Assembly (NCBI GenBank): GCA_003151665.1
Contig: PLYD01000230.1
Coordinates: forward strand, 1-7,470
Direction of reading: 5' to 3'
Source of the DNA: Candidatus Dormiibacterota bacterium
Lineage (GTDB): Bacteria > Chloroflexota > Dormibacteria > Dormibacterales > Dormibacteraceae
DNA: 7,470 bases
Part shown: in pieces, positions 1 through 7,470 of the stretch
Layout: the number at the start of each line of letters is the position of its first letter
Position numbering within the stretch: position 1 is the first letter of the stretch
The notes under the pieces: generated by a model
The model's input: only the letters and a program-made list of their open reading frames with translations
What the model was told of the DNA's origin: nothing
Databases searched by the model: none
Translations under genes and position numbers: made by a program

Positions 1-35
1 GCTCAGTGTCGCCGCATACCGACCGGTGCGGCAAC

Positions 36-41
36 TACTGT
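36..41 (+). promoter_or_regulatory. Putative -10 box (TACTGT) for a leaderless GDPD transcript
   Basis: TACTGT fits the TAnnnT form of actinobacterial-type -10 boxes and ends exactly 6 nt before the GTG at 48, so transcription would start at or next to the start codon. No Shine-Dalgarno sequence lies between box and start. The thiolase gene at 6402 has the same box-to-start spacing. No clear -35 was identified. Confidence 0.35.
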
Positions 42-47
42 GGCGCA

Positions 48-770
48 GTGAGTCCGCTGATCAGCGCTCACCGAGGGTCGTGCGGCGTCGCCGGGCTGCC
101 CGCCGACGAGCGTTACGACCGCGCGATCGCGCTCGGCGTCGACTACGTCGAGCTCGATATACGACGCACTGCGGACGGAGCCTTCGTCAACTACCACGAC
201 GGTGTGACCCCGACTGGACGTGCCACGAGCAGCCTTGCTTACGCGGACCTGAAAGCCGAGCTCGGGGGCGAGCTCCTCACGCTCGCCGAACTCCTCGATG
301 TCGTTGCGGGCCGGGTGGGCCTCCACGTCGACCTCAAGGAGCCGGGTGACGAGGGCGACGTCGTGCGGACCCTTCTTGCCCATAAGGCGGGCGCGCGCTT
401 CGCCATCACCACGGGAGAGGTCGAGTCGATCCGAGCCGTCAAGGAGCTGTTTCCGGGCGTCCAGGCCGGACTCACCCTCGGCACGGACATGAGGGATGCG
501 CACGCCTGGGCGACGATGACCGAAAGGCTCGCCGAGCTCTTTCCGGGACCCCGGTTGAAACGCTCTCACGCGGATTTCGTCGCCGCGCACCAGCAGCTCG
601 CGCGCATCCGCCTGCTTGGCTATTGCAAGCGCAAGGGGCTGCCGGTCTGGGTCTGGACTGTTGACGAGACCAACGAGATCGCTCGGTTCATGGCCGACGC
701 GCGGGTGACAACTCTCGTCACCAATCGGCCAGACGTAGCGCTTGGTTTCCGAGGCGTCAGGAAAGTTTGA
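48..770 (+). CDS. Glycerophosphodiester phosphodiesterase (GDPD) family protein
   Basis: Likely hydrolyses glycerophosphodiesters to sn-glycerol 3-phosphate and an alcohol, in phospholipid turnover. From GTG 48 the protein has 240 residues, normal for a single-domain bacterial GDPD. The family signature is complete: SAHRG near residue 6-10 (catalytic His8), VELD with Glu35 and Asp37 (metal ligands), YHD with catalytic His50, HVDLKEPG with Lys97, and the C-terminal VWVWTVDE and TNRPD blocks. No signal peptide is visible, so a cytoplasmic location is expected. The frame stays open upstream to GTG 6 and perhaps beyond the window edge. GTG 48 is preferred because GDPDs begin just before the HRG motif and a TAnnnT box lies 6 nt upstream. 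Its 3' end overlaps the convergent gene by 14 nt. Family assignment is firm; the exact substrate is not known. Confidence 0.9.
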   Translation: MSPLISAHRGSCGVAGLPADERYDRAIALGVDYVELDIRRTADGAFVNYHDGVTPTGRATSSLAYADLKAELGGELLTLAELLDVVAGRVGLHVDLKEPGDEGDVVRTLLAHKAGARFAITTGEVESIRAVKELFPGVQAGLTLGTDMRDAHAWATMTERLAELFPGPRLKRSHADFVAAHQQLARIRLLGYCKRKGLPVWVWTVDETNEIARFMADARVTTLVTNRPDVALGFRGVRKV

Positions 771-1254
771 TATCGGATTGGCAGCAGAAGAACCCGAAGT
801 CAGGCGACCAGCGCAGAACGAGGGGCGGCGCGGCAGCGGTCACCCGGAAGCACACGTTCGTTGGCCCGAACGTGGCGCCGTTGCTGAACTCGTGTCGGCT
901 CCATGTCTGACATCCGGGCGCATCGGTGACCAGGCCGGAGCTGTGCAGCTTCGAGTCGATCACCTGGAGGTCTTCTGGGGACGCGTGAGTGGCGCTGCTC
1001 GAATTCTTGAATGTGACCTGCATGCTCACGAGGTCGCCATCGACCTTCAGGTTTGAGACCCACAGCGTGAAATCCTGGACGTCGGCGCAGGGAGCGGGGG
1101 AGCAGTTGACGGCAGGAACTGCAGCGCTCGGCGTTGGGTTGCGAAAGGTGACCTGCATGGCCAGGAACGCGGCAATCGCAAGCAACAAGACAAGAAGGAG
1201 AGCGGCTGCCGCTGCCCCGTAACCGAACAACCTCCGCCGCGTCACGCGGTTCAA
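757..1254 (-). CDS. Membrane-anchored DUF4352-like extracytoplasmic protein
   Basis: A 165-residue protein with an arginine-rich N-terminus (RVTRRR), one hydrophobic segment at about residues 12-34, and then an extracytoplasmic region. The arrangement fits an N-in signal anchor. Residues about 60-160 read like the immunoglobulin-like DUF4352 fold: beta-rich, with a central MQVTFKN block and a late VCFRV strand. Six cysteines lie outside the membrane (51, 56, 115, 135, 147, 148), enough for up to three disulfides. MQVTF[RK]N occurs twice, at residues 33-39 and 78-84. The TTG at 1254 opens the frame; a GTG at codon 4 is an alternative, and neither has a good Shine-Dalgarno. The fold is judged by pattern only and the function is unknown. 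The 3' end overlaps the GDPD gene by 14 nt on the opposite strand. Confidence 0.72.
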   Translation of the reverse strand: MNRVTRRRLFGYGAAAAALLLVLLLAIAAFLAMQVTFRNPTPSAAVPAVNCSPAPCADVQDFTLWVSNLKVDGDLVSMQVTFKNSSSATHASPEDLQVIDSKLHSSGLVTDAPGCQTWSRHEFSNGATFGPTNVCFRVTAAAPPLVLRWSPDFGFFCCQSDIKLS

Positions 1255-1336
1255 GCGAGGAAGGTCCCAAGCGATGGCGACCGGAGCAACCGCCTCATCC
1301 GAAGCTCGACTCTACAGCCCATAGCCGACCTGCATT

Positions 1337-1342
1337 TACAAT
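1337..1342 (+). promoter_or_regulatory. Putative -10 box (TACAAT) upstream of the LysE-type gene
   Basis: TACAAT matches the bacterial -10 consensus at five of six positions and lies in the 108-bp divergent spacer between the DUF4352-like gene and the exporter. Transcription would start near 1349, leaving a leader of about 14 nt before GTG 1363. No convincing -35 is visible at the usual distance. Confidence 0.35.
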
Positions 1343-1362
1343 GCCGCCGATGAGAGACCGCG

Positions 1363-1998
1363 GTGTCCAGCCTGCTGATTCGAGGCTTCGTCCTCGGCTT
1401 TGTGGTTGCGGCGTCGCCGGGCCCCATCTTCTTTCTGTGCCTTAGGCGCACTCTCACTCGCGGCTGGCGGACCGGACTCGTCTCAGGACTTGGTGTCGCC
1501 ACCGCCGACGGGCTTTACGCCGGCCTCGCAGTATTCGGCATTGGCGCCATCAATTCTGTGCTCGTGGATGAACGGTTGTGGCTCACCTTGATCGGGGGCG
1601 CCGCCCTGGTGTTGCTTGGCATACGCACGGTCGTGAGCCGGCCCAAGAACGATCCGGCGGCGACCCTCGACGGCGCTGGGCTGGCTGTGGCTTACGCCTC
1701 GACGCTCGGGCTTACCATCACCAACCCGGCGACCATCATCTCTTTCGCCGCCCTCGTCGCCTCCCTTGGGATTGGTATCGGCGACGGCTACCTACCCCCA
1801 GCCCTGATCGTGGCCGGCGTGTTCGCGGGCTCAGCAACCTGGTGGTGCATCGTGGCCGGCGTCGGGGCGGGGCTGAGGGCTCGGGTGACGCCGAGGGTTT
1901 TGAGAGGCATCAGCGCTTTCAGCGGAGTGGCGATTGCCGCACTTGGCGTGCTGGCCATCCTCTCGACACTGGAGGTTGAGGGAAGTCTTGGTGGCTGA
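1363..1998 (+). CDS. LysE/RhtB family amino-acid exporter
   Basis: An inner-membrane translocator of 211 residues, the usual LysE/RhtB size, with about six hydrophobic segments. The N-terminal family signature is clear: GFVVAASPGPIFFLCLRRTL (residues 11-30), then the GWRTGLVSGLGVATADGLYA block with its conserved Gly residues and Asp. A second conserved block, TITNPATIISFAALVAS, lies at about residues 118-134. Members export amino acids or related small metabolites; the substrate cannot be read from sequence. GTG 1363 is the first start after an in-frame TGA at 1351-1353. An out-of-frame ATG at 1350 sits in a more favourable place, so a one-base indel near the start cannot be excluded. It is the first gene of a + strand run and ends 20 nt before the thioesterase remnant. 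Confidence 0.88.
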   Translation: MSSLLIRGFVLGFVVAASPGPIFFLCLRRTLTRGWRTGLVSGLGVATADGLYAGLAVFGIGAINSVLVDERLWLTLIGGAALVLLGIRTVVSRPKNDPAATLDGAGLAVAYASTLGLTITNPATIISFAALVASLGIGIGDGYLPPALIVAGVFAGSATWWCIVAGVGAGLRARVTPRVLRGISAFSGVAIAALGVLAILSTLEVEGSLGG

Positions 1999-2018
1999 GC
2001 GCGGTATTCAGTGATGAC

Positions 2019-2326
2019 GTGACCGACTCGAACACACGCACGAGAACGGTGACCTGGACGGATCCGCTGGCCGCACTGCCTGCTGCGGCGGGCATGTCAG
2101 GCCTCGATTTCATGAAGGCTGTCGTTTCGGGAGAGCTGCCTCCGCCTCCGATCATGAGCACGATGGGCATCACCGGGGCCGAGGTCGAAAAGGGCAAGGC
2201 CATCTTCCGCGGCGAGGCGGGCGAGTACCTCTACAATCCGATCGGCGTGGTGCATGGAGGTTTTGCGATGATGATCCTCGGCTCCTGGCCCACGGCACCA
2301 GCACCTGCATGATCATTCCGAGATGA
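2019..2326 (+). pseudogene. Broken PaaI-type hotdog thioesterase (N-terminal half)
   Basis: The first 87 or so residues match acyl-CoA thioesterases of the PaaI/YdiI hotdog family: WTDPLAALPAAAGMSGLDF, then SGELPPPP, and the catalytic-loop block YNPIGVVHGG (His79-Gly80-Gly81). Past FAMMILGS the frame stops resembling the family and ends at a stop at 2310-2312. From 2288 another frame reads AHGTSTCMIIPR, which fits the expected continuation (LDSAMG..VHTTLPAG in relatives). This suggests a frameshift at about 2280-2288. That frame stops at TGA 2324-2326, overlapping the next ATG. The second half of the hotdog fold (roughly 60 residues) is absent, so the gene is probably non-functional. The GTG 2019 start keeps the family N-terminus. 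An assembly error is the main alternative. Confidence 0.75.
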
Positions 2327-2607
2327 GCGAGAAACGCGCGGGCGGCAAGCGGTATGTGATCCACGTTGTTGACGTCTTCACGGACAAGCCCTTGGCAGGG
2401 AACCAGCTCGCCGTGGTCCTGGACGCTGAAGGAATTCCAGGCGAGGTCATGCAGCGCATCGCGAAGGAGATGAACATCTCCGAGACCGTATTCGTGCTTC
2501 ATCAACATCCGTCTCGCGTATGCGCACGAAGGAGACATACCATCGTCAATCCAGGTCGGCGGGTCGGTGGGCGAGCTGGCCGGCGGCTGGTAGCAACGAA
2601 CAGATGA
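2323..2607 (+). pseudogene. Truncated PhzF-family isomerase/epimerase-like protein (N-terminal fragment)
   Basis: Residues 11-59 are a clear PhzF N-terminus: VVDVFTDKPLAGNQLAVVLD, then IAKEMNISETVFVL, including the Glu of the SET motif that acts as catalytic base in PhzF. From about nt 2500 the similarity stops. Residues 60-94 are Arg-rich and lack the expected FTPxxELPFAGHP block and the whole second domain; PhzF proteins normally have about 260-300 residues, against 94 here. The stop (TGA 2605-2607) overlaps the next start as ATGA. In another frame nt ~2505-2584 read EGDIPSSIQVGGSVGE, faintly like a PhzF C-terminus, so an internal deletion joining both ends is possible but unproven. Probably inactive, unless the truncation is an assembly artefact. 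Confidence 0.72.
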
Positions 2608-3464
2608 AGGTCGACAGCTACCGATTTCTCCCGCGAAGCTTCCGCTCCTATTACGAAGGACGCGGGCCGTTTGCCGGCGAAGACAAGCTGGTGTGGGCTC
2701 CTTTTGAGAAGCGCCTGCAGGAATCACGCATCGCCCTGCTCACTTCCGCCGGCCTGTACCTGAAGAGATCCCAGCCATCTTTTGATGTCGAGCGCGAACG
2801 TGCCAATCCCGAATGGGGTGACCCCAGCTGGCGTGCGATTCCGGCCGCCTCAAAGGCGTCGGACCTGGGAGTCGCCCACCTACATATCAATGACGTGGAC
2901 CTGATCGCTGATCCCGAGATTTCTTTGCCTGCACATCTTCTCGAACGGCTGGCGGCCGATCGAGTCATCGGCAGCGCCGCGACCGAGCACGTCTCGGTGA
3001 TGGGCTATCAGGAGCGAACCCTCGAGGGCTGGCGCGACACGACTGCCGGCGAGGTGATCGCGCACCTGAGGAGTCAGGGCGTGGACGGCCTCATCCTCGC
3101 TCCCGCTTGACCCGACTGCTGCTCGAACGTGCCCGTGCTGGCACGATGGATCGAAAGGGCCGGAATCCCGACGGTGGTCGTGACGATGATGCCGGCCTTG
3201 GCTGAGGAGCGGCTCGCGCCGCGCGTGGTTGGTGTCGAGTTTCCCTATGGCCACTCTTTTGGGATGCCGGGCGATGAGTCGATGCGGCGTCATGTTCTCG
3301 AGCTGGCGCTGCGCGTCCTGGCCGGAGCGGGCGCGCCTGGCACCAGGGTCGACCTGGACGTCGAGTGGCCGGTCCCGCTGCGTGAGGCTTACCGGGCGTG
3401 GCAGCCGAAGGAGGCGAGCCCCATCGTCAAGGTGCTGCTGGAAACGGGCCGGCGCCCAGGTTAA
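2604..3464 (+). CDS. Selenoprotein of the GrdB/PrdB (selenoprotein B) reductase family, Sec169
   Basis: One 286-residue protein if the in-frame TGA at 3108-3110 is read as selenocysteine. Both halves are in the same frame and join without a gap: GVDGLILAPA-U-PDCCSNVPVLARW. Residues 1-168 match the N-terminal part of the glycine/sarcosine/betaine/D-proline reductase selenoprotein B family (YRFLPRSF, RIALLTSAGLYLK, EWGDPSWRAIP, GVAHLHIND, VIGSAATEHVSVMG). Residues 170-286 supply the rest (RWIERAGIPTVVV, VEFPYGHSFGMPG at about 211-223). U169-P-D-C172 is a UxxC redox motif at the family's active-site position. GTG 3129, which would be needed to start a separate downstream gene, has no Shine-Dalgarno and would drop the motif. 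A SECIS-like hairpin follows the TGA. Known relatives cleave C-N bonds reductively in GrdB/PrdB complexes; no partner subunit is nearby, so the substrate is unknown. ATG 2604 overlaps the upstream stop (ATGA). Confidence 0.85.
3111..3154 (+). promoter_or_regulatory. Putative bacterial SECIS hairpin directly after the Sec UGA
   Basis: CGTGCC (3128-3133) pairs perfectly with GGCACG (3140-3145), closing a 6-nt apical loop CGTGCT (3134-3139). Below it, TCGA 3123-3126 can pair with TCGA 3151-3154 across an asymmetric internal loop (A3127 against 3146-3150). The loop has a G at its second position, and 24 nt separate the TGA from that G. Both fit the published bacterial SECIS pattern (small apical loop, G among its first two bases, roughly 16-37 nt from the UGA). 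The hairpin lies inside the coding sequence, as bacterial SECIS elements do, and would bind SelB. No folding energy was computed. Confidence 0.7.
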
Positions 3465-3468
3465 TACG

Positions 3469-3500
3469 TACTAACGTTGCAGGGTTGGCCGGGGGTTCCC
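3469..3500. repeat. Dispersed ~32-bp repeat, copy 1
   Basis: Begins TACTAACG, contains the core GCAGGGTTGGCCGGGGG and ends TTCCC. It aligns with 5610-5640 with four mismatches and one 1-base gap. This copy fills most of the 38-bp space between the stop of the selenoprotein gene and the convergent msrB stop. A TTTTTCG follows it at 3509-3515, as one also does a little way past the second copy. It is not a recognisable terminator, because the GGG-TT-CCC loop is too small. Confidence 0.6.
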
Positions 3501-3502
3501 TC

Positions 3503-3895
3503 TCATAGTTTTTCGAGCTTGATCGAAACGGAGTTGATGCAGTAGCGCAGGCCGGTCGGCTCGGGACCGTCATTGAACACGTGGCCCAGATGCCCTCCGC
3601 AGTTGGCACACGTGACCTCGGTCCGCTCCGTGAAGAGGCTGCGGTCGACATGTTCGGCGACAGGCGCGTCCTCGGCAGGAGCGTAAAAGCTTGGCCAGCC
3701 ACAGTGGGCGTCGAACTTGGTTTCCGACTCGAACAGCTTGGCGCCACAGCCGGCGCAGAGGTAAACACCCGGGGTGGTGGTGTCCCAGTACTCACCTGTG
3801 AACGGTCGTTCTGTGCCCTTCTCGCGCAGCACGTGGTACTGCGTGGGGGTCAGGTCGCGCTTCCACTCCGCCTCGGACTTCTTCACCGATTCCAT
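3503..3895 (-). CDS. msrB: Peptide-methionine (R)-S-oxide reductase MsrB
   Basis: Reduces methionine-R-sulfoxide in proteins, using thioredoxin as the usual reductant; cytoplasmic, no signal peptide. The 130-residue protein carries the full MsrB set: [20 protein letters not shown] with zinc-site CxxC (Cys47, Cys50), HCGWPSF (Cys65), a second CxxC in [17 protein letters not shown] (Cys96, Cys99) with His102 and His105, and RYCINSVS with catalytic Cys119. The active-site residue is Cys, not Sec. ATG 3895 is chosen because family members start just before the [15 protein letters not shown] region; the frame is open to 3937 and a GTG lies three codons upstream. It is divergent from the PPOX gene (83 bp between) and convergent with the selenoprotein gene. 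Confidence 0.95.
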
Positions 3896-3978
3896 CTTCT
3901 TCACGTCTCTACTTTGCCACTTTCCAATCGCCGGCAAACCGCGTATTGCGGTCGGCCTCCTGTACGCTGCAAATAGAC

Positions 3979-4410
3979 ATGGCCACGCGTAAGAAACCGC
4001 TGCTCGACACGACCAGTCCCGAAGGCAAGCGCGTGCAGAAACGCCTGGAGAAGGAGCTGATCATCTGGCTTGCAACCGGCGGCCGCGATGGCCGGCCGCA
4101 CGCGGTGCCAGTGTGGTTTTTGTGGGACGGCAAGTCGTTCCTCATCTACTCACTGCCAGGCCAGAAGGTCAACGACATCGAGGCCAACCCGAAGGTCCAA
4201 TTGCATTTCAACACGACCCCTGACGGCGACGATGTCGTCCGCATCGATGGCGAAGCGACGCGTCTGAAGCGGCATCCCCTTGCACACAAAGTCCCGAGCT
4301 ACATTCGCAAGTACGCGCGCCTGATCAAGGGCTACGACTGGACACCCGAGAGCTTCGCCCGGCAATACCACATCGCTCTTCGGGTCCAGCCGACCCGACT
4401 CCGCACCTGA
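3979..4410 (+). CDS. PPOX-class F420-dependent oxidoreductase (TIGR03667-like)
   Basis: A 143-residue split-barrel (pyridoxamine 5'-phosphate oxidase-like) protein. It closely follows the pattern of the actinobacterial TIGR03667 group (for example Rv3369): [28 protein letters not shown], then [24 protein letters not shown], a VVRIDGEA strand, and the C-terminal [11 protein letters not shown]. Members of this group are assigned to the deazaflavin cofactor F420; the substrate is unknown. ATG 3979 gives the expected N-terminus. No Shine-Dalgarno is visible, but TACGCT at 3963-3968 could be a -10 box giving a leader of only a few nucleotides. Its stop overlaps the next start by one base (TGATG), so it is very likely co-transcribed and translationally coupled with the LLM gene. 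F420 versus FMN is inferred from subgroup resemblance. Confidence 0.87.
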
Positions 4411-5270
4411 TGACACACCCGCTGCGGTTTGGCATGAAGCTGTCCGGCCAGGACACGACGGTCGAGGCGCTTCGCACCGTGTGGCGCCTGGCCGACGAAA
4501 GCGGATTCGACCACGTGTGGGACTTCGACCACCTCGCGTCCATCGGGCCCGGCGGCCCCGACCGCCCGGTCTACGAAGGTTGGGCGCTGCAGGCCGCGAT
4601 GGCGGAGGCCACCAAGCGCGTGCGAATCGGCTGCATGGTCACCGGCAACACCTACCGCAACCCCGCGCTCCTGGCCAAGCTCGCGGTCACTGTCGACCAC
4701 CTGTCCGGCGGCCGCCTCGAGTTCGGCGTCGGCGCCGCCTGGGCGGCCATCGAGCACTCCATGTACGGGGTCGAAGGCCTCGACCACCGGGTTGGGCGGC
4801 TAAGCGAGTCGTTGAGAATCATCAAATCGTTGTGGACCGAGGAGCGGACCAACTTCGACGGCCGCTACTACAAGATGACCGACGCGATCGCCAACCCCAA
4901 GCCGATCCAGAAACCGCATCCACCAATCTGGATCGGAGCTTCGGGTCCTAGCACGATCCGCCTCGTCGCCCGGCATGCCGACGTGTGGAACATCGGCGGT
5001 GGCGAGCCCGACCGGGTCTCAGAGCTCATCCAGATCCTCGAGGAGGCCTGCACCGCAATCGGCCGCGACACGTCGGAGATCCGGCGCTCGATCCAGCTGC
5101 GGTGGGACGGCGGCGATGCCCCAAAGCTGGTCGAGCAATGCGCCCGCTATCACGAGCTTGGCATCACCGAGCAGATCATCTACCTGGACGGCGAGCACCC
5201 GGACGTGGTCGCGGCAAAGCTGGCCGACGCCCTCTCCGACCTGCGCAATATCGGGCGGGTGCGGAAGTGA
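4410..5270 (+). CDS. LLM-class F420-dependent (luciferase-like) oxidoreductase
   Basis: A TIM-barrel luciferase-like monooxygenase-family protein of 286 residues, typical for the short F420-dependent subgroup. Visible blocks in order: LRFGMKLSGQ at the N-terminus, DESGFDHVWDFDHL (29-42), RVRIGCMVTGNTYRNPALLAKLA (70-92), the family hallmark TVDHLSGGRLEFGVGAAW (94-111), and PPIWIGASGP followed by ARHADVWNIGGG (171-198), which forms the cofactor-phosphate side of the barrel. GVGAAW replaces the commoner GVGAGW. It probably transfers hydride between F420 and an unknown substrate. ATG 4410 uses the last base of the upstream TGA, so coupling to the PPOX gene is expected. It is followed by the dodecin after 54 bp. 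Confidence 0.9.
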   Translation: MTHPLRFGMKLSGQDTTVEALRTVWRLADESGFDHVWDFDHLASIGPGGPDRPVYEGWALQAAMAEATKRVRIGCMVTGNTYRNPALLAKLAVTVDHLSGGRLEFGVGAAWAAIEHSMYGVEGLDHRVGRLSESLRIIKSLWTEERTNFDGRYYKMTDAIANPKPIQKPHPPIWIGASGPSTIRLVARHADVWNIGGGEPDRVSELIQILEEACTAIGRDTSEIRRSIQLRWDGGDAPKLVEQCARYHELGITEQIIYLDGEHPDVVAAKLADALSDLRNIGRVRK

Positions 5271-5324
5271 GAGTTCCGCGCGACAATTGCCGTTGATTCA
5301 GCAACGTTGAAAGGGGAGGTAGCC

Positions 5325-5561
5325 ATGGCCGACAGCGTCTACAGAGTGACCGAGCTGGTGGGGACCAGCAGCACATCGTGGGAGGCGGCCGCGAAGAGTG
5401 CCGTCGAAACTGCATCGAAGTCCCTGCGTGATCTCCGCGTCGCCGAGGTCGTCAGGCAAGACATGACCATCGAAGACGGCAAGGTCACCAAGTACCGAGT
5501 CCGGCTGAACGTCTCGTTCAAGTACGACGCCCCACCAGCCAAGTCTCGAAGCCGCAAGTAA
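5325..5561 (+). CDS. Dodecin-family flavin-binding protein, Trp-less variant
   Basis: A 78-residue protein with the small beta-alpha-beta-beta dodecin fold: VYRVTELVGTSSTSWEAAAK, a helix to about residue 36, then EVVRQDMTIEDGKVTKYRVR and LNVSFKY. Dodecins form hollow dodecamers that store or sequester flavins. At the place of the flavin-stacking Trp of characterised dodecins (W36 in Halobacterium salinarum, W38 in Thermus thermophilus) this protein has Val39 (LRVAEV against LDWFEV). Asp46 replaces the Arg next to the site, while a Trp appears instead at position 19. A basic tail (KSRSRK) ends the protein. ATG 5325 is set by a strong AAGGGGAGG 5 nt upstream (5311-5319). A UUCG-loop terminator follows directly. 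Family is secure; flavin binding is uncertain. Confidence 0.92.
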   Translation: MADSVYRVTELVGTSSTSWEAAAKSAVETASKSLRDLRVAEVVRQDMTIEDGKVTKYRVRLNVSFKYDAPPAKSRSRK

Positions 5562-5569
5562 ACAACCAC

Positions 5570-5610
5570 CCCGGCACCTGCTTCGGCTGGTGCCGGGTCC
5601 TTTACTTTCT
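5570..5610 (+). terminator. Rho-independent terminator after the dodecin gene
   Basis: CCCGGCACC (5570-5578) pairs perfectly with GGTGCCGGG (5589-5597). Inside this 9-bp stem a T-T mismatch is followed by two further G-C pairs closing a TTCG tetraloop (5582-5585), a very stable cap. A pyrimidine-rich, T-heavy tail (TCCTTTACTTTCT) follows. It begins 8 nt after the dodecin stop. Confidence 0.88.
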
Positions 5611-5640
5611 ACTAGCGCGGCAGGGTTGACCGGGGTTCCC
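5610..5640. repeat. Dispersed ~32-bp repeat, copy 2
   Basis: TACTAGCG, then core GCAGGGTTGACCGGGG and TTCCC; partner of 3469-3500. In this copy CCGGGG-TT-CCCCCGG (5630-5644) forms an almost perfect inverted repeat with a loop too small for a normal hairpin. TTTTTCG follows about 15 nt beyond the repeat. It starts exactly where the terminator tail of the dodecin gene ends. Confidence 0.6.
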
Positions 5641-5782
5641 CCGGCCATGACTTTGTTTTTCGGCGCTCCCAATCGTGGCGTGGAGGAACTAATTCGTCGA
5701 TAAATGCAATCCCGGGAAGGAGAGCAACCGCGTCGGCGAAGCCGACCCGGCGACGAGAGGGAACAGTCTGGTTCTCTGTCAT
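5612..5782 (-). CDS. Possible small protein downstream of the hydrolase (doubtful)
   Basis: A 56-residue frame whose ATG lies 2 nt after the hydrolase stop (TAG-AT-ATG), so it could be translated by coupling. It reads MTENQTVPSRRRVGFADAVA at the N-terminus and becomes Arg/Pro-rich at its end, where it runs through repeat copy 2. No Shine-Dalgarno or family match is recognised, and third-codon positions are less GC-rich than in neighbouring genes. A perfect hairpin GTCGGC-GAA-GCCGAC (5732-5746) lies inside it. The stretch may equally be a non-coding spacer or gene remnant. Confidence 0.15.
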   Translation of the reverse strand: MTENQTVPSRRRVGFADAVALLPGIAFIDELVPPRHDWERRKTKSWPGEPRSTLPR

Positions 5783-5784
5783 AT

Positions 5785-6369
5785 CTATGGCGCTGATGCC
5801 GCCATCAGCTGGCAGCCCGCTGCCTTCATCTCCTCGAACGCGCGCTGGCCCGCTTCCGGGCTCGCGGCGCCGCAAAGGTTGACGAGGACCCGGACCTGGA
5901 ACTCGTGCTTTCGCGCGTCGAGCGCGGTGGCGAGAATCGTGTACTCGGTGATCAGGCCGCAGATGTCGATGTGATCTACGCGCTGCTCCCTGAGGACGTC
6001 AACCAGCAGGTGACCGTGTATATCCTGCGCCTCGAACGCCGAATATGCGGCGGCGTGCCGGCCCTTGTCCACCACGGCCTGGATGATCTTCTCCCTGACC
6101 AGGTTTGAGATCGGGGTGCAGAGAACTGCCCCAGCTGTCCCTTTGACGCCGTGCGGCGGCCAGGTCTTGATGTAGTCAGGCTGGTCCGAGAAGTGGTCGG
6201 GGGGATCCTCATGGAGGTCGCGGGTCGCCACGATGAAGGCGTACTCGCTGCGGAAGTGGCGGATGTGGCGCGCGACGTGGGCCACGACCTGGGTGCCGCC
6301 GGGAACGGGCAAGGCGCCCCCCTCCACGAAGTCGTTCTGGAGATCGACGGCCAACAAGGCATTCCTCAT
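5785..6369 (-). CDS. Nicotinamidase/isochorismatase-like cysteine hydrolase lacking the nucleophilic Cys
   Basis: A 194-residue PncA-like member of the isochorismatase-like hydrolase superfamily. It has AVDLQNDFVEGGALPVPGG with Asp9 of the catalytic triad; the metal site of nicotinamidases, TRDLHEDPPDHFS plus WPPHGVKGTAGA (Asp51, His53, His59, His73); and VVDKG with Lys102, then YSAFE. The usual nucleophile block GxxTDxCV reads GLITEYTILATALDA: Thr144 (codon ACG) stands exactly where Cys is expected, six residues after Gly138. Nicotinamidase activity is therefore doubtful although the rest of the site is present; a Cys137 lies nearby. ATG 6369 is supported by GGGGGAGGAG upstream on the minus strand. 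Divergent from the thiolase with 32 bp between starts. Symbol withheld because the function is uncertain. Confidence 0.85.
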   Translation of the reverse strand: MRNALLAVDLQNDFVEGGALPVPGGTQVVAHVARHIRHFRSEYAFIVATRDLHEDPPDHFSDQPDYIKTWPPHGVKGTAGAVLCTPISNLVREKIIQAVVDKGRHAAAYSAFEAQDIHGHLLVDVLREQRVDHIDICGLITEYTILATALDARKHEFQVRVLVNLCGAASPEAGQRAFEEMKAAGCQLMAASAP

Positions 6370-6389
6370 ATTGGCGACTCTCCTCCCCC

Positions 6390-6395
6390 TAGACT
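6390..6395 (+). promoter_or_regulatory. Putative -10 box (TAGACT) for a leaderless thiolase transcript
   Basis: TAGACT fits TAnnnT and ends 6 nt before ATG 6402. The sequence between them (GCCCGT) has no Shine-Dalgarno, and the purine-rich RBS nearby belongs to the opposite-strand hydrolase. This fits a transcript starting at the ATG. With only 32 bp between the divergent starts, any -35 must overlap the leader or start of the hydrolase gene. Confidence 0.4.
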
Positions 6396-6401
6396 GCCCG
6401 T

Positions 6402-7470
6402 ATGCCTTCGGTGATCGTAGCGGGCGCGCGCACTCCTTTCGGCAAATTTGGCGGAGCTTACAGAGATGTGACGGCGGTCACCCTTGGCGGCCACGCCATC
6501 CGGGCGGCCCTGGAGCGCAGCGGAGTGGCTGCCAGCCAGGTCGATTACGTGATCATGGGGCAGGTTCTCCAGGCCGGCGCCGGCCAGATCACCGCCCGCC
6601 AGGCGGCGATCGAGGGGGGCATTCCCCAGGAGGTTCCCGCAATCACCATCAACAAGGTGTGCCTGTCGGGGCTGAACGCCATCGCGCTCGCGGATCAGCT
6701 GATTCGCGCCGGCGAGGTGGAGGTGGTGGTCGCGGGCGGGATGGAGTCGATGTCGGAAGCTCCTTACCTGGTGCCGAAGGCTCGCTTTGGCGCTCGCATG
6801 GGCAACTCTGAGATGGTCGACTCCATGGTCCACGATGGCCTCTGGTCGACCTTTCTGAAAGAGCACATGGGGGCGAGCTCGGACGACGTCAACCGCGAGC
6901 TGGAGATCAGCCGCGAAGAGCAGGACGCCTGGGCCGCGCGCTCGCACCAGCGAGCCCAGCGCGCGTGGGAAAGCGGCACGATGGCGGGCGAGGTGGTCAC
7001 AGTGGCCATTCCGCAAAGGCGAGGAGAGCCGGTAAAGGTGGAGCGTGACGAGGGCGTGCGCCCTGGGACCACCGACGAGTCGCTCGGCAAGCTGTCGCCG
7101 GCCTTCCGGCCAACAGGCACCATCACTGCAGGCAATGCGTCGCAGATATCGGACGGGGCAGCCGCGGTCGTGGTCATGTCAAAGGAACGGGCTCGCGCGC
7201 TCAATCTGAAGCCGCTGGCGGAGATTGTCGCCCACGGGATGAGCGCCGACCGGTACGCCTGGTTGCACACCGTGCCGGCGCTCGCGCTGAACAACGCGCT
7301 GAAGAAGGCCGGGCTGGCTGCTGGCGACCTGGACCTGGTGGAGATCAACGAAGCCTTTGCGGCAGTTGCACTCAATGCGACCCGCATGCTCGAGTTGGAC
7401 GAGGAGCGCGTCAATGTCAACGGCGGGGCGGTTGCGATCGGCCATCCGATCGGGGCGAGCGGCGCCCGGC
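6402..7470 (+). CDS. Acetyl-CoA C-acetyltransferase (thiolase), 3' end beyond window
   Basis: The biosynthetic/degradative thiolase condenses two acetyl-CoA to acetoacetyl-CoA, or the reverse in beta-oxidation; cytoplasmic. The frame is open for 356 codons from ATG 6402 to the window edge, of about 390 expected. It shows VAGARTPFGKFGG at the start, the nucleophile in NKVCLSG (Cys87), AGGMESMSEAPY, the HMG and ISREEQDAWAARSHQRA insert typical of acetyl-CoA acetyltransferases, GNASQISDGAAAVVV, and NEAFAAVAL. The last residues, NVNGGAVAIGHPIGASGAR, carry the catalytic His. The C-terminal loop with the second catalytic Cys (CxGGG) is cut off. No Shine-Dalgarno precedes the ATG. Nothing downstream is visible, so a link to polyhydroxybutyrate, mevalonate or fatty-acid metabolism cannot be decided. 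Confidence 0.95.
   Translation, partial: MPSVIVAGARTPFGKFGGAYRDVTAVTLGGHAIRAALERSGVAASQVDYVIMGQVLQAGAGQITARQAAIEGGIPQEVPAITINKVCLSGLNAIALADQLIRAGEVEVVVAGGMESMSEAPYLVPKARFGARMGNSEMVDSMVHDGLWSTFLKEHMGASSDDVNRELEISREEQDAWAARSHQRAQRAWESGTMAGEVVTVAIPQRRGEPVKVERDEGVRPGTTDESLGKLSPAFRPTGTITAGNASQISDGAAAVVVMSKERARALNLKPLAEIVAHGMSADRYAWLHTVPALALNNALKKAGLAAGDLDLVEINEAFAAVALNATRMLELDEERVNVNGGAVAIGHPIGASGAR

Follow-up and report, generated by a model that had tools for sequence, protein, structure and literature searches.

A PrdB-like gene from Candidatus Dormiibacterota with an in-frame TGA codon very probably read as selenocysteine

Results

A gene that software would split at a stop codon almost certainly encodes a single selenoprotein belonging to a known, reductase-like family. 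The gene occupies positions 2604 to 3464 on the forward strand of the 7,470-nucleotide stretch of DNA analyzed here (the window) and comprises 286 codons followed by a TAA stop. With TGA read as a residue, its translation is interrupted only at codon 169 (3108 to 3110, in the context APA-U-PDCC), where the putative selenocysteine opens a U-P-D-C motif at positions 169 to 172 of the product. As the initial annotation had anticipated, mechanical open reading frame (ORF) calling splits the gene at this codon, with both pieces in one frame: the upstream ORF ends at 3110 (196 residues from ATG 2520, or 168 from ATG 2604), and the downstream ORF has 111 residues from GTG 3129. Joining the two is a solid annotation correction, not a new kind of biology.

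The residue at column 169 was followed through homologous proteins and genes. A search of 5.8 billion proteins returned 1410 matches, and among the best 120 of these, 113 are 167 to 170 residues long, consistent with a cut at the TGA, while 7 are full length. These seven proteins read through both halves in one frame, and all carry Cys at column 169, as C-P-D-C or C-P-G-C; the short homologues that were aligned (8 of 8) stop immediately before this column. One of the short Dormiibacterota proteins (168 residues) is named selenoprotein B family protein by NCBI. Scanning genome contigs with two patterns, both placed away from the TGA, yielded 44 loci with protein identities of 48 to 98%, in metagenome-assembled genomes (MAGs) titled Dormiibacterota, Chloroflexi, Actinomycetota, Acidimicrobiia, Acidobacteria, Rubrobacter, Dehalococcoidia, Alphaproteobacteria, and others. 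All 44 loci have TGA at column 169, where it is the sole stop of the aligned frame, a recurrence far beyond chance. A more distant set of 39 distinct genes (28 to 39% identity), drawn from the phylum and from paralogues, contains 36 with TGA at this column and 3 with Cys.

The column thus contains only TGA or Cys in all homologues examined, in agreement with the earlier placement of the TGA at the active-site U/C position of the family. Both C/U169 and C172 are invariant in 35 aligned proteins and form the U/CxxC active-site motif, at a column shared across the GRDB/PrdB superfamily; Cys172 (codon at 3117 to 3119) would be the resolving thiol of the UxxC pair. Two distant relatives, L065 and L092, have U-P-x-D-H and lack the second Cys of the motif. 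One genome titled Alphaproteobacteria (G035) contains six PrdB-like genes, each with one in-frame TGA.

Bacterial selenocysteine insertion (SECIS) elements are described, in the available text of one survey, as small apical loops that contain a guanosine and closely follow the TGA (PMC1088965). A predicted hairpin of this kind, CGUGCC-CGUGCU-GGCACG, whose apical loop contains a G, lies at 3128 to 3145 on the forward strand. Immediately 3' of the TGA, the window and all 44 loci read AACGTGCCCGTG[C/T]TGGC[A/G]CG. Codons 175 to 178 are identical in 45 of 45 sequences, the window included, and codons 179 and 180 occur in two forms each (40 and 5 sequences), whereas the very next codon, for Arg181, is free to vary (four codons, used 13, 13, 10, and 9 times). 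Synonymous variation over codons 174 to 180 is 0.19 of that expected, the lowest among 267 codon windows, whose median is 0.86. The stem, written CGUGCC-CGUGYU-GGCRCG, can pair in all 36 distinct near-family sequences. Since the folding energy of the hairpin in the window is no better than that of shuffled sequences (z of -0.3 to -0.6), the case for a SECIS element rests on conservation.

The near-family stem hardly varies, and covariation comes from the distant set only. There, 34 distinct TGA sequences have a different hairpin, about six bases nearer the TGA, in which 205 of 238 pair cells are formed (shuffles: mean of 166.3, maximum of 180 in 5000), slid registers reaching at most 0.53. The changes are compensatory, one pair being seen as G-C, C-G, A-U, and U-A. 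This hairpin is not universal, as the minimum-energy fold differs in several members (e.g., L065, L083, L084, and L089). Of the 7 pairs, the three Cys genes of the distant set still form 2, 4, and 3, so that the hairpin is largely tied to the TGA. The frozen near-family hairpin and its covarying sister provide a clean pair for studies of SECIS recognition.

The nearest relative, locus L001, encodes a protein 98% identical to that of the window (DNA identity of 94 to 96%) and belongs to a Dormiibacterota MAG, G001, in which selA and selB are adjacent on one contig (C26), selD is found on another (C21), and a tRNA-Sec scores 69.4 bits on a third (C7). From this relative, the bacterium of the window would be expected to possess the selenocysteine machinery as well. 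Over the 44 relatives' genomes, which are related MAGs of unstated completeness whose counts are not independent, matches above the cut-off were obtained for selA in 41, selD in 40, selB in 38, and tRNA-Sec in 38. The tRNA-Sec matches reach at least 54 bits in 35 cases; those below this score may represent other tRNAs, given that the tRNA cut-off was also passed by 5 of 14 control genomes. Every genome has at least one of the four components, and three (G006, G016, and G043) have neither selA nor selB above the cut-off. Among the 40 genomes with a selD match, 33 (all within G002 to G044) have a selD that itself contains one in-frame TGA and probably encodes a selenoprotein too; the selD of G001 has none.

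Because the pairing of Cys with TGA, the SECIS-like hairpin with its frozen codons, the covariation in the sister subfamily, and the selenocysteine machinery of the relatives all point the same way, we hold with high confidence that TGA 3108-3110 is read as selenocysteine by means of a bacterial SECIS element, as first annotated. None of the outcomes that the initial annotation had listed as counting against this reading was encountered, the machinery genes being present in the nearest relative's genome. Judging from the conserved parts, SelB carrying Sec-tRNA would bind the hairpin at 3128 to 3145 behind the UGA at 3108, and selenocysteine would then be inserted at residue 169.

Placement of the protein within its superfamily is less exact. 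The initial annotation spoke of a match to the selenoprotein B family over the full length. Against the NCBIfam PrdB profile, the two halves score 56.6 and 33.7 bits separately and 105.9 bits when joined, but the alignment of the joined protein covers residues 28 to 244 of 286 only. The Pfam GRDB family (PF07355; gathering cut-off of 22 bits) covers residues 26 to 166 only, scoring 20.3 bits with the joined protein and 22.4 with the first half, the second half alone having no Pfam match. The profiles rank PrdB first and GrdB-type models next, all below the curated cut-offs of the PrdB and GrdB models (300 bits for PrdB, TIGR04483, an equivalog). The label of a GrdB/PrdB-type reductase therefore holds at the superfamily level only: besides the low score, neither the PrdA/GrdE-type partner family (PF09338) nor GrdA was found in 43 of the 44 relatives' genomes. 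Both are present in the remaining genome, G023, an Acidimicrobiia MAG, which indicates that the searches can detect them. On contig C8 of that MAG (15068 to 19899), a GrdA with an in-frame TGA lies close to a GrdE/PrdA-type subunit, suggesting a real glycine reductase-type cluster.

An AlphaFold model of the product (pLDDT of 92.5, pTM of 0.93) places residue 169 between a strand (162 to 166) and a helix (170 to 185), and such a strand-to-helix junction is a usual place for a redox residue. When the model was compared with the PDB, no fold stood out. From the UxxC motif and this position in the model, Sec169 may attack a substrate or disulfide, with Cys172 resolving the intermediate. The enzymatic function is assigned solely by homology; the best reading, toward which we lean slightly, is a stand-alone thiol/selenol oxidoreductase.

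The genomic neighborhood offers a lead only. Of the 22 loci in a block with at least 70% identity, 21 have an upstream phzF in the same orientation, which starts 836 to 932 bases upstream in 19. The PhzF-type isomerase fold is related to that of proline racemase. It is conceivable but rather improbable that the selenoprotein and the PhzF-type isomerase form a two-gene unit in Dormibacteria, that is, a PrdA-independent selenoenzyme pathway of soil bacteria in which an amino-acid-like substrate would be isomerized and then reductively opened or reduced. Other genes in the phzF survey, all without a profile match, we take to be PNPOx-like, dodecin-like, nicotinamidase-like, and thiolase-like. A comparison with L001 shows two gaps in the window (at 2019 to 2607), one of about 193 bases at 2280/2281 and the other of about 626 bases near 2497. 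They disrupt the ORF at 2019 to 2312 (presumably thioesterase-like, with no Pfam match) and the phzF that directly precedes the selenoprotein gene. The missing bases represent either real deletions or misassembly, and the broken phzF might affect expression of the selenoprotein gene. Similar short intergenic sequences follow the selenoprotein gene (3470 to 3516, with a terminator-like hairpin at 3491) and the ORF ending at 5561 (5610 to 5657); sequence that follows the gene in L001 is matched by the second copy as well.

Discussion

Several other readings of the TGA were weighed. Were it a recent nonsense change or a sequencing error in front of a decaying downstream piece, the two disrupted neighbors would fit the picture of a damaged locus, but the same TGA recurs at all 44 loci and in 36 of the 39 distant genes, in records of several phyla, and the downstream frame is intact and conserved with the hairpin codons frozen; we regard a pseudogene as having virtually no likelihood. 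Two separate proteins, one of 168 residues ending at the TGA and one of 111 residues restarting at GTG 3129, are extremely unlikely. This GTG does open an ORF, and the initial annotation had counted against it the want of a ribosome binding site. Indeed, GTG 3129 is preceded by no obvious site, but on visual inspection the same is true of the start at 2604 and of several relatives' starts, so the argument does not discriminate; weak sites seem common in the clade, and this alone gives no ground for rejecting a restart. What does count against one is that each of the seven full-length Cys proteins spans both halves, that the conservation of the GTG is explained by its position inside the frozen hairpin, and that a restart would fall inside helix 170 to 185 of the model. 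A code in which TGA generally specifies an ordinary amino acid would also leave the frame open, yet TGA serves as the stop of five further genes in the window (those for GDPD, LysE, LLM, and MsrB and the ORF ending at 4410), and Cys is the one residue seen at the column in homologues. This reading, too, has a negligible chance of being right.

The remaining alternative accepts the selenocysteine and takes the protein for a genuine PrdB or GrdB that acts in D-proline or glycine reduction with a PrdA/GrdE-type partner. The order of the profiles, the match of 35 of 35 members of set A2 to the PrdB model, and the JGI name of many homologues, "D-proline reductase (dithiol) PrdB," speak for it. Against it stand the score of about a third of the PrdB cut-off, the confinement of PF09338 and GrdA to a single genome among 44, and the window itself, where no prd or grd neighbor was recognized. 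We thus consider this alternative very unlikely: the selenoprotein is probably distinct from the known clostridial enzyme, and probably neither a D-proline nor a glycine reductase.

The gene reveals a clade of selenoproteins that the databases represent mostly by fragments of 168 residues (113 of the best 120 of 1410 matches). Dormibacteria MAGs are shown to carry selenocysteine decoding genes, and the role of stand-alone PrdB-like proteins becomes testable. A literature search on selenoproteins of Dormibacteria found no paper; for the Chloroflexi, the accessible part of a 2006 survey gives three selenoproteins of three families (PMC1794560).

PrdB and GrdB themselves are given as selenocysteine families in the available sections of reviews (PMC9312934, PMC13188914). 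With the D-proline reductase subunit PrdB, our protein shares an alignment of residues 28 to 244 with profile positions 17 to 223 of 238; it differs in its score and in the rarity of the partner subunit among its relatives. It corresponds to the C-terminal half of GrdB, GrdF, and GrdH, the selenoprotein B subunits of glycine, sarcosine, and betaine reductases (profile positions of about 205 to 425), and lacks their N-terminal ~200 positions; their GrdE-type and GrdA partners turned up in one of the 44 relatives' genomes only. A further parallel, by description, is with the PrdB selenoproteins of marine metagenomes, which belong to the same superfamily (pfam07355/PrdB), have selenocysteine in a UxxC motif, and have known Cys homologues; the likeness is drawn at the superfamily level. 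In the accessible portions of the 2005-2008 reports, these proteins are listed as abundant in the Sargasso Sea and GOS data, with 42 and 235 sequences, respectively, and with a SECIS element just downstream of the TGA (PMC1088965, PMC2398784). The selenoprotein described here is thus well supported and ordinary in kind, PrdB-family UxxC selenoproteins being already in print.
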